Assembly: GCA_002284855.1 (NCBI GenBank)
Contig: CP015603.1
Span: forward strand, 1,116,001-1,180,000
From: Actinobacteria bacterium IMCC25003
GTDB taxonomy: Bacteria > Actinomycetota > Actinomycetes > Nanopelagicales > Nanopelagicaceae
Direction: 5' to 3'
DNA: 64,000 bases
Positions 1 through 64,000 of the stretch are shown piece by piece. Both the position numbers and the translations under genes were made by a program. The notes beneath the pieces are model-generated. The model made no database searches. It worked only from the letters and a program-made list of their open reading frames with translations, and was not told the DNA's origin. Positions within the stretch are counted from its first letter, which is position 1; each line of letters begins with the position of its first letter.

Positions 1-82
1 GACCTTGCATATCGGTCATTGCAATGACCACCGTATCTATTGCACCAGATGCAATCTCGGTACGGAGTTCTTCAACTGTCAT
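1..82 (-). CDS. Glutamine synthetase family protein, N-terminus only (runs off the left edge)
   Basis: Reading leftward from an ATG at 82 gives about 27 residues containing AIDTVVIAMTDMQG. This matches the beginning of the beta-Grasp N-domain of the actinobacterial GlnA-like/PuuA-like family (gamma-glutamyl-polyamine or ethanolamide synthetases), where a TD-x-QG-R/K segment follows an I-D-x-V start. Only the first residues are visible, so the substrate cannot be assigned. The permease directly upstream (stop at 144) is on the same strand 61 bp away and probably imports the amine or amino acid that this enzyme glutamylates; that link is inference from context. Confidence 0.6.
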   Translation of the reverse strand, partial: MTVEELRTEIASGAIDTVVIAMTDMQG

Positions 83-143
83 TGCAGCCACAAATATCAC
101 ATCTCTTTCAAGTAGGAAGTAGGTACAGAAAATATATTGAGTT

Positions 144-1685
144 TTAGATAGTGCGCTTTGGTCCTGTGAACCACTTCTTTGCAGATGCCTGCCACCAGAT
201 CCACAAGATAATCAGCGCGCCACCTGTAACGATTGGTGCATAGTTCACTGCAGTCCAGGTGAAGTCCTTATTTCCCGGAGTTCCAGCTGGAGCAAATGGC
301 AAGATGAAGTAGATAGAGATAATGAAAATTTCAGCTACTGCCAAGGTTCCCATCCACTTGTACTTGCTGCCCAAAGTCCATTGACCTGGTTTAAATGAAT
401 CTCCTGCCTTCAGGCGAAGGTAGATAGGAATCAAGAAAGCAAGATACAAGGAGATCACGCAGACTGATACCACTGCATAGAAAGCAGTTGGTGCACCTGT
501 AGGTGATTTCCATAGCGCAGGAAGAGTAAGCACTGCTCCACCGATTGCAGAAGCAATAACTGCATTAAGCGGAACACCGTGTGCATTGACCTTCTTCCAG
601 AGATTTCCCCCCGGAACAGCGCCGTCACGGCTAAATGCATACATCATGCGCGAACAAGATGTGAGACAGGCAGTAACGCAGAAGATTTGACCCACCGTTG
701 TGATGAGCATAATCAACTTGAATTTCACACCAGTGCCTAGGGCGCTTGCGAGAAGAGCAATGATGGATCCGCCACCGTATGGATTGACTTCTGGGTCAAA
801 TGAATTGATGAAGTCGGTATTTGTTGCCACAAAGAGGAATGACATCAGCAGGATGTAGCCACCAATAGCTGAATAGAAGATGGACTTCCAAATTCCCTTT
901 GCTGCAGACATATGCGCGTCATGTGTCTCTTCTGAAAGGTGCGCAGATGCATCGAATCCCGTAATTGTGTATTGGGTAAGCAAGAATCCAAGCGGTAGAA
1001 CCAGATACCAATATGTTCCATTGCTAAAGCCAGAGTTGTTGTTCTGAGTTGTAAACATCCAATTCAGGCTCTGGTGCTTATCGGTTGTGAATAGCAATAT
1101 TCCGATAATTGCAGCAGCGCCAAAGACATGCCACCAGACAGAGATATTGTTAAAGGCTGCCAGCAACTTGGAGCTGTAGATATTCACGATTGTTGCAAAG
1201 AGCAGAACGATCAAGAAGAGAGCGAATTGCTGCTTAATGTAATCGCCACCCATAAAGTTGGATGCATAGCTTGGTGAATAAAGGCCAATCAAGCTATTGA
1301 TAAAGCCTGTAACTCCGTATCCCACAGATGCAGTAACAGAGACCAAACCAATGAGGTTGAGCCAGCCGGTAAAAAAGCCAGCTTTAGCGCCACCGAGCTT
1401 GGCTGCCCACCAATAAATTCCACCTGATGTCGGATATGCAGATGCAAGTTCTGACATGCAGAATCCAATGATCAATATGAAAAGTGAGATAAGTGGCCAA
1501 CCAATTGAGATTGCAACCGGTCCACCGTTATTCCATGCCTGGGCAAATGTTGTAAAACATCCAGCCAAGATTGAGATGATGGAGAAAGAGATTGCGAAGT
1601 TCGAGAATGCGCTCCAGCTTCGCGTGAGTTCCTGTTTATATCCAAGTTCAGCTAAGCGGCGTTCATCTTCATTGAGAGTGCTCAT
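144..1685 (-). CDS. APC-family amino acid/amine permease
   Basis: Integral membrane secondary transporter of the APC superfamily (GABA permease/BAT1-like branch), 513 residues with about 12 hydrophobic segments. The N-terminal region has RSWSAFSNFAISFSIISI and then G-GP-x-x-I-x-x-GW, typical of eukaryote-like amino acid/choline/GABA permeases. The reading frame is open to 1787, but the ATG at 1685 is preferred because GGAAGGG lies 12 bases upstream and the following MSTLNEDERRLAELGY is the usual family N-terminus. It is followed on the same strand by a glutamine-synthetase-like gene, suggesting uptake and gamma-glutamylation of an amine or amino acid. The exact substrate is unknown. Confidence 0.85.
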   Translation of the reverse strand: MSTLNEDERRLAELGYKQELTRSWSAFSNFAISFSIISILAGCFTTFAQAWNNGGPVAISIGWPLISLFILIIGFCMSELASAYPTSGGIYWWAAKLGGAKAGFFTGWLNLIGLVSVTASVGYGVTGFINSLIGLYSPSYASNFMGGDYIKQQFALFLIVLLFATIVNIYSSKLLAAFNNISVWWHVFGAAAIIGILLFTTDKHQSLNWMFTTQNNNSGFSNGTYWYLVLPLGFLLTQYTITGFDASAHLSEETHDAHMSAAKGIWKSIFYSAIGGYILLMSFLFVATNTDFINSFDPEVNPYGGGSIIALLASALGTGVKFKLIMLITTVGQIFCVTACLTSCSRMMYAFSRDGAVPGGNLWKKVNAHGVPLNAVIASAIGGAVLTLPALWKSPTGAPTAFYAVVSVCVISLYLAFLIPIYLRLKAGDSFKPGQWTLGSKYKWMGTLAVAEIFIISIYFILPFAPAGTPGNKDFTWTAVNYAPIVTGGALIILWIWWQASAKKWFTGPKRTI

Positions 1686-1801
1686 GCAGTAGTAACCCTT
1701 CCAGTTAGCGGGGCGGGGATTGCCTCGTGCCTTGATGTACGAACTATTTGTACTCCTGGCTTCACCAGAAAGGAAGGCTATTTGCATGATTAGATTGCCT
1801 T

Positions 1802-2545
1802 ATGTGTCGCCTCTTAGGGTTTAGCTCAAAGAATTCATCTACGCTGCCAAGACTCTTAGGCCAAGACCTTGACAAATTTGTGGCGCTCTCTCAAATACAT
1901 TGCGATGGCTGGGGCTACGCCCACGTTGAACATTCATCAACTCATGCAGAAAAATTCCGCGAACCAATCCCTGCCATTGATTCATCCCATCTCACTGAAC
2001 AACTAGGTACTCCAACAGATGGCGCGCTCCTTCACTTCCGCTGGGCCTCTAAAGGCCTCGATGTAAAGGAATCAAATACACATCCCTTTACATATAAAGG
2101 CATCACATTCATTCACAACGGATCCTTTAGGCCCTTCGATGTATTGAAGCCTTATATCTCTGAGGAATATCTCGCACTCGCTCAAGGCGAAACAGATTCT
2201 GAGCTCTACTTCCTCTATCTCTTAACTGAGATCAAGAAGCACGGATTCCTGCCAGGAATCAAAAGCGCTCTCACTTTTATCAAGAACAATATCGACCACA
2301 GCAGCGCCAATATGATGATCATGAATAAGGATTTCTTCGTCACCGCATGCCGCTACAACCAAGACCGTATCCCTGATCTCTTCAAGAAAGATATCGACTA
2401 CTACGAGCTGCGTTACAAGGAAGTAGATGGCTCAGTGCTCGTTGCATCAAGTGGTTGGAACCAAGAAGGCTGGACCATGCTGCCCAATGATTCGCTCTTA
2501 ATCGTCGATCGCAGCGACCAGTCGCACTCGATTCTGGCTATTTAA
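1802..2545 (+). CDS. Class II glutamine amidotransferase (EgtC/YafJ-like)
   Basis: An Ntn-type glutaminase domain fills the 247-residue protein. It begins MCRLLGF, so Cys2 would be the N-terminal nucleophile after Met removal. It continues with H-CDGWGYAHV (about residues 36-46), HFRWAS (about 78-83) and THPF-x-Y-x4-FIHNGS (about 92-107), the conserved glutamine-binding and oxyanion segments. Such stand-alone proteins are predicted to hydrolyse glutamine or gamma-glutamyl compounds. It is divergent from the permease and may act on gamma-glutamyl conjugates made by the neighbouring synthetase, which is inference. Its 3' end overlaps the convergent oxidoreductase gene by 8 bp. Confidence 0.85.
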   Translation: MCRLLGFSSKNSSTLPRLLGQDLDKFVALSQIHCDGWGYAHVEHSSTHAEKFREPIPAIDSSHLTEQLGTPTDGALLHFRWASKGLDVKESNTHPFTYKGITFIHNGSFRPFDVLKPYISEEYLALAQGETDSELYFLYLLTEIKKHGFLPGIKSALTFIKNNIDHSSANMMIMNKDFFVTACRYNQDRIPDLFKKDIDYYELRYKEVDGSVLVASSGWNQEGWTMLPNDSLLIVDRSDQSHSILAI

Positions 2546-3497
2546 TCTGCGCGAACGCCGCATCAAATAACTGCGCAAAGCGCAGAGATTCACTCAGCGG
2601 CATCACCCAATCGCTTCCGCCTTGCGCCTTACGCGCAAAGTTATCGGCCATGATTTGATACGGATCAACCGGACCGAATTCTTCAACGGTCAACTTGCCA
2701 TCAATCGTCACTTCCAGCTTGCTATCGGCATGGCGCGAATTAAAGACGTTATCGCCCAACATCTTCACACTTCCCTTTTCACCATCAACAATCAACCAAC
2801 TTGTATCTGGAATATTGCACGATGCCACGGTTTCACAGACGGTATCGCCTAGCTTGTAATTCACTCGAGTCGTCTCATCTACCCCACCCTTATGCATAAC
2901 CGACTGCACCTTGAGATCACTTACTTCAGGAAAGTCCATCAACCACAACGGAGCCACAGTTGAATAAGGCCCCAAGTCATACAAGATTCCCCCACCAATA
3001 GTTGGATCAAGGCGGATGTTGTCTTCGTTCAAACCCTCGTAGGTAAACGATGCACGAATACGCTTAATCGCACCCAGCTTCCCTGACTGCACAATCTCTT
3101 GAATTCTCTGCGTACGCGGATGCCATCTATTCCACGATGCCTCGACAAACAACACCCCCGCAGCCTCTGACACTGCAATCGCCTCATGCACCTCAGCCGC
3201 ATTCATCCCCAGCGGCTTCTCGCACAGAACATGCTTTCCTGCCTTCATCGCCTTGATGGCAACCGGCAAGTGAAAAGCATTTGGCAACGAGATATAGACA
3301 CCATCTACTTCGGGATCTGCAAACAACGCATCGTAGTCCGTATAAATCTTTCCGGATGGCGAAATAGTCATCGCCCTATCTGCATCACGAGATGCCACCG
3401 CATATATTTCGCCAACATTCGAACGCGACACCGCCGGATATAACGCTTTCTTGGCAATCATTCCCGCCCCAACAAAGCCCCATTTAAATGTAGTCAT
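2538..3497 (-). CDS. Gfo/Idh/MocA family NAD(P)-dependent oxidoreductase
   Basis: 319 residues. The N-terminal Rossmann fold shows GFVGAGMIA (residues 7-15) as the dinucleotide-binding loop. EKPLGMN (about 94-100) is the family's EKP motif with the catalytic Lys; the GGGILYDLGPY stretch (about 169-179) belongs to the C-terminal beta-sheet substrate domain. Members oxidise or reduce sugars, inositols or dihydrodiols; the closest-looking subgroup is the dehydrogenase type acting on glucose/xylose or trans-dihydrodiols, but substrate is not readable. It stands alone on the minus strand downstream of a tRNA terminator. Confidence 0.85.
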   Translation of the reverse strand: MTTFKWGFVGAGMIAKKALYPAVSRSNVGEIYAVASRDADRAMTISPSGKIYTDYDALFADPEVDGVYISLPNAFHLPVAIKAMKAGKHVLCEKPLGMNAAEVHEAIAVSEAAGVLFVEASWNRWHPRTQRIQEIVQSGKLGAIKRIRASFTYEGLNEDNIRLDPTIGGGILYDLGPYSTVAPLWLMDFPEVSDLKVQSVMHKGGVDETTRVNYKLGDTVCETVASCNIPDTSWLIVDGEKGSVKMLGDNVFNSRHADSKLEVTIDGKLTVEEFGPVDPYQIMADNFARKAQGGSDWVMPLSESLRFAQLFDAAFAQIK

Positions 3498-3544
3498 AGG
3501 TGCACTCTATTTACATAAAGCACCTAAGTCACCTGAAAAACAGA

Positions 3545-3574
3545 GAAGCCCCAGGCGACTAACCCTGGGGCTTC
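3545..3574 (-). terminator. Rho-independent terminator downstream of the tRNA
   Basis: Inverted repeat GAAGCCCCAGG / CCTGGGGCTTC with a 7-8 nt loop. Read on the minus strand it is followed by TCTGTTTTTC, giving a U-tract. It lies just 3' of the minus-strand tRNA and 48 bp before the oxidoreductase start, so it should end the tRNA transcript. Confidence 0.8.
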
Positions 3575-3584
3575 AAAGTATGCG

Positions 3585-3658
3585 CACGCCTGGCGGGATT
3601 CGAACCCACGACCTCTCCCTTAGTCAAAGGATCGCTCTATCCGCTGAGCTACAGACGC
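3585..3658 (-). tRNA. tRNA with unusual anticodon arm (identity uncertain; tRNA-Arg-like body)
   Basis: A 74-nt cloverleaf can be drawn: acceptor GCGTCTG/CAGGCGT (first pair G-U), D arm GCTC-AGCGGATA-GAGC, T arm GTGGG-TTCGAAT-CCCGC, discriminator G, no encoded CCA. The body resembles actinobacterial tRNA-Arg. The anticodon arm is odd: between GAGC and the variable loop lie 19 nt instead of 18. A 7-nt loop TTGACTA would give anticodon GAC (Val) with U at position 37, an A-A mismatch at 27-43 and a 6-nt variable loop. An 8-nt loop TTGACTAA gives a 5-nt variable loop. Neither is standard, so the amino acid is left open. A terminator follows. Confidence 0.7.
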
Positions 3659-3764
3659 ACGCAGTGCGGAATTTAGATTAGGCGCAAGCCTTTGCCGAAA
3701 GAATTCTTAATGTTGTGCATAACTTCAGGTTCTCTACATTCTAAAAACTGATATCTTATTTTCA

Positions 3765-3801
3765 CCTTAGTCAAAGGATTAATCTCTAGCAGAAGCTACA
3801 G
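3765..3801 (-). pseudogene. Partial tRNA copy (5' half, degenerate)
   Basis: This stretch repeats the D arm and anticodon arm of the tRNA at 3585-3658. Fifteen bases (CCTTAGTCAAAGGAT on the plus strand, 3765-3779) are identical to 3618-3632, then AGCTACAG and CTCTA elements match with a few changes. The acceptor and T-arm halves are absent, so it cannot fold as a tRNA. It looks like a remnant of tandem tRNA duplication or of recombination within a tRNA. Confidence 0.6.
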
Positions 3802-3803
3802 AG

Positions 3804-3835
3804 AAAAAGCCCGCAGATTTCTCTGCGGGCTTTTT
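3804..3835. terminator. Strong bidirectional terminator hairpin
   Basis: AAAAAGCCCGCAGA and its complement TCTGCGGGCTTTTT flank a 4-nt loop. T-runs follow on both strands, so it can work in both directions. It sits between the tRNA remnant and the start of the PH-like gene at 3854. No gene ends immediately next to it on the plus strand. Confidence 0.8.
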
Positions 3836-3853
3836 GCTTCCCACACCCACACA

Positions 3854-4564
3854 ATGTCACCGCCAGTCACTACCCTTACCTCTATGGGATGGATAGCAAA
3901 CCTCAAAGCAAAGCGCGCAGATAAAGCCGCACTCAACGAATACAACCGCCTTCACGACATCTGGCAAGAAGATGTCGACACACTCAAAAAACTCATCACC
4001 GTCTTCACCGCCGCATCCAATGGCGAAGATTCAGTCCCCAACACCCTTATGCAAAAACCAAACGAACGCACACTCTGGACCGCTACCGGCATCTTCCACG
4101 AAACCGGCCGCACTCCTTCTCAATACGTCGGCGGTTCCTCCGGTGTCAGCATCCCCATCGGCGGCGGCATCCGCTTCCGCGTCGGCGCCATGAAGGGCCA
4201 AGTAATCCCCGGTGAAGAACTCCAAGTGGATAAAGATCAAGGCGTCATCATGCTCACCACCGAACGCCTTATCTTCACCGGCCCCATCAAGACTCAAGAG
4301 TGGAACTTCGACAAGCTATTGCAGCTCTCCACCAACGAAGATGAATCCGATTACTTCATCAGTGTCTCCAACCGCCAGAAAACCTCAGGCGTCCGCTTCG
4401 ATCCCGCCACCGGCCGCGAATTCAACCGCTTCCTTGGATCTGCAACAGCAGTGAATGAACACGGCTATGAAGCTCTCTTAAAAGAACTCCACGCAATCGA
4501 AAAGCGAATCTACGAAGAAGAACCCAAACTCACTCCACCGTCAACGCAATCTTCACTCCAATAA
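3854..4564 (+). CDS. Hypothetical protein with PH/GRAM-like domain
   Basis: 236 residues, no signal peptide or membrane segment. An N-terminal charged helical region (about 1-60) is followed by a beta-rich part with GEELQVDKDQGVIMLTTERLIFTG (split here: GEELQVDKDQ then GVIMLTTERLIFTG, about 121-144), the strand pattern of bacterial PH-like/GRAM domains in which a 'T-x-x-R-L-I-F-G' strand follows a hairpin. A helical C-terminus follows. No clear Shine-Dalgarno supports ATG 3854; ATG 3884 (MGWIAN) is an alternative. It overlaps the convergent HIRAN gene by 35 bp. Function unknown; such domains bind lipids or proteins. Confidence 0.6.
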   Translation: MSPPVTTLTSMGWIANLKAKRADKAALNEYNRLHDIWQEDVDTLKKLITVFTAASNGEDSVPNTLMQKPNERTLWTATGIFHETGRTPSQYVGGSSGVSIPIGGGIRFRVGAMKGQVIPGEELQVDKDQGVIMLTTERLIFTGPIKTQEWNFDKLLQLSTNEDESDYFISVSNRQKTSGVRFDPATGREFNRFLGSATAVNEHGYEALLKELHAIEKRIYEEEPKLTPPSTQSSLQ

Positions 4565-5033
4565 GCGGAGCCGGCGAATTCGCATCAAAACCAATCTTTG
4601 CCGGAACTTCATAAACCTTCTTCCCGCTCTTCTCAATCATCTTCGTCACCGCAGCTGAATCAAACTTTGCGATATACCCAACCTGCACACCCTCAACAAC
4701 AACCTTTACCGCAGTCGGATCAAACTCATTCGTAGGCTCTGGCTCAAGAACAGCAGTTGCCAAAATCTCCCCCGTCGCAAATGCCTTATGCGATCTAATC
4801 AGGGCGATTAAGTGATCTCTTTGGAAGCTCTCGCCAACGACTTCGTAGTTGCACTCAGAGTTGTCCTCGGTTGCTTGCCGCCTCTCAACAACGTCGGGTC
4901 CATGAATCGATTCAGTGGCTTGTTTGATGAAGTCGGGTCGGTCGGTTGTTTTTGGGGAACCATTGGGTGCGCGGCGGATGACTAGAAAGAGAATGCCGAG
5001 TATGGGGATTAGGAATAGGAGAAAGGAGTTCAT
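4530..5033 (-). CDS. HIRAN-domain protein with N-terminal membrane anchor
   Basis: 167 residues. Residues 2-20 are one hydrophobic segment (NSFLLFLIPILGILFLVI) followed by positively charged residues, consistent with a single-pass anchor. From about residue 62 comes a HIRAN pattern: YEVVGESFQRDHL..., then N-E-FDPTAVKVVVEGVQVGYIAK (core FDPTAV and GYIAK), the conserved FDPNAV-GY-IP-like core. HIRAN domains recognise DNA ends or stalled forks in helicases and restriction proteins. The start lies 6 bp after the stop of the restriction gene, so it is probably the last gene of the mod-res operon. Tethering such a domain to the membrane is unusual. Confidence 0.75.
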   Translation of the reverse strand: MNSFLLFLIPILGILFLVIRRAPNGSPKTTDRPDFIKQATESIHGPDVVERRQATEDNSECNYEVVGESFQRDHLIALIRSHKAFATGEILATAVLEPEPTNEFDPTAVKVVVEGVQVGYIAKFDSAAVTKMIEKSGKKVYEVPAKIGFDANSPAPLIGVKIALTVE

Positions 5034-5039
5034 GGAATT

Positions 5040-7742
5040 CTAAAGAGCAGCCGTGACTGGCTTTTCTTTGAGAAGCAGCTCGGCAAATCTTTCGAATTGA
5101 GAAATCTGCCCTGACCATTCGGAGAAATTATCGCCAGTCACATAAAGAGGTTTGAATTCTCTTCCCTGTGAATCTGCAGCAGTAGCATCCTTACACCACT
5201 GAACCAAACGATTCCATTTCTTTCCATCATCAGGATCCTCTACACCCTTAGTCTCCACGATGTATAGATGCTCAGGATTAGTTCTTACAAAGAAGTCAGG
5301 ATAGTAATTTGCTATCTCGCCCTTGGTATTTACATATTCAATCTTGAAGTGAATATTGAACATGTTTTTTGCAAATGCTTGTACATCCTGAGCTCGATCT
5401 AGGTACTGAGCAAAATGAAGTTCAAGCATGCTGTCACCAATTACTCGGTTGAATAGCGTCTTGTTTGAGACTACATATTCCTGGTTGGGCACCACTGCTG
5501 GCTTCGCCTGAGAAAGCTTGATTGTGCTTACAACCTTAGAAGTTCCTCTGTCGGTAATAGTTAGGGCATTTATTGCTTCAGTAAAGTTATCCACCAAAGC
5601 TTTACGGGCCTCAGGTTCAGAGAGATTTCGAAGAACGTTCTGGTCTTCAAGATCAACAGGGGTCTCAAAGAGGTAGTCTCTTATGTATTCCTTAATTTTT
5701 CCGAACATGATGTCTCTACCACCGACCATACGTAGACGGCGCAGAATATGGTCAGACAGGAAACCGATTACAGCTTGGCCTGTTGGAATTACATCGACAT
5801 CTAAATCAGTCTGCCAAACAACTTCATTTGTATCAATGTCTCTAAAGACAATCTGGCGCTGTTCCTTAGGACTAAATTCCCGAAGTTTTAGCTTTGGGGT
5901 TGGAAGTTTCGATACATCTAAATCTTCTAGATTTTTTCCATCTCTTGCTAAGCGTCGGCTAAGAATGGGTAATTCAATTTCTAGCTCAGAAGGTTCTTTT
6001 TTCTCGTTATCTTTCTCGACTTCAACGATCAATGGACCTTGGGCAGTTGTACCAACACCCATTGGCGCGTAATCAAGCTCTACACCTTCACTCTGGATTT
6101 GCTCTACGAACTCAAGGAAAGCTGGTGTGCCTACTACCGACACATACTCACGGATATTTGGATCGCCTCGGAACATACGACGTAATCCACGTCCAAGTGT
6201 TTGTTCAGGCAAAATCTTGCTCTCTGCTGAATAAGGGCGAAGTCCAACCATCGAGACAACGTTCTGAACGTCCCATCCCTCACGAAGCATTAGGACAGAG
6301 ACAACTGCTAAATACTTGCTATCTGGGCTATCGATTTCACGGCTAGCTTTACGCAAAAATTCAAGCTCTGCTGGCTTTGTATTACTCTCGCTGATTTCAC
6401 CATTTGCCTTGGTGTGAATAACAAGAACTTTATCTGTTAGTTCAGAATAAGTACGCTCCAAGTGCTCGGCTACTTCATCCGCCTCCGTCGTGGTGGTAGT
6501 CATTACGAAGAGAATTGGCTTCTTTCCGCTACCAGCAAAACGATCTCGATATTTAGTCCATTCTATGAAACCGAGTTTTATGTGATCTGAATAAATCTCT
6601 GCTACCTTATCTGAAGGCTTCTCTACGAGCTTGGCTCGTGACGCCTCATCAGGCAAAACAGGATTCTTGACTACTCCTTGACGAATTGCCTCTACAAGTG
6701 GGTATGAGACAACAGTTTGAGGGAAAATTCCACCATTCTCTTTGCGAGGTGTGGCAGTAACATCCAACTGAATACTTAGTCCCTTACCGTTATTGCGTCG
6801 TCGCATAGAGGCATCAATATTTTCGATCGCCTTAAACCAAGCCAAGCTGTTGTCATGAATATGGTGAGCTTCGTCGTTAAGCACAACAAGATCGTTTACC
6901 TGTCGAACCACCTCTCCTAGATCCATGACGACCTCATTAGTTCTTGAAACAGGTTTATGTCCCAAGAAAAAGTCAGTTAGGTTCTCATCCGTATTGGCAG
7001 GTGCTTGTTTTCCCTCGAATATTCTATGAATATTCGTGAGGAAGATATTTCCAATCGGAGAAACTGTGCCAATTTCATCCTGAATATGAAGGGTTACATT
7101 GAAGTCATTCTTCCAATTCTTACCTTCGAAACCATTCTCTGGGATAACAGGATCGGCTGAAAATATCTTTAGCGAATTGAAATCTTCTTTTAAGCGTTCT
7201 AGAACAATAATGTTTGGGGCTATCAGTAAAAAGTTAGTTGAAAGATCTGAATCTTTTTCATATAACTTGTGAAAATAGGACCAAGCAATCAAGAGGGACA
7301 ACACTTTAGTCTTGCCCACACCTGTTGCTAGTTTAAAAACATAACGAGTCCAATTCTCCTCAAACATTCCAGGCGAAATCGAATCGATTGATGTGTATCC
7401 AATGAGCGATGATGGGGTTTTTGCTTCCTCGTGCTCAAATAACCAAATAGCCGTTTCCACGGCTTCTCTTTGAGCAAAGTAATACTGGAAATTCATTTCG
7501 CCCTCTGGCGTCATAGAAATATGGTCTTCAAGAAACCAATGTCGAAGTAAAGCGTCGGAAGTTTTGGAGATTCCTGGGTAACCAGCTGCCCGCCATTCGT
7601 GAACACCCTCGCGAATCTTCTGAACCAGAGGAGGAATCAGCTTCCCTATTTCCGCTTGGTCAGCCTCAGCACCCGGATACCAACGAAGCTTGGGGTCAAG
7701 AATCGCGTACGGGCTTGTCGGAAAATCTGGACTCAGTGCCAT
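5040..7742 (-). CDS. Type III restriction enzyme, Res (helicase/endonuclease) subunit
   Basis: 900 residues. Superfamily 2 helicase motifs are visible: Walker A region LATGVGKTK (about 138-146), DEAHH (about 290-294), DVTATPR, and the motif VI segment EQTLGRGLRRMFR. Near the C-terminus YYPDFFVRT (about 813-821) and IVETKG (about 829-834) form the PD-x(n)-E-x-K nuclease site. This is the order of type III Res subunits, which translocate or slide with ATP and cut only as a complex with Mod. Its ATG overlaps the mod stop codon as TAATG, indicating translational coupling. Confidence 0.9.
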   Translation of the reverse strand: MALSPDFPTSPYAILDPKLRWYPGAEADQAEIGKLIPPLVQKIREGVHEWRAAGYPGISKTSDALLRHWFLEDHISMTPEGEMNFQYYFAQREAVETAIWLFEHEEAKTPSSLIGYTSIDSISPGMFEENWTRYVFKLATGVGKTKVLSLLIAWSYFHKLYEKDSDLSTNFLLIAPNIIVLERLKEDFNSLKIFSADPVIPENGFEGKNWKNDFNVTLHIQDEIGTVSPIGNIFLTNIHRIFEGKQAPANTDENLTDFFLGHKPVSRTNEVVMDLGEVVRQVNDLVVLNDEAHHIHDNSLAWFKAIENIDASMRRRNNGKGLSIQLDVTATPRKENGGIFPQTVVSYPLVEAIRQGVVKNPVLPDEASRAKLVEKPSDKVAEIYSDHIKLGFIEWTKYRDRFAGSGKKPILFVMTTTTTEADEVAEHLERTYSELTDKVLVIHTKANGEISESNTKPAELEFLRKASREIDSPDSKYLAVVSVLMLREGWDVQNVVSMVGLRPYSAESKILPEQTLGRGLRRMFRGDPNIREYVSVVGTPAFLEFVEQIQSEGVELDYAPMGVGTTAQGPLIVEVEKDNEKKEPSELEIELPILSRRLARDGKNLEDLDVSKLPTPKLKLREFSPKEQRQIVFRDIDTNEVVWQTDLDVDVIPTGQAVIGFLSDHILRRLRMVGGRDIMFGKIKEYIRDYLFETPVDLEDQNVLRNLSEPEARKALVDNFTEAINALTITDRGTSKVVSTIKLSQAKPAVVPNQEYVVSNKTLFNRVIGDSMLELHFAQYLDRAQDVQAFAKNMFNIHFKIEYVNTKGEIANYYPDFFVRTNPEHLYIVETKGVEDPDDGKKWNRLVQWCKDATAADSQGREFKPLYVTGDNFSEWSGQISQFERFAELLLKEKPVTAAL

Positions 7743-9763
7743 TACTTCACCTTGATCTTAAAGACTCTAGTGGTGTCATTGCCGAAAATATCGATCACTT
7801 TGACTGCTACAGAGTAGCTTCCTGAATCTGCGTAACTAAACGGACTTGAAGTGAGCTCAAGAGATCGATCTGATTTGGTACGAAAGGATTGCCATTCATT
7901 CTCAAAAATGAATTTACCTGTGCGTTTCTTCACTTCTTTACCGTCTTCAAGTACTGTAACAATTTCTGGTTGAGATGCGAAGTCAAAGTCAACTGCCCAG
8001 TAGTCAATCCAATCCTGCCAGTTTGATGTCAAGTTCTCTTTTGTGATTACACCCTTTTTGTCCTTAGCAACTCGAACAACCTGTCCTTGATCTACAACGA
8101 CTTTTGCGTTTCCATTTCGAAGTTCGGCAGCAGTGTCATCAGCATCATTCTGACGGTAAAAAACTCCAAAGTCTGTCAACGATACTTGCAGGGTCTTGTT
8201 CTTTACTTCGCACTTAGCCTCAACATATCCAGCTTCGTAAAACTTCACTTGATTCTTCGCAATTGCACGCTTATCAAAAACTTCATTTGGAATATATCTA
8301 ACCGTGAGCGTAAGACCTTGCTCCTTAGCTGCGTCGGACATTGCTGGAGAGATACCCATCTCGAATTCAAATCCGAGCACATCCACTCTGGAAATTCCGA
8401 CAGAAAGTGCAGTATCGATCGCCTGCTGAACTTGATCTTGAGTTACTGCCGAATCTATTCCACCAATTAAAATTGCTGTGCCACCCTTTGAACCAGAAAA
8501 CGGTGCAAGTTGATCAGATTTCTGAGCACCGTAGGCAGAGAGAATCAGATCTACAAACTCCTCACGCTTAATGGCTGCTTGTAAGTTTCTGTTCTCTTCG
8601 TCAAGGGAGGGATCGATGCCAACTTGATGGGCTCTCTCATATCCCCCTAGATTAAGAATTTCGAAGGCCCTGAATGGTTGACCCAATTTAGATGCTTCTC
8701 GCTGGATGGAAATAAGGCGTTTACGAGTTGTGTGAATCGCAAAACGGCCTAGGTCTGTACCGACCCACTTGCGGCCTAGTTTTTCAGCCAGAGCAAGAGT
8801 GGTTCCTGAGCCACAGAAAAAATCCGCAACTAAATCGCCCGGTTGGGATGCCGATTCGATGACTCTCTGCAACAAGGCCTCTGGCTTTTGCGTTGGATAA
8901 TCCGTGCGCTCTGTTGCCATGTTATTAATACTTGGGATATCCCAGAAGTCAGGAGCTTTTTTGTCCATACCCTTCATGCGCTGACTTGTGGCTGGAATCA
9001 TAGGAGGATTAAAGAAATAGTTTTCCGTTTTAGAATACCAAAAGATCGTATCGTGCTTCCTTGGATAGTATCGATGGCTCGACCCACCCAATCCATAAAG
9101 CCAAACTATTTCGTTGAGAATTCTTTCCTGGCCAAATATTTCATCAAGAATCAATCGTGTGATTCCTGAAGTTCTGTAGTCGCAGTGCAGAAAAAGGGTT
9201 CCATCATCCGCTAGCAATTCATGAATCAACTTTAACCTTGAATGAATCATGCTTGCATAAGAGTCCGTCCCTTTACCCCAAGTATCTCTGTACGCAACCT
9301 CCTCAACAACTGAGGGTTTCTTTTTTACGGAATCTTCGCCAACTTCAATATCCATTGAAAAATCTGAACCAACGTCGAATGGTGGATCTATATATACAAG
9401 TTTTAAACCACCTGCTTTATCGATTTCATTTCGCATCGGACCGTTAATCAGCGAAGATAGAATCAAAGAGTTATCTCCCCAAATTAACTTATTGGTCCAG
9501 CCTCCGCTTTGACGCCCAGTCGACTCACTCATGGAAAAGAGATCGAACTGTTGGCTAGTTCCTTTTCGTGGTTCATCAATGTGCTCGATTGATTGGAACG
9601 GTAGAACACTGGTATCCATCAAAGTCGATTTCCCGGGCCAAATCAGCTCAGTCTTCAACGGGTTGTCGGAGATAGATGGGATATAGCGGGCAGGAACAGG
9701 TTTCCCATCTCTGATCAAGTTCGCAATTAAGTCACGTTCTTGTTGGGAGAGATCTTCAGCCAC
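7742..9763 (-). CDS. Type III DNA methyltransferase, Mod subunit
   Basis: 673 residues. The catalytic motif DPPF (126-129) precedes the SAM-binding motif DFFCGSGTT (about 314-322), the beta-class order expected for Mod proteins; substrate base is adenine N6 or possibly cytosine N4. The region between holds the target-recognition segment. After residue 400 there is a long extension ending in a beta-rich, Ig/PKD-like tail (GSYSVAVKVIDIFGNDTTRVF). The GTG start is chosen because AAGGAG lies five bases upstream. It forms an operon with res and probably the HIRAN gene. Mod protects host DNA and supplies specificity to Res. Confidence 0.88.
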   Translation of the reverse strand: MAEDLSQQERDLIANLIRDGKPVPARYIPSISDNPLKTELIWPGKSTLMDTSVLPFQSIEHIDEPRKGTSQQFDLFSMSESTGRQSGGWTNKLIWGDNSLILSSLINGPMRNEIDKAGGLKLVYIDPPFDVGSDFSMDIEVGEDSVKKKPSVVEEVAYRDTWGKGTDSYASMIHSRLKLIHELLADDGTLFLHCDYRTSGITRLILDEIFGQERILNEIVWLYGLGGSSHRYYPRKHDTIFWYSKTENYFFNPPMIPATSQRMKGMDKKAPDFWDIPSINNMATERTDYPTQKPEALLQRVIESASQPGDLVADFFCGSGTTLALAEKLGRKWVGTDLGRFAIHTTRKRLISIQREASKLGQPFRAFEILNLGGYERAHQVGIDPSLDEENRNLQAAIKREEFVDLILSAYGAQKSDQLAPFSGSKGGTAILIGGIDSAVTQDQVQQAIDTALSVGISRVDVLGFEFEMGISPAMSDAAKEQGLTLTVRYIPNEVFDKRAIAKNQVKFYEAGYVEAKCEVKNKTLQVSLTDFGVFYRQNDADDTAAELRNGNAKVVVDQGQVVRVAKDKKGVITKENLTSNWQDWIDYWAVDFDFASQPEIVTVLEDGKEVKKRTGKFIFENEWQSFRTKSDRSLELTSSPFSYADSGSYSVAVKVIDIFGNDTTRVFKIKVK

Positions 9764-9864
9764 GTTTGCTCCTTAAAGTCCTCGGAAATGCCTTTTCCGG
9801 GGCAAGAATGGCAGAGATCACTGACAAGACCAAGATCATCAAAATTTCGTCGCAAAAACGCGGA

Positions 9865-10452
9865 TTAGGCCAATTTTTTCACAGCTAACCACACCAACAA
9901 CGTCCCAACCGTCGTCATCCCCGTCAAAACCGTCGTCACCAAGAGATTTCCATCCTCAAGAAACCTCGTCCCGACTCCCCCGATCAGGATTCCGAAAATG
10001 GTGGCGGCTTTGTTCTCGCGGATTGTTCTCTTGATGTAATTCCATAAGCGTTTGAAGGTTCCCTTGGGCGCTGCAGTTGTTGACCAGAGTGCCCAGAGAA
10101 CAAGGAGCGGTTGAAAGAGTAAGCGGATTGCGCGAGCGCGGTCGTCGTTGAGTCCGAAGGCATCGATGCCGTGGACGAATTGAGAGATGTTTCCAGGAAA
10201 GATTGCGATGAAGAAGAGGGCTGTGGCTATTCCGACAGCTTTGCGTCGTTGGAGAGAGATAAGTGCAAGGCCAAGTGAAATCTCGATGACTCCTGAGGCG
10301 AGTACGACAAAGTCGGGTGAGAACGGAGCCCAAGGTGGTACTTGGGCTTGGAACTCGAGGCGGCGGGCTGTTAAGTGCAGTGTGCCGGTATAGATGAGGG
10401 TGGCACCTAAGAGGATCTGCGTGGCTTTGCGGATGAGGTGCGCGGTTCTCAT
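9865..10452 (-). CDS. DoxX-like membrane protein
   Basis: 195 residues with about five hydrophobic segments. The N-terminal half follows the DoxX family pattern: helix 1 GATLIYTGTLHL, a loop with QVPPWAP, helix 2 FVVLASGVIEISLGLALI and helix 3 GIATALFFIAIFPGNI. DoxX-type proteins are small quinone- or redox-associated membrane proteins; the biochemical role here is unknown. The C-terminal third (after about 130) is an additional hydrophobic hairpin not always present in the family. It stands alone. Confidence 0.7.
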   Translation of the reverse strand: MRTAHLIRKATQILLGATLIYTGTLHLTARRLEFQAQVPPWAPFSPDFVVLASGVIEISLGLALISLQRRKAVGIATALFFIAIFPGNISQFVHGIDAFGLNDDRARAIRLLFQPLLVLWALWSTTAAPKGTFKRLWNYIKRTIRENKAATIFGILIGGVGTRFLEDGNLLVTTVLTGMTTVGTLLVWLAVKKLA

Positions 10453-10542
10453 GTGGTGAGGTTACTCGGAGTTACTGTGCGAAAAGTATTTTCCCGCGTG
10501 GTGGTTATTTCATTGATTTTGGGAAATTCGTTCTGATAGAAA

Positions 10543-10574
10543 GAACCCCTCGGAAATAAATCTCCGAGGGGTTC
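10543..10574 (-). terminator. Terminator of the 36-codon gene
   Basis: Perfect 11-bp inverted repeat GAACCCCTCGG / CCGAGGGGTTC around a 10-nt AT-rich loop. On the minus strand it is followed by TTTCTATC. It begins 19 bp after the stop of the small gene at 10593-10703. The U-tract is short, so strength is uncertain. Confidence 0.65.
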
Positions 10575-10592
10575 CTCTGCTTTGGACCTCAG

Positions 10593-10703
10593 CTAACTGA
10601 AGTCGCCGTTATCGCGGCGACTTCGGCTTTTTCTGGATAAAAATCCAAAGAAAGACTTAATGAAAGTCACCACGACCTTTGTCCAGTCAAATTCTGGAAC
10701 CAT
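10593..10703 (-). CDS. 36-residue amphipathic/basic peptide of unknown function
   Basis: An ATG at 10703 is preceded by AAGGAGGTGATTGCC, an almost complete match to the anti-Shine-Dalgarno, the strongest ribosome site I noticed in the window. The peptide has an acidic-aromatic start (MVPEFDW), a hydrophobic/aromatic helix-forming core (VVVTFIKSFFGFL) and a basic tail (RKSRSRR), then NGDFS. The frame is open to 10889 but the upstream part has no good ribosome site and is low in coding character. A hairpin lies inside its 3' coding end and a terminator follows. Possibly a membrane-active or regulatory peptide; no family recognised. Confidence 0.6.
   Translation of the reverse strand: MVPEFDWTKVVVTFIKSFFGFLSRKSRSRRDNGDFS
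10599..10632 (+). terminator. Perfect hairpin plus T-run inside the small peptide gene
   Basis: GAAGTCGCCG and CGGCGACTTC form a 10-bp perfect stem with a 6-nt loop; on the plus strand GGCTTTTT follows, the form of an intrinsic terminator. It lies within the last codons of the minus-strand 36-codon gene, so on that strand the mRNA would carry a stable stem just before the stop codon. No plus-strand gene ends here. Confidence 0.6.
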
Positions 10704-10857
10704 GGCAATCACCTCCTTCCACTCTTCTCGAGCTTGGGGAGCGCTCGAGAAATCGCGTGCCCCTGATCTTTTAGAGTGGTTTTGGTGATTCGCAGCGGTG
10801 GAAAGGTAGGAGTTCAGAGCCCCTTGTTTCGGGGGCGATTGCCTAGTTGTGGACGAG

Positions 10858-11094
10858 ATGTCAGTGGGGGTGTCTAAGTTTGCGGACATGAGTAAAACCC
10901 GGCGAAAGCGGCTCGATAGTTATAAGTGTCCGCAATGTGGCGAAAAGATGTTGAAGAAGATTGTTTATGGCATGCCTGGTGACGATTTTGATTTTAAGAA
11001 TAACTTTGTTGGTGGGTGCATGCCGAGCGCTGAAGATATTGGGTGCAAGAACTGCGAGTGGGTTGGGTTTCGCAGCGAGTTAGATGTTATGTGA
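10858..11094 (+). CDS. Small zinc-ribbon protein
   Basis: About 78 residues. CPQCGEKM and, some 40 residues later, GCKNCEWVGF supply two Cys pairs spaced as in a treble-clef/zinc-ribbon fold. No other motif is seen. ATG 10858 is used; GTG 10849 and ATG 10888 (MSKTRRKR) are alternatives and none has a clear Shine-Dalgarno. It is divergent from the 36-codon gene and overlaps the convergent ABM gene by 15 bp. Function unknown; such proteins often bind nucleic acid or act as metal-binding adaptors. Confidence 0.6.
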   Translation: MSVGVSKFADMSKTRRKRLDSYKCPQCGEKMLKKIVYGMPGDDFDFKNNFVGGCMPSAEDIGCKNCEWVGFRSELDVM

Positions 11095-11370
11095 ATCGAG
11101 CCATTCTTCTTTGAGTGGGCCGGCGAGAAGTGGTCCGAGTTGTTCAGACATTCCAGTTTCTGCGCGCCATTGCATGTACTTGATTTGTGAATCTATGGTG
11201 TCCCACTCTTCGATGAGGACGATGTCATCGGGGTTGGTTGCACTTGTATAGGTAGCGACAGAGAGGCAACCGGGATAGGCGCGGGTGTCGGAGAGTGCGG
11301 TCTTGAATGCTTCGAGGAGATCTTTTCCAAGGCCCGGCTTGCATGGGAATGTGAGAATCAAAGTTTCCAT
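11080..11370 (-). CDS. ABM-domain protein (putative quinol monooxygenase)
   Basis: 96 residues, the length of a single antibiotic-biosynthesis-monooxygenase (ABM) ferredoxin-like domain. It begins LILTFPCKPGLGKDLLEAF, contains YPGCLSVATY and the IVLIEEWDT strand, which match the YgiN-like subfamily. These dimeric proteins oxidise quinols or act on heme or other aromatic substrates without metal cofactors; the substrate is not readable from sequence. It stands alone. Confidence 0.75.
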   Translation of the reverse strand: METLILTFPCKPGLGKDLLEAFKTALSDTRAYPGCLSVATYTSATNPDDIVLIEEWDTIDSQIKYMQWRAETGMSEQLGPLLAGPLKEEWLDSHNI

Positions 11371-11444
11371 AGCTGATTCAAGCGGAGAAAAATCAAACGG
11401 GGTAGGGGCTTCTTTTTCTTACAGCCGAAATCTAATATCAACCT

Positions 11445-11651
11445 ATGCGAATTAGAACCCTTGTCACTCTCTCTGTGATTACCGCTCTGACAATCACGGG
11501 CTGCGGAAGTTCGGCTGAGAAGAAGGAGGCTGACCCGGTTGCATATAACAAATGCCTTGAGACAGAGGCGGCTAAGTGGCTTGATGAGACAGGGTCGAAC
11601 TTGGATTATGCCAACGAGAAGGCTGCACAGGCATGTGGGGATATGAAGTAA
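11445..11651 (+). CDS. Small lipoprotein
   Basis: 68 residues. A hydrophobic N-terminal signal (MRIRTLVTLSVITALTITG) ends in ITGC-GSS, a lipobox, so Cys20 should be lipidated and the protein anchored outside the membrane. The mature part is short, charged, and has two further cysteines (KCLE and AACG-type positions) that could form a disulfide. No family recognised. Stand-alone gene. Confidence 0.65.
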   Translation: MRIRTLVTLSVITALTITGCGSSAEKKEADPVAYNKCLETEAAKWLDETGSNLDYANEKAAQACGDMK

Positions 11652-11750
11652 CGAAGAATTCACCTTCTTTCATACTGCAAATGCGGGGCTGACGCTCTAA
11701 CCTTGAACAAATCCCTTTGGGGTTCTTAGGTTTCTTCGAAAGGAAACACC

Positions 11751-12128
11751 ATGGACGAGAAATCGTTAATTCAGCAGTGGAACAAGATGCGCGTACAGAT
11801 TATTCAGGCTCAGGTTGCTCCGGCACTTGTCTTGATCGCAATTACAGTTCTTTCATCACTTCATATTTTTCATGAGGCACCTAACTCAGCTAAGTACTTA
11901 GCGCTGGGTGTAGCTGCTGCAACAGGAATCTTGGCGACAATCAGTCAGTATGCAGCAGTGCGCGAAGGTGAAGCGCTAATCGTGGATCTTCGTAAGATCA
12001 CAGGTCGTTCAGCTATTGCAGATAAAATTGCCGATTCACGTGGATTGCTATCACTTTCAGCAATCGCAATTGTGGGTCTTGATATTGCAATCTTCGCACT
12101 CGTTGTATGGGCCGTGCTCGGTAAGTAA
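11751..12128 (+). CDS. Membrane protein of unknown function
   Basis: 125 residues. Three hydrophobic segments are visible: about 24-40, 48-67 and 100-123, with a charged stretch between the second and third (REGEALIVDLRKITGRS). GAAAGGAAACACC precedes the ATG and supports the start. The next small gene begins directly after its stop (TAAATG), so the two are likely translated together. No family assigned. Confidence 0.65.
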   Translation: MDEKSLIQQWNKMRVQIIQAQVAPALVLIAITVLSSLHIFHEAPNSAKYLALGVAAATGILATISQYAAVREGEALIVDLRKITGRSAIADKIADSRGLLSLSAIAIVGLDIAIFALVVWAVLGK

Positions 12129-12254
12129 ATGGTCATCGGTTTCATAATTATTGCCATCTATGCGATTGCGGTCATAGCTCTGGTAACGCGTTTTGATGGA
12201 TCACGAAAGAAGCCAAAACGCATGACTGGCCGTGGCGGAGATTTCGAAGCGTAG
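12129..12254 (+). CDS. 41-residue single-pass membrane peptide
   Basis: ATG at 12129 follows the upstream TAA with no gap. The product has one hydrophobic segment (IGFIIIAIYAIAVIALV) followed by a basic tail (RFDGSRKKPKR) and TGRGGDFEA. It fits a small membrane partner of the preceding three-segment protein. Its stop abuts the stop of the convergent PsiE-like gene. Confidence 0.55.
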   Translation: MVIGFIIIAIYAIAVIALVTRFDGSRKKPKRMTGRGGDFEA

Positions 12255-12725
12255 TTAGGCGCGTTTGCGGTGTGCTGCTTTGGAGAGAAAGATTGCAAAG
12301 ACGAGTGCAACCACGATGAGGGCATTGAGCCCCATCTCATAGATTGATCTGTTGAAGGCCTCGTTGCTCTTACTTGATTCAAGAGTGAGGGAAGCACCGA
12401 CTGTAAGAATGTGTCGAACGGCTGCGATGACGCCGATAATCAGGAACTTATCGAGCTGGAATACGCCATCGGTAAAGCGCGAGATAACGGTGCGCAGGAT
12501 TTCGAGGATGATGACGATAAAGAGGATGTCATTAACGCCTTGAATCATTCCGTTGGGGAAGAAAGGCGCTGTATTGAGAAGGCGCTTGATGCTGAAGAAG
12601 AAGGCACCGACGCCGATGGCGAAGAGTGCGATTGCAAGGACTGCGTGGAAGATATCTTCAACAAGATCTACATATTTCAGAGGCAGGATCGATGTTTCGA
12701 CCCGCTCGGTTTTCTTATCAGCCAT
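12255..12725 (-). CDS. PsiE-like membrane protein
   Basis: 156 residues with four hydrophobic segments. The central part (ILRTVISRFTDGVFQLDKF and LIIGVIAAVRHIL) matches the pattern of the phosphate-starvation-inducible PsiE family, which has a conserved E-x-R between the membrane helices and R-H after helix three. Function of PsiE is not established. ATG 12725 (MADKKTER) is preferred over a TTG at 12746. It precedes no obvious phosphate genes here. Confidence 0.65.
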   Translation of the reverse strand: MADKKTERVETSILPLKYVDLVEDIFHAVLAIALFAIGVGAFFFSIKRLLNTAPFFPNGMIQGVNDILFIVIILEILRTVISRFTDGVFQLDKFLIIGVIAAVRHILTVGASLTLESSKSNEAFNRSIYEMGLNALIVVALVFAIFLSKAAHRKRA

Positions 12726-12756
12726 GCTTGAAGATACACCCAGCAAATAGCGGCGG

Positions 12757-13407
12757 CTAGTTAAATATGAAAAGGCTCGCCAGTCCCGCGGCGATTAACG
12801 CGGCTGCGGCGAAGATTGATTTGGTCTTTCCGAGGCGCTGCGGCAGGCCATTGATACCGCTCTGTTGATCTTGGTCCATATCTTTGATGACGTTGATGAA
12901 GTGAGCGGCCATACCGAGAAGTGCTCCCCCAAGCCACATCCATGTGGGAGGTGTGATCTCTTTCGATATGGCCGTGCATGAAGGAAGAGCGGCGAATGCG
13001 ATGGCAAATGGAAGTGGTGAAGCGGGCGTGAATTTAAAGTAGAAGTTATAGGCAAGGCCGAATGCGATGCCGAGCATATAGACCAAGCCACCTTTGATGC
13101 CGAGCGGGCCGGCAAGGTTTGCTAGAAAGGAAAATGGAGTCATGAAGTAGATCCATGTACGAAGTTGGTTTGGTGTGATCAAACCTGCGACGAGTGGTTT
13201 ATTTGTACGGTGATGTCGTAAGTCATCTTCGTAGTCATAGAGATCGTTGGTCCAGCCAACAACGAGTTGGCCTGTAAAGATTCCGAAAGCGATGACGTAG
13301 GCGGGGCCTTCCCACCAGTAGTAATTGGCAAAGAAGAAGCCGATGGTGGTGACAATAAGTGTGGGGCCAAAGTGACAGGCTTTGCGCAGGCCGTTGAAGG
13401 TGTTGAT
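12757..13407 (-). CDS. UbiA-family prenyltransferase, apparently starting at ATC
   Basis: Integral membrane prenyltransferase, about 216 residues, seven or more hydrophobic segments. NDLYDYEDD is the first aspartate-rich Mg-diphosphate motif (N-D-x2-D-x3-D), and DMDQD is the second. The family N-terminus (x-LRKACHFGPTLIVT) begins right after the mutM stop. The frame has no ATG, GTG or TTG near there; an ATC overlaps the mutM stop as TAATC, with AAAGGAG six bases upstream. An ATG inside mutM (13494) would add 29 unrelated residues. The acceptor molecule (quinone, heme or lipid precursor) is unknown. Confidence 0.75.
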   Translation of the reverse strand: MNTFNGLRKACHFGPTLIVTTIGFFFANYYWWEGPAYVIAFGIFTGQLVVGWTNDLYDYEDDLRHHRTNKPLVAGLITPNQLRTWIYFMTPFSFLANLAGPLGIKGGLVYMLGIAFGLAYNFYFKFTPASPLPFAIAFAALPSCTAISKEITPPTWMWLGGALLGMAAHFINVIKDMDQDQQSGINGLPQRLGKTKSIFAAAALIAAGLASLFIFN

Positions 13408-14243
13408 TACTTTCTCCTTTGACAGCGTGGGCAGAAGTGCGATGAACGTGCACCAAAGGTAATGCGTTTGATGGGTGCTCCGCAGCGGGGACATGGTTCA
13501 TCTTCTTGGCCATAGGCGGCGAGTGATTGTTCGAAGAAGCCGGATTCGCCGTTGACGTTGATATACAGGTCATCAAATGAAGTTCCACCTTGATTGATTG
13601 CTTCTTGCATCACTTCGGTTGCAAAGTCGATGATGGTGGCGACTTTCTTTGGCGTGAGCTCTGAAGTCAGTGTTTCAGGATGCACCTTGGCGCGCCACAA
13701 AGTTTCATCGGCGTAGATATTGCCGACGCCCGACATGATCTCTTGATTAAGAAGTGCTGTCTTTATCTTGATATTGCGCTTGAGGTAGTTCTTGATTGTT
13801 ACTTCTTTATTGAAGAGTGGATCAAATGGGTCAGGTGCGATGTGTTGAGCAGAGGTGGGAACGTTATTGGTGGTCTCTTCTACTGATAACCAGCCGAATG
13901 TGCGTTGATCATTGAAGACAAGCTCTAGATTGCGAAGTGGCTTCTTGAGGTGAAATTGAGCGCGGATATGTGTGGCGCGGGGGCGATCTTTCTGGTGAAT
14001 CAGAAATTGGCCGCTCATGCCGAGGTGAGCTACTAATACATAGGGGCGATCGAGTGTGAGCCAGAGGAATTTTCCGCGGCGATTTGTGCCGGTGATCTTT
14101 GCGCCGACCAATGAATCAAGTGGTGCAATCGATTCAGCTTTGAGTGCGCGTGGGTGCAGATTGTTCGCTTGCGTGATGCGGGAGCCGGAAATTAAATGAT
14201 CAAGGCCGCGGCGAACAGTTTCAACTTCTGGAAGCTCAGGCAC
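13407..14243 (-). CDS. mutM: Formamidopyrimidine-DNA glycosylase
   Basis: 278 residues. MPELPEVE provides the catalytic Pro2 and Glu3; KFLWLTL and the helix-two-turn-helix region with NIYADETLW are conserved; the C-terminal zinc finger is CPRCG...CPRCQ (C4 type). The enzyme removes 8-oxoguanine and formamidopyrimidines and nicks the site. GTG start is directly adjacent to the DUF2256 stop (TAAGTG), with AGGAAGG as ribosome site. Confidence 0.95.
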   Translation of the reverse strand: MPELPEVETVRRGLDHLISGSRITQANNLHPRALKAESIAPLDSLVGAKITGTNRRGKFLWLTLDRPYVLVAHLGMSGQFLIHQKDRPRATHIRAQFHLKKPLRNLELVFNDQRTFGWLSVEETTNNVPTSAQHIAPDPFDPLFNKEVTIKNYLKRNIKIKTALLNQEIMSGVGNIYADETLWRAKVHPETLTSELTPKKVATIIDFATEVMQEAINQGGTSFDDLYINVNGESGFFEQSLAAYGQEDEPCPRCGAPIKRITFGARSSHFCPRCQRRK

Positions 14244-14381
14244 TTACCTTCCTGCTTTACATTTTTCTGAGCAGTACTTCACATTCTCCCAATCGCGCGC
14301 CCATTTCTTGCGCCATTCAAAGGGGCGGCCACAGCGCAGACAGGTCTTCGGTGGAAAGCCGTTCTTTGTCTTTGCCTGCAT
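14244..14381 (-). CDS. DUF2256 family small zinc protein
   Basis: 45 residues. [15 protein letters not shown] and YCSEKCK give the DUF2256 signature: two CxxC pairs around a W-R-K-K-W core. ATG 14381 is used. Its TAA is followed at once by the GTG of mutM. DUF2256 proteins are often next to photolyase or DNA-repair genes, and here it is coupled to mutM, which suggests (without proof) a repair-related or nucleic-acid binding role. Confidence 0.8.
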
Positions 14382-14513
14382 ATGCGAAGAGTAAGGCAGT
14401 TTGTGGGTTTCATGTGGGTTTTGATTTCACGCGTAAAGCAAATGGGTTTTAAGTTGCTGGGGGTATTGCCCTGACTTACCTTCAGGTGACCAAACGAAAC
14501 ATTGGAGAATTGA

Positions 14514-15137
14514 ATGCGCTCAAAGTTAATCGCAAGTGCACTTTCCGTCGCAGTACTAACCGGAAGCGGTGTGGGCTACGCAGTTGCTGATACTTCCAAG
14601 CCAGGTCAGAGCATGACTCATATGAAGACCGGAGCTGGACTCTCATCACTCCTCGAGGGTGCAGGTGTAGTTCTCTATGTACAGGGCGGCGCAACTTCTG
14701 CTGTGATGGGTGATTCCATTGCATCAGCTAATGGCCAAGTTGTATTCCACATTCCAATCACCGGAACAAAAGCCGGTGTGCAGCATGTGGGTAGCAATAT
14801 CGTTTTCTTCAATACTGCAAATAACAAGCAGGTCACATTGAAGAATCCGGTAATTGATTTGGCCAAGGGTCAGATCTCTGCAGTAATCCCAGAAGCATCA
14901 GCTGATGCCATGGCGGTATTAACAATTACCAATGCTGCAGATCTCAAGGCCAAGGTAACAAATGATCGTAAAGGTGGCACAAATACAACGGCGTATGCAG
15001 GTGCATCACTTGCGCTAGCTCCAGGAATTGCAAAGGCGCTAGTGTCTTTGTTGGGACTTCCTGAAGGTGCGCTACCTGATGGTGCTGCATTCGGCAGTGC
15101 TGATTTGACCCTTTACGGCAAGAGCAAGAAGAAGTAA
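14514..15137 (+). CDS. Secreted protein of unknown function
   Basis: 207 residues with a Sec signal peptide (basic start, hydrophobic core, cleavage near YAVADT). The mature part is rich in small residues and beta-forming segments (GAGVVLYVQGGATSAVMGD, then VTLKNPVIDLAKGQISAVI), loosely like HtaA-type extracellular domains but too weak for assignment. The C-terminus is basic (KSKKK). GGAG lies upstream of the ATG. It lies 13 bp before the Rieske gene on the same strand, so the two may be cotranscribed. Confidence 0.6.
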   Translation: MRSKLIASALSVAVLTGSGVGYAVADTSKPGQSMTHMKTGAGLSSLLEGAGVVLYVQGGATSAVMGDSIASANGQVVFHIPITGTKAGVQHVGSNIVFFNTANNKQVTLKNPVIDLAKGQISAVIPEASADAMAVLTITNAADLKAKVTNDRKGGTNTTAYAGASLALAPGIAKALVSLLGLPEGALPDGAAFGSADLTLYGKSKKK

Positions 15138-15150
15138 GTCTGGAGTCGAT

Positions 15151-15564
15151 ATGTCATCAGTCTCTCGTCGCGAAGTACTAGCAGGGGTCTGCGGAATTGC
15201 AGCTCTGAGTGTTGCTGGAATTCCTGAGGCATCTGCAAGTGCGGTGAAGAAGCTAAGTGGCGGTCGACTTTCAGTAAATGTGGGTGCGCTACCTGCCTTG
15301 AAAGAGGTGGGTAGTTCCGTACGGGTAGGAAGTGTGAAGGGCCAGCAAGTGGGGTTAACGCGAACTGGCCCTTCCACTTTCATCGCATTCTCTTTAGCGT
15401 GCCCACATCAAGGTGTCACTGTTTCTCGAAGTGACACCGGATGGAAGTGCAATGCTCATGGATCCGAATTTGATGCATTGGGCGAACTTACGTTGGGGCC
15501 AGCAACTACTCGCTTGCCACAAATTAAGACCCGTGTCAGCGGCAGCAACGTAATTATTGGCTAG
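15151..15564 (+). CDS. Tat-exported Rieske [2Fe-2S] protein
   Basis: 137 residues. A twin-arginine leader (SRREVLAGVCG) ends near EASASA. The Rieske centre is CPH (in LACPHQGV) and CNAH (in WKCNAHGSEFD), the CxH and CxxH ligands. Lacking a large oxygenase domain, it is a stand-alone electron-transfer protein at the outer face of the membrane. Its neighbours are a secreted beta-rich protein and, convergent, DCC and cytochrome-b5-domain genes, so an extracytoplasmic redox chain is plausible but inferred. Confidence 0.85.
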   Translation: MSSVSRREVLAGVCGIAALSVAGIPEASASAVKKLSGGRLSVNVGALPALKEVGSSVRVGSVKGQQVGLTRTGPSTFIAFSLACPHQGVTVSRSDTGWKCNAHGSEFDALGELTLGPATTRLPQIKTRVSGSNVIIG

Positions 15565-15927
15565 TTAGCGAACACGGCGTTCAAGTAATCGAGTAATTAG
15601 TCTGATCAACATCGATGAGCGGTGGGTCGCCACCCAGTGGTAGCCGAGATCGCCAAGTTTTCCGGAGGCTGTAATCACTCGAGAGAGATTGTGATTCCCG
15701 CGGATTTCCAGAAGGTGTGCAATCGCTGAAGCGCCTCGGAAAGTTGTGGCATCAACGACTGCGATGACCTCCTTTTCGCATTCAGCCCGAGTCAGGCCAA
15801 TAGAGGCGAGATCTGCGTCTTGGAATGGATAGGCATCTAAATGGGCTTTGAGGCGTAGCCAATTAAGAGATGCAATACAGAATCTGCATTCGCCATCGAA
15901 GATAACGGTCGTGCCAGTTTCAGTCAT
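15565..15927 (-). CDS. DCC family (DUF393) putative thiol-disulfide oxidoreductase
   Basis: 120 residues. FDGECRFC near the N-terminus is the DGxCxFC motif that names the family, followed by a thioredoxin-like alpha/beta pattern and RGASAIAHLL. Members are predicted thiol-disulfide oxidoreductases; substrates are unknown. The start overlaps the stop of the cytochrome-b5-domain gene (TGATG), so it is translationally coupled to it. Stop codons of this gene and the convergent Rieske gene abut. Confidence 0.85.
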   Translation of the reverse strand: MTETGTTVIFDGECRFCIASLNWLRLKAHLDAYPFQDADLASIGLTRAECEKEVIAVVDATTFRGASAIAHLLEIRGNHNLSRVITASGKLGDLGYHWVATHRSSMLIRLITRLLERRVR

Positions 15928-16808
15928 CACTTAGCTAGTGGACCAAGAAGATAGCCTGTCAGTCTTTGCTGAGGAGAACCCGCTCCGCGATGCTGGGCCA
16001 AAAATGAAGCGGTTCCGTCAACTCCACATAGTGATTGAATTGCAGACGCACCGCCTGGGTGTTGATTAATCCACTTGGTGAGATCGTAAACATTTCCACT
16101 AATGACTGACCAGCAACTCGCAGAAGAGTTGTTCTCTTTCACCTTTGCCATTGTGTACCCAGATTGAGTTGTGACTTCAGGAGAGGGCGTTGGTGAAGGT
16201 GTTGGCGTTGGTGAGGGTGTGGCAGAAGGAGTAGGTGAAGGTGTGGCAGAAGGAGTAGGTATCGGACTCGCTTTTGGCGTTACAGATTGCATCGGTGCGG
16301 GGCCGCGGAGAACTTCTCCTTGAACCTCACGATCCCCTACTGCAATTGTGATTGCAGCTTTTGCACGAGAAGTGATGACAAATTCGTAACTCCCTGCTTC
16401 TGCAGGTGCCGTAAAGCGAGAAAGATAAAGGTAATTGGTGCGGCCAAATGGTTCGAAGAATTTTGTACGCTCATTGAAAATGATAGAGATCTTCTTGCCC
16501 GATGGCGAAGTCACCACGAGTTGAGGTAGCAGTGAGCTCTTAAGAGTGTTTTCAGGCTTCTTATCTACAATCAGATATTGGATTGCGAGTTGGTCGCCAT
16601 CTTTGAGTGCGGCGCGAAATGCTTTCTTCTGCCCTGATTTTGTAAAGGCTGCTCGTATGGCGAAAGAGACAGTTCCATCGGCTAAGAGAGGACCTGCGGC
16701 AGGAGTTGTATCTGTATCGAGGAGAACCACGGGCTGGTGGGCCGAAGCTGCAGGCGCCAATGAGATGGCAAGGACCGATGCAAGAACTATCTGAACAGTG
16801 CGACGCAT
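15927..16808 (-). CDS. Secreted protein with C-terminal cytochrome b5-like heme domain
   Basis: 293 residues. Signal peptide to about ASAHQP; the mature N-terminal beta domain (to about 170) is not recognised. Then a Pro/Thr/Ser linker (roughly 172-215) of repeated PTPSATPSP units, and a cytochrome b5-like domain (about 218-292) with WINQHPGGASAIQSLCG and FLAQHRGAG giving both axial His. A b5 domain exported on a flexible linker implies an extracellular electron carrier or sterol/heme binder. It precedes the DCC gene in the same operon. Confidence 0.82.
   Translation of the reverse strand: MRRTVQIVLASVLAISLAPAASAHQPVVLLDTDTTPAAGPLLADGTVSFAIRAAFTKSGQKKAFRAALKDGDQLAIQYLIVDKKPENTLKSSLLPQLVVTSPSGKKISIIFNERTKFFEPFGRTNYLYLSRFTAPAEAGSYEFVITSRAKAAITIAVGDREVQGEVLRGPAPMQSVTPKASPIPTPSATPSPTPSATPSPTPTPSPTPSPEVTTQSGYTMAKVKENNSSASCWSVISGNVYDLTKWINQHPGGASAIQSLCGVDGTASFLAQHRGAGSPQQRLTGYLLGPLAK
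16186..16264 (-). repeat. Tandem repeats encoding a Pro/Thr/Ser linker
   Basis: Short imperfect repeats (units such as GGTGTGGCAGAAGGAGTAGGTGAA, cut here: GGTGTGGCAGAAG then GAGTAGGTGAA) encode PTPSATPS units of the linker in the b5-domain protein. Repeat number could vary by slippage; in coding frame, so length changes would only alter the linker. Confidence 0.7.
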
Positions 16809-16910
16809 GACTTCAGGTTATTACGAGGATCATTGGCGCGCTCGTTGAAAGTCTGTGAATTGATTGTCAGTGGCGACTTCTAGCCTTGCGGCAGAAGGCG
16901 GAGGTGAGCG

Positions 16911-17258
16911 ATGTTTGAGTGGTTACGACATAGGTCGATGGAGCGCGAGTTAACAGAGATTCTCGATGAACATCAACGGGTGCGAGGCGACGCCCAGGCA
17001 ATTAAAGATTTTCTCTTGCGGGTTCTTGAAGATGATCGCAACGGTGTCGAGAAATTTAGCGATGATGCACTTCAACAAGCTGCTGACATCATCGAACAGG
17101 TAGGGCCAGGTGCCTTTTATTGGATGACAGATATTGCAGCGCAGATGGTTGTCTTATCTGAAGCAACGCTGCGTGGCTTTAGCACCAATGTCAGCGTTGA
17201 GCTAGGTGTCAATGCTGACGCTGATTCGATTGTGGAGTTGGTTGTGAGGCTTCCTTAA
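16911..17258 (+). CDS. Hypothetical protein
   Basis: 115 residues, soluble, helix-rich and acidic. GGAGGTGA lies five bases upstream of the ATG, a strong ribosome site, so the start is secure. The N-terminus is basic (MFEWLRHRSMERE); the middle is helical with AADIIEQVGPGAFYW. No family recognised. It overlaps the convergent SOUL gene by 4 bp. Confidence 0.6.
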   Translation: MFEWLRHRSMERELTEILDEHQRVRGDAQAIKDFLLRVLEDDRNGVEKFSDDALQQAADIIEQVGPGAFYWMTDIAAQMVVLSEATLRGFSTNVSVELGVNADADSIVELVVRLP

Positions 17259-17776
17259 TTAATCGGAATCACGATTTCGTTATATTGCAAGATGCCTGGT
17301 TTAAAGGGGGGATCGAAGCGGCAGATTCTGACTTCACTCGACAGTGCAATGTTTTCCTTGGCTGCAGCTTCACGTAGTTCTCTAATGAGCTGATTTGATT
17401 TTGCCTCCGTTGCTCGGCCGCGGAATGACGTTGCAACGCAAGTTTCTGTATCCAGCTCACGCAAAGTTACTTGTGGATCATTGGGATGAGGCATCTGCGC
17501 ATATGTGCTGCCTGATGGCATCACGAAGGAGATATACCAATCATCGGAATCTTGTGGGCCCGTGTGCTGTGCTGCAATCACAGGTGCCGTCATTGCAATT
17601 TTTTGGGAAGCCTTGTTGCCCTGTGAGATGTATTGGAAGAGATGGCGAAAGGCTTGGCTGCCTGCTGTCGAGTATTGGCCTGAAACCTTTACCTCGGCGA
17701 TCACGCACGGCAGATACTCGCGCACCTCGAAGTTGCTGTAGGTGCGCACGACTCTGAACTCTTGCTTCTTGGTCAT
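17255..17776 (-). CDS. SOUL-family heme-binding protein
   Basis: 173 residues, single SOUL domain: FEVREYLPCVIAEVKV at the start, FRHLFQYISQGN, then KIAMTAPVI and ISFVMPSGST, which are the conserved beta-barrel segments (M-T-x-P-V). The family binds heme or other tetrapyrroles without clear catalytic function in bacteria. It lies close to the b5-domain and Rieske genes, which adds to a heme/redox theme in this stretch. Confidence 0.88.
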   Translation of the reverse strand: MTKKQEFRVVRTYSNFEVREYLPCVIAEVKVSGQYSTAGSQAFRHLFQYISQGNKASQKIAMTAPVIAAQHTGPQDSDDWYISFVMPSGSTYAQMPHPNDPQVTLRELDTETCVATSFRGRATEAKSNQLIRELREAAAKENIALSSEVRICRFDPPFKPGILQYNEIVIPIN

Positions 17777-17812
17777 GGTGTGATGCTACTTGGGAAGTGC
17801 GGAGAAAGCTTT

Positions 17813-18175
17813 TTACTTACTCTTGAGAGCTTTCCAAGCAACTGGGATGAGAAGTGCTTGCACGACGATTGATCCGATTGTGAATGAATCCGGCTTACCG
17901 TCAGCCACGTAGCTGATGATCTGCCCGATATCCCAGCCAGTAAGAGAGATGATGAGCATCGTCAGCGCAGTATCTTGTAGATGCTTACGTGAAAGTGAAT
18001 ACAGCGCAAAGAGTGCCATCACCAAACCGGCACCTGCATATGCGCGTAAGTTTGAAAGAGCGGTTACGCCTAGGTTGTCCTCATTGACTGCAGTTGAAGG
18101 TGATAACAGAGACATTGCAGCCGTAACCAAACCAAGTAGGCCCATAAAGCCAATGAATACAGTTCTGAATTTCAT
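17813..18175 (-). CDS. DUF4345-like membrane protein
   Basis: 120 residues from ATG 18175 (MKFRTVF); the frame stays open to 18550 but overlaps the divergent hydrolase and has no coding character upstream. Four hydrophobic segments; the segment ALSNLRAYAGAGLVMALFAL fits DUF4345 (conserved R-x-x-x-G-x-x). GGAGAG lies 11 bases upstream. Role unknown. Confidence 0.65.
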   Translation of the reverse strand: MKFRTVFIGFMGLLGLVTAAMSLLSPSTAVNEDNLGVTALSNLRAYAGAGLVMALFALYSLSRKHLQDTALTMLIISLTGWDIGQIISYVADGKPDSFTIGSIVVQALLIPVAWKALKSK

Positions 18176-18292
18176 TTTTACCCATTCTCTCCGAAGTGGG
18201 AAGTGAAAAAAGTGTGACAGGAGCGGAAAGTGAAATAAAGCGACACGCCGTTTCTCGTATACACACTGGAAATCCAGGTTTACGCTCATTCG

Positions 18293-19144
18293 GTGCTGAA
18301 TCAGATAATCGATGCGGGTGAAGGGCGTGTTCTTGAAGTTGTGACGGCAGGAAATCCATCTGGTCGAGCTTTTCTTTTTCACCATGGTGGTTTCGGATGC
18401 GCTGAAGGTATGGCGCCACTCTTTCGTGCCGCTGCAGATTCTGGTGTTTTTCTTATTGGAGTTACTCGTGGCGGCTACGCCGGAAGTACTCGCAGACCAG
18501 GGCGAAGAACCTCTAACTATGTGCAGGATACAAAGGTTGCGCTTGATCACTTTGGCGTAAGTGAGTTTGTTTCATTTGGATGGTCTAGTGGTGGTCCAGC
18601 CATGGTCTCTGATTTACAAGATGAGCGCTGTGTAGGTGGGATAGGAATAGCGAGTGATGCCCCACGTGTCAGTGATGATTGGGAGAATTATCTTGAAAAA
18701 TATCCCCCAGGCAATTCTGAGGATTACTCAGCCGATGCATTCGATTGGGACTTAGAAGCCGCAAAATATCTACACGGTAAAGACTTAGAGGGATACTTTG
18801 ATCTGTTGCTCTGTCCACGGGATCGAGAAATTGTGCGTGGTGAGTTTGCTGAAGAACTGGCCGAGGGCATTCGAATTGGAATGGCTCCGGGGCTTGAGGG
18901 ATTGCTTGATGATTTTGAGAGTGATGCCGATGACTGGGGAATTGATTTAGGGGCTATAAAGAAGCCAGCTGCGCTATTTCAAGGAAATGACGATCGATTC
19001 TGTGCGCCGGCGCATGGACACTTTTTGCACGATAACTTGGGTAACGCTGAATTAATTCTGATTGAAGGTCAAGGACATCTCTCGATTATGTATGACCATG
19101 CCGATGACATGGTTACCAAAGCACTTAGTTACTTCAATAAATAA
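18293..19144 (+). CDS. Alpha/beta-fold hydrolase
   Basis: 283 residues. FLFHHGGFG forms the oxyanion loop, GWSSGG (around residue 100) the nucleophile elbow with Ser, GNDDRFC the acid and GQGHLS the catalytic His. An esterase/lactonase/epoxide-hydrolase type enzyme, substrate unknown. The GTG start at 18293 lacks a Shine-Dalgarno; the preceding region is a 117-bp divergent promoter interval with DUF4345. Confidence 0.82.
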   Translation: MLNQIIDAGEGRVLEVVTAGNPSGRAFLFHHGGFGCAEGMAPLFRAAADSGVFLIGVTRGGYAGSTRRPGRRTSNYVQDTKVALDHFGVSEFVSFGWSSGGPAMVSDLQDERCVGGIGIASDAPRVSDDWENYLEKYPPGNSEDYSADAFDWDLEAAKYLHGKDLEGYFDLLLCPRDREIVRGEFAEELAEGIRIGMAPGLEGLLDDFESDADDWGIDLGAIKKPAALFQGNDDRFCAPAHGHFLHDNLGNAELILIEGQGHLSIMYDHADDMVTKALSYFNK

Positions 19145-19244
19145 TTACGGAGAGTAATCCACAGTTTTGGTGGTTGTGTAATTCTCATCCTGGGGAAATA
19201 ATTATCTTTCACGGATGAAAATAACAGAATCAAAGAAGGAAGCC

Positions 19245-19427
19245 ATGAACTCCAATGCAGAGAAGGACTGGGAAGAGATCAGTCGCTTGCGTATGGAATT
19301 CGCTGAACAGAACCCCGAAGTAGTTGAAAGAATGCTCAATGGTGATCCCGATGCGCTTGAAGCATTTACAAACTTCGGTGGGATTGACGCCAAAGTTATT
19401 AAAGTAACTAGAAAAAGAATTTCTTAG
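19245..19427 (+). CDS. Small acidic hypothetical protein
   Basis: 60 residues, strongly acidic and helical (EKDWEEISRLRMEFAEQNPE), no motif. ATG 19245 is preferred to ATG 19215 because AAGGAAG lies just before it. The stop overlaps the GTG of the next gene by one base (TAGTG), so the pair is translationally coupled. The two proteins may form one unit; no family recognised. Confidence 0.55.
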   Translation: MNSNAEKDWEEISRLRMEFAEQNPEVVERMLNGDPDALEAFTNFGGIDAKVIKVTRKRIS

Positions 19428-19651
19428 TGCCGCGTCGGCAATTTGCCGGCATCGTGAGCGAGATTAGAATCATTTCAAGAGAGCTTGGTAATCCCCCACA
19501 TACGCCTGTGATTTCTGCGGTGTTTGAATTCTCCTTAACGTCCGGCATGATTATTGAAAGTACCGAGTATTTCGGCCCTGAAGGAATTATTGAAGAAGGT
19601 CTTCTTGAGCTTTTAAAGGATATGAGGCGCGCATCCGGCTTGATTAGCTGA
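19427..19651 (+). CDS. Small hypothetical protein
   Basis: 74 residues starting at a GTG that overlaps the previous stop. Sequence is beta/alpha mixed with an acidic C-terminal helix (IIEEGLLELLKDMRR); no signal, membrane segment or motif. Coupled to the acidic small gene before it. It overlaps the convergent DUF305 gene by 8 bp. Confidence 0.5.
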   Translation: MPRRQFAGIVSEIRIISRELGNPPHTPVISAVFEFSLTSGMIIESTEYFGPEGIIEEGLLELLKDMRRASGLIS

Positions 19652-20261
19652 GGCGCTTGAACATCGCTCTCATCTGTGTGATTTGAGCAGATTGATCTTT
19701 TATGACGTTTTCGCCGAACGCTTTGATCTCTTTATTGCTGGCATCACGAATCATTGTGGTCATATGAATCGCGCCATCGTGATGGCCAATCATTCCTTTG
19801 AGCCACAAGATGTCGAACTTACTTCCTGTCTCTGCATTGAGCGCTGAAAGTTCAGCATCGTTGAGCATTCCACCCATGCCATCCATAGAGTGGCCCATAT
19901 CTAGGCCAGCTCCGGCATCATTGAGCCAAGACTTCATCTGTGCAATTTCAGATGTTTGCGCATCGCGGATTGATTTCGCAAGAGCAAGCAGTTCAGCGTC
20001 TTTAGAAGTTTTAAGCGCAAGATTTGAGATATCCACTGCTTGTTGGTGATGGGGAATCATCATCTGTAAGAACATGATGTCGGCGCCGGTGTAATCGCCC
20101 TTGGAGTTGTGGTGCATGCCCATACCGTTATTGCTGTTGTGGTGCATGCCCATGAAGCCATCGTCTTCGCCGCGATTGAGGCTCAGTGAAACTACAGCAG
20201 CAAGTAAGAGTGTGATGATGGCTAGAAATACGCCGGTCTTCCTATCGATATTGATCTGCAT
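19644..20261 (-). CDS. Membrane-anchored DUF305 protein
   Basis: 205 residues from ATG 20261. One N-terminal hydrophobic anchor (TGVFLAIITLLLAAVVSLSL), a repeated MGMHHNSN segment (two copies), then DUF305 with FLQMMIPHHQQAVDIS and WLKGMIGHHDGAIHM, the family's paired M-I-x-HH motifs. The His/Met-rich face is thought to bind copper or other metals in this family. A copper-dependent monooxygenase gene lies 3.4 kb away. Location is the outside of the membrane. Confidence 0.85.
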   Translation of the reverse strand: MQINIDRKTGVFLAIITLLLAAVVSLSLNRGEDDGFMGMHHNSNNGMGMHHNSKGDYTGADIMFLQMMIPHHQQAVDISNLALKTSKDAELLALAKSIRDAQTSEIAQMKSWLNDAGAGLDMGHSMDGMGGMLNDAELSALNAETGSKFDILWLKGMIGHHDGAIHMTTMIRDASNKEIKAFGENVIKDQSAQITQMRAMFKRLS

Positions 20262-20280
20262 GGTTTCTACAGTAGACCTT

Positions 20281-21129
20281 CTACGAGGTGATGTCCTTGT
20301 GGGCAAAGCGATTGATAGCTAGCGCGTAAAGGATTGTGCCCGAGATGAAGCAGAAGCTGGCGCCGCGGATCATGACTGACCAATCGATGGTGGTGGCCAG
20401 CGCATCGAACCACGAGAAGGCGTAGTGAACGGGAAGCCATTCGCGGATGCTGCCGAGTGCGGTAATCGCATCGAGGATGTTGAGAAGGATCGAGATACCA
20501 ACGGCAACACCGACTGCGCCCAGAGGAGCATCGGTGCGAACGCTTAAGTAGAAGGCAAGTCCGGCAACGAAGAGAAGTGAGATTGCAAGGTAGCCAGTCA
20601 TGATGGCGATTCGTGAGAGGGCGACTGAGTTTGTGAATGTTGCACCAAGCGGAGTCTGTAGTGGTTTGGTGCCGAAGGCGATTGTGCCGACAATCCAGGC
20701 GGAGATGGGCATGATGAGAACTGCAATCGCTGAGAGAGTGAGGCTGACCTTCATCTTCTGAATCAACAAGCGCGTGCGTGGAACTGGTGATGCAAGAAGA
20801 TATCGAAGTGTCGACCATGACGCCTCTGATGCAACCGTGTCACCGTTAAAGAGCGCAATTACGGTAACAAGTAAGAATGGTGTCGCGAAGTACAACATCG
20901 TGGTGGTGAAGTTTGCGGCGCCAATGGTGGCTAGGCCGATTAGGTCTGTTGTACCTGAACCAAGTCGTGTGGGTCCCCCGCTATTTCCTGATGGACCAAA
21001 TTTAACTGCGATTGCAACAAGAACCGGAAGTGAGAGAACGAAGGCGTAAGCAAAAGCGGTGCGCTTGCGTTTTAATTGGCGATAGAGCTCTACCTTGTAA
21101 GGAAGAGTCTTTGAGGCGCTGTAGCTCAT
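20281..21129 (-). CDS. ABC-2 type transporter permease
   Basis: 282 residues with about six membrane segments. The N-terminal cytosolic helix (YKVELYRQLKRKRTA) and the following long loop are typical of ABC-2 permeases. Its ATG overlaps the TGA of the upstream peptidase-ATPase fusion gene (ATGA), so the ATPase domain of that fusion is its motor. Substrate unknown. Confidence 0.8.
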   Translation of the reverse strand: MSYSASKTLPYKVELYRQLKRKRTAFAYAFVLSLPVLVAIAVKFGPSGNSGGPTRLGSGTTDLIGLATIGAANFTTTMLYFATPFLLVTVIALFNGDTVASEASWSTLRYLLASPVPRTRLLIQKMKVSLTLSAIAVLIMPISAWIVGTIAFGTKPLQTPLGATFTNSVALSRIAIMTGYLAISLLFVAGLAFYLSVRTDAPLGAVGVAVGISILLNILDAITALGSIREWLPVHYAFSWFDALATTIDWSVMIRGASFCFISGTILYALAINRFAHKDITS

Positions 21130-23582
21130 TTCTTCTCCTTTCCGATAACTAAGTCATCGCCGATAAGTTCGAGGAAAATTTCTTCTAGGTTATTGGCCTT
21201 GCGATTCTTGGCCAGCAACTTCTTCATCGGACCAAATGAGATTAGTTGGCCACGGTGCATCAAAACTACATGGCTACAAGTCTGCTGAACTTCTGCGAGC
21301 AAGTGTGAAGAGATGATGACAGTTCGGCCCGTTGCGGCGTAATCCTTGAGGACTTGGCGCATCTCGGCAATTTGTTGTGGATCTAAACCATTGGTTGGTT
21401 CGTCGAGAACAAGAAGGTCTGGCATGCCGAGCATCGCTTGCGCAATTGCTAGGCGCTGGCGCATACCTTGGCTATAGGAACGGACCTTCTTATCAAGGGC
21501 AGTTCCGAGCTTTGTAATGGCAACAACTTCATCAAGATACTGCTCACCTTCGCGACCAATGCTGCGCCAGTACAGTGAAAGGTTTTCGCGGCCAGAAAGG
21601 TGAGGAAGGAATCCTGGACCTTCTACAAAGCTTCCAAGGTTTGCAAGAGCAGGTGACCCCGGGAATACCGGCTTACCATCGATAAAGATGGATCCTTCTG
21701 TAGGAAAGATAAGTCCCATCAACATACGAAGTGTCGTGGTCTTTCCCGCACCGTTTGGTCCGAGTAATCCAACGACTTGTCCACGCTCGACAGAGAATGA
21801 GAGATCAGAGACAGCGCGATAGCCATCTTTATAAACCTTGCCGAGGTTTTCGACCTCAACGAGTGCGGTGCTGTTCTCATGGCTTGGTGCAATCTTTGGT
21901 CGGCGTACTCGTACATAAATTGCCGCAAGGATTAATGTAATAAGTGCGGCAATCGGCCAGATGAGATTGGCTGAACCAGAGCGTGCTGCTGTTGCATCAC
22001 TTGAGGTATATGAAAGTGGAGAGAGCGCTGAGACCGAGTAAAAGCGCGATGGCTTAGGTAGGTCATAGCCTTGATCGGTACTTGAAATAGCGACTGCAAG
22101 AACATCGCCAACTGATGCATCAAGAATTGCAGAAGGAAGATTGATTGTTACTTCAGTTCCTGTCTGCGGAATATTGGTAAGTCGTACTGGTGCCACAATG
22201 CCATTGGGTTGCGAAATCGCACCGCTTGGAGACTTAGTAACAAGTGAGAAGAAGAGAGTTGCATCGCCTGTTGTGCTGGTGACACGCACCTTGATTGATG
22301 ATGGCCCAACAACAGAGATTGGTTCTTTCAGCGGTGCACTTTCGAGCAAACCGCTCTGGCCCGGAAGAAGTGCTGGGCTAAACCCTGCAATTGATGACGC
22401 TACTCGCGATACCAATGCACCTGCTGAACCAATGCCCGGAAGTGCCGATATAGCACTTGGAATTCCACCGATGGGATAAGAGAGAGCGACCGTTGGAGTA
22501 ACTAGCTGTAGCTGCTTTACTGCAGAGTCCGTGGGAAGTTGCTTGCTTGAGAAAATCTTTGGAATAACAGTTGAATCCTGAAGTGAGATTGAGCCGTTGG
22601 TCTTGGTGAATTGGAAGGCCGGGAAATCAATCTTCTCCTTCAGTAAGTTCTTCTTAAACCACTGAAGATACTGCTCGCGGAGGTAATCTCCTTGATCTGC
22701 TCCGCCATCGTGGCCACCTGCGTGCCAGATAAGTGCGAGCGGCAGTTGTGGATGAGCCTTCTCAATCGCCTTTGCAGTATTAACGCTCTCATTAAGCGGG
22801 AAGAGCGAATCTGCTTGTCCCTGGCTCAACAAAGTTGGCGCGGTAATCGATTGCACATAATTCTTAGGAGATACAGAGGAAAGAAGTTTCTCTTCGTCCT
22901 TACTTGGGGCGCCGTTGATTGCAGCGTGTGTATATGCATCACACCATGCTTGCGTAAAGGTGCCGCACTCCCCTAGATAAGCGCTCTGCAGCGAGACTGC
23001 TGAGAAGAATGTTCCAGCCCAAACCTTTTTGAAAGGACCAGGAGTAGCAACACCTTGCGCACTCTGCGGGAAGAGGTCGTTCTGTAAATCGTTCCAGGTT
23101 ATATCGGCAACAACTGCATCAATTCGAGGATCTGCACTAGCGGTCATTAGCGAATTAGCTCCGCCGTACGAGCTACCCATAATTCCGACGCGAGGGTCGC
23201 CTGATTTATCTTGCACGACGTTCTTATTGAGGGCTAAATACGAGATCAGGGCTTTGGTGTCTGCGACTTCGCCGGTTGGTGCATTCATTGAAATCTGACC
23301 GGTTGATTTTCCAAAACCGCGCGCGGTCCAGGTCAGAACTACAAAACCTTTATCAACAAAGTACTTGGCATCCTGCGCGACAGAATCTTTACTGCCACCA
23401 AAACCATGGGCGATCAGGATGGCAGGTGCGGGAACCTTCTTGGGCAAATAAAGCGAGGTATCGAGTGAGACTGTATCGGCGGTATTTATGGTGCGAATTT
23501 GTACCGAATCAGCTGATGCCAAAGAGGGATTACAAGAGATTGCAGAAACCAGGAAAAGAGTTACTAATCCTGTGAATTTCAT
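21126..23582 (-). CDS. Secreted S15-like peptidase/hydrolase fused to an ABC ATP-binding domain
   Basis: 818 residues from ATG 23582. Signal peptide (to about LASA), an X-Pro dipeptidyl-peptidase S15-like alpha/beta hydrolase domain with ILIAHGFGGSKDS and GIMGSSYGGANS (nucleophile Ser), GQADSLFPL (acid) and HAGGHDGG (His), a beta-sandwich domain, one membrane helix (LIWPIAALITLILAAIYVRV, about 545-565), then a full ABC ATPase: GPNGAGKTT (Walker A), SYSQGMRQRL (signature), LLVLDEPT (Walker B). So the hydrolase faces outside and the ATPase inside. It is coupled to the ABC-2 permease gene. Confidence 0.85.
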   Translation of the reverse strand: MKFTGLVTLFLVSAISCNPSLASADSVQIRTINTADTVSLDTSLYLPKKVPAPAILIAHGFGGSKDSVAQDAKYFVDKGFVVLTWTARGFGKSTGQISMNAPTGEVADTKALISYLALNKNVVQDKSGDPRVGIMGSSYGGANSLMTASADPRIDAVVADITWNDLQNDLFPQSAQGVATPGPFKKVWAGTFFSAVSLQSAYLGECGTFTQAWCDAYTHAAINGAPSKDEEKLLSSVSPKNYVQSITAPTLLSQGQADSLFPLNESVNTAKAIEKAHPQLPLALIWHAGGHDGGADQGDYLREQYLQWFKKNLLKEKIDFPAFQFTKTNGSISLQDSTVIPKIFSSKQLPTDSAVKQLQLVTPTVALSYPIGGIPSAISALPGIGSAGALVSRVASSIAGFSPALLPGQSGLLESAPLKEPISVVGPSSIKVRVTSTTGDATLFFSLVTKSPSGAISQPNGIVAPVRLTNIPQTGTEVTINLPSAILDASVGDVLAVAISSTDQGYDLPKPSRFYSVSALSPLSYTSSDATAARSGSANLIWPIAALITLILAAIYVRVRRPKIAPSHENSTALVEVENLGKVYKDGYRAVSDLSFSVERGQVVGLLGPNGAGKTTTLRMLMGLIFPTEGSIFIDGKPVFPGSPALANLGSFVEGPGFLPHLSGRENLSLYWRSIGREGEQYLDEVVAITKLGTALDKKVRSYSQGMRQRLAIAQAMLGMPDLLVLDEPTNGLDPQQIAEMRQVLKDYAATGRTVIISSHLLAEVQQTCSHVVLMHRGQLISFGPMKKLLAKNRKANNLEEIFLELIGDDLVIGKEKK

Positions 23583-23659
23583 GCGTTTTACTCTCACCAC
23601 GCAAAGGTAGTTGGATTTTCACTTCGCTGCATTTCGGGAATTTCGCTATTCTCACCAAT

Positions 23660-24766
23660 ATGAAGTTACGCATTCTTCCAATTGCTCTGATTGCTGTGTT
23701 ATCTGCATCTCTTTTGCCACACATTGCAGAGGCAGCGTCGCCCAAGACCAAGGTCTACACCGTGACTATGAAGAAGGCTCACCTTCCTACTGCGCCCAAG
23801 AACGGCACCGACGATTACCGCTGCTTCTTGCTTGATCCAAAGGTCACAGAAGATTCAATTATTCGATCTATTCAATTCATTCCACAGCGTAAGAATTATG
23901 TCCACCATGCAATTATTTTCCGCGTCACAGATGCAGACATCCCTGAAGCAATCGCTGCAGATAAGAATGGAACCGGTTGGCCCTGCTTTGGTGGTTCTGG
24001 TTTAGGCGGCATGCTCTCAACATTTATCTCGTCACCATGGCTTAGCTCGTGGGCGCCAGGTCGCGGCAAAGATATTTCGCCAGCTGGGTACGGAACTCCA
24101 TTTAAGAAGGGTGAGCGTTTTGTTCTGCAGGTGCATTACAACTTGCTCGCAGCCAATGGCGGAAAGGTCGAGACTGATCAATCAAAGATTGTGATGGAGA
24201 CAGTTCCGGCTAAGGGATCAACGGTAAAACAACTTCACGTCGAGCTCTTTCCTGCACCTGTTGAATTGGCATGTCCGGCCGGAGTAACTGGTCCGCTCTG
24301 CGATCGTAAACAATCACTGATTGATTTGGCAGCCCGGACAAGTACAACTAGTGCATTCGAATCTGCTGGCATCAATGCCTTGTGTGGCCAAGATCCATTT
24401 AAGCCAGTGGCATCACTATCTTCACAATGCGACAAGGTAATTAATTCAAACTTTATGGTGATTGCTGCCGCTCCACATATGCACCTTTTGGGCCGCACTC
24501 TCTCCATCACTTTAAACCCGGGCAAGCCCACTGAAAAGATTTTGCTCGATGTGCAGAATTACAATTTCGACGATCAATCAGCAACTGTTCTAAAGACCCC
24601 TGTAAAGGTTTCTGCTGGTGACACAATCCGCGTCAAGTGCACATTTGATCCAACTCTGCGCCAGAAAATTCCTCAGTTAAAGCAGCTTGAACCACGATAT
24701 GTCACATGGGGTGAAGGTTCATCCGATGAGATGTGTCTTGGGGTAATTGCAGCGACACCTTTATAA
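23660..24766 (+). CDS. Secreted copper-dependent monooxygenase (PHM/DBM-like)
   Basis: 368 residues with a signal peptide ending near AEAAS. The type II copper ascorbate-dependent monooxygenase pattern is present: VHHAIIF (first His pair, CuH site), HYNL, AAAPHMHLLGR (His-x-His, CuM site) and DEMCLG (Met ligand). Several Cys residues could form disulfides. The fold hydroxylates peptides or small amines in eukaryotes; bacterial substrates are unknown. It is divergent from the peptidase-ABC fusion and followed by a ureohydrolase. Confidence 0.85.
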   Translation: MKLRILPIALIAVLSASLLPHIAEAASPKTKVYTVTMKKAHLPTAPKNGTDDYRCFLLDPKVTEDSIIRSIQFIPQRKNYVHHAIIFRVTDADIPEAIAADKNGTGWPCFGGSGLGGMLSTFISSPWLSSWAPGRGKDISPAGYGTPFKKGERFVLQVHYNLLAANGGKVETDQSKIVMETVPAKGSTVKQLHVELFPAPVELACPAGVTGPLCDRKQSLIDLAARTSTTSAFESAGINALCGQDPFKPVASLSSQCDKVINSNFMVIAAAPHMHLLGRTLSITLNPGKPTEKILLDVQNYNFDDQSATVLKTPVKVSAGDTIRVKCTFDPTLRQKIPQLKQLEPRYVTWGEGSSDEMCLGVIAATPL

Positions 24767-24782
24767 GCAATATCCTCAAGCC

Positions 24783-25781
24783 ATGGTCAACCACGGCAAT
24801 ATGTATGGACCGGCATTTACCTTTCTCGGCATACCTGCATGCGATCTCGATGATCCTGCGACCTATAAGGGCGCTGATGTCATCATCGTGGGTGCGCCGA
24901 TTGATAGTGGAACATCGCATCGCTCAGGTGCAAAGTTTGGTCCACAGGCGATTCGCGGCGGCGATTACTTGCCCCATGATGGAGAGCGTCCTCATTTAGC
25001 TCTGCGTACAGATGGATTGAAAGATCTCAAGATATTTGATGCTGGCGATCTCTTGATGCCTGGTGGAGATTTGGTGGCATCCCTTGCTGTCTTGCGCGAA
25101 GCAACCGAAAAGATTTCACGAGCAGGAGCAATTGCTGTGGTGTTGGGTGGCGATCACTCGATTGCTTCAGCTGATGTTGCAGGTATTGCTAACCACTTAG
25201 GTCATGGAAAAGTTTCCATGGTTCACTTTGATGCACATGCCGATACAGGCGAAGATCAGTGGGGCGCACTTGTTGGGCATGGAACACCGATGCGTCGCTT
25301 GATTGATGAAGGATATGTACGCGGAGATCGCTTCTTGCAATTGGGTCTTCGTGGATATTGGCCAGATAACAAGACGCTCGAGTGGATGCGCGATCAAGGT
25401 ATGCGCTCATATGAGATGACTGAGATCCATCACCGTGGTTTGAAAGCTGTACTAGATGAATCTTTTGCAACCCTTACCGATGGTTGCGAAGGAGTCTTCC
25501 TCTCTGTCGATATCGATGTGGTCGATCCAGGAATGGCGCCAGGTACCGGAACCCCTGAACCAGGTGGAATGACTTCTCGCGAATTGCTCGAAGCTGTGCG
25601 TCGTATCTGTCTTGAACTGCCTGTGGTTGGTATTGATGTGGTGGAGGTTGCACCTGCATTTGATAGCGCAGATATCACTGCAATTCTTGCTAATCGTGTT
25701 GTGTTGGAGGCGTTGAGCGCCATCGCTAAGCGTCGAAACGGTTCGGTATATAACCCAACGCAGAACTTATTGGATCGCTAG
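24783..25781 (+). CDS. Agmatinase/guanidinobutyrase-family ureohydrolase
   Basis: 332 residues. Binuclear Mn motifs are all present: GGDHSIA, HFDAHADTGED, SVDIDVVDP and the family loop PGTGTPEPGG. The enzyme cleaves urea from a guanidino compound such as agmatine or guanidinobutyrate. The frame is open to 24747, inside the previous gene; ATG 24783 is preferred but lacks a clear Shine-Dalgarno. It ends 4 bp into the convergent decarboxylase gene. With the decarboxylase it fits amine/guanidine catabolism. Confidence 0.88.
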   Translation: MVNHGNMYGPAFTFLGIPACDLDDPATYKGADVIIVGAPIDSGTSHRSGAKFGPQAIRGGDYLPHDGERPHLALRTDGLKDLKIFDAGDLLMPGGDLVASLAVLREATEKISRAGAIAVVLGGDHSIASADVAGIANHLGHGKVSMVHFDAHADTGEDQWGALVGHGTPMRRLIDEGYVRGDRFLQLGLRGYWPDNKTLEWMRDQGMRSYEMTEIHHRGLKAVLDESFATLTDGCEGVFLSVDIDVVDPGMAPGTGTPEPGGMTSRELLEAVRRICLELPVVGIDVVEVAPAFDSADITAILANRVVLEALSAIAKRRNGSVYNPTQNLLDR

Positions 25782-27124
25782 AGCGTATCTAAGATCATCT
25801 GGACATCATCCATGGATGTCCATGGGTTTACGAAGGCAAAGCGCAGTATTGATTCACCCGCATGCTTTGATGGTGGGATAAAGCCGATCTGCTTCTCAAG
25901 TAGCGCATCAGACCATTCTTGATACTGAGCTGGTGTCCACCCTTTACGAGTAAATGCGACGATAGAAAGTTCAGGTTCGCGCACTAACTCAAGGTTTGGA
26001 TGAGCTGTAATGCGTTTTGCAGATTCTTTTGCAAGGCGGATTCCTTCTTCTACTGCTGCCGAATATGCATCGGTTCCATGGGCGGCGAGTGAGAACCAGA
26101 AAGGTAAGCCGCGTACACGACGGGTTAAGTGGATTGCATAATCAGATGGCGACCATGAATCATCGTGGAGAGTTTCAAGATAGCTGGCGTACTGTGTGTG
26201 GGTCTCTTTCGCCAGTGCGGGGTTGCGATAGACAAGTGCGCAGGCATCGAAAGGTGCAAAGAGCCATTTGTGTGGGTCGACGATAAATGAATCAGCGTCT
26301 TCAACACCCTTATAAAGGTGGCGAACAGAAGGTGCGCAGAGACCTGCAAGACCATAAGCACCATCGACGTGGAACCAGATGTTGCGTTCCTTAGCCGCCT
26401 TTGCAAGTGAAGCAAGATCATCAACGATTCCAAGGTTGGTGCTGCCCGCAGTTCCTACAATTGCAAAGACACGTTTGTTGGTGGTGGCATGTAGCTCATC
26501 GATTGCTTTGGCAACGCGTGATCCTTCAAGGCGAAGCTCGTGATTGGTTTCAATCTTCAAAACATCAACATCCAAGACGTGGGCAGCTGATGTAATAGAT
26601 GAATGTGATTCGGCGCTGCAAGCGATTACCCAGCGCTGAGTATCAGGATGTATTTTGCGCGCTTGGTCGCGAGCGACGACTAGAGCAGAAAGATTTCCCA
26701 TCGTTCCGCCTTGCACAAAGACGCCACCTGAAGTTGCTGGAAGTCCGGCAATATCAATGAGCCACTTAATCGCTTGGTTCTCAGCAAAGACAGCTCCAGC
26801 TCCTTCTTGCCATGAGCCACCGTAGAGAGAAGATGCGCCGACTACAAGATCGAAGAGGTTGGAGTATTCGCTGGGTGCAGATGGAATAAAGGCGAGGTTG
26901 CGTGGATGATCTGTTGAGATGCATGCAAGTGCAAGAGTTTCGGTAAAAATATCGAGAGTCTTCTTGCCGCCTAATCCGCCTGCAGTAATTGTGTTGCCGA
27001 GTTCTGAATAGAGATCGGCTTCAGAGCGAGGACCATCGAGAGGTGGATCAGATTTCAACCGGGCAAGGCTGTATTCCATGACAGCTTTTGCGAGTTCTTC
27101 TACCTCTGTGGTGAATTCATGCAC
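25778..27124 (-). CDS. PLP-dependent group II amino acid decarboxylase
   Basis: 448 residues. FVQGGTMGNLSAL, HVDGAYG (Asp binding the pyridine N) and VDPHKWLFAPFD (Schiff-base Lys) place it in the aromatic-L-amino-acid/tyrosine/glutamate decarboxylase group. The substrate cannot be read; HKWLFAPFD resembles the AADC branch. Start at ATG 27124. The product would be an amine, consistent with neighbouring ureohydrolase. Confidence 0.87.
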   Translation of the reverse strand: MHEFTTEVEELAKAVMEYSLARLKSDPPLDGPRSEADLYSELGNTITAGGLGGKKTLDIFTETLALACISTDHPRNLAFIPSAPSEYSNLFDLVVGASSLYGGSWQEGAGAVFAENQAIKWLIDIAGLPATSGGVFVQGGTMGNLSALVVARDQARKIHPDTQRWVIACSAESHSSITSAAHVLDVDVLKIETNHELRLEGSRVAKAIDELHATTNKRVFAIVGTAGSTNLGIVDDLASLAKAAKERNIWFHVDGAYGLAGLCAPSVRHLYKGVEDADSFIVDPHKWLFAPFDACALVYRNPALAKETHTQYASYLETLHDDSWSPSDYAIHLTRRVRGLPFWFSLAAHGTDAYSAAVEEGIRLAKESAKRITAHPNLELVREPELSIVAFTRKGWTPAQYQEWSDALLEKQIGFIPPSKHAGESILRFAFVNPWTSMDDVQMILDTL

Positions 27125-27144
27125 GGTGAGATTCTGCCCTATCT

Positions 27145-27984
27145 CTACTTACTTTGGTTAAGAAGGAATGTGATCACTTGCTCAGCAAAGTCAGCTGGGA
27201 GCTTGGGGCTGTGTGAACCTTTCGCAATTTTCCAATATTGAAGGTGGGTATGAGTATCACAGGTGTAATTAATGACCGTTGTCTCAGGTCCCTTAATAGT
27301 AGGCTCAAAATCTTTCTTTGACACTGCAGGTGAATAGCACTTATTGAGCAGTGCCACTTTTGTCACTGTGCTCTTGGCGCTTGTGTAGGGAAAATTGTTG
27401 AGGACTCCCCCATCAATTTTGATGGTCTTATCTGCAGTTCCGTGGATATTGAGAAGAGAGACCGGAGTACTTGGTTTGCAATCGGATTCGGTATCCATCG
27501 CCCCTGCAATGGCAACGATTGCTGCGACTTTATTGGTCTTGCATGCGAAGGTGAAAGACATAAATGCGCCGTTGCTATGGCCAATCAAATAAATACGCTT
27601 TGGATCGACTGGGGTCTTTGCGCTGATCTCATCAATCAATGAATTGATATAAGCAACATCATCGACCTCTTGCTTGTACTTGTTGCAGCAGGACTTTGAC
27701 GCATTCCAGAATCGTTTGCCTTCTGGGTTAGTCATTCCATCGGGTGCGATGTAAATAAGGCCGTTCTTCTTAGCGACAGGGCCAAGGTGCATGTAATTCT
27801 CTTGGTGCGCACCGGAAGTGGATGCAGAGTGAAGAAGGATGAGAAGTGGTGCTGGGTTTGCGAGTGAGTCAGGGAGATTGACTATGACGGGGCGATCTCC
27901 CCCGACGATGTAAGTATTGCCGGCAGTTGCGGGCGAAATGAGCGCAATGGCGAGTGCGAAAACAGTGAGTATTCGCGACTTCAT
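27145..27984 (-). CDS. Secreted esterase, LpqC/PHB-depolymerase-like
   Basis: 279 residues with a signal peptide (ending at SPATAG). LLILLHSAST is the oxyanion strand, IGHSNGAFM the nucleophile elbow, HGTADKTI the acid strand and GSHSP the His. The pattern fits the carbohydrate esterase family 1-like group with feruloyl esterases and extracellular PHB depolymerases. Two Cys (SKSCCNKY) sit near the active site. Probably acts on polymers outside the cell. Confidence 0.8.
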   Translation of the reverse strand: MKSRILTVFALAIALISPATAGNTYIVGGDRPVIVNLPDSLANPAPLLILLHSASTSGAHQENYMHLGPVAKKNGLIYIAPDGMTNPEGKRFWNASKSCCNKYKQEVDDVAYINSLIDEISAKTPVDPKRIYLIGHSNGAFMSFTFACKTNKVAAIVAIAGAMDTESDCKPSTPVSLLNIHGTADKTIKIDGGVLNNFPYTSAKSTVTKVALLNKCYSPAVSKKDFEPTIKGPETTVINYTCDTHTHLQYWKIAKGSHSPKLPADFAEQVITFLLNQSK

Positions 27985-28042
27985 TGTTCTATCTTCGTAT
28001 GTCTACCGAGCTTTGTCACACTGAACTGCCATAATTTTGCAC

Positions 28043-28558
28043 ATGTTGAAACTCGAACACTTTCTAGAAAAAGTCATCTTTGCTGGACGCTGGTTACTCG
28101 CTCCGCTCTATCTTGGCCTTCTCTTAGCGCTCTTGCCAATCCTCTATCGTTTCTTCCACTCTTTCTGGCACATCATGAGCCACCTCACTGAATCATCAAT
28201 GAGCGAGATAACGCTTCAAGTTCTCGAACTTCTTGACACCGTACTTCTTGGAAACCTCATCATCTTGGTGCTCTTTGCGGGCTATGAGAATTTTGTATCA
28301 AAGATTGCAATCGCAGATGGCGCAGAAGATCGTCCACACTGGATGGGGCATGTTGATTCCAGCGGTATGAAGATCAAACTTATTGGTTCACTTGTTGCAA
28401 TCTCTGTTATCGAGTTGCTCAAGGACTTTATGAAGGAAGGAACCTTTGACGCTAACCGTGAGGGATGGCGCATCGGCATTCATATGACCTTCGTCGTATC
28501 AGGCTTGCTCTTTGCTCTCATGGAAAATATGGCTGATCGCCACAAATCTGAACGTTAA
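28043..28558 (+). CDS. UPF0114 (YqhA-like) membrane protein
   Basis: 171 residues with four hydrophobic segments. FAGRWLLAPLYLGL, ELLDTVLLGNLIILVLFAGYENFVS (written in parts: ELLDTVLLGN, LIILVLFAGYENF) and GSLVAISVIELLKDF are diagnostic of UPF0114. The function is unknown. ATG 28043 is used; a TTG at 28037 is alternative. Confidence 0.9.
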   Translation: MLKLEHFLEKVIFAGRWLLAPLYLGLLLALLPILYRFFHSFWHIMSHLTESSMSEITLQVLELLDTVLLGNLIILVLFAGYENFVSKIAIADGAEDRPHWMGHVDSSGMKIKLIGSLVAISVIELLKDFMKEGTFDANREGWRIGIHMTFVVSGLLFALMENMADRHKSER

Positions 28559-28561
28559 GGT

Positions 28562-29407
28562 TTACGAGGCGATAGTTTTCGAGCGCATCTCTCCGATGCC
28601 TTCGATACCTGTAATAACTTCTTGACCAGCTGTTAAGTACTTCGTTGGCTTGAAGCCCATACCGACACCTTCAGGTGTTCCGGTATTGATGATGTCACCT
28701 GGGAAGAGCTCCATAAATTGGCTCAAGTACCAGACGATGTGATCGATGCCGTAGATCAAGTCGCTGGTACGTGAATCTTGGCGCTTCTCGCCATCGACTG
28801 TGCAATACAGGCGAACATCATCTGGTGTGAACTCATCTTCAGTAACAATTGTTGGACCCATTGGGTTAAATGTAGGAAATGACTTTCCCTTCACCCATTG
28901 GCCGGCGCGTTCAATCTGCCAGTGGCGCTCTGAAACATCTTGGCTAATTGAGTAGCCAAGGATGTGGCTGCGCGCTTCTGATTCGCTCTTTAAGTAGAGA
29001 GCGCGCTTACCGATAACAATGGCGAGTTCTACTTCGTAATCTGTCGCTGTTGAATTCGGTGGAATTGCGATTTCATCGTTAGGTCCGATGAGACAGTCGG
29101 GGGCTTTCATAAAGACAACAGGCTCTGGCGGTGGAGTCATTCCAGATTCTGCAGCATGGCGTGCATAGTTCAGACCGATGCAGATCAACTTTGTTGGGCG
29201 AGCAACAGGGCTTGCAATGCGAAGACCTGCAATATCAAAGGGAGTCTGTGCAGAAAGGTCTGCCGCCTTCACCTTCTCGTATGCACCTGCCTCGAGTTCG
29301 GGGCGGTTCCAATCCTTAATCAGGTGATCTACATAGACTGCTTGAGTCTGATTGATCATGACTGCTGGACGTTCTGAACCTACATTGCCGAATCTCGCGA
29401 TTTTCAT
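28562..29407 (-). CDS. Fumarylacetoacetate hydrolase family protein
   Basis: 281 residues, FAH C-terminal-type fold. CIGLNYARHAAE, DYEVELAIVIG (E-x-E and metal Asp nearby) and GKSFPTFNPMGP are the conserved motifs, and GTPEGVGMG lies near the end. This subgroup (ureidoglycolate lyase, 2,4-diketo-3-deoxy-fuconate hydrolase, acylpyruvase) breaks C-C bonds of 2-keto acids. With glycerate kinase next door it may feed a small-acid pathway; inference. Confidence 0.85.
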   Translation of the reverse strand: MKIARFGNVGSERPAVMINQTQAVYVDHLIKDWNRPELEAGAYEKVKAADLSAQTPFDIAGLRIASPVARPTKLICIGLNYARHAAESGMTPPPEPVVFMKAPDCLIGPNDEIAIPPNSTATDYEVELAIVIGKRALYLKSESEARSHILGYSISQDVSERHWQIERAGQWVKGKSFPTFNPMGPTIVTEDEFTPDDVRLYCTVDGEKRQDSRTSDLIYGIDHIVWYLSQFMELFPGDIINTGTPEGVGMGFKPTKYLTAGQEVITGIEGIGEMRSKTIAS

Positions 29408-29443
29408 AGCCTCAGATTAGCGCAGCGCTCTTAGTATTCATAC

Positions 29444-30541
29444 ATGAAGATTGTGATTGCCCCTGATTCATTTAAGGGAAGTGCATCTTCTAGCGATATT
29501 GCACAGTGGATTGAAAGTGGAATTCACTCAGTTATCCCAGATTGTGAAACGGTAATGATTGCAATCGGCGATGGCGGAGAAGGTTCTCTCGATGCAGTGC
29601 TGCTTGCAGGATTTACTGCGCATTCAGTTGAAGTTTCTGGGCCAGTCGGCAATCGCGTCACCGCTCACTTTGCGATCAAGGGTGAGACCGCCTTTATTGA
29701 GATGGCGCAAGCATCTGGGTTATGGCAATTACCAGGTGGAGAGAAGGATGCTCTCAACGCTACATCTTTCGGTACTGGCCAACTCATTCTTGCAGCCCTT
29801 GATAAAGGTGCGAAGAAGATCATTCTCGCGATTGGTGGCACAGCAACAACCGACGCAGGAGCTGGCGCACTTCAAGCACTCGGTGCAAAACTCACAGATG
29901 CTTCAGGAAATGAGGTTGCACCCGGAGGCGCTGCACTCAGTGAGTGCACGAAAGTTGATATCTCATCGTTAGATTCACGTCTTGCGGGGGTTTCATTTTC
30001 CTTAGCTAGCGATGTCACAAATCCTTTACTCGGAGAGCTAGGCGCAGCTCGCAACTTTTCACCGCAGAAGGGTGCAACGCCTGAAGATATAGAAACACTT
30101 GAGCTCTCTCTCACACACTTTGCATCGGTTGTTGGTGGCCAATACGCATCAGCGCCTGGTGCAGGCGCTGCAGGTGGCTTTGGATTCATGGCCTATTCAT
30201 TCCTGAATGCACAAGCCCAGAGCGGGATTGATCTCATCCTCGATCTCGTCGACTTCGATTCACAGATAGCTGGCGCAGATGTGATTATCACTGGCGAAGG
30301 TCGCTTTGATTCGCAGAGCGTGCATGGAAAAGCTCCATGGGGAATCTTGCAGCGAGCAGAGAAGTTATCGATTCCTACTTACTTGGTCTGTGGTGATGCT
30401 GATGATCAACATGGCTCAAACTTTCAGGAGATATTTACACTCACTTCGCTTGAACCAGATATTGATTTCTGCATTAAGAACCCTGCTCCCCTAGTGACTC
30501 AGCTGGGTGCGCAGATTGCGGTGCGTTTCTCAGAGAAGTAA
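29444..30541 (+). CDS. glxK: Glycerate kinase (type I)
   Basis: 365 residues. It begins MKIVIAPDSFKGSASSSDIA, with IGDGGEGS, FGTGQLI, IGGTATTDAGAGALQALGA (parts: IGGTATTDAG, AGALQALGA) and GEGRFDSQS, the type I glycerate kinase signature set. It phosphorylates D-glycerate to 2- or 3-phosphoglycerate. It is divergent from the FAH gene with a 36-bp gap and ends at a shared terminator. Confidence 0.95.
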   Translation: MKIVIAPDSFKGSASSSDIAQWIESGIHSVIPDCETVMIAIGDGGEGSLDAVLLAGFTAHSVEVSGPVGNRVTAHFAIKGETAFIEMAQASGLWQLPGGEKDALNATSFGTGQLILAALDKGAKKIILAIGGTATTDAGAGALQALGAKLTDASGNEVAPGGAALSECTKVDISSLDSRLAGVSFSLASDVTNPLLGELGAARNFSPQKGATPEDIETLELSLTHFASVVGGQYASAPGAGAAGGFGFMAYSFLNAQAQSGIDLILDLVDFDSQIAGADVIITGEGRFDSQSVHGKAPWGILQRAEKLSIPTYLVCGDADDQHGSNFQEIFTLTSLEPDIDFCIKNPAPLVTQLGAQIAVRFSEK

Positions 30542-30543
30542 AA

Positions 30544-30575
30544 AAGACCCGCCCACACTTAGGTGGACGGGTCTT
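30544..30575. terminator. Bidirectional terminator between glxK and the APC permease
   Basis: AAGACCCG-x-CCAC and GTGG-x-CGGGTCTT form a stem with one mismatch. On the minus strand GGGTCTTTTTTAC follows, a good U-tract, so it mainly ends the permease transcript and can also stop glxK. Confidence 0.8.
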
Positions 30576-30588
30576 CCTTACGGTTAAT

Positions 30589-32025
30589 TTATCCGTGGAT
30601 AGTTGCAACCTCTTTAATTGCCGCTGGCTTATTTGAAGAGAGATAAGCAAGTGCAATCAGTCCGAGGACCATCCAAGCCCCCATTGCATAAGCACCATAG
30701 GTAAGTGGTGATGCAAGTGAAACGATGAAGCTCAACCCTGGCATACCGGTAATTCCTGCTGCATTGAAGAAGCCAGGAATAAGGAAGAGGAAGCCAACAA
30801 TTGGAACCACAATATGAATAACTGGATGGCGCTCTTCCCTGCGATGCTTTGTGAAGTAACCAATGCAAGCGAGGTTTGCGATCATGTAGACAGGTACTAC
30901 TGCAACAACAAGTCCTGTTGCAATAATTCCGAATGCCATCTGAGGTGTGTACTTAGCGCCAAGGCCGAGTGCAAGAGCGAGTCCGATTACAAGCTGGACG
31001 ATAACTGCGTTGCGTGGAGTCTTGTGCTTTGGATCAATCTCAGCGAGAGCCTTTGGAAATACACCAGCGCGACCAAATGCGAAAGCAGTACGTGTGAATA
31101 CGTTTGCTCCAGCATTTGCATTAGCGATAGTTGAATTGATGATTGCGAAGAGGACCAAGATCCAGAAGATTGTTCCAAGACCCTTAGCTAAGCCATCCCA
31201 TGGCGCTCCATTGTTAGATGCCGCAAAGTCCTTGAACTTCTCAGGACCAAAAGCAACTGTTGCTGCATATGTTGTGAATGCGTAAAGAGCTCCGATTGAG
31301 AGCGTTGCATACATAACTGCCTTAGGGATGTTCTTACGTGGGTTCTCTGTCTCTTCAGCAAGTGGTGCTGCTGCTTCGAAGCCTGAGAATGCAAGGAGAC
31401 AGAAGACAGATCCTGCGATAACGCCTGACCAACCTGCGAATCCTTCAGCATTTGCATAGTGTGGTGAGAAGACGGCGAGGTCGTTATTTCCGCCAGCCTT
31501 GATTACCAAGACGATACCGACGATAAGGAATACGCCAATTTCAATTGCACCGAGAATAACGCCGGTGCGAGCTGAAGAACGTACGCCCTTATAGACAATC
31601 CAACCAACAAGGAGAGTTCCCGCAACTGTGAAGATCCACCAGTTGTTAGTTGAGAAAGATTCTTGCTCTGAGTGCCATTCGCCTGCAACTGTGTAACCAA
31701 GCTGCAACATCACGAGCGGAACGATAAGAATTTCAACTGCTGCATATGCCCAGCCGACCAAGAAGCCAACCCATGGGCGCAAACCAACTGCGCTATAGGT
31801 TGCAACGGATCCTGCTGAAGGAATATGTGCTGCGAGCTGACCAATACTTGAAGCTGTAAAGAAGATTCCGAAGAATGCAAAGACCACAGCCAGCGGAAGT
31901 GCTCCGCCTGCAAGAGGTGATCCGAAGGGAATTGACGCTGCGATCGCCGCGCCTGGTGCCATGGAACAGATTGATTGGAATACGACTTCGCGTAAACCAA
32001 CCGCATTACGTTCTAGTTGAGCCAC
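30589..32025 (-). CDS. APC-family amino acid permease
   Basis: 478 residues, about 12 hydrophobic segments. The N-terminus GLREVVFQSICSMAPGAAIA and GWAYAAVE are typical of the AAT/putrescine-importer-like APC group. The GTG at 32025 is preferred because AAGGAG lies seven bases upstream; the frame is open to 32076 without coding character. Together with formamidase and FAD oxidase nearby it may import an amide or amino compound; substrate unknown. Confidence 0.85.
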   Translation of the reverse strand: MAQLERNAVGLREVVFQSICSMAPGAAIAASIPFGSPLAGGALPLAVVFAFFGIFFTASSIGQLAAHIPSAGSVATYSAVGLRPWVGFLVGWAYAAVEILIVPLVMLQLGYTVAGEWHSEQESFSTNNWWIFTVAGTLLVGWIVYKGVRSSARTGVILGAIEIGVFLIVGIVLVIKAGGNNDLAVFSPHYANAEGFAGWSGVIAGSVFCLLAFSGFEAAAPLAEETENPRKNIPKAVMYATLSIGALYAFTTYAATVAFGPEKFKDFAASNNGAPWDGLAKGLGTIFWILVLFAIINSTIANANAGANVFTRTAFAFGRAGVFPKALAEIDPKHKTPRNAVIVQLVIGLALALGLGAKYTPQMAFGIIATGLVVAVVPVYMIANLACIGYFTKHRREERHPVIHIVVPIVGFLFLIPGFFNAAGITGMPGLSFIVSLASPLTYGAYAMGAWMVLGLIALAYLSSNKPAAIKEVATIHG

Positions 32026-32123
32026 AGTTGTTCTCCTTGTAGTTCGAAAGCGGAGACCCGCTTTTCCGACATACAAAGTTTCCTCTCGAAAATATGTTAC
32101 CCGCAGGTATTTTTTAAATTAAT

Positions 32124-33047
32124 TTATATATTTTTAAAGGGGTGTGGCGCGCGTGAAATCTTTGGAACGCGCATCTTTGCCACGGCAAAGCCATCAGGAA
32201 GCGGGTGGCAGTTCTGCGCAATACCGAGATCTCCTGCAACTGAGAGAAATACAAATGCATCTTCAATAGTGAATCCCCACTCATCAACAAGAAGCTTGGC
32301 TGCTTCATCGCAAGCGATCTTGAGAGCATCTTGAATATTGCCTGCTGTGCCATGTGTAACCCATGAATCTTTGAGTTCGGTAATCGGCCAGCCGCCTGCA
32401 TTACCCTTAATTAAATCGACCTTGATAATTCCTTTTCCACCGATTTCAACACCGGTTCCTGAAATTTCTCCGTCGCCCATGGAGGCGTGCATATCTCCGA
32501 TAGCTAACATTCCACCTGGTTGAAATACAGGAAGGTGCACTGTCGCACCGATGCCATTGAGATGATCATCCATATTTCCGCCATGGCGATCAGCGAAGAA
32601 TGTTCCGATTTCACCCTTTGCTGGAGCAACGCCAATCACACCGAACATAGGACGAGTGGGGAATGTAACTCCATTGGACTCCATAGTGATGACGCCATCT
32701 TTGACGTTAAAGATTCGAGTCTGAGGAGCTTGCGCCTTATCAATCAGCTGGCCCCATTCAGGGATAACCATTCCAGCACCCTTTGTCCCAGGTTGAATAT
32801 CAATCAGAGTTACTGAAAGAGAGTCACCAGGTTCTGCGCCCACAACTTCGATCGGCCCTGTCGCGCTATTGACGCGATTCATATCGAGAGTAAGAAGTGT
32901 GTCTTCTTGGCTCTGAACCTGACCTGTAAAGCAATCCCACGTCTCGATTTCAATGACAGTTCCTGGCTGAACAGAGACAACTGGCTTCATATCCGCTTCG
33001 TACTTCCAGATATGTTGGTCTTTCGAAATCTTGACTGTTGGGTTCAT
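32124..33047 (-). CDS. Acetamidase/formamidase family protein
   Basis: 307 residues. VEVVGAEPGDSL, GVIGVAPA, GGNMDDH and HASMGDGEISGTGVE are the FmdA/AmdA motifs, with metal ligands in the beta-rich core. It hydrolyses formamide, acetamide or similar to ammonia and the acid, supplying nitrogen. Start ATG 33047. It lies between the permease and FAD oxidase on the same strand. Confidence 0.9.
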   Translation of the reverse strand: MNPTVKISKDQHIWKYEADMKPVVSVQPGTVIEIETWDCFTGQVQSQEDTLLTLDMNRVNSATGPIEVVGAEPGDSLSVTLIDIQPGTKGAGMVIPEWGQLIDKAQAPQTRIFNVKDGVITMESNGVTFPTRPMFGVIGVAPAKGEIGTFFADRHGGNMDDHLNGIGATVHLPVFQPGGMLAIGDMHASMGDGEISGTGVEIGGKGIIKVDLIKGNAGGWPITELKDSWVTHGTAGNIQDALKIACDEAAKLLVDEWGFTIEDAFVFLSVAGDLGIAQNCHPLPDGFAVAKMRVPKISRAPHPFKNI

Positions 33048-33090
33048 ATGAAAAACTTAGCAGGGCTCGAGCGAAAAATCAGCGTCAAAG

Positions 33091-34482
33091 CTAGGAAAAG
33101 ATTTTGCCTGGGTTCAAAATTCCGTTGGGATCTAACGCCTTCTTGATGGATTTCATGACTGCCACAGATGCTTCGCCGGCCTCTTCGAGTAGTGAGTCAA
33201 TCTTTCCTGCTCCGATTCCATGTTCGCCTGTGCATGTTCCGCCCATCGCGATAATCGCTGATGTGGTCTTATGTGTGAGTTCGCGGATTTGTTCGAGCTC
33301 TTCAGGCTTTGTTGGGTCGGTAACGATAAAGGTGTGGAAGTTTCCGTCGGCAACGTGTCCCAAGATGGAATGTGGGAATGGTGATTCCTTAAGGAACTTC
33401 TCGGCAACGGCGACAGCATCGGCAAGTTTAGAAAGTGGAACAGCTGCATCGGTGCTGATTGCGCGCTTTCCTGGAAATGCTGCGATGCCTGCCCAATATG
33501 CATTGTGACGAGCCTGCCATAACTTGCGGCGTTCGCCTTCTTCAGAGGTCCACTCGAAATCTGTTCCACCGAAATCACTGGTGATCTCTTGAACAACCTT
33601 GGCATCTTCCTCAACGCCACGAGGTGAACCGTGGAATTCAAAGAGAAGAGTAGGTGCCTCTTGGAGAGTTAAGCCATCGTGAGCGTTTACGTTCTTAATA
33701 GATTGCGCATCTAGGAACTCGCAGCGAGCAATAGCAACACCGGAACGGACAATCGCAATCGCTGCCTGCACGCCATCTGCAAGCGATGGGAAGCGAGAGA
33801 CAGCAGCTGCCATCTTCTCGGGGATTCCAAATACGCGCAGAGTAATTTCAGTAACGACTGCCAGCGTTCCTTCTGAACCGACTATTAATCGTGCCAAGTC
33901 ATAACCCGCCGAGAGTTTGCGAGTCTCGCGACCTGCGTGAATCACTGTTCCATCGGCAAGTACAGCAGTGAGCTTTAAGACGTTTTCGCGCATCGATCCA
34001 TAGCGCACCGTGGTGGTGCCGGCAGCACCTGTTGATGTCATTCCCCCGATAGTTGCATCGGCACCTGGGTCGACAGAGAAGAAGAGCCCATCGTTAGCAA
34101 GCTTCTTATTGAGAGCCATGCGCTTCACGCCGGCTTGGACTGTGACGGTGAGGTCATCTGGTGAAATTTTTACAATCTTATCCATCTCACTTAAATCCAA
34201 TGAGATTCCACCAAAGAGCGGAAGAACGTGGCCCTCAAGAGATGATCCTGCACCGAATGCCGTCACTGGAATCTTTTCAGCGTTGCAGTAGGCAAGAACT
34301 TGAGAGACTTCTTCGGTGGAGTGAACTGTTACTACCGCAGATGGGCGAATAGGTGGAAATGCAGATTCGTCGCGCCCATGCGCATCGAGTACTGATTCGT
34401 TTTGAGAGATGCGACCGCTTACTAAAGCAGAAATGGCTTTTACTTGCGCGCCAGATAAATCAACGCGTTCTGTAAAAGCCAT
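33091..34482 (-). CDS. FAD-linked 2-hydroxyacid dehydrogenase (D-lactate dehydrogenase/GlcD-like)
   Basis: 463 residues. The PCMH-type FAD-binding domain shows VTAFGAGSSLEGHVLP, DPGADATIGGM and STGAAGTTTVRYGSM; the C-terminal FAD oxidase domain ends GEHGIGAGKIDSL and LDPNGILNPGKIF. Members oxidise D-lactate, glycolate or D-2-hydroxyglutarate and pass electrons to quinone or ETF. Since etfAB is in this window, an ETF route is possible. The substrate is not readable. Confidence 0.88.
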   Translation of the reverse strand: MAFTERVDLSGAQVKAISALVSGRISQNESVLDAHGRDESAFPPIRPSAVVTVHSTEEVSQVLAYCNAEKIPVTAFGAGSSLEGHVLPLFGGISLDLSEMDKIVKISPDDLTVTVQAGVKRMALNKKLANDGLFFSVDPGADATIGGMTSTGAAGTTTVRYGSMRENVLKLTAVLADGTVIHAGRETRKLSAGYDLARLIVGSEGTLAVVTEITLRVFGIPEKMAAAVSRFPSLADGVQAAIAIVRSGVAIARCEFLDAQSIKNVNAHDGLTLQEAPTLLFEFHGSPRGVEEDAKVVQEITSDFGGTDFEWTSEEGERRKLWQARHNAYWAGIAAFPGKRAISTDAAVPLSKLADAVAVAEKFLKESPFPHSILGHVADGNFHTFIVTDPTKPEELEQIRELTHKTTSAIIAMGGTCTGEHGIGAGKIDSLLEEAGEASVAVMKSIKKALDPNGILNPGKIFS

Positions 34483-34511
34483 TTACATCTCGATTCTTAT
34501 CGATACATGTG

Positions 34512-34584
34512 TAGCCCCGAAGGGATTCGAACCCTCGTAGCTGACTTGAGAAGCCAGAGTCCTAGGCCGCTAGACGACGGGGCC
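34512..34584 (-). tRNA. tRNA-Glu (CTC)
   Basis: A 73-nt cloverleaf: acceptor GGCCCCG/CGGGGCT, anticodon arm CTGGC-TTCTCAA-GTCAG with anticodon CTC, T-loop TTCGAAT, discriminator A, no encoded CCA. It lies downstream of gltX, its cognate synthetase gene. Confidence 0.93.
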
Positions 34585-34632
34585 GTGCCAAAAAAATAAC
34601 TAGGACAAACATATTCAGTTGTAGGTACTGCG

Positions 34633-34704
34633 CTGGGGTACCAGGACTCGAACCTAGACTTACTGAACCAGAATCAGCAGGGCTGCCAATTACCCCATAC
34701 CCCA
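34633..34704 (-). tRNA. tRNA-Gln (CTG)
   Basis: A 72-nt cloverleaf: acceptor TGGGGTA/TACCCCA, anticodon loop TTCTGGT giving CTG, T-loop TTCGAGT, discriminator G. It lies between gltX and tRNA-Glu. In actinobacteria without GlnRS this tRNA is first charged with Glu by GltX and then amidated by GatCAB. Confidence 0.92.
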
Positions 34705-34751
34705 CGGAAAGATTGCGCTTGGCTGCGCAAGGTGGAAGTTTACCCCAAAAA

Positions 34752-36209
34752 TTAGAGTGCGAGAGCCTGCGTAATGCGGGCTAAGCAAGCCTCTTTCCCG
34801 AGCAACTCCATAGATTCAAAGAGCGGCGGAGAAATTGTGCTGCCCGTTGTTGCAATGCGAAGTGCAGTAAATGCAATACGTGGCTTGAGGCCGAGTTCTT
34901 CAATCAGGGATGCACGAAGAACTGCCTCGATGGATTCGTGGTTCCATGTTGCAACGCCTTCAAGATCTGAAAGTGATCGCTTCAAAATATCCTTTGCTGC
35001 AGCATCAGTTATCTTGGAAACTGCCTCGGCATCGACTGCAAACTTTTCTACAAAAAGGAACTTAAGAAGCTGTGGAGCTTCATCTAACTTGACGATGCGC
35101 TCTTGAATGATTGGCAGAGCTTTCTTTACTAATTCAACTTCAGCATCGGTGCCAGTAATGACGCCTGCCTTAATAAGGAATGGCATGGTCCAGGTAGCAA
35201 ACTCTTCGAGGCTTAGCGCACGGATCTTGTCGCCATTGATGGCTTCAAGCTTCTTCATATCAAAACGCGCAGGAGATGAGTGAACCTTTTCAACAGTAAA
35301 GAGTTCAGTGAGTTCCTTCATCGAAATATTTTCACGGTCATCACCAGGCGACCATCCAAGGAGTGCGAGGTAGTTACAGATTGCTTCAGGGAGATATCCC
35401 TGCTCGCGATACCAAGCGATGGAGACTTCACCGTTGCGCTTTGAAAGCTTGGCATTATCTTGGCCCATCACGAATGGCAGGTGAGCAAATACTGGGTAAT
35501 CCTCAATCTTCACTCCCATAGCTTGATAGACACGAATCTGACGAGGTGTTGATGAGAGTAAATCTTCTCCACGAAGTACGTGAGTGACGCCCATCAAGAT
35601 GTCATCGACAGCAACTGCGAGTGTGTAGAGCGGTGAACCATCTGCGCGAACAAGTACAAAGTCCGGAACAAACTTGTGATCGAAGGTTACTTCGCCACGA
35701 ATCTCATCTTTAAAGGTGGTTGTGCCATCAGGCATGCGCATGCGAACAACACCTTCGCGACCTTGCGCCTTAAATGCAGCGATTTGTTCAGCTGTTAAAT
35801 CACGACAGTGGCCGTTATATCCCGGTGCCACATTTGCTTTGCGCTGCTCTTCGCGCACTGCCTCTAGTTCTTCAGGTGAGCAATAGCAGTAGTAAGCATC
35901 TTTCTGATCAAGAAACTTCTGTGCCCATTCGGCGTAAATACCAAGACGTTGTGATTGCAGGTATGGCCCGTTATCGCCACCAACTTCTGGGCCCTCATCC
36001 CACTGCAGACCGAGCCATTTCAGTGTGTCGATGGCAGCGTTGATGTATTCATCGGTAACGCGCGTTGTATCGGTATCTTCGATGCGGAAGAGGAATGTGC
36101 CACCCGTGTGACGCGCATATGCCCAATCAAAGAGCGCTGTGCGGATATTTCCAACGTGTAGATCACCAGTTGGAGATGGTGCGAAACGTACCTTTACCTT
36201 TTTAGTCAT
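34752..36209 (-). CDS. gltX: Glutamyl-tRNA synthetase
   Basis: 485 residues. FAPSPTGDLHVGN carries the HIGH-type motif and KLSKRNG the KMSKS-type motif; FRIEDTDTTR is the class Ib Glu-binding region. CYCSPEELE is a conserved Cys region. It ligates Glu to tRNA-Glu and, as a presumed non-discriminating enzyme, to tRNA-Gln, whose genes lie just downstream. The ATG overlaps the FAH gene by 4 bp. Confidence 0.96.
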   Translation of the reverse strand: MTKKVKVRFAPSPTGDLHVGNIRTALFDWAYARHTGGTFLFRIEDTDTTRVTDEYINAAIDTLKWLGLQWDEGPEVGGDNGPYLQSQRLGIYAEWAQKFLDQKDAYYCYCSPEELEAVREEQRKANVAPGYNGHCRDLTAEQIAAFKAQGREGVVRMRMPDGTTTFKDEIRGEVTFDHKFVPDFVLVRADGSPLYTLAVAVDDILMGVTHVLRGEDLLSSTPRQIRVYQAMGVKIEDYPVFAHLPFVMGQDNAKLSKRNGEVSIAWYREQGYLPEAICNYLALLGWSPGDDRENISMKELTELFTVEKVHSSPARFDMKKLEAINGDKIRALSLEEFATWTMPFLIKAGVITGTDAEVELVKKALPIIQERIVKLDEAPQLLKFLFVEKFAVDAEAVSKITDAAAKDILKRSLSDLEGVATWNHESIEAVLRASLIEELGLKPRIAFTALRIATTGSTISPPLFESMELLGKEACLARITQALAL

Positions 36210-36994
36210 GGACGCGCGCTCACCTTATTGGTTAATTGGCCAAGGCCTTCGATGGATATAGCAATAGTAGATTTTTCTGGCATCGGGCCGATTCCTGCAG
36301 GAGTTCCGGTGATGATGACATCGCCTGGAAGAAGTGTCATCACCTGAGTGACAAAGTGAACAATATCTTCAACTTTAAAGATCATGTCTGAGAGCTTGGC
36401 ATCTTGCTTTACTTCGCCATTGAGCGTTGTGGTGATGCGCTGAGTACCTGGAACAAACTCAGTTTCAATCCATGGACCGAGTGGACAGAAGGTGTCGAAT
36501 GACTTTGCGCGCATCCACTGTCCATCGCGTTTTTGAAGTTCGCGAGAAGTCACATCATTTGCCATGGTGTAACCAAAGATCACATCTTTCACGCGTTCTT
36601 TAGGTACTTCCTTGCAGACTCGACCAATCACAATGGCGAGCTCTGCTTCGTAATCAATAGTGGGAGCCATAGCCGGCCAGACAATGGTGTCGCCTGGGCC
36701 AATCACTGAAGTATTTGGCTTAAGGAAGATGATCGGTTCATCAGGAACAACGCCACCCATTTCAGCTGCATGGTCGGCATAGTTCTTTCCGACTGCAACG
36801 ATCTTTGAGCGAGGGATGACTGGGGCAAGAAGGCGGACCTTGGTGAGTTCAACCTTTGCCGCTGTCTTCTGGATGCCGTGATAAATGGGATCTCCAGAGA
36901 TGATGGAGATTAGATTATCTTCTTCGAGGATTCCAAAGAGCGGATCGGTACCCAAACCTGCATCAGGCTGAGGTGTAAATCGAACTACGCGCAT
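36206..36994 (-). CDS. Fumarylacetoacetate hydrolase family protein
   Basis: 262 residues. IVAVGKNYADHAAEMGG, DYEAELAIVIG and RAKSFDTFCPLGPW are the FAH motifs, with GTPAGIGPM near the end. It is the gene normally found upstream of gltX in actinobacteria, where it is conserved but of unsettled substrate (2-hydroxyhepta-2,4-diene-1,7-dioate isomerase-like or acylpyruvase). It differs clearly from the FAH protein at 28562-29407. Confidence 0.87.
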   Translation of the reverse strand: MRVVRFTPQPDAGLGTDPLFGILEEDNLISIISGDPIYHGIQKTAAKVELTKVRLLAPVIPRSKIVAVGKNYADHAAEMGGVVPDEPIIFLKPNTSVIGPGDTIVWPAMAPTIDYEAELAIVIGRVCKEVPKERVKDVIFGYTMANDVTSRELQKRDGQWMRAKSFDTFCPLGPWIETEFVPGTQRITTTLNGEVKQDAKLSDMIFKVEDIVHFVTQVMTLLPGDVIITGTPAGIGPMPEKSTIAISIEGLGQLTNKVSARP

Positions 36995-37026
36995 TGGTCA
37001 ATCTTATCTTTAAGGCGTAAATAAGG

Positions 37027-37338
37027 CTAAAGCGCGCTTTCCTTACCGCTTGAATCAAGATGAAAAATAGTGGCGGTTGGTGCAAAGTCCCTAATCGCCT
37101 TGATATTTGCAGGAAGAGATCCAGCAGCGACAACGCTCTCGATTCCGGTGATTCCTGATGCAAGTGCAACGGTAAGAACTGATTCGAAGGCATCGAGGTT
37201 GAGCGATGGTGATGTCACATTGATTGCAACGTAGGTGCGGCCGGTGTTATCGCGTAACGCTGCCGCTTGTTGTGCACCGCTGCGAGCAAGAGTTGAGGTT
37301 GCAAGTGTTGCCAGCTTTGTATCTTCTGGATTATTCAT
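37027..37338 (-). CDS. Degenerate cytidine deaminase-like protein
   Basis: 103 residues from ATG 37338 (MNNPEDTKLATLATSTLARS). RTYVAINVTSPSLNLDAFESVL has the arrangement of the cytidine-deaminase fold, but no H/C-A-E or P-C-x2-C zinc motif is visible. In actinobacteria a similar catalytically inactive-looking gene lies between the CorC-like gene and era. Here era is not adjacent. It starts 8 bp inside the CorC-like gene. Function unknown. Confidence 0.65.
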   Translation of the reverse strand: MNNPEDTKLATLATSTLARSGAQQAAALRDNTGRTYVAINVTSPSLNLDAFESVLTVALASGITGIESVVAAGSLPANIKAIRDFAPTATIFHLDSSGKESAL

Positions 37339-38194
37339 GCTCAGCAATCTCCTGTTCTGGACGCTCAATAATAACGGAGCTAATACGACGTCTGCGACCG
37401 ATAGGACGCTCGGAGGTAATCGACCAACCTTGCAGATCAATGGTGGAACCTGCGATTGGTACGCGACCTAACTTCTCGGCCATATATCCGCCGATGGTAT
37501 CGACATCTTCAAATTCATCGCGATTGATATCGATTTTAAGTTCGTCAGCGAGATCTTCAACGTGCATAGTTGCTTTCGCGCGCGCCTTCTTCTCGCTCAA
37601 CCAAGTGAAAGTTTCAACGCCTTCATCGTATTCGTCAGCAATCTCGCCCACGATTTCTTCGATAATATCTTCGATGGTGATGATTCCAGCTGTGCCACCA
37701 TATTCGTCGACAACGATTGCCAAGTGAATCTGATCGCGCTGCATCTCTTTCAGTAGCTCAGCTGCTTCCTTATTTTCGGGAACAAATACTGCAGGGCGTG
37801 TGTGCTGCTCAACCTTTTCAGTTGTTTCAGCTTCGTGGTGATCGAGAGCGCGCTTAGCTAAATCCTTTACATAGGCAATTCCGATGATGTTATCGATGCC
37901 ATCGCCAACAACAGGAACGCGTGAATATCCTGAACGAAGTGCCAGTGAGAGCGCTTGGCGAAGAGTCTTATCTCTTTCAATCCAGACCATGTCTGTGCGA
38001 GGAACCATGAGTTCGCGCACCAAGGTGTCGCCTAGCTCAAATACATTGTGAATCATCTCGTGCTCATCGGATTCAACGAGGCCGCGATGGTGCGCGTGAT
38101 CCATCAGTTGGCGCAGCTCTACTTCATCAGAGAGGAGTCCCCACGCAAAACCTTTAAAGGCAAGCTTGATCTTTGTAGCGATATTTTTCTTCAC
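37331..38194 (-). CDS. CorC-like CBS-domain/transporter-associated protein
   Basis: 287 residues. Two CBS domains (LMVPRTDMVWIERD... and IHLAIVVDEYGGTAGIITIEDIIEEIVGEI, parts: MVPRTDMVW, VDEYGGTAGIITIED) and a C-terminal CorC-HlyC domain (DVDTIGGYMAEKLGRVP). The N-terminal DUF21 membrane domain of the longer family is absent; only a short helix precedes the CBS pair. It is the E. coli CorC/YbeX layout, next to YbeY and PhoH as in many bacteria. Role: magnesium/cobalt efflux or ribosome metal homeostasis. Confidence 0.88.
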   Translation of the reverse strand: MKKNIATKIKLAFKGFAWGLLSDEVELRQLMDHAHHRGLVESDEHEMIHNVFELGDTLVRELMVPRTDMVWIERDKTLRQALSLALRSGYSRVPVVGDGIDNIIGIAYVKDLAKRALDHHEAETTEKVEQHTRPAVFVPENKEAAELLKEMQRDQIHLAIVVDEYGGTAGIITIEDIIEEIVGEIADEYDEGVETFTWLSEKKARAKATMHVEDLADELKIDINRDEFEDVDTIGGYMAEKLGRVPIAGSTIDLQGWSITSERPIGRRRRISSVIIERPEQEIAEHE

Positions 38195-38196
38195 AG

Positions 38197-38640
38197 TTAG
38201 TTAGCCACCGAAAGTGACCACTCCTTCACAATCTTCTCTTGCAGCGCGAACATGACTTTCTCTTCGTCAGGATCTGCGTGGTCATAGCCCAAGATATGGA
38301 GCAAGCCATGTGTAGCAAGAATGTAGATTTCATGTTCAACGCTATGTCCGGCATCTTGTGCCTGCTTTGCCGCAACTGCAGGTGCTATGACGATATCTCC
38401 TAGAGTGACAGCTTCGCCCTTTACTTCAGGCATATCCATGGGAAATGAAAGTACATCGGTGGGACCTGGTTCATCCATCCACTTAATGTGAAGCTCTTCC
38501 ATCTCTTGCACATCGACAAATGTGAGCGAGATTTCGCACTCAGGGTTGAGCTCCATGTAATCGATACCGAAATTAATCAATGTATGCATCTGGGTTTCTG
38601 GCACAAGCGCGCCAGAGCGATTGACTAGCTCAACGGTCAT
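38197..38640 (-). CDS. ybeY: Endoribonuclease YbeY
   Basis: 147 residues. HGLLHILGYDH is the zinc-binding H-G-x-L-H-x2-G-Y-D-H motif; DVLSFPMD is conserved. YbeY matures 16S rRNA 3' end and takes part in ribosome quality control. The start overlaps the phoH stop by 4 bp, and the CorC-like gene begins 2 bp after its stop. Confidence 0.95.
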   Translation of the reverse strand: MTVELVNRSGALVPETQMHTLINFGIDYMELNPECEISLTFVDVQEMEELHIKWMDEPGPTDVLSFPMDMPEVKGEAVTLGDIVIAPAVAAKQAQDAGHSVEHEIYILATHGLLHILGYDHADPDEEKVMFALQEKIVKEWSLSVAN

Positions 38641-39620
38641 GAGTTACGAATCGGACGCGGAACTGATTTGGTCGCATCATATTTATCGTAAGCCTTGACG
38701 ATATCTCCGATAAGGCGGTGACGCACAACGTCATCAGCGGTCAGCTCCATAAATGAGATGTCATCGACGCCATCAAGGATGTCTCGAATAATTCCAAGGC
38801 CAGAACGCTGACCATTAGGTAGGTCGTTCTGCGTGATATCGCCAGTAATAACCATCTTGGAGCCGAAACCAAGGCGAGTTAAGAACATCTTCATCTGTTC
38901 AGGTGTGGTGTTCTGTGCCTCATCCAGGATGATAAATGCATCGTTGAGTGTGCGACCGCGCATAAAGGCGAGAGGTGCAACTTCAATAACGCCGGTCTGC
39001 ATCAAACGTGGAATAGCTTCTGAATCGATCATGTCGTGCAGCGCATCAAAGAGCGGACGCAAATATGGGTCGATCTTCTCATTGAGAGTTCCGGGTAAGA
39101 ATCCGAGTTTCTCGCCTGCTTCAACAGCTGGGCGAGACAAGATAATGCGATTGACCTTCTTTGCTTGCAGAGCAGCAACAGCCTTTGCCATTGCAAGGTA
39201 GGTCTTTCCTGTACCTGCAGGTCCGATTCCAAAGGTGATGGTGTTCTCTTCAATGGCATCAACGTAGAGCTTCTGGTTGGCAGTCTTCGGGCGAATAGTT
39301 TTGCCACGGTTAGAGACGATATTGAGTGAGAGAACTTCTGCAGGATGCTGGACCGGTTCTGCCTCAAGCATCGCGATGCTACGAGTGACTGCATCAACGT
39401 TGAGGCTCTGTCCTGAACGGATAACGAGCATCATCTCGGTAATCAACTTCTCCATCGCAAGACAATCAATATGTGGTCCGCGCAAGGTGATTTCGTTGCC
39501 GCGCACAGTGACGTTGACTGAAGGGAATGCTGCTTCGATTGCCAACATATTTGCATCATTGATACCGACGAGTGAAACCATCGGGATGGCAGGTGGGACG
39601 GTGATTAAGAGGCGTTCCAT
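38637..39620 (-). CDS. phoH: PhoH-family ATPase
   Basis: 327 residues. An N-terminal region, then the PhoH domain with GPAGTGKTYLAMA (Walker A), LSRPAVEAGEKLGFLPG and FIILDEAQNTTPEQMKMFLTR (Walker B DEAQ; parts FIILDEAQN). ITGDITQNDLP follows. PhoH-like proteins are RNA-linked ATPases, usually beside ybeY, as here. The N-terminal extension resembles a KH-type region. Confidence 0.93.
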   Translation of the reverse strand: MERLLITVPPAIPMVSLVGINDANMLAIEAAFPSVNVTVRGNEITLRGPHIDCLAMEKLITEMMLVIRSGQSLNVDAVTRSIAMLEAEPVQHPAEVLSLNIVSNRGKTIRPKTANQKLYVDAIEENTITFGIGPAGTGKTYLAMAKAVAALQAKKVNRIILSRPAVEAGEKLGFLPGTLNEKIDPYLRPLFDALHDMIDSEAIPRLMQTGVIEVAPLAFMRGRTLNDAFIILDEAQNTTPEQMKMFLTRLGFGSKMVITGDITQNDLPNGQRSGLGIIRDILDGVDDISFMELTADDVVRHRLIGDIVKAYDKYDATKSVPRPIRNS

Positions 39621-39652
39621 ATAACTGAAAATCTATCGGTAAAGGGGTGAAT

Positions 39653-40369
39653 TCACCACACGGAAAGAGCGGTGTTGACCGCAGATAAAGCCGCTAATCC
39701 AGCGTGTGCCGAGCGCAGAACAGGGCGGCCCATCAGAGCAACCTTTGCTCCCGCTGCTGCAAAGGTATCAATCTCTTCATCGGTCAGACCGCCTTCGGGC
39801 CCGATGATGATTGCAACCTTCTTGCAACCAGGAGTAACTATTTGCGAAACTTTCATCGTTGCCGATTCGTGGAAGACAATTGCTAAATCTGCCTGAGCAA
39901 TCTGATCGATTACCGCGTTGGTAGCTGCTACCCCAATGACTTCAGGGATTCGGAAACGTCGTGATTGCTTACTGGCTTCACGCGCAGTGGTTTGGAGTTT
40001 TTCCATCTTGTCATCTGACTTACCAATACTACGAGTGGCTTTCCACATCACGATGCGATCTGCTCCGCCCTCGGTGCACATCTCAATAGATTCCTTGATG
40101 CGATCGCCCTTAGGTATTGCTTGGATGACTGTGAAATGTGTGTCGAGTGGATCTTGATAGCCAGTTGCCAAAACTTCGACAGTCATATGCTTTTTGTGGA
40201 CCTCTTTAGCCTCTACATGTGACCAAGTGCCTTTGCCATCGCTTAAGTTGAAGAGATCGCCACTCTGTATGCGAAGTACGCGAATAGCGTGAAGTGCATC
40301 TTCATTATTGAATTCATAGGTTGTGCCAGGTGTGGTTGGCAAATCTTCAACGAAGAAGAGGGTCAGCAT
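39653..40369 (-). CDS. rsmE: 16S rRNA (uracil1498-N3)-methyltransferase
   Basis: 238 residues. A PUA-like N-terminal domain and SPOUT methyltransferase core with IIGPEGGLTDEEID and ALMGRPVLRSAHAGLAAL, the RsmE knot. It methylates U1498 in 16S rRNA. Its ATG overlaps the dnaJ stop as TAATG, so it is in the hrcA-dnaJ operon, a common actinobacterial order. Confidence 0.94.
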   Translation of the reverse strand: MLTLFFVEDLPTTPGTTYEFNNEDALHAIRVLRIQSGDLFNLSDGKGTWSHVEAKEVHKKHMTVEVLATGYQDPLDTHFTVIQAIPKGDRIKESIEMCTEGGADRIVMWKATRSIGKSDDKMEKLQTTAREASKQSRRFRIPEVIGVAATNAVIDQIAQADLAIVFHESATMKVSQIVTPGCKKVAIIIGPEGGLTDEEIDTFAAAGAKVALMGRPVLRSAHAGLAALSAVNTALSVW

Positions 40370-41484
40370 TAGCGCCCGAATGCATCTCTAAATTTAGAGA
40401 AAAGACCTTCTTTATGGCCCTTAATCTTTACATCGCCCGCTTTTTCGCCACGGGCTGCGGCAAATTCCTTAAGCAACTTCTCTTGATCACGGTTGAGCTT
40501 ATGAGGAGTTGCTACATCAACATGCACGATGAGATCACCGCGATGTGTGGTGCGAAGGCGAGTCATACCTTTGCCCTTTACGGGAATCGTTGTTCCGCTC
40601 TGAGTTCCGGCCTTGATATCAACTTTGACGGGACCATCGAGGCACTCAACTTCAACAGTTGTGCCAAGAGCTGCTGCTGCAAATGAAACTTCGACGGCAA
40701 CGTGCAGGTGGTCTCCATCACGCAGTAAGAATTCATGTTCTGCTTCAACGATTTCAACATATAAATCGCCCGCCGGTCCCCCGCCTTGTCCGACTTCTCC
40801 GCGACCAGCCATCTGAATACGGTTGCCAGTTTCAACGCCTGCAGGGACTTTAATGTTTATTGTCTGACGTGCGCGTACACGTCCATCGCCACCACATTCG
40901 CGACATGGATCTGTAATGACGCTGCCATAACCAGAACAGTTATTACATGGTCGAGATGTCATGACCTGACCGAGGAATGACTTCTGAACAAATTGTGTTT
41001 CACCGCGGCCCTTACAGACCGGACACATCGAAGGCGCAGTGTTATTTGCAGTTCCCTGTCCTTCGCACTTCTGACATACAACTGCTGATTCCAAAGTGAT
41101 ATCGCGTTCTGTTCCGAAGCACGCTTCGTTGAGATCTACCTCGATGCGAATAAGTGCATCTTGTCCCTGGCGCATACGTGGACGTGGTCCGCGATTTCCA
41201 CCGCCACCAAAGAAAGCATCCATGATGTCGCTAAATCCACCGCCACCGAATCCGCCGCCAAAACCTCCGCCGAATCCGCCTTGGCCACCCATGTCATATT
41301 GCTGACGCTTCTGTGGGTCAGACAAAGTGTCATAGGCAGCAGTCACTTCTTTAAATTTATTCTGAACTTCAGGGTCTGGATTTACATCGGGGTGGAGTTC
41401 GCGCGCAATCTTGCGATAAGCCTTCTTAATGTCATCGGCGGTAGCTCCGCGATCGAGTCCAAGTAGGTCGTAATAATCAGCCAT
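40369..41484 (-). CDS. dnaJ: Chaperone DnaJ
   Basis: 371 residues. J domain with YDLLGLDRGATADDIKKAYR and HPD motif (ELHPDVN), G/F-rich region (GGFGGGFGGGF), four zinc repeats (CQKCEGQG, CPVCKGRG, CNNCSGYG, CRECGGDG) and two C-terminal substrate domains. It delivers clients to DnaK. Start overlaps the hrcA stop (TAATG). Heat-shock control by the CIRCE upstream of hrcA is expected. Confidence 0.97.
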   Translation of the reverse strand: MADYYDLLGLDRGATADDIKKAYRKIARELHPDVNPDPEVQNKFKEVTAAYDTLSDPQKRQQYDMGGQGGFGGGFGGGFGGGGFSDIMDAFFGGGGNRGPRPRMRQGQDALIRIEVDLNEACFGTERDITLESAVVCQKCEGQGTANNTAPSMCPVCKGRGETQFVQKSFLGQVMTSRPCNNCSGYGSVITDPCRECGGDGRVRARQTINIKVPAGVETGNRIQMAGRGEVGQGGGPAGDLYVEIVEAEHEFLLRDGDHLHVAVEVSFAAAALGTTVEVECLDGPVKVDIKAGTQSGTTIPVKGKGMTRLRTTHRGDLIVHVDVATPHKLNRDQEKLLKEFAAARGEKAGDVKIKGHKEGLFSKFRDAFGR

Positions 41485-42212
41485 TACTTATTTCCCTCAG
41501 TAATAAAGCGGCCGACATAGCGAGCAACAGCAGAGACAGCTGCCATAGAACCCGCGTAATCCATGCGGGTTGGCCCAAGAATTCCAAGGGATGCATCAGT
41601 TCCATAGCCCACTGTGACAAGTGACGTTGTCTGCAAGCTGGAATCTGGTTGTTCGCTGCCGATAGTGACGTGCACCGTTGAGTGCGCATCGCTGAGAAGA
41701 CGGAGTAAGACAACTTGTTCTTCGAGAGCTTCAAGAATGGGTGAGAGAGTATTTCCAAGATCTTCGCCTGAACGAGCAAGGTTTGCAGTTCCTGAAATTG
41801 CCATCATCTCGCGACCTTGTGAATCGCCAATCTTGGGATACTTCACAACAGCAACCTGCTTGGTGATATCTGCCAATAACTTTGCACTTCTCTTGACGAC
41901 ATCATCGAGGTCGTGTGCACCTTCGAGGAAAGTCTCGATAGCGCGACGTTCGGCAGTTGATAGTGGTTTTACAGCTGACAGTTTGTCGACGAAGAGTCGG
42001 TATCCACGATCTGTTGGGATTCGACCTGCGCTTGTATGAGGTTGAGTAATCAAACCTTCTTCTTCAAGAACAGCCATCTCGTTGCGGATAGTTGCAGGAC
42101 TAATTCCGAGTGCGCGCTTATCGGCAATCGCCTTTGAGCCCACAGGCTCTTGGGTTTCGACATATTCGTCGACGATTGCTCGCAGAATCTCGAGGCGGCG
42201 ATCAGTGGTCAT
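41484..42212 (-). CDS. hrcA: Heat-inducible repressor HrcA, shortened form
   Basis: 242 residues against a usual 330-345. The N-terminal winged helix ([23 protein letters not shown] and [18 protein letters not shown]; parts [19 protein letters not shown]) and the middle region to [10 protein letters not shown] are present, then the sequence jumps at about residue 125-137 to [20 protein letters not shown] and the C-terminal [12 protein letters not shown]. About 100 residues, probably the inserted dimerisation domain, are missing with no frameshift. Operon: hrcA-dnaJ-rsmE. It should repress itself through the CIRCE at its start. Confidence 0.92.
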
Positions 42213-42215
42213 GGT

Positions 42216-42242
42216 CTAGCAATCTTAGCGCGCGAGTGCTAA
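42216..42242 (-). promoter_or_regulatory. CIRCE operator for HrcA
   Basis: CTAGCAATC, 9 nt, GAGTGCTAA: one half-site exact (GAGTGCTAA) and the other with two changes from TTAGCACTC. It lies 3 bp before the hrcA start and overlaps the 3' end and stop of hemW. Spacing and position are those of CIRCE, so HrcA should block the hrcA-dnaJ promoter. Confidence 0.85.
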
Positions 42243-43357
42243 CGAAGCATTTCATGTGTGATTCTGTCGGCAATCAATCGCCCCTTGGGAGTTAGCGCCA
42301 AGGCATTCTCTTTCTCAATCACATGGCCGCTCTTGATGTACTCCATCGTGCGTTCGTACTGCGCGACTGTAAGAGCTGCCTTCTTTACGCCTTCAGGCAT
42401 GCGGATTGCGAGCATGATGTACTCAGATTTCTTCTCTTCATCACTTAGAACTTCTGAATCTTTAATTGGTGAAATGCCCGCAAAGACCTTCTCTTTATAT
42501 GCGTTGGGATGCTTCACATTCCAGAAACGCTTCTGATCGATATGTGAGTGCGCTCCAGGACCTAGGCCCCACCAGTTATTTGATTTCCAGTACGCAATAT
42601 TGTGACGACATTGATGACCTGGCTTTGACCAGTTCGATAATTCGTACCACTTCAAACCCTTTTGTAGGCACTGTTGATCTACGAGCAGGTACATATCTGC
42701 CATCAGATCATCATCAGGCATTGTGTATTCACCGCGCTTGATCTGCGCAGCCAACTTGGTTCCTTCTTCAACGATAAGTGCATATGCGCTGATGTGATCA
42801 ATGTTGAGTGAGAGCGCTTCTTTTACCGTTGCCGCCCAATCGCTGAGCGACTCCCCTGGTGCGCCGTAGATAAGGTCAACGCTGACAGATGGGAACCCGG
42901 CAGTGCGCGCCATATCGACAGCCTTGCGAACATTCTCTGGATTATGTGTGCGATCGAGAACTTTCAGTACATCGGGATTCGATGATTGCATGCCGAATGA
43001 GATGCGGTTGAAACCAACAGAGAAGAGTTCATTGAGTTTCTCTTGCGTGACAGAATCTGGGTTTGCTTCAAGAGTTATTTCACAATCATCGGTAACGCCA
43101 TTGCGCGCCTTGATAGCTGTGATGACGCGACCTAAATCTTTAGGAGGCAAGAGAGATGGAGTTCCACCACCGAAAAAGATAGTTGGCACTTGATCAGTAG
43201 GTGCAGCTTCTAACTCTTTCAGCACGGCATCGATGTAATCGCCAGAGACGATCTCGAGAGTGGCGCCATCTTGAAGTTCAGAAGGTGTGTAGGTGTTGAA
43301 GTCGCAGTACCCACAACGTCGTACGCAATAGGGAATATGGACGTAGAACGAGAGCAC
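42239..43357 (-). CDS. hemW: HemW heme chaperone / radical SAM protein
   Basis: 372 residues. YVHIPYCVRRCGYCDF gives the C-x3-C-x2-C iron-sulfur motif; IFFGGGTPSLL and FGMQSSNPDVL are HemN/HemW motifs. HemW proteins bind heme and are the hrcA-linked paralogue of coproporphyrinogen dehydrogenase. GTG start. It is 5 bp downstream of lepA and its end is shared with the CIRCE. Confidence 0.92.
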   Translation of the reverse strand: MLSFYVHIPYCVRRCGYCDFNTYTPSELQDGATLEIVSGDYIDAVLKELEAAPTDQVPTIFFGGGTPSLLPPKDLGRVITAIKARNGVTDDCEITLEANPDSVTQEKLNELFSVGFNRISFGMQSSNPDVLKVLDRTHNPENVRKAVDMARTAGFPSVSVDLIYGAPGESLSDWAATVKEALSLNIDHISAYALIVEEGTKLAAQIKRGEYTMPDDDLMADMYLLVDQQCLQKGLKWYELSNWSKPGHQCRHNIAYWKSNNWWGLGPGAHSHIDQKRFWNVKHPNAYKEKVFAGISPIKDSEVLSDEEKKSEYIMLAIRMPEGVKKAALTVAQYERTMEYIKSGHVIEKENALALTPKGRLIADRITHEMLR

Positions 43358-43362
43358 GGTGC

Positions 43363-45243
43363 TTAGCCTTCGAGCTTGCGGGCTGCTTTGATCTTTTCGA
43401 TATCGGCATCGGTGGCGAGGGCTGCAACGAAGGCTTCCTGTGGAACTTCAACGCGTCCCACCATCTTCATGCGCTTCTTACCTTCCTTCTGCTTCTCGAG
43501 AAGTTTGCGCTTACGCGAAATATCTCCGCCGTAGCACTTCGCAAGAACATCTTTACGGATTGCGCGAATAGATTCGCGAGCGATGATGCGTGAACCGATA
43601 GCGGCCTGAATAGGAACTTCGAATTGCTGGCGAGGTATGAGTTCGCGCAACTTGCCGGTCATCATCACGCCATAGGAGTAAGCCTTATCGCGGTGAACGA
43701 CAGCGCTAAATGCATCGACTGCTTCGCCTTGCAACAAGATATCGACCTTGACCAAGTTACCTTCTTCATCGCCAATCTCTTCATAATCAAGAGATGCATA
43801 ACCGCGTGTGCGGGATTTAAGTTGATCGAAGAAGTCGAAGACGATTTCAGCAAGAGGGAGTGTGTAGCGGATTTCAACCCGATCTTCAGAGATGTAATCC
43901 ATGCCGAGCATGATTCCGCGGCGATCTTGACAGAGCTCCATGATGGTTCCGATAAATTCGGAAGGGGCCAAGATTGTTGACTTCACAATCGGCTCTTTCA
44001 CATTGTTGATCTTGCCGTCAGGAAATTCTGATGGGTTGGTAACAATGACCTCTTTGCCATCTTCCATAGTGACGCGGTAAACCACGTTAGGCGCAGTAGA
44101 AATTAGGTTGAGCTTTGCTTCGCGTTCAAGGCGTTCACGGACAATTTCCATATGCAGAAGACCAAGGAAGCCGCAGCGGAAACCAAAGCCGAGCGCTGCA
44201 GAGCTTTCTGGTTCGTAGACAAGTGCTGCATCATTGAGTTGAAGTTTTTCGAGAGCATCGCGAAGCACTGGGAAATCAGCACCATCGAGTGGGAAGAGGC
44301 CAGAGAAGACCATTGGCTTGGGATCTTTATATCCGCCGAGCGCTTCTTTGGTAGGGCGTGCAAAGTTAGTGATGGTGTCGCCGACTCGTGATTGGCGCAC
44401 ATCTTTCACGCCAGTAATGAGATAACCCACCTCGCCAACGCCAAGACCCTTTGACGGCAGTGGTTCGGGGCTAATGACGCCGACTTCGAGAGCTTCGTGC
44501 TTTACGCCAGTTGAGAACATCTGAATCTGTTCGCGTGGATTGATGCGGCCATCGACAACGCGCACGTAGGTAACAACACCGCGATATGCATCGTAGACAG
44601 AGTCAAAGATCAGCGCGCGTGCAGGTGCATCGGCATCTCCTACAGGTGCTGGAATTTGCGCAATGATTTGATCGAGCAAATCTGTAACGCCATCGCCAGT
44701 TTTTCCAGAAACTTTCAGCACATCTTCAACTTTGCAACCGATCAGGCCTGCAAGTTCTGCGGCAAACTTTTCTGGCTGCGCATTAGGAAGATCGATCTTG
44801 TTCAGAACAGGGATGATGGTGAGGTTGTTCTCCATCGCAAGGTAAAGGTTGGCAAGTGTCTGCGCTTCGATTCCTTGTGCACAGTCGACGAGCAAGACAG
44901 CGCCTTCACAGGCAGCGAGTGAGCGAGATACCTCGTAGGTAAAGTCGACGTGGCCAGGTGTATCGATCATGTTGAGGACATATTCCTGTCCATCAAGACC
45001 GCTGCGCCATGGCAGACGAACTGCCTGAGATTTAATAGTGATTCCGCGTTCGCGTTCGATATCCATGCGATCGAGATATTGCGCGCGCATATTGCGAGCT
45101 TCAACTACCTCAGTTATTTGGAGCATGCGATCGGCAAGAGTTGATTTACCGTGATCGATATGGGCGATGATGCAGAAATTACGGATCTGCGCCGGATTTG
45201 TAGATGCGGGCTGTGGCGCCTTAGCAATGGATATTGCAGGCAC
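43363..45243 (-). CDS. lepA: Elongation factor 4 (LepA)
   Basis: 626 residues. GTPase motifs [22 protein letters not shown] and NKIDLPNA; the LepA C-terminal domain ends with [18 protein letters not shown], the family signature. It acts on ribosomes under ionic stress or at initiation. GTG start at 45243, 46 bp after rpsT on the same strand. Confidence 0.97.
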
Positions 45244-45289
45244 TTAAGAGACCTTTACCTTTGGATTATCTAAGAAGGTTGGCGATGAA

Positions 45290-45559
45290 TTAACGAACGC
45301 CGGCTTTAGCAGCAGCCTTAGCCATTGAAGACTTCTTATTAGCAGCAGCGTTCTTGTGAATAACGCCCTTTGATACTGCAACATCGAGAGCCTTTGAAGC
45401 TGCGCGGAGTTCAGCAGTGGTTGCAGCAGCGTCACCCTTTACGACAGCTTCGCGGAACTTGCGAACAGCAGTCTTGATTGATGATGAGACAGACTTGTTA
45501 CGAAGGTATGCCTTCTCGTTTGTCTTAATACGCTTGATCTGCGACTTGATATTTGCCAC
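45290..45559 (-). CDS. rpsT: Ribosomal protein S20
   Basis: 89 residues, all lysine/alanine-rich helical. [16 protein letters not shown] is the S20 N-terminus, and [10 protein letters not shown] is the conserved C-terminal part. It binds 16S rRNA early in 30S assembly. It is usually found between holA and lepA in actinobacteria, as here. Confidence 0.97.
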
Positions 45560-45653
45560 GTGTATTGCTCCGTCTGTGAGTTTTTAGCCAAACCTTGTGA
45601 TTTGTGCAGATGCGTAGGTTATCAGCGCAGGGGGTTGACCCCAAAATCGAGAT

Positions 45654-46604
45654 TTAGCGCTGGCCGTGGGCTGCAGTGATGGTCTGAAGGGCCTTTTCCA
45701 GCGCGAAGATGGGGTCTGATGAGGCCCCCTTCACATCGGCATCGGCCTTGGCGATCGCCTCGACCGCTGTTGCGATTCCGCGAGGAGTCCAGGATTGCAG
45801 CTGGCGACGCGCTTTATCAATCTGCCATGGAGCCATTCCGAGTTGTCCGGCTAATTCAAATGATTTTGTTCCGCGATTTGTTCCTGAAACTTTTGCAAGA
45901 GAGCGAAGTGAAGATGCAATTGCAGAGGTAACCATGACCGGATCAGTTCCAGTTTCTAGTGCGCTGCGAAGAGTAATGAGTGCTACGGGCAAGTTACCGT
46001 CGATGGTTGCGTCAGCGACATCAAATCCGGTTGTTTCGATACGACCTTGATGGAATTTATCGACCATCGCTTCATCGATTGCTCCAGCAGGTGCATCGAG
46101 TGCAATCTGCGAAACAGCAGATTGCAGTTCGCGTAGATCAGTTCCGAGTGCACCGACCATTGCTTTGATAGCGCCCGGTGTTGCTTTACGTCCTGCATCT
46201 TGGAATAGACCTTTAACAAAATCTTCTTTTTCAGATTCTTTCTTGATGGCATCGCATGGAATTATCTCGGGCTTTATCTTCTTGATGGCATCGAGTAGCG
46301 CCTTACCTTTAACGCCGCCTTTATGAACGAAGATGACCGTCATGGTGGGATCTGGTTGATCGAGGTAGCGAGTTACCTCTGCCTTGGAATCTTCAGGTAG
46401 ATCTTGCAAATCTTTGATGATGAGAGCGCGACGTTCAGAGAAGAGTGACGGTGCAAGGGCATCGGCGATATCTCCCACCAGCGCATCGGATGCATCGATG
46501 GTGGTGAATTCAGCTTTCTCTTCCTTGAGTTGCGCCTGTAACTTAGCCAGAGCGCGATCTGCGAGTGCGCCTTCGGAGCCCAGGAGTAGATAGAACGGAT
46601 TCAT
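45654..46604 (-). CDS. holA: DNA polymerase III subunit delta
   Basis: 316 residues. PFYLLLGSEGALADRAL is the usual N-terminus of HolA, with no functional Walker A, and the C-terminal helical domain has WQIDKARRQL. ATG 46604 is preferred over 46619 because GGGAG lies just upstream. It is the clamp-loader subunit that opens the sliding clamp. It lies 17 bp after comEC. Confidence 0.92.
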   Translation of the reverse strand: MNPFYLLLGSEGALADRALAKLQAQLKEEKAEFTTIDASDALVGDIADALAPSLFSERRALIIKDLQDLPEDSKAEVTRYLDQPDPTMTVIFVHKGGVKGKALLDAIKKIKPEIIPCDAIKKESEKEDFVKGLFQDAGRKATPGAIKAMVGALGTDLRELQSAVSQIALDAPAGAIDEAMVDKFHQGRIETTGFDVADATIDGNLPVALITLRSALETGTDPVMVTSAIASSLRSLAKVSGTNRGTKSFELAGQLGMAPWQIDKARRQLQSWTPRGIATAVEAIAKADADVKGASSDPIFALEKALQTITAAHGQR

Positions 46605-46621
46605 AGTTACTCCCTTCATGC

Positions 46622-48742
46622 CTAGCTCCAGAAGAATAAACGAGCCCAGCGCTTACTGCGTTGGATAGATAGTCGGTGACGCTCTGCCCGGATAGCAACA
46701 GCGCCATCGACATCTGTACGCAATACCTTAGCGTGTAACTGCGTCAGAGCCGAGATAGTGCTGGCTGCGGGATGTCCGTAGCTATTGCCGGTCCCGACGC
46801 TAATGACTGCAACCGAGGGCGAGAGTTCGCGCATCAAATCGAAATCTTGGTAGCGAGAACCGTGATGTGCGACTTTATAGATGTCTACGTGACCTATTTG
46901 TGAGATTAGTTGTACCTGTACTGGAGGTTCAATATCGCCGGCCGCGAAGAGAGTGAAATCCGGTGATGTAAATGTGGCAGCGATACTCGAATTGTTGGGG
47001 TTGTCATCGAACTTACCAGGTCGGGGCCACTTTACATCGATATCAATATTGTCGATACGTGCATGTGTTCCTGCGTTGATATTTCCGAACCAGATTGTTC
47101 CAACTTTGCGATGCTTCTTTGCGCCTCGCAATCCCCCGACATGATCGGCATGGATATGCGTCAGGATAAGTAACGGAATCTCATGAATACCTAATTGATG
47201 TAGACATCTATCCATCAACTGCGGGTCTGGCCCCACATCAATCACGATGCCACGATGGTGGTGGAGGTTAATGACCATTGCATCACCTTGACCAATATCG
47301 CAATTGGCAACCTGCCAATCCCCCGCAGGAAATCTCTGTAACCATGAAACGGAGATGATGAGTATCAGTAGAGCGATAGCGAATTTAGCTCGACCGAAGT
47401 AGATCAGGGCAACGATTGCAGTTGCTGCAATAAATCCATAGAGACCCGTCTTCAACGTAAATACTGGATATTGCGCAGACCATCGAGCAACCCATGCAAT
47501 CCATGCTGCGAAAGGTTTGATGAGAAGAATCAATAGAGATGAAATTGGCGAGGCTATCGGCGAAATGAGTGCAGCGATAAATCCCACGATGGTGATGGGA
47601 GTGACCGCAGGTGCTGCAAGTAAGTTGGCGATAACGCTCATAGGGCTGATGTATCCGGAAATAGCGACGATGACTGGTGCGCAGAAGACCATTGCTGCAA
47701 TAGGCGGCGCCAAAACCTTCGGTTTGATCTTCGGCGCAATTAAGAGCAGTCCTGCTGTTGCCAATACGGAGAGCGCAAAACCCGGATCTCGCGCCTGAAA
47801 GGGGTCGGCTATAACAACTGCTCCAATAGCAAAACCAAGTGCCGGAAGTGAATCTCTTCCCTGTCGAGTTCCATGTGCGAAGAGCAAGACCGCCGCCATC
47901 GCTGCAGCGCGTAATACAGATGGCGATGGACGCACAAGGGCAATGAATGCAGTGAGCGAGATGGCGGTCGCTATCAATCGATAGTTGATGCGACGGAAGA
48001 AGAATTGCATTCCCCACAAGACAAAGCTGGAAACAATGGCGAAGTTGGCACCGCTGACAGCCACCAGATGTGTCAGTCCTGATCTGCGCATATCGTTCTT
48101 AAAATCCACGCTCTGTTTGCTGACATCACCAATCACCATTCCTGGAATCAGCGCTCCACCATCCCCTGTACCTGTGGCGTTACGTAGCCCCAAACGAATC
48201 TTCGCAAGTGAACGTGCCCAGAGCGATGGTGGGGTAAGAACTTCAACGCGATGGCTGACAATCAGAAGTGCAGCAACTCGTTTTTCTTTGCTCGCTAAAA
48301 CTTTTGCATGGACTCGAATCTTCTGTCCTGGAAGTAAGCCATCAACGCTTCGAGTAGATGCAATGATGCGAACAGGTATGCGGAGTGTGAATCGTTTATC
48401 TACCTCAACGGCCTGCCCAATAAAGCTAAATGAAGTAGGCGCAAAGGCGGTACCCACGATCTTCGGTGCTACTCGCGTGGGGTCAGTCGTTACTTGAACG
48501 ACTACTCCTGTTGAGGAATTTCGATATTGATGAATGACACTTGATTGCAGCGCACCAATGCGAATGGACATCACTGATGCACCAATAAGTAAGGCGACGA
48601 TAAGTACGATAAACCGCTTCTTACCGCGAGATACCAATACAAGAAGGAGCGCAACCGCAGAGATTCTCCACGGTGCGCTCCAGCTTTGTAGTAATGCGCC
48701 AACCCAGACCGCTCCCCCAAGTGCCAGGGCGCGGCTATCGAT
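46622..48742 (-). CDS. comEC: ComEC/Rec2 DNA-uptake channel, apparently starting at ATC
   Basis: 706 residues. N-terminal membrane region, competence domain with GLTHLVAVSGANFAIVSSF (part: GLTHLVAVSGAN), and a C-terminal metallo-beta-lactamase domain with THIHADHVGG and HHGSRYQD. It carries single-stranded DNA through the membrane in transformation. Coding continues upstream of the first near-cognate start (TTG 48637) for 35 residues of clear membrane-type sequence up to an ATC overlapping the comEA stop (TAATC). This N-terminus (DSRALALGGAVWVGALL) fits the family. So ATC is the inferred start. Confidence 0.85.
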   Translation of the reverse strand: MDSRALALGGAVWVGALLQSWSAPWRISAVALLLVLVSRGKKRFIVLIVALLIGASVMSIRIGALQSSVIHQYRNSSTGVVVQVTTDPTRVAPKIVGTAFAPTSFSFIGQAVEVDKRFTLRIPVRIIASTRSVDGLLPGQKIRVHAKVLASKEKRVAALLIVSHRVEVLTPPSLWARSLAKIRLGLRNATGTGDGGALIPGMVIGDVSKQSVDFKNDMRRSGLTHLVAVSGANFAIVSSFVLWGMQFFFRRINYRLIATAISLTAFIALVRPSPSVLRAAAMAAVLLFAHGTRQGRDSLPALGFAIGAVVIADPFQARDPGFALSVLATAGLLLIAPKIKPKVLAPPIAAMVFCAPVIVAISGYISPMSVIANLLAAPAVTPITIVGFIAALISPIASPISSLLILLIKPFAAWIAWVARWSAQYPVFTLKTGLYGFIAATAIVALIYFGRAKFAIALLILIISVSWLQRFPAGDWQVANCDIGQGDAMVINLHHHRGIVIDVGPDPQLMDRCLHQLGIHEIPLLILTHIHADHVGGLRGAKKHRKVGTIWFGNINAGTHARIDNIDIDVKWPRPGKFDDNPNNSSIAATFTSPDFTLFAAGDIEPPVQVQLISQIGHVDIYKVAHHGSRYQDFDLMRELSPSVAVISVGTGNSYGHPAASTISALTQLHAKVLRTDVDGAVAIRAERHRLSIQRSKRWARLFFWS

Positions 48743-49353
48743 TACACGCGCAGCTTCTCTTTGAACTGTGCGAATTTGCTCTGTCCAATGCCCGGTACTT
48801 TCAAAAGATCTTCAATGGCGCTAAATGGCCCATTCGTCTTTCTAAATGCGACGATGCGATTGGCAAGCACAGGGCCGATTCCATCCAGTGATTCAAAATC
48901 TTTCACAGTTGCTCGATTAATCATGATGGGGCCGTTCTTACGAATTGCAGGTCGTGAGATTCCACCATTTCCGCTTATCGCAGCCGGATAGACATAGATC
49001 TGCTCGCCATCTTTCAGGATGCGCGCCTGATTGATATCCGAAGTGTCAGCACCTTTCTTCAAACCACCAGCGGCCTTGATTGCTTCAACAACGCGTGCGT
49101 TCAGGGGAAGCGAATACACACCTGGGTTGACGACAGCACCTGCAACATCGACCATCAAGGTCTGTGTCGAAATACTTTCGATTTCAAGTGGAGCGGGAGC
49201 TGCAACTACTTCTTGCGAGGAACCGCGCATGATAAAGAGCGCAGTGATAGCAACGACAAGGCCCGCAATAATTGCGAGCCCGCGTCTCTGTAGCGATGAG
49301 TAGTGGAGATCGCCCCACCAATTACTAATTTGAGCTAGATACTTATTTTCCAT
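48742..49353 (-). CDS. comEA: ComEA DNA-binding competence protein
   Basis: 203 residues. One membrane anchor (IIAGLVVAITALFIM), an SLBB domain (VDVAGAVVNPGVYSLP) and a C-terminal helix-hairpin-helix pair with LDGIGPVLANRIVAFRKTNG and VPGIGQSKF. It binds double-stranded DNA outside and hands it to ComEC. Its TAA overlaps the ATC start of comEC. Confidence 0.93.
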   Translation of the reverse strand: MENKYLAQISNWWGDLHYSSLQRRGLAIIAGLVVAITALFIMRGSSQEVVAAPAPLEIESISTQTLMVDVAGAVVNPGVYSLPLNARVVEAIKAAGGLKKGADTSDINQARILKDGEQIYVYPAAISGNGGISRPAIRKNGPIMINRATVKDFESLDGIGPVLANRIVAFRKTNGPFSAIEDLLKVPGIGQSKFAQFKEKLRV

Positions 49354-49410
49354 CCGCGGATGGTGGTGGATTGAGTGAAGGGGAAAGCGTGAAAATGTCG
49401 GGGCTGTTGA

Positions 49411-51882
49411 TTACAGAACGATGTTGACGAGCTTTGGTGCGCGAGCAATAACCTTCTTGGGTGTGGCACCATTTAATTCAGCGACAATTGATGGAAGGGC
49501 AAGGGCTGCAGCTTCGAAATCTGCATCTGAAATCGTTGGAGAAACGCTCATGCGCTCTTTAATCTTGCCGTTGATCTGAATAACGGCTTCAACTTCATCA
49601 TCCACAAGTAGGGCTGGATCTACTGCAGGCCATCCGGCAGTTGCGATAGCTGGCTTATGGCCGAGGCGCTCCCACATTTCCTCTGCTGTAAATGGAGCAA
49701 CAAGAGACAACATGATTGCTGTTGCCTCGGTTGCTTCACGAACTGCAGGATCTGCTGCTCCACAACCGGAATCGATCGCCTTACGTGTGGCATTGACGAG
49801 CTCCATAACGCGAGCAACGGCTACGTTGAAGCGGAATGATTCGACTGCAAAGCCAGCATCGTGAAGTGCCTTGTGTGTCGCTTTACGTAATGAGAGATCA
49901 CCTGTGCTGAAGTCAACGCCAGGTGCTGATGTGACATCACCTGATAGTCGCCATGCGCGGCTTAAGAATTTAACTGAGCCAGATGGAGATACATCTGCCC
50001 AATCCACATCATCTTCAGGTGGGCCTGAGAAGACCATCGAAAGACGAATTGCATCGACGCCATGGTTTTCGAGTTCATCAGAAAGTCGAACAAGGTTTCC
50101 GCGAGATTTCGACATCGCAGAGCCATCCATTACAACCATTCCTTGATTGAGAAGTCGGGTAAATGGTTCGGTGAAGGAGAGCATCTTCATGTCGTACAAG
50201 ACCTTGGTGAAGAAGCGTGAGTACAACAAGTGCAAGATTGCGTGGGTTACGCCGCCGACATATTGATCGACAGGAAGCCAGGTATCAATCTCGGCGCGAT
50301 TAAATGGTTCAGTTGCATTTGTTGATGATGGATAACGTAAGTAGTACCAGGAAGAATCGACGAAGGTATCCATGGTGTCGGTATCGCGCATCGCAGGACC
50401 TGCGCACTTAGGGCACTTGGTGTTAACCCACTCTGTGGCTGCAGCAAGTGGTGATTGTCCCTTTGGCTTGAGATCGAGTCCCTTTGCATCAGGCAAGAGC
50501 AATGGAAGTTCTGAATCCGGAACAGCGACTTCGCCACATTTATCGCAGTGAACGATAGGAATTGGTGTACCCCAATAACGTTGACGAGATACAAGCCAAT
50601 CGCGAAGGCGATAGTTGCGTGCAGATTTTCCAAGACCCTTTGCTTCAAGATCCTTATTGATGGCGTCAATTGCCTCAGCTTTATTGAGGCCATTGAGTGA
50701 ACCAGAGTTAATAAGTTTTCCATCGCCAGTTGTTGCGATTCCAGTTTCGTTTGGATCTTCTTCGCCGGTTTCAACGACAACTCGGACAGGAAGACCCATC
50801 GCCTTAGCAAAGTCGAGGTCTCGCTGATCGTGAGCTGGAACAGCCATGATTGCGCCAGTTCCGTAATCAGCTAATACGTAATCAGATGCCCAGATAGGAA
50901 GCTTCTCGCCATTAACTGGGTTGATAGCAAAGCGCTTGAGATCGACACCAGATTTAGGTCGATCAGTTGCAAGGCGATCGATATCAGATGCTGCCTTGAT
51001 CTTCTCTAAGTAAGTATTGAATTCCGCTTCAACAGGTGTACCAGCTGCAAGTTCTGCAGCGAGAGCTGAGTCAGCTGCAACAACCATAAATGTCGCACCG
51101 TACAAAGTATCGAGACGTGTTGTGTAGATCGTTACAGGTTCAGTGCGACCTTCGATAACGAAGTTAACGTTGGCACCTTGTGAGCGACCGATCCAGTTAC
51201 GCTGCATGAGCAGAACTTTTTCGGGCCACTTTCCTTCGAGCTCTGACATGTCATCGAGTAAGCGATCTGCATAATCAGTAATCTTGAAGTACCACTGGTT
51301 GAGCTTCTTCTTTGTAACAGCTGAATCGCAGCGTTCGCAGAGTCCCGCTACTACCTGCTCATTTGCTAATACTGTCTGGCAACCTGGACACCAGTTAACT
51401 GCAGAATCCTTGCGGTAAGCCAAGCCACGGTCGTGAAGTTTGGTAAAGAGCCACTGATTCCACTTGTAGTACTCAGGGTCGCATGTGTTGAAGACGCGAT
51501 CCCAGTCGAATGAACATGCGTAGCGACGCATCGAGGCTTTCTGAGTTGCAATGTTCTCGTAGGTCCAGATGCGTGGATCTTCATTACGTTTGATTGCAGC
51601 ATTTTCAGCCGGTAATCCAAATGCATCCCAACCGATGGGGTGCATGACGTTGAAACCTTTTTGAATCCAGTAACGAGCGATTACGTCGCCAAGTGCATAT
51701 GCCTCGGCATGGCCCATATGAAGATCACCTGATGGATATGGAAACATATCGAGTACATACTTCTTTGGGCGCGCATCATCGGCTCGGCCAGATTTAAATG
51801 GCTCGAGCTTGTCCCAAATCGGCAGCCACTTCTCTTGCACGTATGCAAAGTCGTAGGCCGCGTGTTCGCGTTCGGTACTCAC
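49411..51882 (-). CDS. leuS: Leucyl-tRNA synthetase
   Basis: 823 residues. [19 protein letters not shown] is the HIGH region, SAMSKSRGN is the KMSKS region and the CP1 editing domain lies between ([29 protein letters not shown]). Two zinc Cys pairs (CPGC...CERC; CDKC...CPKC) are present. It starts at GTG 51882, one base after the 3' end of the tRNA-Ala gene, with no Shine-Dalgarno possible outside the tRNA. Confidence 0.96.
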
Positions 51883-51883
51883 G

Positions 51884-51956
51884 TGGAGATAAGGGGAATC
51901 GAACCCCTAACCTCTTCCATGCCATGGAAGCGCGCTACCAATTGCGCCATATCCCC
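51884..51956 (-). tRNA. tRNA-Ala (GGC)
   Basis: A 73-nt cloverleaf: acceptor GGGGATA/TATCTCC, D arm GCGC, anticodon arm CTTCC-ATGGCAT-GGAAG with anticodon GGC, T-loop TTCGATT, discriminator A, no CCA encoded. It directly precedes leuS: one base separates its 3' end from the GTG start. Confidence 0.94.
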
Positions 51957-51968
51957 GCAAATTAAATT

Positions 51969-51996
51969 GCGTCACAAGCCTTGCAGGCTTTGACGC
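51969..51996 (-). terminator. Possible terminator between the phosphatase gene and tRNA-Ala
   Basis: GCGTC-AC-AAGCC and GGCTT-T-GACGC form a stem with an internal bulge. On the minus strand AATTTAATTT follows, so the U-tract is poor. It lies 26 bp after the phosphatase stop and 12 bp before the tRNA. Confidence 0.45.
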
Positions 51997-52022
51997 GTCA
52001 TTCAAATCGCTGTGTGCGAAGT

Positions 52023-52682
52023 TTAGCGCACAGAGTCGGGTATGACTGCGCCAGATTCTTCGCCATAAACAGGCTCTGGAATAGAGCCGGCGTTATGTTC
52101 AACCAATAACCAGCCCTTAGGCGAGTAATCAAGAATCGACCATTGTGCATTTGATAATCCGCCGATGCGAGACCAGTAAGGAATCGGCAAATCTAAATAA
52201 GTACCAATGATGGCGCGAGATGTACCGCCATGAGTTGCTACAACAAGACGTTGATTATCTTTATCTTTAAGAAAATCTGAAATTGCTGCAAATCCACGTG
52301 CACCCACTTCGCTGCGACGTTCGCCGATAGTTCCAGCAGGGTTATCTCCACCGAGAGACCATTCCTTCAAATTATCAAGATCCACCTTGCGAATTTCCTC
52401 GCCGGTAAGACCTTCCCAATTTCCGCAATTAGTTTCACGCAATCGGGCATCTGTGGTTACTTCGAGGCCAGTGAGCTTTACCAATTCATGTGCTGTGCTC
52501 TGCGCACGACTTAAGTCGCTGGCGATAATCGCTGTGGGATTAATTGCTGCAATGAGCGGTGCTGCATGTGCTGCTTGAAATTTTCCGACTTCATTGAGTG
52601 GAATATCTGTGTGGCCCTGGAACTTATTGGCAACATTCCAATCGGTCTGCCCATGGCGCCACAAGATAATCTGGTTAGCCAC
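52023..52682 (-). CDS. Histidine phosphatase (phosphoglycerate mutase-like)
   Basis: 219 residues from GTG 52682. ILWRHGQTDWN is the RHG catalytic motif, with ASDLSRAQSTAHEL and VVATHGGTSRAIIG (second His). It is a gpmB-type phosphatase placed after rsfS, as in many actinobacteria; the substrate is not known. The GTG lies 5 codons inside rsfS. An upstream ATG at 52805 is not supported because it would overlap rsfS by 130 bp. Confidence 0.9.
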   Translation of the reverse strand: MANQIILWRHGQTDWNVANKFQGHTDIPLNEVGKFQAAHAAPLIAAINPTAIIASDLSRAQSTAHELVKLTGLEVTTDARLRETNCGNWEGLTGEEIRKVDLDNLKEWSLGGDNPAGTIGERRSEVGARGFAAISDFLKDKDNQRLVVATHGGTSRAIIGTYLDLPIPYWSRIGGLSNAQWSILDYSPKGWLLVEHNAGSIPEPVYGEESGAVIPDSVR

Positions 52683-53049
52683 GAGCTGCTTCTTCTTTAA
52701 CGATATCGAGTTCAATCTGTGGGCAGTCATTCCATAAACGATCGAGCATGTAATAACGGCGTAGTTCAGTTGATTGAATATGAACGACGAGGTCTGAGTA
52801 ATCAAGAAGTACCCATTCGTCGGTGCCTTCGCGTCGTAGTGGCTTATCGCCTACGAGACGGAGCTGTTCTTCGACTTCATCAGCGATGGTGTCGATGATC
52901 TTTGAGTTCGATGCGGTCACAATAAGGAATACCTCACTGAGCACAGTCTGATCAGAGAGGTCGAGTGCAACGAGTTCGGTACCGAACTTATCGACAGCAG
53001 CGCGAGCTGCAATTTGTGTGCGTTCGACGCAGGCTTTACTTGCTGGCAT
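52675..53049 (-). CDS. rsfS: Ribosomal silencing factor RsfS
   Basis: 124 residues from ATG 53049. LVALDLSDQTVLSEVFLIV and SNSKIIDTIADEVEEQL and GDKPLRREGTDEWVLLDY are the Iojap/RsfS motifs (parts: DLSDQTVLSEVF, DTIADEVEEQL, GTDEWVLLDY). It binds L14 of the 50S subunit and blocks joining when nutrients are low. It overlaps nadD by 14 bp. Confidence 0.95.
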   Translation of the reverse strand: MPASKACVERTQIAARAAVDKFGTELVALDLSDQTVLSEVFLIVTASNSKIIDTIADEVEEQLRLVGDKPLRREGTDEWVLLDYSDLVVHIQSTELRRYYMLDRLWNDCPQIELDIVKEEAARG

Positions 53050-53587
53050 AGAGGTTATTCTCCTTAATAAAGGCCGCAATTGCTGCGGGCACTGCATCAG
53101 ATCTATGTGCACGGATATCGGTTGCAGAGACTGCAATCGCATCAACGCTGGTGTTGTGTTGCCCAGGAAATTCGGGGCGATCGATAACGACGAACTCGAC
53201 CATCTTCTTCAGCTCTTCTGCGCGATGCCACTGATCGATTTTCTCGTAGGCATCGGTGCCGACGATAAGAACAATGGTGTCACCTTGGTAAAACTGCGCC
53301 ACTGCCTCGACCGTATCGATGGTGTAGCTAGGTCCTTCGCGCAAAACTTCGATGGGATTTACTTCGACATGCTTCTTGATATCCGCTGGAAGTTCATTGA
53401 CTGCTAACTGACACATAGTGCGCCGTTGCGCGCCGGTTGCATGGGGTTCGTTATCGCGTAAACGTGGCTGACCTGCTGGAAGAACTAAGAGATGATCAAC
53501 AATCTTTCGAGAGATGAGCTCATTAATGACATGGATATGACCGTTATGAATCGGGTCGAATGTCCCGCCGTAAAGCCCTACGCGCAA
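53036..53587 (-). CDS. nadD: Nicotinate-nucleotide adenylyltransferase
   Basis: 183 residues. GLYGGTFDPIHNGHIHV has the nucleotidyltransferase HxGH motif, and the late ATDIRAHRSD region has the I-S/D-x-T-x-I-R-like signature. It makes nicotinic acid adenine dinucleotide in NAD synthesis. Upstream of rsfS and the phosphatase in one operon. Confidence 0.94.
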   Translation of the reverse strand: MRVGLYGGTFDPIHNGHIHVINELISRKIVDHLLVLPAGQPRLRDNEPHATGAQRRTMCQLAVNELPADIKKHVEVNPIEVLREGPSYTIDTVEAVAQFYQGDTIVLIVGTDAYEKIDQWHRAEELKKMVEFVVIDRPEFPGQHNTSVDAIAVSATDIRAHRSDAVPAAIAAFIKENNLYASK

Positions 53588-53593
53588 TGTGTA

Positions 53594-53713
53594 CTACTTA
53601 TCGAAGCGAAGAACGATGTACAGAAGGAATGCAAAGACACCAAAGGCAATAAGTCCGAATGCATATGGTGGGATAGGAAGTTCGCGGGTTGCTTCTTCAG
53701 CGAGTCTGATCAT
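53594..53713 (-). CDS. 39-residue membrane peptide upstream of nadD
   Basis: ATG 53713 to TAG 53594. The product begins MIRLAEEATRELPIPPYAFG, has one hydrophobic segment (GLIAFGVFAFLLYIVL) and ends RFDK. A P-I-P-P-x-x-F-G-x-x-A-F pattern is, from memory, shared by small proteins at the same place before nadD in other actinobacteria. The function is unknown. Confidence 0.7.
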   Translation of the reverse strand: MIRLAEEATRELPIPPYAFGLIAFGVFAFLLYIVLRFDK

Positions 53714-53725
53714 GAGTGAAGATTA

Positions 53726-56813
<3,088 letters not shown>

Positions 56814-56817
<4 letters not shown>

Positions 56818-57956
56818 TTCTTCCCCACAGCATTGGCAGCTAATCCACGTTCAATCACAGTGGGTAGTACTGAGAGCGCGTATGCCACATCTGCCTCAGT
56901 ATTTGTAGTTCCAAATGAAAAGCGCAGTGAAGATTGAGAAACCACATCGGTAAGGCCCATCGCCATCAATACGTGGCTAGGGCGATGCACTCCTGCAGTG
57001 CAGGCAGCACCTGTAGAACATGAGACTTTCTCTGAATCCATAAGAAGTAAGAGTGAATCGCTCTGTGTTCCTGGAAAAGTGATATTTGAAATTCCGGGAA
57101 GACGTGGCGCACTTTTGCCGTTGATCACAGCATCAGGACGAGCAGCAAGAACACCTGCTTCAAAGGAATCGCGAAGGGCTGCAATTTTCTTTGCGTCATA
57201 GAGCTTTGCTTCGACAGCAGATGCAAAGGCGACGATTGATGGAGCGTTGAGTGTGCCGCTACGGATATCACGCTCTTGTCCCCCGCCATGAAGTAGCGCT
57301 GGGATTTCAACTGCGCGACGCAAGATGAGTGCACCGATACCCAATGGACCGCCAACTTTATGGCCGCTGATGGTCATGGCAAAGAGTCCGAGATCTTTAA
57401 AGGAGAGCGGCACCTTGGTAAAGCTCTGCACCGCATCGCAGTGCACGGGAATATCTCCAGCGATCTTAACGATGTCGGCAATCGGTTGAATAACTCCAGT
57501 TTCATTATTGCTATGCATCACTGAAATGAGTGCAAGCTCTGAACCGCGTTCAGCAACGGTCTTCTTTACAAAATCAAGATCAATCACGCCATCGGTGTTA
57601 ACGGGAATCTGAATTAATTCAGCGCCTTCATGCTCGGCCAACCATTGTGCCGGATCAAGAACTGCGTGGTGCTCGATGCTGGAGACGAGGATGACTTTCT
57701 TATCGGAGTGCCAGAACAAACCTTTGATGGCAGCGTTATCGGCTTCTGTTCCAGAACCGGTGAAGATGACTTCGCTCGCTAAACATCCAACTGCCTGTGC
57801 AATCTTTTCGCGGGCATCTTCCACATCTTTACGAGTGGAACGACCTTCGGTATGAAGTGAAGATGGGTTACCGAGTTTGCGAAGAGCTGAATTCATCGCA
57901 TCGATGGCAACATCGAACATCGGCGTAGTAGCCGCATGGTCGAGATAGACGCTCAT
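56814..57956 (-). CDS. Cysteine desulfurase (NifS/IscS-like)
   Basis: 380 residues. YLDHAATTPM at the start, ISGHKVGGPLGIGAL with the PLP Lys, and SCSTGAACTAG with the catalytic Cys loop. It supplies persulfide sulfur; pairing with mnmA in one operon suggests it serves tRNA thiolation and perhaps Fe-S clusters. Confidence 0.95.
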
Positions 57957-57986
57957 TGGAGCAGTCTAGTTCGTGCATCGGAAAAC

Positions 57987-58937
57987 TTACTTTCGGGCGG
58001 ATACGCCTTCGGTTGCCTTCGGCAGCACGTTGAAGAGGTCGCCCACGACGCCGAAATCAGCGATATCGAAGAGTGGCGCTTCTGGATCCTTATTGACCAC
58101 AACGATTGTCTTTGAAGTCTGCATACCTGCGCGGTGTTGGATAGCTCCAGAGATTCCGCATGCAACATAGAGCTGCGGGCTTACAGTCTTGCCGGTCTGA
58201 CCGACTTGATGTGAATGTGGGTACCAACCAGCATCAGTAGCAGCGCGTGATGCACCGACTGCAGCACCCAGAGAATCTGCGAATGCTTCAACAGGTGCGA
58301 AGTTTCCATCGGTGCCACGTCCACCTGAAACAACAATATTTGCCTCAGTCAATTCTGGACGACCGCCCTTCACAGGAGGTTGAGAAGAAGAGATTGTCGC
58401 CTTCTTTGCTTCTGCGCTAATTGCAGCTGTTGCATTTTCAATGGCAGGAGTTGATGTAGAGAAATCTGCTTCAACGCTATTAGGGCGAACTGTGATGACA
58501 GCAACGCCATGAGAAACCTTTGAGTGAACTGTTGTAGATCCACCAAAGACAAGCTGGGTTGCTGTTGCATCAGCTGCAACATCGACTGCATCGGTGATAA
58601 TTCCGGATTCAGTCAGCACGGCAACGCGAGCAGCAACTTCTTTACCGAACGCGTGAGATGCAATCAGAACTGCTGTAGGTGACTTTTCCTTCACGAGCGC
58701 TGCAAGTGCATCGGCAGAAGCTGCAACTCCGTGTGAAGCGAAATCATCAGATTCGATAATAAGAACGCTAGCGATGGGGCCCTGGTTAACCGTTGCAGCG
58801 AGTGCTGCGCCCTTACCTGAGCCGGCAAGAACTACTGCAGTCACTGAACCAATACGCGCACCTGCTGTAGCAAGTTCTGCAGTGGTCTTAGTCGCCTTAT
58901 CGCCTGAAAAATCAGCGAGAATCAATACCTTGCTCAT
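57987..58937 (-). CDS. etfA: Electron transfer flavoprotein alpha subunit
   Basis: 316 residues. The C-terminal FAD domain is complete: [20 protein letters not shown] (part: [10 protein letters not shown]), [26 protein letters not shown] and [16 protein letters not shown]. The N-terminal part has [13 protein letters not shown]. It takes electrons from dehydrogenases to the quinone pool. Overlaps etfB by 4 bp. Confidence 0.95.
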
Positions 58938-59716
58938 ATCAACTTCTTCTCTGCTAGGAAGTTCACGAGCGCTTCTCCGCCGTTTCCTTCATCGGTAACT
59001 TTGACACCTGCAGCGCGAGCAGGACGAGGTGTTGCATCGTTGACTTGTGACCATGCGCTCTGCGCTGATGCGCCAACCGCTGCTAAATCTTTCTGCTCAA
59101 TGGTCTTCTTCTTCGCAGCCATGATTCCTTTAAAGGATGGATAGCGTGGTTCGTTAATCTTTTCGACAACGCTGATGACTGCAGGAAATGCAGCTGAGAT
59201 TTCATCGACGCCAGCTTCTGTGACGCGAGTAATCGAAACTTTTCCAGCAGGATCAACAGTGACCTTGGATGCAAATGTCAGTTGTGCCCAGCCAAGGCGA
59301 GCGCTGATCATCGCTGGTACAACGCTCATTCGCGCATCGGTTGATTCGGTGCCACAGATAACGAGGTCATAACCACCATCTGCAATCACCTTTGCAAGAA
59401 CTGCAGATGTTGCAAGTGCATCAGATCCTGCGAGCGCGCTATCGCTTACCAAGATTGCATCGTTTGCCCCCATAGAGAGCGCTTTGCGCACAGCTTCTGT
59501 TGCGCGTTCTGGTCCCATCGAGATAACAGTGACTGTATGTGCTCCACCTTCTTCATTGCCGCCATGTGCTTCGGCGATACGAAGGGCTTCTTCAACGGCA
59601 TATTCATCGAGATCATTGAGAACTGCATCAACGTTCTCGCGATCGAGAACTCCATTGACCATCTTCTTCTCTGCCCATGAATCGGGAACTTGCTTTACGC
59701 ACACTGCTATCTTCAT
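58934..59716 (-). CDS. etfB: Electron transfer flavoprotein beta subunit
   Basis: 260 residues. [13 protein letters not shown] at the start, [16 protein letters not shown] and the recognition loop region are typical; AMP is bound here. It forms the heterodimer with EtfA. First gene of etfBA; a near-perfect palindrome lies 10 bp before its ATG. Confidence 0.95.
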
Positions 59717-59725
59717 GTGCCCTAT

Positions 59726-59741
59726 GTTACTGACCAGTAAC
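59726..59741. promoter_or_regulatory. Palindrome before etfB, candidate operator
   Basis: GTTACTG-AC-CAGTAAC is a perfect 7-bp inverted repeat with a 2-bp centre, 10-25 bp upstream of the etfB ATG. Such 14-16 bp palindromes with TTACTNNNCAGTAA-like arms are typical of TetR-family operators. No regulator gene lies next to it. Confidence 0.5.
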
Positions 59742-59855
59742 GACTTTGGAAAGGCGAAATAGGCGTAAAAGTCTCAACCAATACTTCATCTTCTATTCAG
59801 AGACACGTAACCTCTCGGCGAATTCTCAGTCGGCTTACCCCTTCACTCTTCCCAC

Positions 59856-61007
59856 ATGCTCGAAGTGACACCTAGCGAGAAGCTGCGTATCGCAGTGGTG
59901 ACTGAGGCATTTCTGCCTCAAGTAAATGGTGTTACCAACTCCGTTCTGCGCCTTCTTGAATATTGCAAGACGCAAGGACATGAGGTCTTGATCATCGCAC
60001 CTGAAAGTGAAGGCGCCCCAACTCGCTACCTTGATTACAAGATTAAGCACGTTCCTAGCATTGCGATGAAGAAGCTCATCCCAATGGGGGTCCCCAAGAA
60101 ATATTTGGAGCCTCTACTTGAAGGGTTCTCCCCCGATGTTATTCATCTTGCATCCCCAATCTTCCTTGGACATTACGTTGCGCGTATTGCAAAGAAGATG
60201 GGAATTCCAACGGTCTCCGTCTATCAAACCGATATTGCAGGATTCGCTCGTCACTACGGCCTCACTATCGCCCATTCGACTTTGAAGAAGTGGGTCTCAC
60301 GAATTCACCAAGCATCTGACATCACGTTGGCGCCCTCTAAGTGGGCGTGCCGTGATCTTGAAGTAAATGGTGTGAAGAATGTTCGCTTATGGAAGCGCGG
60401 TGTAGATCTCGTGAACTTCGCGCCTACTCGGCGCGACGAATCATTGCGTGCCAACATCAAGGGCAAGAGCGAGAAACTCATCGTGGGCTATGTCGGCCGC
60501 CTGGCAAACGAGAAGCGACTTAATGATCTAGCAATCTTGGATGAACACGATGACATTCAATTAGTCATTGTTGGCGATGGGCCTGCAGCACCACGCTTTA
60601 AAAAAGAACTTCCTAATGCGCGTTTTGTTGGATATCAATCAGGAACAGAACTTGCTCGGTATGTAGCTTCCTTCGATATCTTCGTGCACACCGGAAAACA
60701 CGAAACTTTCTGCCAAGGTATTCAAGAAGCGCTTGCATCAGGAGTTCCGGTCATTGGGCCTGATACCGGCGGCCCTGTGGATCTCATCGACCACGGCGTC
60801 ACAGGGCTACTTATTGATACTGCCGATTCCCATCAATTGCTGGAAGCTGTTGAGACTCTTCGTTCGCATTCATCCTTCGATTTGATGCAGATTGCTGCAC
60901 GCAAAGCAGTGGAGCACCGCACCTGGGATTACATCAACGCTCAACTCATTGATCATTACAGAGATGCCATTTACGAAGTTTCCAAAAAGCGAGGAATGGT
61001 TGCATGA
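59856..61007 (+). CDS. GT4 glycosyltransferase (alpha-mannosyltransferase-like)
   Basis: 383 residues, GT-B fold. VTEAFLPQVNGVTNSV is the acceptor N-domain, VGYVGRLANEKR starts the donor domain, and HETFCQGIQEALASGVPVIG carries the E-x7-E motif. The look is of actinobacterial GDP-mannose-dependent mannosyltransferases (PimB'/MgtA-like). ATG 59856 is used. It overlaps the next gene by 4 bp. Confidence 0.85.
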   Translation: MLEVTPSEKLRIAVVTEAFLPQVNGVTNSVLRLLEYCKTQGHEVLIIAPESEGAPTRYLDYKIKHVPSIAMKKLIPMGVPKKYLEPLLEGFSPDVIHLASPIFLGHYVARIAKKMGIPTVSVYQTDIAGFARHYGLTIAHSTLKKWVSRIHQASDITLAPSKWACRDLEVNGVKNVRLWKRGVDLVNFAPTRRDESLRANIKGKSEKLIVGYVGRLANEKRLNDLAILDEHDDIQLVIVGDGPAAPRFKKELPNARFVGYQSGTELARYVASFDIFVHTGKHETFCQGIQEALASGVPVIGPDTGGPVDLIDHGVTGLLIDTADSHQLLEAVETLRSHSSFDLMQIAARKAVEHRTWDYINAQLIDHYRDAIYEVSKKRGMVA

Positions 61008-62131
61008 AAATTATTCATATCGCCAACTTCTACGGCCCTAAATCAGGTGGAATAAAGACCACGCTTCATAACTTGGGGACTGAATACGGAAAAATTGGCC
61101 ATGAATTTATCTACGTGGTGCCAGGCAAGAAATTCTCACGAGAAAAGACCGCGCACGGTGGCTGCATCACTCTCCCATCGTGGGTCATTCCCTTCAGCGG
61201 TGGCTATCGAGTTATCCGCTCGACGCGCCAAGTGAAGACAATCTTGCACTCACTTAAACCTGATCGCCTTGAGGTCTCAGATCGATTCACGCTCTCGTGC
61301 CTTGGTAATTGGGCGCAGCGCCGCGGAATTCCAGCGATTGTCTTTAGCCACGAAACTCTGCGTGGACTTGTGAAGAATTACTTTGGTCTTCCATTGAAGT
61401 CATTTGTGGGATGGCATAACTCACGACTTGCGAGAAAATTTGATTATGTAGTCACAACAACAAATTTTGCTGCTGCTGAGTTTGATGAGATTGGAACTTC
61501 CAATGTGGTGCGCGTTCCACTCGGAGTGGACCTTGAGACTTTTTCTCCTGCACATCGCAATGAAGAGCTCCGTACCAAGATGATTAAGGGAGGCGATGTT
61601 CTTCTCGTGCACTGCGGTCGACTCTCTCCTGAAAAGAAACCAGAGCGTTCACTCCAAGTATTGCGTGAACTTTTAGATCGTGGCATCAACGCACGACTTG
61701 TCTACATAGGTACCGGTCCACTGCATAAAAAGTTATATGACTCTTCTCGTGACATACCTGTAACTTTCTGGGGATACGTTGCCAATAAGAATCTACTCGC
61801 TCAGATGATTGCCTCGGCAGATGTATCACTTGCTCCAGGGCCCATCGAAACTTTCTGCCTTGCAGCTCTTGAGTCACTTGCCAGTGGAACGCCGGTCGTC
61901 GCATCAGAGACGAGCGCTGTTGGAGAGTTCCTCAGCCAAGAGAATGGCGACTTCGTCGGACTCACTGCGGCAAATAATGGAGCTGCCTTTGCCGATGCGG
62001 TGGAAATCATTCTGGATGAGATCCGTGAAGATACAAGCCTCTCTGATCGCTGCAGAATTCAAGCTGAACGATTCCCTTGGTCACAGACAATCCATCGTTT
62101 AGAAAATATTGACTCGGTAACGGCGGCATAA
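61004..62131 (+). CDS. GT4 glycosyltransferase
   Basis: 375 residues, GT-B fold, second copy of the family: IANFYGPKSGGIKTTLHN in the N-domain and LVHCGRLSPEKKPERS and PIETFCLAALESLASGTPVV in the C-domain. Divergent from its neighbour in sequence, so it likely transfers a different sugar or to a different acceptor in a glycolipid or glycan. Confidence 0.85.
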   Translation: MKIIHIANFYGPKSGGIKTTLHNLGTEYGKIGHEFIYVVPGKKFSREKTAHGGCITLPSWVIPFSGGYRVIRSTRQVKTILHSLKPDRLEVSDRFTLSCLGNWAQRRGIPAIVFSHETLRGLVKNYFGLPLKSFVGWHNSRLARKFDYVVTTTNFAAAEFDEIGTSNVVRVPLGVDLETFSPAHRNEELRTKMIKGGDVLLVHCGRLSPEKKPERSLQVLRELLDRGINARLVYIGTGPLHKKLYDSSRDIPVTFWGYVANKNLLAQMIASADVSLAPGPIETFCLAALESLASGTPVVASETSAVGEFLSQENGDFVGLTAANNGAAFADAVEIILDEIREDTSLSDRCRIQAERFPWSQTIHRLENIDSVTAA

Positions 62132-62132
62132 G

Positions 62133-62981
62133 GTGAATGAGCCTCTGAGATTCGCAATTATTGGCGATAGCGCAGCCTCAGGGGTTGGCGATTCAGATTC
62201 ACTCGGAAATTACTTTGGCTGGGGTTATCACCTCGCACAAGCATTCACCGAGCCTCTGATCTATATCAATGCATCACGTCCAGGCGCACAATCCAAAGAA
62301 GTTCTTCACGAGCAACTTCCAAAGATCTCGATTCACAACCCAGAACTTGTGGCAGTTATCGTGGGTGGAAACGATTTACTGCGCAATGGTTTCTCCCCAC
62401 AAGTATTTGAAGATAATCTCAATGAAACTTTGGCTCTCATTGAAATGATGGGTGCGACTTCGATGCTCCTGGAGTTGCATGATCCAACACGGATAGTGCC
62501 TATGCCGCGATTAGTGGCACGCGTATGTCGCAGGCGAGTAAATGCCGTCAATCGCAGTACTCGAAAATTGGCTCGCCGATATAGCTCTGTACTTCTGGAG
62601 ACGCGATCTCTTGATGGAATTTACCAGCGCGAAAAATGGCACGTGGATCGGATGCACCCAAGCAAATTGGGTCATCAATTTATAGCTGATAACTTCGCGC
62701 ATCTTTTGCGTAAGCGCGGATTTGAAATTGGGAATGTGCAGTTCTCTGCTTCAAATAATAGGAGTCGCAAAGATTCAATTATCTGGATGCTCAAGAACGG
62801 AACCCCTTGGTTCCTCAAGCGCAGCCTTGATCTACTCCCTGCGATTCTTTTTCTTTCAATAACAGAACTCATTCATATCGCACGTTACGGCCGTGATTCT
62901 GAAAGTGCGGAAGTCTTCTTCCCTGAGTTCGCTCCGCAACAGATGTCACATAAACACCTACAAAAAGAACGGGTTTCTTAA
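62133..62981 (+). CDS. SGNH/GDSL hydrolase
   Basis: 282 residues. IIGDSAASGVGD is block I with the nucleophile Ser, VIVGGNDLLRNG is block III and HVDRMHPSKLGH block V (Asp and His). It deacylates or deacetylates a lipid or sugar. GTG 62133 lies one base after the previous stop. A C-terminal hydrophobic stretch follows (DLLPAILFLSITELI). Confidence 0.82.
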   Translation: MNEPLRFAIIGDSAASGVGDSDSLGNYFGWGYHLAQAFTEPLIYINASRPGAQSKEVLHEQLPKISIHNPELVAVIVGGNDLLRNGFSPQVFEDNLNETLALIEMMGATSMLLELHDPTRIVPMPRLVARVCRRRVNAVNRSTRKLARRYSSVLLETRSLDGIYQREKWHVDRMHPSKLGHQFIADNFAHLLRKRGFEIGNVQFSASNNRSRKDSIIWMLKNGTPWFLKRSLDLLPAILFLSITELIHIARYGRDSESAEVFFPEFAPQQMSHKHLQKERVS

Positions 62982-63015
62982 TGCATACGAAACAATTCAC
63001 GGGCAAGATAGGCCA

Positions 63016-64000
63016 GTGCTACCAGCAGACCCCCGAATTCTCGGTTCCGCCCTCACAGACGGTGGATGCAACTTTGCGCTCTGGACCAACGCTGCAACTG
63101 CTGTCGAGCTCTGTCTCTTTAATGAAGTCAATGGCAAGTTGGTTGAAACCCGTTTTGCGCTCTCACACCGAAATGGGCCGATCTGGCACGGCTACCTTGC
63201 CGGGGTTCGTGCCGGTCAACGCTATGGCTATCGCGTCTATGGCACATGGGCTCCCGAACACGGTTCGCGTTTTAACGCCTCAAAATTATTAATAGATCCC
63301 TACGCGCATAAGCTCGACGGATCTGTGCAATACGTTCCTCAAATTTATGGACACGTGAGCGAAGATGGAACCGGCGAGGGTGACACCTCAATTCGTGATG
63401 ATCGAGATAGCGCAGGGTTTGTTCCGTATTCGGTAGTCACCGATTACCGCGCTCGCGATATAAATCGTCCTATCTATTCATGGACCCAAGAAGTTATCTA
63501 CGAAGCACATGTGCAGGGGCTGACTGCGAAGAATCCAGAAATTCCTGCAGAAGAACGTGGCACCTATAAAGCTCTTGGCCATCCCAGCACGATTGCACAC
63601 CTTAAACATCTCGGTGTGACCGCTCTCGAACTTCTGCCCATCCATTCGTATGCAACCGAACCAGGAATCTGGGAACGCGGCCGCAAAAACCACTGGGGCT
63701 ACAACGCCATCGCATTTTCAGCACCACACGGTGAATATGCTGCAACCGATGATCCCGTTGCAGAATTGCAGTGGGCCATTGATCAACTACATAACGAAGG
63801 AATCGAAGTTTTTCTTGATGTTGTTTATAACCACACTGCCGAAGGTGGAGTGGGTGGACCAACGCTGAGCTTTAAAGGTATTGATAACAACGCCTGGTAT
63901 CGCCACGACAGCAATGGTAATTACGTCGATGTCACAGGGTGCGGAAATACCATTGCGGCATCGCGTCCCCACGGAGTGCGCCACATTATTGATTCGCTGC
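63016..64000 (+). CDS. glgX: Glycogen debranching enzyme GlgX, N-terminal part (runs off the right edge)
   Basis: About 328 residues visible. An N-terminal CBM48-like domain (NFALWTNAATAVELCLF and GYRVYGTW), then GH13 segments EAHVQGLT, LELLPIHSY, HWGYNAIAF and DVVYNHTAEGG. It removes alpha-1,6 branches of glycogen. The GTG at 63016 is the start used. An ATG at 62981 overlaps the previous stop as TAATG but is in another frame and stops at 63292. Confidence 0.85.
   Translation, partial: MLPADPRILGSALTDGGCNFALWTNAATAVELCLFNEVNGKLVETRFALSHRNGPIWHGYLAGVRAGQRYGYRVYGTWAPEHGSRFNASKLLIDPYAHKLDGSVQYVPQIYGHVSEDGTGEGDTSIRDDRDSAGFVPYSVVTDYRARDINRPIYSWTQEVIYEAHVQGLTAKNPEIPAEERGTYKALGHPSTIAHLKHLGVTALELLPIHSYATEPGIWERGRKNHWGYNAIAFSAPHGEYAATDDPVAELQWAIDQLHNEGIEVFLDVVYNHTAEGGVGGPTLSFKGIDNNAWYRHDSNGNYVDVTGCGNTIAASRPHGVRHIIDSL

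Follow-up and report, generated by a model that had tools for sequence, protein, structure and literature searches.

A conserved comEC reading frame without a canonical start codon at the comEA stop in Candidatus Nanopelagicaceae, with coupled re-initiation as a candidate explanation

Where does translation of comEC begin in Actinobacteria bacterium IMCC25003? In the stretch of 64,000 nucleotides analysed here (the window), which belongs to a genome assembled as a single contig of 1.35 Mb, comEC follows comEA on the minus strand, and the first canonical start codon of its frame lies well inside the gene. The original prediction had placed the start at an ATC overlapping the comEA stop codon. 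The features of the junction are:

48742..49353, minus strand: comEA, a DNA receptor with SLBB and HhH domains, whose stop is the proposed entry point for comEC (open reading frame; Pfam HHH_3 and SLBB)
48742..48744, minus strand: comEA stop codon TAA (sequence)
48743..48745, minus strand: GTA triplet overlapping the stop in the comEC frame (GTAA), the proposed entry site (sequence, relatives)
48740..48742, minus strand: ATC triplet, the originally predicted start, unconserved in relatives (sequence, relatives)
48705..48737, minus strand: predicted hairpin starting 4 nt past the comEA stop (folding; signal in relatives)
48635..48637, minus strand: TTG, the first canonical start codon in the comEC frame (list of open reading frames, sequence)
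46622..48745, minus strand: comEC frame from the proposed entry triplet (Pfam Competence and Lactamase_B; coding test; structure model)

The last comEA codons read GTG TAA, and one base is common to the TAA (48744-48742) and the ATC (48742-48740). Counted from the ATC, comEC has 706 residues, and the TTG at 48637 lies 35 codons downstream with no earlier ATG, GTG or TTG. The TAATC overlap at the comEA stop and the truncation of comEC were thus correctly described in the original prediction; its statement that the frame ends exactly at the ATC does not hold, as the frame stays open for 23 further codons up to a TGA at 48814, again without ATG, GTG or TTG. No strong Shine-Dalgarno motif was seen at comEC in the window, only a purine stretch, AAAGAGAAG, that lies within comEA.

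The gene product was matched by PF03772 (Competence, 3.4e-40) and PF00753 (Lactamase_B, 2.1e-08), the domains by which ComEC/Rec2 is recognised, while the match to TIGR00361 (ComEC_Rec2, NCBIfam) scored 143 bits, under that model's own cut-off of 190 bits. In a fold search the C-terminal domain of the predicted structure aligned with the domain solved for Moorella ComEC (Z 26.5, rmsd 2.2, 223 residues aligned), a comparison that covered the C-terminal domain alone. Members of the ComEC family carry N-terminal transmembrane helices ahead of an OB-type domain, and the same layout was found in the predicted model (mean pLDDT 75 from 17 sequences; block pLDDT 60-83 across residues 1-70), with helices at residues 4-21, 24-37 and 42-66 followed by OB-like strands at 77-162. 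Initiation at TTG 48637 (residue 36) would cost the protein predicted helix 1 and almost the whole of helix 2. In the first 35 comEC codons, differences at codon positions 1, 2 and 3 amounted to 0.142, 0.076 and 0.364 over 37 disjoint pairs, and D1, R3, G8, W12, G14, A15, L16, Q18 and S19 are invariant in all 93 rows of genera g1, g18 and g32. By this substitution pattern, the first approximately 35 codons are confirmed as protein-coding in the comEC frame. The original prediction that some 35 residues ahead of the first TTG belong to ComEC is therefore borne out by the coding test, the invariant residues and the predicted helices.

In order to follow the junction through the relatives, 201 genomes were drawn from the order, of which 179 had a comEC match. 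Among 143 junctions gathered, eight were dropped: L124-L128 (homology from residue 34-40 on, junction unaligned), L107 (short contig), L302 (wrong end of the locus) and L010 (in-frame, no comEA stop). In 125 of the 135 junctions kept, all from Ca. Nanopelagicaceae and from related species, so that raw counts overstate independence, no ATG, GTG or TTG occurs between the nearest upstream in-frame stop and the ATC position. These startless junctions span nine genera (g1 78, g18 15, g22 10, g19 9, g23 8, g25 2, and one row each in g26, g27 and g32). A second set of 29 named loci, several of them from genomes already among the 135, contained 26 readable ones; 25 are startless and keep the frame of the main set, and at the remaining one, L391 (identical with L010), comEA and comEC share a single frame. 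The complete genomes of Candidatus Planktophila lacus, which is placed in Ca. Nanopelagicaceae, Ca. Nanopelagicales, and of strain IMCC26103 have the same startless junction.

The relative frame of comEC to the comEA stop is identical in all 125 startless rows, while the offset of that stop ranges between -26 and +7 nt. As overlap triplet, TTA occurs in 44 rows, CTA in 36, GTA in 35, ATA in 7 and CTG in 3, that is NTA in 122 and CTG in 3, so the ATG, GTG or TTG of a canonical overlap is found in none. The downstream frame is nevertheless that of the triplet overlapping the upstream stop in 125/125, which is the layout of canonical re-initiation. Canonical starts were found in the other ten junctions. 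Eight of these are NTGA overlaps (GTG 6, TTG 2) at the homologous triplet with a TGA stop, and the usual start at this very place in TGA-stop relatives speaks for re-initiation; the remaining two, L092 and L117, are in other frames with starts of their own. In six loci with comEA from other actinobacterial families, GTGA was read in L023, L024 and L026, TGATG in L022 and an ATG just past the stop in L030; the reading of L027 is not clear. Taken over these alignments, the missing start of comEC is a family-wide trait bound to the comEA stop.

The ATC position behaves differently. Residue 0 takes many amino acids, with 21 different codons in the 93 rows of g1, g18 and g32, and no near-cognate codon is conserved there, as would mark an AUU- or AUC-start gene. 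Directly after the overlap triplet, the 78 startless genus rows have ATT in 29 cases, GTT in 12, ATC in 8, ACT in 7 and ACC in 6, the remaining rows having GGC (4) and ten other codons (AAA, GAT etc.); L073 has a longer linker. Because this codon drifts freely among relatives, the ATC is no conserved start. ATG and GTG were absent from this position in all 93 rows of g1, g18 and g32, both being common further into comEC in the same rows.

The stop codon itself appears constrained. On a tree built from comEA and comEC pieces with the junction excluded (a quick tree with long branches), the 135 rows require no fewer than 17 changes of junction length, yet the startless rows hold one frame. In g1, g18 and g32, TAA and TAG replace each other as comEA stop 14 times, and TGA takes part in a single further switch. 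A TGA at this place puts an NTG into the comEC frame. The stops of 436 sampled genes of the window genome are TAA in 282, TGA in 85 and TAG in 69 cases, TGA being the more frequent of the two alternatives to TAA, and the scarcity of TGA at comEA corresponds to binomial values of 0.0001 and 0.0005, which are rough because the parsimony switches were treated as independent. By these counts, Planktophila and two related genera avoid TGA as comEA stop. Between canonical and startless, the junction switches four times or more on this tree, and a single origin of the startless state is therefore unsupported.

These observations suggest, with about an even chance, that comEC is translated by coupled re-initiation at an NUA triplet without a canonical start codon. 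Ribosomes finishing comEA would restart at the triplet overlapping its stop (NUAA or NUAG, in the window GUAA), using the frame of ordinary AUGA and GUGA overlaps although the triplet is GUA, UUA, CUA or AUA, and fMet would be placed at this NUA. The ancestor was probably an NTGA overlap, in which a GTG or TTG start overlapped TGA, and NTG would have become NTA when TAA or TAG replaced TGA as the comEA stop. The weak, strictly coupled state would then have been retained, plausibly in order to keep ComEC low, and a hairpin immediately 3' of the stop may, in Planktophila and its near relatives, keep the ribosome in place after termination. Over-production of ComEC is said to be toxic (PMC6135910), which would be a reason to keep the comEC start weak. 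The wider proposition that for most of the family the comEA stop, whatever triplet overlaps it (GUA, UUA, CUA or AUA), sets the restart site and frame of comEC, and that selection excludes real starts, falls a little short of even.

Several observations bear on coupled re-initiation from the other side. UUA and CUA carry two mismatches to the initiator anticodon, and according to PMC6200909 the natural non-AUG starts known so far are one base away from AUG, which counts against NUA. The IF3 of the window genome aligns ordinarily with solved IF3s, and this was likewise counted against NUA re-initiation. Among the 37 of 40 genome tRNA matches that were read (ARAGORN), three have the anticodon CAT and none of these is odd, so no special initiator tRNA was seen there.

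Among the closest known systems are coupled genes. Termination-reinitiation has been described at overlapping genes with ATGA or TGATG (Huber et al. 2019, PMC6728339); layout and relative frame are alike, and the comEC overlap triplet sits at the place of the ATGA/GTGA start, but in 125/135 junctions this triplet is NTA (122) or CTG (3). In E. coli, recJ is a coupled gene for which a mutant GUA start works at low efficiency and is helped by IF3 mutations (PMC2268962, PMC6200909); this study of Haggerty and Lovett 1997, cited here via these two papers, gave the only demonstrated functional GUA start to the knowledge of the authors of PMC6200909. The recJ GUA mutant resembles comEC in being coupled, in having GUA for a start and in lacking a Shine-Dalgarno motif. 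It is a laboratory mutant, whereas NTA at comEC is the natural state of most family junctions and includes UUA, CUA and AUA. In the accessible parts of the open-access literature on comEC/comEA frameshifting, Planktophila ComEC and NUA start codons, no description of the present case was found, and the accessible text of the GeneTack survey of frame transitions (PMC3711429) contains neither 'competence' nor 'comE'.

The best-surviving alternative is recoding, in which a -1 or +2 shift near the comEA stop, without peptide release, would yield a ComEA-ComEC fusion beside free ComEA, with the hairpin as stimulator. We consider it unlikely, though it accounts for several of the observations: the frame lock without any usual start, the scarcity of NTG at the overlap, and a hairpin a few nucleotides past the comEA stop. 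Upstream of the comEA stop, moreover, all 125 rows keep the comEC frame open over 10 nt or more, and the base that would close it is T in 0/20 rows in which comEA codon -2 begins with AG, AA or GA, compared with 24/105 elsewhere. This is a weak hint that the comEC frame may have to stay open upstream of the stop, as frameshifting needs. Still, in L029, L061 and L062 a stop in the comEC frame is found no more than 13 nt away from that of comEA.

A slippery site would be expected for a -1 shift, of which motif classes are known (PMC4066793). Some Z_ZZN tetramer occurs in the usable stretch in 88/125 rows, the commonest being A_AAA at -33 (39 rows). In the other 37/125 rows none is present from the last comEC-frame stop to the comEA stop, and positions vary by row; a Z_ZZN within the final four codons or at the stop itself was found in only 22/125, and the heptamer X_XXZ_ZZN in 2/125. 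Programmed -1 frameshifting shares with comEC the fixed relative frame and, in part of the family, a predicted downstream hairpin, but the 125 rows have no slippery sequence in common, and a fusion conflicts with the predicted topology. A +2 slip (CGC to CGT or GTG to GTA) fits the window and fails in rows ending CGCATC, CAGGTC, AGGATT etc.

The topology conflict arises as follows. ComEA binds DNA outside the membrane (PMC6135910), and its C-terminus should be outside. The loop between predicted ComEC helices 2 and 3 has a net charge of +3.0, and for this reason the ComEC N-terminus is predicted to be cytosolic by the positive-inside rule. An N-terminus inside, indicated by charge and model, would fit a freshly started protein, and it argues against a fusion to ComEA. 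The one-frame arrangement of comEA and comEC in L010 is what a fusion would allow and was noted against re-initiation; since the L010 comEC is frameshifted further on and thus broken, this fusion may itself be an indel error, which reduces its weight for recoding.

A hairpin beside a start usually hinders initiation, which was counted against re-initiation. The 40 nt after the comEA stop of the window fold at -16.3 kcal/mol, stabler than in all 85 canonical overlap pairs of the window genome, and the mean for g1 is -13.96 kcal/mol compared with -5.81 kcal/mol for these pairs; mean energies are uncorrected for amino-acid make-up, while the z-scores from synonymous shuffling are corrected. For the first 45 nt after the stop the mean z is -1.01, with z < -1.5 in 33/92, compared with mean values of -0.38 to +0.11 and z < -1.5 in 1-11 of 79-93 for 13 other stretches of comEA and comEC. 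By group, z at the stop is -0.91 in g1, -1.02 in g18+g32, -0.55 in g23/25/26/27, -0.07 in g19 and -0.06 in g22, and -0.47 in six rows of the canonical g20/21/29. The contrast is imperfectly clean, as g1 has -0.51 at +47 and -0.58 at +62, and g23/25/26/27 have -0.99 at +32. An alignment-wide RNA consensus was not obtained over 93 rows, although single-sequence folding does give the signal. A structure downstream, as programmed -1 frameshifting would use, may be present in g1 and g18+g32, where the signal is seen, and g19 and g22 show no such signal. Because the signal is absent in the startless g19 and g22, the hairpin is an accessory of part of the family and no condition of startlessness.

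That comEC starts at the ATC itself, as first proposed, is improbable. ATC, ATT or ATA follows the overlap triplet in 38 of the 78 startless genus rows, and AUU or AUC starts seem to exist in recX, menA, UbiA and infC of this lineage; the other genus rows have GTT, ACC, ACT, GGC, AAA, GAT and the like, and a strong Shine-Dalgarno motif is missing at comEC. Among the relatives the startless state recurs, in 125/135, and the ATC codon is not kept. Most Planktophila rows also have an ATT at codon -11, which was considered and rejected, since in L005, L029 and L061-L069 the comEC frame is closed by stops between that codon and the junction.

The other genes make the difference visible. AUU autoregulation of infC has been reported (title cited in PMC2268962), and infC of the window genome reads as ATC behind AGGAG. 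In recX, which has the same geometry as comEC, ATT at TAATT is kept in 26/29 readable genus loci. In menA, ATT stands behind GGAGG in 9/30 loci, and ATG occupies the same column in 19 of the other 21. Conserved ATT starts thus seem, from recX and menA, to occur in this lineage. The original prediction had joined comEC with a second candidate:

13405..13407, minus strand: ATC start candidate of UbiA, overlapping the upstream TAA, with AGGAG at 13418-13414 (sequence, relatives)

Six bases separate this ATC from AGGAG, a perfect Shine-Dalgarno sequence. Thirty UbiA loci were fetched, from 68 genomes with a match, and 28 were readable; ATG, GTG or TTG stands at the exact column in 25 of them and within three codons in the other three. 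Since relatives hold these codons at or near its column, the UbiA ATC is most simply read as a recent change from ATG to ATC downstream of this motif. UbiA and comEC are therefore different phenomena rather than two cases of one, the comEC state being family-wide and stop-tied. All of these genes resemble infC-type starts in being non-canonical. However, recX conserves its codon and the relatives of menA and UbiA have ATG at the column, and comEC does neither. AUU and AUC starts seem to be used now and then; the suggested routine use is too strong a word for the few seen among 436 genes.

A start further downstream, at TTG 48637 or at the ATG of an MSxR motif (residue 57-61), with the upstream codons untranslated, is very improbable. 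Many genus rows do have an ATG at residues 57-61, but the strong protein-level constraint on residues 1-34 and the loss of the first predicted helices stand against such a start, and up to residue 61 no canonical start is present in L089, L101, L104, L109 or L113. The MSxR start was rejected on the same constraint and on genera that lack such a codon. A sequencing or assembly error in the window, for which it speaks that a single base decides between ATC and ATG, has practically no chance, since the startless state recurs in 125/135 assemblies and was also seen in other strains whose genomes are complete.

By the common view, a start codon close to the stop is required for re-initiation. If coupled re-initiation at NUA is the correct reading, most of a bacterial family would express a central part of DNA uptake from a gene without a start codon, and this natural, conserved restart would make the codon recognition needed by a terminating ribosome testable with a small reporter. 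If a frameshift fusion is made instead, it would be a new case of recoding in DNA uptake. Either mode, restart or shift, seems unusual for comEC in Nanopelagicaceae, the choice between the two being drawn from comparative evidence. Gene finding limited to ATG, GTG and TTG truncates comEC and cuts off the first membrane helices of its product in this freshwater lineage.

For the frequency of such junctions within the genome, the window and 20 further stretches were used, together 464 kb (about a third) with 436 called genes. Neighbouring same-strand pairs open through the upstream stop in the comEC-type frame numbered 128, and a canonical start is absent in three of them, namely comEC, second crcB and recX. 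With 3/128 in the sample and recurrence in 125/135 family junctions, the startless overlap at comEC is more than chance. The non-canonical genes among the 436 are comEC, recX, menA, UbiA, second crcB and infC, which is a lower bound: a codon-bias scan for startless genes gave just 1.3 for the first 35 codons of comEC, and the scan is therefore insensitive. Comparison with genome G041 returned 28/321 genes without a shared canonical start in the first 90 codons, although this test misses comEC and recX owing to a shared chance codon downstream. On reading these 28, menA and UbiA were non-canonical, and the rest look like indels, region edges, paralogues or different canonical starts. For second crcB, close relatives show CTG, TTG or ATG nearby, and two also have an upstream GTG.

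Besides comEC, the DNA-uptake channel gene whose frame opens at the stop of the upstream comEA, apparent non-canonical starts were found in five other genes (L-numbers denote fetched loci of the own genome or of relatives):

L182:12835-13341, plus strand: recX (relatives compared at loci L190-L219)
L177:5884-6735, minus strand: menA (relatives compared at loci L250-L279)
Window 13405-13407, minus strand: ATC start candidate of a UbiA-family gene, preceded by a perfect Shine-Dalgarno sequence
L139:1999-2001, minus strand: apparent ATC start of infC behind AGGAG
L174:17562-17909, plus strand: second of two tandem crcB genes

The recX gene looks like a case of a conserved AUU start: in 26 of the 29 readable loci of the genus its ATT overlaps the recA stop in a TAATT junction, and in these ATT loci ATG, GTG and TTG were mostly absent as far as residue 24 or further. 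An ATG is close by in loci L207, L211 and L219. At the menA start, GGAGG is followed by ATT in nine loci including the own one, while 19 other loci hold ATG in the same column; as read from these sequences, the putative menA start codon turns over within the genus.

For the UbiA-family gene, the best-matching relative (L141) has ATG in the ATC column. In more distant UbiA relatives within the genus (genomes G015, G004, G024, G089 and others) the open frame spans about 500 aa, which may reflect fusion to another domain. Non-AUG starts of infC are known from other bacteria, and the apparent ATC start here agrees with them.

Near the N-terminus of the second crcB, ATG, GTG and TTG are absent. Five close relatives (L221-L225) carry CTG, TTG or ATG soon after the upstream stop, and two of them additionally a GTG ahead of it. 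In the comEC linker of two genomes of genus g23 (L096, L097), a GC-rich hairpin of about 10 bp is predicted 3′ of the comEA stop.
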